In this document: piece by piece, positions 1 through 8,501 of the stretch
How the letters are laid out: each line of letters begins with the position of its first letter
How positions within the stretch are numbered: position 1 is the first letter of the stretch
Origin: an uncultured Phycisphaerales bacterium
GTDB lineage: Bacteria; Planctomycetota; Phycisphaerae; Phycisphaerales; UBA1924
Length of the DNA: 8,501 bases
Direction of reading: 5' to 3'
Assembly (NCBI GenBank): GCA_937871415.1
Contig: CALMQD010000609.1
Coordinates: 1 to 8,501 of the forward strand
Notes under the pieces: model-generated
Told to the model about the DNA's origin: nothing
Databases searched by the model: none
The model's input: the letters and a program-made list of their open reading frames with translations, nothing else
Made by a program: the position numbers and the translations under genes

Positions 1-2
1 AC

Positions 3-29
3 AAACTCGAACGCCAGCTCGTCGCCTGA
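3..29 (+). CDS. Possible 3' end of an upstream gene (partial)
   Basis: In the frame starting at base 3 the sequence reads KLERQLVA and stops at TGA (27-29). The codons favour C in third position (CTC, GTC, GCC), like the genes that follow. The gene would lie directly upstream of a GspF-family gene, where a GspE/PilB or PilT-type ATPase is often found, but eight residues cannot identify it. The remaining 149 bases up to the next start carry no convincing gene. Confidence 0.35.
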   Translation, partial: KLERQLVA

Positions 30-93
30 AACAACGGACCCCGGAAGCAGCCCACGAAACGCCGCACGGTTCGGTCTGTCACCCGCACACGCC

Positions 94-102
94 AGGAAGG
101 AG
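94..102 (+). promoter_or_regulatory. Shine-Dalgarno-like sequence without a suitable start
   Basis: AGGAAGGAG is a strong purine-rich ribosome-binding-like sequence, but no ATG or GTG follows at normal spacing. The nearest start-like codon is TTG at 124, in the wrong frame for the gspF-like gene. The gene's own ATG at 179 is preceded by a C-rich stretch with no such site. It may be coincidence, part of a leader, or a sign that the start is not where it appears. Confidence 0.3.
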
Positions 103-134
103 CACGCGAACAGGCACGCACGATTGACCGACCC

Positions 135-168
135 TCCGTCGCTTGATCGCTCCGTCGCTTCGTCGCTT
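135..168 (+). repeat. Short direct repeats of CGTCGCTT
   Basis: TCCGTCGCTT occurs at 135-144 and again at 151-160, followed at once by CGTCGCTT at 161-168. The repeats lie just upstream of the gspF-like ATG at 179. They could affect initiation or be simple slippage products; nothing else indicates a role. Confidence 0.45.
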
Positions 169-178
169 CCCCCCACCC

Positions 179-1405
179 ATGCCCAGCTATCGATACCAGG
201 TCCGGACGAGCGCGGGCGAGACCCAGGTCGGCGTCATCAACGCCGACAACGTCACCAGCGCAGCCCAGAACCTCCGAAACCAGGGCTTCCGCGTCCTCTC
301 CGTCGCCCCCATCGCCGCAGACGCCGTCGCCGTGGGCCTCGCCGCAAGGATCAAGGAACTCAACGCCGGCAAGCCCAAGACCAAGCACGTCCTCGATTTC
401 ACCACCCAGCTCGCCGTCATGATCCGCGCCGGCATCAACCTCCGCGCCGCCCTCGAAGGCATCGCCGAGCAGACCGAGCACCCCGGCTTCAAGAAGGTCA
501 TCAACCAGCTCAAGACCGACGTCGAGAGCGGCAAGCAGTTCTCCGACGCCATCTCGCGCCACCCCAAGCTCTTCGGACCCCTCTACATCAACATGGTCCG
601 CGCCTCGGAGATGTCCGGCTCCTTCGCCAAGATGCTCGACCGCATCGCCGGATACATCGCCCAGGAGATCGAGACCCGCAAGATGGTCATCGGCGCCGCC
701 ATCTACCCCGGCATCATCGGCACCATGGCCGTCGCCGTCACCGTCTTCCTCCTCACCTTCGTCCTCCCCAAGTTCAAGGCCGTCTTCCACGGCAAGGAAG
801 AGGTCCTCCCCTGGGCCACCACTTTCCTCATGGCCCTCTCCGACTTCATGGTCCACTACTGGTACTTCCTCGTCGGAGGCCTCGTCGTCGTCGCCGGCGG
901 GATCTACGCCTTCGGCCGCACCGAGATCGGCGGCCTCTTCTTCGACCGCCTCAAACTCGCCATCCCCGTCGTCAAGGGCATGTTCCGCGCCCTCTACATC
1001 TCCCGCTCCCTCCAGACCATGGGACAGCTCATCAACGCCGGCGTCCCCATGCTCGACACCCTCGCCATCACCGGCGACATCTCCGGCAACCGCCTCTACC
1101 TCGCCTTCTGGAAGACCGTCTACGCCAGCGTCAAGACCGGCAAGAAGATCGCCGCCCCCATGCTCAAGACCACGCTCCTCCCCCGCGCCGTCACCCAGAT
1201 GATCAGCGCCGGCGAGGAGTCCGGTAAGCTCGGCGAAGTCCTCGACGAGATCTCCTCCTACTACGCCAAGCAGCTCCGCGAGCGCATCAAGGCCGTCACC
1301 AGTCTTATCGAACCCATCATGATCATCCTGATGGGCTCGGTCGTCGGCTTTATCGCCATGGCGATCATCCTGCCCATCTTCAAGATGAGTCAGATCGTTC
1401 GCTAG
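179..1405 (+). CDS. Type II secretion / type IV pilus inner-membrane platform protein, GspF/PilC family
   Basis: This 408-residue protein has the usual length and architecture of the GspF/PilC/PulF family, the polytopic platform that couples the cytoplasmic assembly ATPase to pseudopilus or pilus growth. A short N-terminal part (about 1-60) precedes two homologous T2SSF domains, about 71-195 and 273-398. Each carries the duplicated signature near its middle: RASEMSGSFAKMLDRIA (141-157) and SAGEESGKLGEVLDEIS (343-359). Hydrophobic segments lie at about 170-196, 226-245 and 377-400, giving the typical three-span topology. ATG at 179 was chosen because the conserved sequence begins there (MPSYRYQVRT). 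An in-frame TTG at 143 would add 12 residues of no family character. Neither start has a good ribosome-binding site. Family assignment is secure; whether it serves secretion or a pilus is not decided by the sequence. Confidence 0.93.
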   Translation: MPSYRYQVRTSAGETQVGVINADNVTSAAQNLRNQGFRVLSVAPIAADAVAVGLAARIKELNAGKPKTKHVLDFTTQLAVMIRAGINLRAALEGIAEQTEHPGFKKVINQLKTDVESGKQFSDAISRHPKLFGPLYINMVRASEMSGSFAKMLDRIAGYIAQEIETRKMVIGAAIYPGIIGTMAVAVTVFLLTFVLPKFKAVFHGKEEVLPWATTFLMALSDFMVHYWYFLVGGLVVVAGGIYAFGRTEIGGLFFDRLKLAIPVVKGMFRALYISRSLQTMGQLINAGVPMLDTLAITGDISGNRLYLAFWKTVYASVKTGKKIAAPMLKTTLLPRAVTQMISAGEESGKLGEVLDEISSYYAKQLRERIKAVTSLIEPIMIILMGSVVGFIAMAIILPIFKMSQIVR

Positions 1406-1507
1406 CCGATACCGCGTGCGCACTCCGGTCCCCGCGCCCGCCGCCGCGAGTTATCGCGCTTGCACACGCCCGGACTGGATCGGACGTTTGTTCATGGCGC
1501 GCCCGCC

Positions 1508-1522
1508 TCTCCCCGCCGGAGA
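1508..1522 (+). other. Small hairpin upstream of the GspI-like gene
   Basis: TCTCC (1508-1512) pairs with GGAGA (1518-1522) around a five-base loop, just before the ribosome-binding site at 1536. It is too short to call a terminator and has no T-run. The 141-base gap between the gspF-like and gspI-like genes (1406-1546) shows nothing else clear. Confidence 0.25.
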
Positions 1523-1535
1523 AGCCCGCACGCCC

Positions 1536-1541
1536 GGAGGG
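1536..1541 (+). promoter_or_regulatory. Ribosome-binding site that decides the start at 1547
   Basis: GGAGGG lies 5 bases before ATG 1547 and 8 bases before the adjacent ATG 1550. It supports a start here rather than at the in-frame TTG at 1460. Confidence 0.7.
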
Positions 1542-1546
1542 TCGGG

Positions 1547-2275
1547 ATGATGTGTTTCCGCCAACTCGCCCGCTCGCCCCGCGCCCGGCGCGTCCAACAC
1601 GCGCCCCGGCCCCGCCGCGCCTTCACCCTCATCGAGACCTCCCTCGCCCTGGTCATCATCGGTGTCGGCGTCCTCGCACTCGTCGAGGCACAGCAGTCCT
1701 TCATCAAGTCCAACGGCTGGTCCACCCACGCCGCCACCGCCACCTACCTCGCCAACGAGATCCGCGAACGCACGCGCCGCCTCCCCAAGCACGACCCCGT
1801 CACCGGACTCTACTTCGCCAACAACGGCTCCGGCGGCGGCGCGGCCCTCAACGGCTGGGGGCCCGAGCAGGGCGAAGTCGGCGTCGATGACTACGACGAC
1901 CTCGACGACTTCGACGGTCTCACCCTCGCCTTCAACGGAACCCCGGGCCGCGACGACGGCGACCTCCCCGGACCCATCGACGCCTTCGGCGCCGTCATCC
2001 CCGAGATCAACGCCAACGGCGCCGCCATGCAGGACCAGGACGGCCGACCCATGAACCTCCAGGGATGGGCCCAGCGCATCGAGGTCCGCAAGGTCGACCC
2101 CACCAACTTCAACACCGTCTACGACAACGACGAGGTCCTCCCCGCCGACGGCTCCGGATTCCGCGGCCTCGCCGTTGACCAGTTCCCGCTCCGCGTCACC
2201 GTCACCGTCACCTACCAGGGCCCCTTCGACACCGAACCCAACATCGCCGCCGTCGTCACCTGGATCGTCCCTTAA
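1547..2275 (+). CDS. Minor pseudopilin with type IV prepilin leader, GspI/PilV-like
   Basis: The 242-residue protein begins with a 25-residue basic leader ending in RPRRA, followed by FTLIETSLALVIIGVGVLAL, the class III prepilin signal. Cleavage is predicted between Ala25 and Phe26, with Glu at +5 and a hydrophobic helix at about 26-48. A normal leader usually ends in Gly; Ala is tolerated by prepilin peptidases. The exported part has an acidic loop, DDYDDLDDFDG (114-124), that could bind metal, and a C-terminal strand-rich stretch (about 212-240). It follows a gspF-like gene and precedes two further prepilin-like genes, matching the minor pseudopilin block of type II systems. GspI/PilV is suggested by the TxxETSLALVIIGVGVLAL helix and gene order, not by clear similarity in the exported domain. 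GGAGGG at 1536 fixes the start; starting at TTG 1460 would add 29 residues of unlikely leader. Confidence 0.82.
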   Translation: MMCFRQLARSPRARRVQHAPRPRRAFTLIETSLALVIIGVGVLALVEAQQSFIKSNGWSTHAATATYLANEIRERTRRLPKHDPVTGLYFANNGSGGGAALNGWGPEQGEVGVDDYDDLDDFDGLTLAFNGTPGRDDGDLPGPIDAFGAVIPEINANGAAMQDQDGRPMNLQGWAQRIEVRKVDPTNFNTVYDNDEVLPADGSGFRGLAVDQFPLRVTVTVTYQGPFDTEPNIAAVVTWIVP

Positions 2276-2315
2276 ACCGCCCCCCGCACCGCCCGCAAGG
2301 CGCCGACCACGTATC

Positions 2316-2321
2316 AGGAGG
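2316..2321 (+). promoter_or_regulatory. Consensus Shine-Dalgarno site with long spacing to the GspK-like gene
   Basis: AGGAGG is a perfect match to the anti-Shine-Dalgarno sequence. The next in-frame starts are TTG 2335 (13 bases after it), ATG 2338 (16 bases) and ATG 2344 (22 bases), all further than the usual 5-9. The site lies in the 62-base gap between the GspI-like and GspK-like genes. Confidence 0.55.
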
Positions 2322-2337
2322 CTGGACCGCCCGGTTG

Positions 2338-5259
2338 ATGTCGATGCGAGAACGCCCCATGACCCCCCGCTCATCCCGCCCGATCGAACCCCGTTCCGCC
2401 CCGACCAACGCCCCGCGCCGGCTCCGCGCATACCTCCGCTCCCGCCGCGGCGTCACCAGCGTCCTCGCCATGATGTTCATGGTCATGTTCGGCTCCCTCG
2501 CCGTCGCCATGGCCGTCGCCAGCCAGGGCAACCTCCGAACCGCCAACACCCACCTCCACGTCGTCCGCGCCATGGGCGCCGCCGAAACCGGCATGGCCAT
2601 CGCCGAGAAGACCCTCACCGACGCCGTCGCCCGCTTCCAGGTCACCAAGGGCGTCGTCGATGCCGGCTTCGGCTGGCGCCTCTGGACCGGTCAGACCATC
2701 AGCGGCGACGGCACCGTCAACATCCGCCCCTCCGCCGACGGCCGGCCCGACGAAGTCACCACCCGCGGCGTCGCCGAGGCCGTCCTCAACGCCCACCTCC
2801 ACGACAACAACCGCCTCTCCGTCGCGGGCTTCCCCGACACCGCCGACATCTTCACGCCCAGCGGCGACATCGACGACGCCGAGTACAAAACCGAGGCGTG
2901 GGTCCGCACCGCGCTCATCGCGATCGACGGCGACGCCGCCGCCTCCGGCGCCCACCCCGCCGCCTACCAGATCACCTACGCCCCGCTCGCCAGCGGCACC
3001 GACGTCCGCGTCATCGTCACCGGCTACAGCTCCATCGGCGCCCAGGGCTCCGACTACGTCTACGGCCGCTCCGCCTCCGGCGACGTCCAGCGCCCCATCC
3101 TCCGCCAGATCCAGCAGGACTTCCGCATCGCCAAGCGCCCGGGCCACGCCATCCTCGCCCCCAGCCGCATCATGATCGGCAAGAACGTCCACGTCACCGG
3201 CAACCTCGGCGCGATCTACACCGACGTCAACGAGGAGAACGGCCACCCCATCACGATCAAGTCCGACTTCTACGGCATCAACGCCACGCTCAACGCCAAA
3301 CTCGACGACCTCTTCGAGGCCCTCGCCGCCCACGACGTCGACGGCGACAACCGCCTCCGCGTCGGACACGCCATCGAGGGCGCCGCCATCCCCAGCAACA
3401 GCACCGACTACGACGGCAACGGCGCCGCCGACAACGCCTTCACCGACCGCACCGGCGACGGCTACGTCGACGAGTTCGACGTGTTCCTCTCCCAGTACGA
3501 CACCAACGGCGACGGCCGCGTCGTCCTCTCCAGCGCGCTCACCGCCGGCACCCCCGCCGCCGGACAGGCCCCCGAGTTCACCGCCGACGACGACCTCGCC
3601 CTCCTCATCGACTCCTCCAACCCCGACCGAAACCGCAACGGCATCTCCGGATACGTCGACGCCAACCGCAACGGCCGCTGGGACTCCGGTGAGGCCATCA
3701 ACGACATCGACCCCAACACCGGCGCCTTCCGCGACCGCGTCCTCGGCTGGCGCGACGGCGTCATCGACCGCCGCGACCAGTACAACAAGGTCCGCGGCCG
3801 CCTCGTCTACCGCACCAGCGAGCAGTCCTGGGCCACCGCCCACGACGACTACAAGAGCAAGGTCCAGGGCCCCATCATCCCCGACCGGGGCCAGAGCGCC
3901 CAGACCTTCGGCGCCGACACCGATGCGCTCCCCGAGGTCTCCGCCGCCACCTTCGTCGATTCCCAGAACCCGCTCAAGGACGCCGCCGACGGCCAGACCT
4001 TCGACCAGCAGGTCGCCACCCAGCTCGGCATCTCCACCACCGCCCTCGCCACCTACACCGAGGCCAGCACCTCCGCCTCCTCGCCGCGATTCTGGCGCGC
4101 CGACCTCGACGACGCCTACGTCTACTCCCGCACCGGCCGCCACCTCTACGAGCAGATGCCCTTCAACTCGCCCTCCTTCTCCGACTGGTACTACCGCCCG
4201 CGCTACGAGAACATGACCTTCAAGAACGTCCAGATCCCCCGCGGCACCAACGCCCTCTTCATCAACTGCACCTTCGTCGGCGTCACCTACGTCCGCACCT
4301 ACACCGACAACACCCACGCCCAGTGGTCCAACTACGGCAAACTCGTCTGGAGCAACACCGCCAACAAGCCCGTCGCCGCCACCGACCCCCTCGACAAGTC
4401 CGACTTCCCGCGCTACACCACCGGCAACGTTATCGACGGCCCCGCCAACTACGACTCCTTCCCCGACCCGCCCGTCATCGACGGCGCGACCAAGACCGGC
4501 GCCGCACGAAACACCAAGCTCTACTCCAACAACATCCGCTTCCACGACTGCCTCTTCGTCGGCACCGTCGTGAGCGACACGCCCCAGGCCTACACCCACG
4601 TCCGCAACAAACTCCAGTTCACCGGCAAGACCCGCTTCACCGACGAGCACCCCGAACAGCCCGACAACCCCTCCCTCAACCCCGACGAGGACGAACGCGA
4701 CGAGATCGCCAAGTCCAGCCTCATGGTCCCCCAGTACTCCGTCGACATCGGCGCCTTCAACAGCCCCACCGACACCTACTCCGGCGCCACCGGCACCCAG
4801 AACGTCAACCTCCAGGGAACCATCGTCGCCGGGCTCATGGACATCCGCGGCAACACCACCATCGACGGCGCGCTCCTCCTCACCTTCGCACCCGTCGCCG
4901 GCCAGGGACCGCTCCAGCAGAACGGACAGGCCGTCGGCTCTACCGCCGGTTTCAACTCCACCTTCGGCTACTTCGGCCCCCAGGACGGCGACGGCGAATC
5001 CCTCGACCCGCTCACCCTTCCCATCGTCAACGGCCAGCGCATCGCCGGCTGGGACCTCGACGGCGACGGCATCGCCGACCTCGACCCGTCCCACACCCCG
5101 ACCTCCGCCCAGATCGCCGCCGGCGCCACCGCCGTCCCCTTCTACGGATACGGGCGCGTCGAACTGAACTGGAACCCCAACCGCCCCATGCCCGACGGCA
5201 TCCTGCTCCCGCTCTCCGTCGTGCCGCTGTCCGAAACGTACCGGGAGGGCCGCCGATGA
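2338..5259 (+). CDS. Very large GspK/PilX-like minor pseudopilin with EF-hand-like loops and a probable beta-helix region
   Basis: The 973-residue protein has a basic N-terminal tail ending in SRRG (35-38), then VTSVLAMMFMVMFGSLAVAM (39-58), a hydrophobic helix that continues to about 61. This resembles a prepilin or PilX N-terminus, with cleavage expected after Gly38. Position +5 of the mature chain is Leu, not Glu; lack of Glu5 is a known feature of GspK, the tip pseudopilin. Residues 62-270 look like a globular exported part. EF-hand or dockerin-like loops cluster at 333-344 (DVDGDN), 357-381, 388-396 (DTNGDG), 430-441 and 441-452 (DANRNGRWDSGE, a good EF loop), with another at 906-914 (DLDGDG). 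At about 623-650, 730-765 and 820-850, short hydrophobic strands separated by turns (MTFKNVQI, ALFINCTFVG, IRFHDCLFVG) look like a right-handed beta-helix. Classical GspK is about 320 residues, so this is roughly three times larger. The stop overlaps the next start. ATG 2338 is preferred; TTG 2335 is possible. GspK/PilX is inferred from the N-terminus and context. Confidence 0.68.
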   Translation: MSMRERPMTPRSSRPIEPRSAPTNAPRRLRAYLRSRRGVTSVLAMMFMVMFGSLAVAMAVASQGNLRTANTHLHVVRAMGAAETGMAIAEKTLTDAVARFQVTKGVVDAGFGWRLWTGQTISGDGTVNIRPSADGRPDEVTTRGVAEAVLNAHLHDNNRLSVAGFPDTADIFTPSGDIDDAEYKTEAWVRTALIAIDGDAAASGAHPAAYQITYAPLASGTDVRVIVTGYSSIGAQGSDYVYGRSASGDVQRPILRQIQQDFRIAKRPGHAILAPSRIMIGKNVHVTGNLGAIYTDVNEENGHPITIKSDFYGINATLNAKLDDLFEALAAHDVDGDNRLRVGHAIEGAAIPSNSTDYDGNGAADNAFTDRTGDGYVDEFDVFLSQYDTNGDGRVVLSSALTAGTPAAGQAPEFTADDDLALLIDSSNPDRNRNGISGYVDANRNGRWDSGEAINDIDPNTGAFRDRVLGWRDGVIDRRDQYNKVRGRLVYRTSEQSWATAHDDYKSKVQGPIIPDRGQSAQTFGADTDALPEVSAATFVDSQNPLKDAADGQTFDQQVATQLGISTTALATYTEASTSASSPRFWRADLDDAYVYSRTGRHLYEQMPFNSPSFSDWYYRPRYENMTFKNVQIPRGTNALFINCTFVGVTYVRTYTDNTHAQWSNYGKLVWSNTANKPVAATDPLDKSDFPRYTTGNVIDGPANYDSFPDPPVIDGATKTGAARNTKLYSNNIRFHDCLFVGTVVSDTPQAYTHVRNKLQFTGKTRFTDEHPEQPDNPSLNPDEDERDEIAKSSLMVPQYSVDIGAFNSPTDTYSGATGTQNVNLQGTIVAGLMDIRGNTTIDGALLLTFAPVAGQGPLQQNGQAVGSTAGFNSTFGYFGPQDGDGESLDPLTLPIVNGQRIAGWDLDGDGIADLDPSHTPTSAQIAAGATAVPFYGYGRVELNWNPNRPMPDGILLPLSVVPLSETYREGRR
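3334..3693 (+). other. Region encoding a cluster of EF-hand-like Asp/Asn loops
   Basis: Residues 333-452 of the GspK-like protein contain five or six loops of the pattern DxDxDG or DxNxNG. The clearest are DTNGDG (388-393) and DANRNGRWDSGE (441-452), which has acidic or amide ligands at 1, 3, 5 and Glu at 12. Such loops bind Ca2+ in dockerins, EF-hands and thrombospondin type 3 repeats. Helices flanking each loop are not obvious, so free-standing calcium loops are as likely as true EF-hands. Confidence 0.65.
5243..5249 (+). promoter_or_regulatory. Ribosome-binding site inside the 3' end of the GspK-like gene
   Basis: GGGAGGG lies 6 bases before ATG 5256. Together with the ATGA overlap of stop and start it indicates that the GspJ-like gene is translated in coupling with the GspK-like gene. 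Confidence 0.7.
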
Positions 5260-5864
5260 ACCACCGAACCCGCACCCACGCACGCCGCGCCTTCTCGCTG
5301 GTCGAGATGCTCATCGCGCTGACCATCAGCGCGACGCTCCTCACCGCCACCCTCACCGCCTTCGACGCCTCCTGGCGAGCCTACAAGGACACCACCGAGT
5401 CCGCGTCCACCCACGTCGTCTCGCGCATCGTCATGCACCGCATCCTCGCGATGGTGCGCACCGGCACCGAGTTCGGCCCCTACCCCGACGACGTCCTCGA
5501 CGCCTCGCAGAACCCCCTCACCTCCACCTCCATCGAGTTCGTCTCCGAGGCCGACCGCCTCGCCGGCAACAACCGCATCACGCGCATCGAACGCCGCGCC
5601 GTCGCCAACACCACCGACCAGTTCGAACTCTGGTACGTCCTCATCAACCGCGCCGACGGCTCCACCATCGAAGAGCGCCCGCTCCTGGCCAACGTCCGCG
5701 AGGCCCTCTTCATCCTCGAGTACGAGCCCGGCCCGCGCCTTGTCCGCGCCACCATCGACCTCTCCATCCGTCCCAACGACGAGGACGACCTCCGCGTCGG
5801 CGGCACCGACCGCACCCCGATGATCCGCCTGGTCGCCTCCGCCGAGCCGCGTCAGCTCCAGTAA
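5256..5864 (+). CDS. Minor pseudopilin with type IV prepilin leader, GspJ/PilW-like
   Basis: The 202-residue protein has a short basic leader, MNHRTRTHARRA, followed by FSLVEMLIALTISATLLTAT. Cleavage is predicted between Ala12 and Phe13, with Glu at +5 (residue 17) and a hydrophobic helix at about 13-36. As in the GspI-like protein, the residue before cleavage is Ala rather than Gly. The exported domain (about 40-202) has alternating strands such as FELWYVLI (123-130) and ALFILEYEPG (150-159), which fits the GspJ/PilW fold, and about 200 residues is usual for GspJ. ATG 5256 overlaps the preceding TGA in ATGA and has GGGAGGG upstream. In classical systems GspI, GspJ and GspK form the quasi-helical tip complex; here the order is I-like, K-like, J-like. 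The GspJ label rests on length, leader and context; the prepilin class is firm. Confidence 0.82.
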   Translation: MNHRTRTHARRAFSLVEMLIALTISATLLTATLTAFDASWRAYKDTTESASTHVVSRIVMHRILAMVRTGTEFGPYPDDVLDASQNPLTSTSIEFVSEADRLAGNNRITRIERRAVANTTDQFELWYVLINRADGSTIEERPLLANVREALFILEYEPGPRLVRATIDLSIRPNDEDDLRVGGTDRTPMIRLVASAEPRQLQ

Positions 5865-5900
5865 TCCCACGCCGTCTTGGCCGCTCCGCCTTGGACTTTT

Positions 5901-5950
5901 CCTCTCTCCCGCTTGCGGGAGAGATGTCATGCGAAGCATGACAGAGAGGG
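5901..5950. repeat. Type A branched palindrome, copy 1
   Basis: Two hairpins lie side by side inside an outer stem. TCTCTCCCGC (5903-5912) pairs with GCGGGAGAGA (5915-5924) around TT. TGTCATGC (5925-5932) pairs with GCATGACA (5936-5943) around GAA. CCTCTC (5901-5906) can pair with GAGAGG (5944-5949), which would give a three-way junction with a shortened first hairpin. It is the first structure after the pseudopilin operon and could act at the 3' end of its mRNA, but no T-run follows, so it is not a standard intrinsic terminator. Confidence 0.8.
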
Positions 5951-5973
5951 TGGCCTTTGCCTTGGGCGTCACC

Positions 5974-6021
5974 GGCCTTTGGTGGCACCGGCCTTTGGTG
6001 GCACCGGCCTTTGGTGGCACC
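5974..6021. repeat. Three perfect tandem copies of a 16-base unit
   Basis: GGCCTTTGGTGGCACC occurs three times without change at 5974-5989, 5990-6005 and 6006-6021. A degenerate copy with inserted bases precedes it (5952-5973). The last unit runs straight into a type B hairpin. Identical copies indicate recent expansion or correction. No protein-like signal is present, although open frames cross the region because the unit lacks stop codons in some frames. Confidence 0.9.
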
Positions 6022-6038
6022 GGTCTCCAGACCGGTGC
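6017..6038. repeat. Type B hairpin, copy 1
   Basis: GCACCGGTCT (6017-6026) is followed by CC and its exact reverse complement AGACCGGTGC (6029-6038). This is a 10-base perfect stem with a two-base gap. The left arm begins inside the last 16-base tandem unit. An identical copy lies at 6125-6146. Confidence 0.88.
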
Positions 6039-6056
6039 GCCTTGTTGTCTTGGGTG

Positions 6057-6077
6057 GCACAGGCGTCCCGCCTGTGC
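6057..6077. repeat. Type B hairpin, variant copy 2 with changed but still paired arms
   Basis: GCACAGGCG (6057-6065) pairs perfectly with CGCCTGTGC (6069-6077) around TCC. It is preceded by GGTG, as the other copies are, and keeps the GCAC/GTGC base. The inner stem differs from copies 1 and 3 (AGGCG instead of CGGTCT) on both arms, so pairing is kept while sequence is not. Confidence 0.85.
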
Positions 6078-6098
6078 GTCTTCTGCCTTCGGATCTTT

Positions 6099-6146
6099 GC
6101 CTTTGGTGGCACCGGCCTTTGGTGGCACCGGTCTCCAGACCGGTGC
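6099..6146. repeat. Second 16-base tandem array ending in type B hairpin copy 3
   Basis: A 15-base unit at 6099-6113 (lacking the first G) and a full unit GGCCTTTGGTGGCACC at 6114-6129 lead into GCACCGGTCT (6125-6134), CC, and AGACCGGTGC (6137-6146). The hairpin is identical to copy 1. Unit number differs between arrays (three versus two), consistent with slippage or recombination. Confidence 0.88.
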
Positions 6147-6157
6147 ATGTATCTCGC

Positions 6158-6212
6158 TCTCTCCCGCCCGAAGGAGCGGGAGAGATGTCCGAGTCTTCGA
6201 GGACAGAGAGGG
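6158..6212. repeat. Type A branched palindrome, copy 2 (divergent)
   Basis: TCTCTCCCGC (6158-6167) pairs with GCGGGAGAGA (6176-6185), the same arms as copy 1, but the loop is eight bases (CCGAAGGA) instead of TT. The second hairpin has TGTCC (6186-6190) paired with GGACA (6201-6205); its inner sequence is unrelated to the ATGC-GAA-GCAT of copies 1 and 3. GAGAGGG follows at 6206-6212. The overall layout is preserved. Confidence 0.75.
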
Positions 6213-6226
6213 CGCCTTCTGCCTCT

Positions 6227-6252
6227 GGTGTCACCGCTCTCCGGGCCGGCGC
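6227..6252. repeat. Degenerate type B hairpin, copy 4
   Basis: GGTGTCACCGCTCTCC followed by GGGCCGGCGC aligns with the type B copies base for base over most of its length, but several stem pairs are lost. It follows type A copy 2 through a linker (GCGCCTTCTGCCTCT) like the one after copy 1. It is best read as a decayed member of the family. Confidence 0.55.
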
Positions 6253-6284
6253 GCCATCCGCCCTGCCGCGCTGCCTTCGCCTTT

Positions 6285-6331
6285 CCTCTCTCCCTCTGGG
6301 AGAGATGTCATGCGAAGCATGACAGAGAGGG
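6285..6331. repeat. Type A branched palindrome, copy 3
   Basis: TCTCTCCC (6287-6294) pairs with GGGAGAGA (6298-6305) around TCT; it lacks the terminal GC pairs of copy 1. TGTCATGC (6306-6313) pairs with GCATGACA (6317-6324) around GAA, identical to copy 1. CCTCTC (6285-6290) can pair with GAGAGG (6325-6330). From here to the next gene start (6332-6426) I see nothing more than C-rich sequence. Confidence 0.8.
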
Positions 6332-6426
6332 CGCTTTGCCTCTGCGTTCCAGCCCTGAACTTCCCGCACCCCGGCCGGTCTTCCAACCCCACAACCCCGC
6401 CCTCTCCCGGCCTCTACCATCCCCCC

Positions 6427-6600
6427 ATGTCTGCTCACCCCAAAAAGCACACACACCGCCCGCACCGCGACAAAGACGCCCACCCCGAGCACACCTCCAT
6501 CCAGAGCCGCAACACCATCCGCACCGCGGCCGCCGGCGTCCTCGTCTTCGCCCTGCTCCTCACCGTCCTCGGCCTCGTCTACGTCTTCTGGATTCTCTGA
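6427..6600 (+). CDS. Small His-rich protein with one C-terminal membrane span, unknown function
   Basis: The 57-residue protein has a hydrophilic N-terminal half with six histidines in the first 22 residues (MSAHPKKHTHRPHRDKDAHPEH). A hydrophobic segment from about Ala34 to the end (AAAGVLVFALLLTVLGLVYV and on) ends only a few residues past the helix. This is the layout of a tail-anchored or small single-span inner-membrane protein with its N-terminus probably in the cytoplasm. The codons end almost always in C (GTC CTC GTC TTC GCC), as in the upstream genes, which argues that it is real. I do not recognise a family. ATG 6427 is preceded by CCCCCC with no ribosome-binding site; the frame is open further upstream, but only through the repeat cluster. 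It ends 26 bases before the tRNA gene. Confidence 0.62.
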   Translation: MSAHPKKHTHRPHRDKDAHPEHTSIQSRNTIRTAAAGVLVFALLLTVLGLVYVFWIL

Positions 6601-6626
6601 GCCCTCGCCGCTACCCTTCCCCGTCC

Positions 6627-6700
6627 GGGCGCGTAGCTCAGTTGGCTAGAGCGCGGCTGTCACATAGCCGAGGTCACAGGTTCGAGCCCTGTCGCGCCCA
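6627..6700 (+). tRNA. tRNA-Val, anticodon CAC
   Basis: All cloverleaf parts are present. The acceptor stem is GGGCGCG with CGCGCCC, the D-stem GCTC with GAGC, the anticodon stem CGGCT with AGCCG, and the T-stem ACAGG with CCTGT around TTCGAGC. The seven-base anticodon loop is GTCACAT, giving anticodon CAC (6661-6663), which reads GUG valine codons. The discriminator is A73, as usual for valine. CCA is not encoded, since TTT follows, so it must be added after transcription. Position 32 is G where a pyrimidine is normal. Reading the loop as GTC (Asp) would destroy the anticodon stem. Confidence 0.95.
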
Positions 6701-6707
6701 TTTCTCT

Positions 6708-7457
6708 TCATTCAAACAGCGGTGACTCTTGCCGACCGGGGTCCGTACGCACTGCCGCGAGCTCTTGCGTCATGATCTCGTCTGCCCACCGATCTCGAAC
6801 TCGCTGGGTTCCGCGAGAGAGTCGCTCGTCGTGCCTTGATTGCGACCCCAGTAGAAACAAGACGTGCGATGTCGTGAACATCGTCACGCGACTTACGCCA
6901 GGCGCTCGCGCGAGTCGTGTCGCTAGCGATGCGGAAAACTCCGATCGCTCTTTGCGGGGAAAGTGCTGATACACCAGAACCGACGACCCTTGTGCGGTTG
7001 TTCGCTCGACTTCGGGCCAATACAGATACTTGTTCGATCCCCTGCTGCCGGCGCGGACTGAACCAACTTCGAGCCCGTTGTCGGGGTCGAAAAAGACGAG
7101 ATCGCGATCACGCATCTGTTGGTGAGCATTCGAGAAGAATGTCTCGCGGCTAGGTCGCGTATCGCCAAGCAATGCCGAACAGAAAATCGCGTCTCCCAAC
7201 AAACTGGAGCGCTCGATCAGGCCAACAGCCCGATCCTCCGGTCCGTTCATCCACTTGCCAATCGCGTCAAACAGATCGGGATCGCGATGCCGGAACGACT
7301 TGGGTTGCTTGAGATACCCTAGTTTGGCCCCGTCGCTGCGCCCATCCGCGGGCGTCAGCATCCAGCACACGCCCAGCGTGAGTTCATCGCCCGAGAGCGC
7401 CCGCAGCAGGCCGTACTTGCGGTAGTCGTTCACGTCGCCGAAATACTGGTCCTTCAT
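6708..7457 (-). CDS. Uncharacterised protein with N-terminal KDQYFGDVNDYRKYGLLR and a DPDNG motif
   Basis: The 249-residue soluble protein starts MKDQYFGDVNDYRKYGLLR. I have the impression that this N-terminus recurs in unannotated bacterial proteins, but I cannot name a domain. Later features are LGVCWMLTPADG (about 28-39), LVFFDPDNGLEVG (about 119-131), a strand at about 154-160 (SSVLVYQ) and TMFTTSHVLFLLG (about 191-203). A strand ending in DPDNG resembles motif IV (DPPY-like) of Rossmann-fold methyltransferases, and the N-terminal layout loosely recalls RlmJ, so a methyltransferase-like fold is a guess. The start is the ATG at 7457; reading on to 7508 would add 17 residues that overlap the trxB end. 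It begins 23 bases after the trxB stop on the same strand, so it may share its transcript, and it ends 8 bases from the tRNA. Codons are less C/G-ending than in its neighbours, especially after residue 60, suggesting acquisition. Confidence 0.8.
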   Translation of the reverse strand: MKDQYFGDVNDYRKYGLLRALSGDELTLGVCWMLTPADGRSDGAKLGYLKQPKSFRHRDPDLFDAIGKWMNGPEDRAVGLIERSSLLGDAIFCSALLGDTRPSRETFFSNAHQQMRDRDLVFFDPDNGLEVGSVRAGSRGSNKYLYWPEVERTTAQGSSVLVYQHFPRKERSEFSASLATRLARAPGVSRVTMFTTSHVLFLLGSQSRHDERLSRGTQRVRDRWADEIMTQELAAVRTDPGRQESPLFE

Positions 7458-7480
7458 GCCCCGACCTCGGCGCACCCGCC

Positions 7481-8479
7481 TTAGTGCACCCCCGCTGCCG
7501 CCAGCCACCGCTCCGCGTCCAGCGCCGCGCGGCAGCCCATCCCCGCCGCCGTCACCGCCTGCCGGTACACGCTGTCCGCCACGTCCCCCGCCGCGAACAC
7601 GCCCGGGATGTTCGTGTAACTGTTCTGTCCCTTGAGCGCCACGTACCCCGACTCATCAAACTCCAGCCCCGAGCCCTTGAGGAACTTCGTCGCCGGCGTG
7701 TGCCCGATCGCGACGAACAGCCCCTTGACGTTGAGCGTCGAGATCTCGCGCGTCCGGGTGTCTTCCAGCAGCACGCCCTCGATGTGCGTGTCGCCCAGCA
7801 CGTCCACCACGACCTTGTTCCACAGCACCCGCGCGTTCGGGCGGCTCATGAACCGCTCCTGCATCACCTTGCTCGCACGCAGCGCGTCCCGCCGGTGGAT
7901 GATGTACACCTCCGACCCGAACTTCGTCAGGTACGTCGCCTCTTCCAGCGCCGTGTCCCCGCCGCCCACCACCGCCAGCGGCTGATTCCGGAACGCCGGC
8001 AGCGCGCCGTCGCACACCGCGCACGCGCTCACCCCGCCGCCGCTCGTCGCCAGACGCAGCTCGTTCGGCAGGTTCAGCCAGTTCGCCGTCGCGCCCGTCG
8101 CGATGATCACCGCGTGCGCGTGCACCACGTTCCCCGACGACGTGTGCAGCGCGTGCGCCCTCGTCGCCGGCGTCTTTGACCACTCGCACCGCACGATGTC
8201 TTCCATGAACACCTGCGTCCCGAACCGCTCCGCCTGGTGCTGGAACTTCGCCATCATCTCCGGGCCCATGATCCCGTCCGGGAACCCCGGGTAGTTCTCC
8301 ACCTCCGTCGTCAGCATCAACTGCCCCCCCGGCAGCACCGGCCCCGGGTCCTGCTTCGGCACACCGATGTACACGATCGGGTCCAGCCGCGCACGCGCGG
8401 CGTAAATCGCCGCCGTCCACCCCGCCGGCCCCGACCCGATGATCACCAGTTTGTGCGCCTGACCGTGCCCTGAACTCAT
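7481..8479 (-). CDS. trxB: Thioredoxin reductase (NADPH, FAD)
   Basis: The 332-residue protein transfers electrons from NADPH through FAD to a redox-active disulfide and on to thioredoxin in the cytoplasm. The FAD-binding GSGPAG is at 15-20, with GGQLMLTTEVENYPGFPDGI at 51-70, the usual TrxB stretch. IIATGA is at 125-130. The active-site pair is CAVC, Cys153 and Cys156, inside GVSACAVCDG. The NADPH domain has GGGDTALEEATYL (172-184) and HRRDALRAS (195-203), whose arginines bind the 2'-phosphate. The C-terminal FAD motif is FAAGDV (295-300). Length and motif order are normal for the low-molecular-weight bacterial enzyme. AGAGGG a few bases before the ATG on the minus strand supports the start. 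The uncharacterised gene follows 23 bases downstream. Many codons end in G (GCG, CTG, GTG), unlike the C-ending plus-strand genes. No thioredoxin gene is in view. Confidence 0.97.
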   Translation of the reverse strand: MSSGHGQAHKLVIIGSGPAGWTAAIYAARARLDPIVYIGVPKQDPGPVLPGGQLMLTTEVENYPGFPDGIMGPEMMAKFQHQAERFGTQVFMEDIVRCEWSKTPATRAHALHTSSGNVVHAHAVIIATGATANWLNLPNELRLATSGGGVSACAVCDGALPAFRNQPLAVVGGGDTALEEATYLTKFGSEVYIIHRRDALRASKVMQERFMSRPNARVLWNKVVVDVLGDTHIEGVLLEDTRTREISTLNVKGLFVAIGHTPATKFLKGSGLEFDESGYVALKGQNSYTNIPGVFAAGDVADSVYRQAVTAAGMGCRAALDAERWLAAAGVH

Positions 8480-8501
8480 ACGCCCTCTGCTTGACGCCCC
8501 G

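Follow-up and report, generated by a model that had tools for sequence, protein, structure and literature searches.

The closest described counterparts of the repeats analysed here are the intrastrand triplex repeats of ITxF class II, known as the triplex motif (TM or TM_ECO) and earlier as PIT elements. In the available text of the 2015 report, this single-hairpin motif folds as a triplex in vitro, as followed by CD and NMR, and is built of a pyrimidine arm, a purine arm and, as third strand, a purine mirror that makes G.G:C, A.A:T and T.A:T triplets; it is dispersed in many copies, and in all of these features it resembles our repeats (PMC4666352). As far as that text goes, an in vivo footprint detected no stable triplex, inverted pairs of the motif without a nuclease gene were reported in E. 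coli, and the way in which the copies spread was left open. The authors found no mobility genes near the E. coli copies, whereas here a nuclease gene often lies between inverted copies (PMC4666352, available text). The published consensus, CCCTCNCCC...GGGNGAGGG...GGGNGAGGG, is the single-hairpin type that we observed beside many DUF559 genes.

The REP and REPIN sequences with their RAYT genes (GTAG superfamily) share with our repeats the short palindromes, the inverted pairs, the solo copies and the single dedicated gene flanked by two copies (PMC3733652, available text). RAYT is an HUH tyrosine transposase, whereas the partner found here is predicted to be a Vsr-like protein of the PD-(D/E)XK type, and the copies in our window (the whole 8,501-nucleotide stretch of DNA that was analysed) carry a third-strand mirror tail. 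The GTAG end of the RAYT-associated REPs was absent from the three window copies on either strand, and a RAYT gene flanked by the repeat was found at none of 30 Y1_Tnp loci. The CGTC-tagged REPs are likewise palindromes, stated to be without a dedicated transposase, and the window turn hairpin starts with TGTC, a variant tag of that family; however, those REPs have an unpaired CGTC or TGTC tag and a CCA tail, whereas in the window copies TGTC is paired with GACA, there is no CCA tail and a pyrimidine/purine hairpin precedes (PMC3733652, available text).

In the ITxF class II definition, as given in the text available (PMC4666352), three arms of 6–15 nt form C-G-G, T-A-A or T-A-T triplets and both loops are 1–6 nt long (0–10 in an earlier search). 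All three window copies have such arms (TCTCTCCC / GGGAGAGA / AGAGAGGG), but their turn is 18–19 nt long and itself a hairpin, and the first loop of copy 2 has 8 nt. Since the loop length lies outside the ITxF range and the copies fall under neither REP definition, we class them among the intrastrand triplex repeats, as a variant with a hairpin turn. Single-hairpin triplex repeats are known; the hairpin-turn variant and the nuclease partner are new here. Vsr-like homing nucleases such as I-Bth0305I share the predicted fold of DUF559, and we know of no inverted triplex repeats flanking I-Bth0305I. A link between DUF559 nucleases and triplex repeats was not found in the openly licensed literature searched (bioRxiv lay outside its scope).

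Three copies in one intergenic stretch

The window corresponds to contig C609 in a MAG of 2.7 Mb and 77% completeness. The initial annotation had described three copies of a two-hairpin layout in it, with first-hairpin arms kept around a varying loop (TT, eight bases, TCT). Both observations were borne out, copy 2 beginning at 6156 instead of 6158. The copies share one intergenic stretch, bordered on one side by a gene (5256-5864) that has a pilin-like N-terminal methylation motif and on the other by a small ORF, after which comes tRNA-Val:

5865..6426, no strand: intergenic stretch with all three copies
5901..5950, plus strand: copy 1, with pyrimidine arm 5903-5912, loop TT 5913-5914 and purine arm 5915-5924
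5925-5943, plus strand: copy 1 turn hairpin, TGTCATGC-GAA-GCATGAC(A)
5943-5950, plus strand: copy 1 mirror tail, AGAGAGGG
6156..6212, plus strand: copy 2, with pyrimidine arm 6158-6167, loop CCGAAGGA 6168-6175 and purine arm 6176-6185
6186-6204, plus strand: copy 2 turn, TGTCCGAGTCTTCGAGGAC, a short stem and then GA opposite GA
6205-6212, plus strand: copy 2 mirror tail, AGAGAGGG
6285..6331, plus strand: copy 3, with pyrimidine arm 6287-6294, loop TCT 6295-6297 and purine arm 6298-6305
6306-6323, plus strand: copy 3 turn hairpin, the same as in copy 1, followed by the mirror tail at 6324-6331

The three copies are real, lie where listed and are not due to chance. A scan for the triplex code (G over G; over A, either A or T) returned these three elements only in the whole window, and when positions 5865-6427, which hold them, were dinucleotide-shuffled, 499 of 500 shuffles contained no element and the remaining one contained a single element. 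The plus-strand DNA folds of copies 1, 2 and 3 were 5.6, 2.3 and 4.5 s.d. below dinucleotide shuffles.

The copies had further been described as closed by an outer CTCTC/GAGAG stem, and this part of the description needed correction. Single-strand DNA folds placed two hairpins side by side; the outer stem was missing from four of the six minimum-energy DNA folds (copies 1 and 3, both strands), and outer closure in copy 2 amounted to three end pairs only. In RNA folds the stem does form in copy 3, on both strands. The outer stem and the first hairpin compete for one 5' arm, and by inspection the stem fails where a mirror relation holds, for example in the subtype GGGCGGAGA/AGAGGCGGG. In a comparison of 160 candidates, false hairpins among them, complementarity in any register reached at least 0.85 in 12%, against 59% for mirror identity, and the outer Watson-Crick stem was rejected as a conserved feature. 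It is better read as a mirror, the 3' tail AGAGAGGG against the purine arm GGGAGAGA of the first hairpin. From its sequence, this layout is predicted to form an intrastrand purine triplex whose turn is the second hairpin.

A G-quadruplex was judged unlikely for the window arms because each element has two GGG runs, and among Rfam families tRNA alone matched in the window. A second family of palindromes, of GGTGGCACCGGTCTCCAGACCGGTGC and GGTGGCACAGGCGTCCCGCCTGTGC types, is interspersed among the triplex repeats at 6013-6038, 6053-6077 and 6121-6146; it has 15 copies in the genome, two of them within 80 bases of a triplex copy on contig C438. Ahead of copies of this second family, 16-base units (GCCTTTGGTGGCACCG) are repeated at 5975-6022 and 6099-6130. 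An ORF on the minus strand at 6708-7508 (266 residues) had no Pfam match, and PADLOC gave nothing for a shorter version of it in that frame.

Turn stems and mirror tails across the family

Exact patterns located two further strong copies in the same genome. Their turn stems, ACGC/GCGT on contig C254 and GGGC/GCCC on C438, are clean double changes. A covariance model of the five copies was searched in 41 genomes (the genome itself and others of the same genus, family and order) and detected the element in 12 of them, its own included, and in none of the other 29. The element is thus a dispersed repeat, as had been proposed, and not confined to this locus. The largest number of matches in one genome was 34 (G014), where subtypes differ in arms and turn and keep the layout. 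Several copies in that genome (L049-L058) have a similar stretch beyond the tail (GTCCGGGGGGAAATCGCCAAAA...CAAAGG type), and some of its subtypes may be longer units.

For the analysis of the turn hairpin, elements were picked by their arms and tail only, across the loci collected by then. This gave 167 distinct turns of at least 12 bases, 117 of them with a stem of at least 4 (79 distinct stems), and a C-GNA-G motif was present in 101 of the 167, compared with 23.5 in shuffles. GNA triloops suit DNA rather than RNA, and DNA hairpins of the GCGAAGC type are stable. In 53 distinct C-GNA-G cores the four pairs outward from the triloop were Watson-Crick in 96, 87, 79 and 77% of cases, as against 52, 32, 30 and 28% when the 3' arms of the same cores were re-dealt; several of the exceptions were A or G opposite G or A. 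The second-hairpin stems covary strongly. The statement of the initial annotation that arms change yet stay paired is valid for the family, including the C254 and C438 copies, and fails in part for the inner part of copy 2, where TGTCC/GGACA is paired and GA stands opposite GA inside it.

The 3' tail was the reverse, and not the reverse complement, of the purine arm of the first hairpin in the flanking elements listed, with arm/tail pairs such as GGGGAGG/GGAGGGG, GGGCGGAGA/AGAGGCGGG, GGGGGAGC/TGAGGGGG and GGGAGAGGG/GGGTGAGGG; in the window copies the pair is GGGAGAGA/AGAGAGGG. Judged by base order, this mirror arrangement corresponds to that of an intrastrand purine-motif triplex in which the third strand runs antiparallel to the duplex purine strand. 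The rule was formed on the first element sets; loci fetched later brought arm types that obey it with T over A, such as AGAGGGG/GGGGTGT and AAGGGGGA/AGGGGGTT.

A pooled test combined discovery and later loci, leaving out hairpins that ended less than 60 bases from the domain match, and comprised 165 purine-arm hairpins in the flanks of 97 of 137 DUF559 loci. When G positions alone fixed the register, 75 of the 165 hairpins aligned, and over 126 arm A positions the tail had A in 70, T in 52, G in 2 and C in 2, that is, A or T in 122. T over C:G is stable in purine triplexes; the rule over arm C was weak, since the tail there had T 7, C 6, G 3 and A 2. Under the full code 66 of the 165 hairpins fitted as a mirror and 28 as a direct repeat. 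The arm GGGAGAGGG is its own mirror and accounts for 23 fits of each kind; it is uninformative, and the telling contrast is therefore 43 mirror fits to 5 direct repeats. The expectation for the full code was 14.8 with arms permuted (maximum 23 of 200) and 6.6 with letters shuffled within arms (maximum 12 of 200). When one element was kept per distinct arm, 22 of 37 obeyed the code, compared with 3.06 (s.d. 1.64, maximum 10 of 1000) when tails were permuted; the remaining 15 arms may reflect extracted hairpins that are not elements, degenerate elements or a rule that is not universal. With pairs covarying in the turn stems and tails covarying as mirrors, the structure itself appears to be selected, in line with the initial suggestion.

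DUF559 genes between inverted repeats

In relatives of the window genome, four DUF559 matches (G008, G014, G018 and G024) lay about 45-105 bases from matches to the element. A model-free test then took the 300 or 350 bases on either side of the domain match and asked whether one side held an inverted repeat of the other. In close relatives inverted flanks were present in 16 of 17 standalone DUF559 genes and in none of nine other DUF559 hits (seven in giant ORFs, two partial). At least 80 named loci were collected, mostly from Planctomycetota and Alphaproteobacteria, with a few from Chloroflexi and one each from a cyanobacterium, a myxococcote and Pedobacter. Among the matches listed, 63 of 75 had inverted flanks (five of 80 were dropped at contig edges) as against 1 of 67 farther-out controls, the 12 failures including the Pedobacter locus. 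A second set of 40 loci, made up of 26 new ones from a Planctomycetota sample and 14 of 15 plasmid loci taken from 44 records (L258, a fused gene, was left out), gave 32 with inverted flanks and 8 without.

Triplex-code elements faced the gene on both sides in 74, on one side in 36 and on neither in 23 of 133 DUF559 loci (the 137 minus four with short flanks). At control positions 700-960 bases out the corresponding numbers were 0, 7 and 98 of 105, and none of seven giant-ORF DUF559 loci had such an element. Elements facing away from the gene occurred on both sides of 20 loci and on one side of 37; with 57 of 133 loci affected, the flanks are therefore crowded, and at many nuclease loci two or more repeats lie on a side.

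Repeat and nuclease were also associated across genomes, and their sequences co-vary. Since the genomes are related, the values that follow overstate independence: a Mantel r of 0.41 (0 of 999) between nuclease and repeat sequences; p=0.0097 for model matches and standalone DUF559 genes in the 41 genomes (8 with both, 4 with the repeat only, 6 with the gene only, 23 with neither); and an odds ratio of 13 (p=1e-11, uncorrected for kinship) in 294 Planctomycetota genomes. In the last set the single-hairpin pattern was present in 47 genomes, with up to 345 copies in one (G122), and DUF559 (E<=1e-20) in 42. Both occurred in 24 and neither in 229, so that 23 pattern-positive genomes had no strong DUF559 match and 18 DUF559 genomes no exact pattern.

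Searches for DUF559 genes gave none in the window's own genome (MAG 77% complete; the second search ran without a positive control) or in its one genus relative, and the partner of the three window copies is accordingly inferred from relatives. G003, a genome of the same family, encodes a DUF559 protein that has an identical counterpart in 'Phycisphaerae bacterium HBSAPP03'. A search for DUF559 relatives in viral contigs gave eight pattern matches, none of which was confirmed.

DUF559 is predicted to be a Vsr-like PD-(D/E)XK nuclease. Its AlphaFold2 model (pLDDT 90.8) matched, in Foldseek, 3HRL (E 4e-7), the catalytic domain of the homing nuclease I-Bth0305I (3R3P, E 8e-5) and Vsr (1VSR, E 0.03); 3HRL is the solved structure of a gonococcal member of the DUF559 family. 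A profile match of 1e-5 between YcjD and Vsr is given in the available text of PMC1189080, and that of PMC12907096 states that the SOS response of Caulobacter without ScmA needs a DUF559 protein. Matches of the DUF559 proteins tested to the NCBIfam model for DUF559, NF007294, stayed under the cut-off of that model, and a PADLOC match of DUF559 to DpdF (E 4e-7) covered 51 residues, the model having 1078 positions.

The E. coli gene ycjD is annotated as DUF559. In strain KE47 a pattern search detected, at its 3' end and facing the gene, a copy of the published triplex motif that is imperfect and that the strict scan misses; the K-12 copy is degenerate, and the 5' (upstream) end has a different palindrome. 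A match was obtained in 3365 of 5426 E. coli genomes. The E. coli control genome gave no PF04480 match, though an MG1655 record carries ycjD; which strain served as control, or the first-look filter, could account for this. The Neisseria gonorrhoeae homologue (L315) has clean GGGAGAGAG/GAGAGAGGG elements downstream, facing away from the gene, and, by eye, an imperfect element upstream that faces it. The triplex-type repeats near this gonococcal gene have nearly the arm of the window copies, in a different phylum.

In the plasmid collection, DUF559 genes lay between operon partners (sufB and sufC; paaD and paaZ; a pair of transhydrogenase genes) and within gene clusters for 4-hydroxyphenylacetate (hpa). 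Between sufB and sufC the unit was present in S. parapaucimobilis (L255), G327 and G333, intact in all three and with both repeats facing the gene. In G329 and G330 the matched gene ends were separated by 52 and 75 bases without a repeat. By inspection, G326, G328, G331 and G334 had other inserts; G335 had a larger insert, in which 57 residues (39%) gave a partial DUF559-like match, and in G332 there was no DUF559 in the stretch examined. Among the occupied and short sites compared, no clean junctions were found, and no target-site duplication was noticed on reading the sufB-sufC junctions. The pattern fits insertion and also a generally tolerant site. In sphingomonads (L255, L259-L277) this junction carries differing inserts and is an apparent insertion hot spot. 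For the window copies, no syntenic counterpart that could serve as an empty site was present in G001, G005 or G006, where the downstream genes differ. E. coli was discarded as an empty-site test: two strains without ycjD have genes of another operon beside fabI (PMC12817139, available text), so there is no clean comparison.

Candidate mover and rival explanations

We favour, with moderate confidence, the explanation that the repeats are copies of one dispersed signal in DNA that, once single-stranded, is predicted to adopt an intramolecular purine triplex, and that they are likely spread by the predicted Vsr-like (DUF559) nuclease, because most standalone genes tested, in other genomes, adjoin the repeats or sit between them. 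The layout, the mirror and pair covariation, the inverted flanking and the co-occurrence across genomes are directly supported, and one site with and without the unit (sufB-sufC) and the predicted nuclease fold are also in hand. Mobilisation by DUF559 we infer from these observations. The repeat consists, in order, of pyrimidine arm, loop, purine arm, a turn formed by the second hairpin (mostly with a GNA triloop) and a purine tail, which would lie antiparallel in the major groove of the purine arm through G.G:C, A.A:T or T.A:T triplets. A full unit is repeat, nuclease gene and inverted repeat, with the tails toward the gene, and the window copies would be non-autonomous solo ends. The fold may form when the strand becomes single during replication or repair; the nuclease would then bind and nick it, and repair or strand transfer would give a new copy elsewhere.

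A different role for the same protein, which we regard as rather unlikely though deserving attention, is that a homing-type DUF559 nuclease cuts inverted pairs of triplex repeats and is copied between them, the repeats being landing sites that spread by other means. The second-best fold match, to a homing nuclease catalytic domain, is in keeping with this, as are the gene-less inverted pairs reported in E. coli (PMC4666352, available text) and the many loci with more than one repeat per side; the association of repeat and nuclease across genomes and the tracking of nuclease sequence by repeat type speak against it, though homing could give the same. That hairpins stabilise or terminate mRNA and are selected site by site is improbable: the window copies are intergenic and their RNA folds are stable too, but an RNA hairpin would not account for a mirror tail in which T is allowed at arm A, there was no Rfam match besides tRNA, and occurrence among relatives is patchy.

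The initial annotation had proposed REP-like elements moved by RAYT, and we now consider this very improbable. The repeats are palindromic, intergenic and dispersed, the window genome has four Y1_Tnp matches, and at one RAYT locus (L118) a weak model match (22.4 bits) lies within about 150 bases of the gene match. However, no triplex-code element was found within 260 bases of the gene at any of 30 RAYT loci (33 minus two at contig edges and one partial match), and the covariance model gave four weak matches in the 33, of 14.5-22.4 bits. By inspection, inverted repeats of other sequence were present at 22 of 31 RAYT loci, so the flank test works, and the best-matching RAYT of the window genome (L001) is flanked by an unrelated palindrome and then GTAG. 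Y1_Tnp genes occurred in 22 of 29 genomes without the repeat and in 10 of 12 with it (p=0.70). Least credible of all is a compositional accident in which G-rich tails next to G-rich hairpins mimic a mirror. Arms and tails are indeed G-rich, which is why permuted arms still match in 14.8 of 165, but the 66 hairpins and 22 distinct arms that fit exceed every permutation, and the shuffles of the intergenic stretch were almost all devoid of elements.

Returning to spread by DUF559, a wider proposal, to which we give somewhat less than even weight, is that these are minimal mobile elements with triplex ends and a lone Vsr-like nuclease of ~100 residues that recognises the single-stranded triplex fold. 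They would be a PD-(D/E)XK counterpart of REP/RAYT in several phyla, and E. coli ycjD with its triplex motifs would probably belong to them. The nuclease between inverted copies is a specific, testable candidate mover, with ycjD of E. coli K-12 and the solved relative 3HRL at hand. If the proposal is true, a known class of orphan repeats would gain its missing mover, the widespread 'domain of unknown function' family DUF559 would gain a function, and this would be the first element family, as far as we know, with ends recognised as DNA triplexes.
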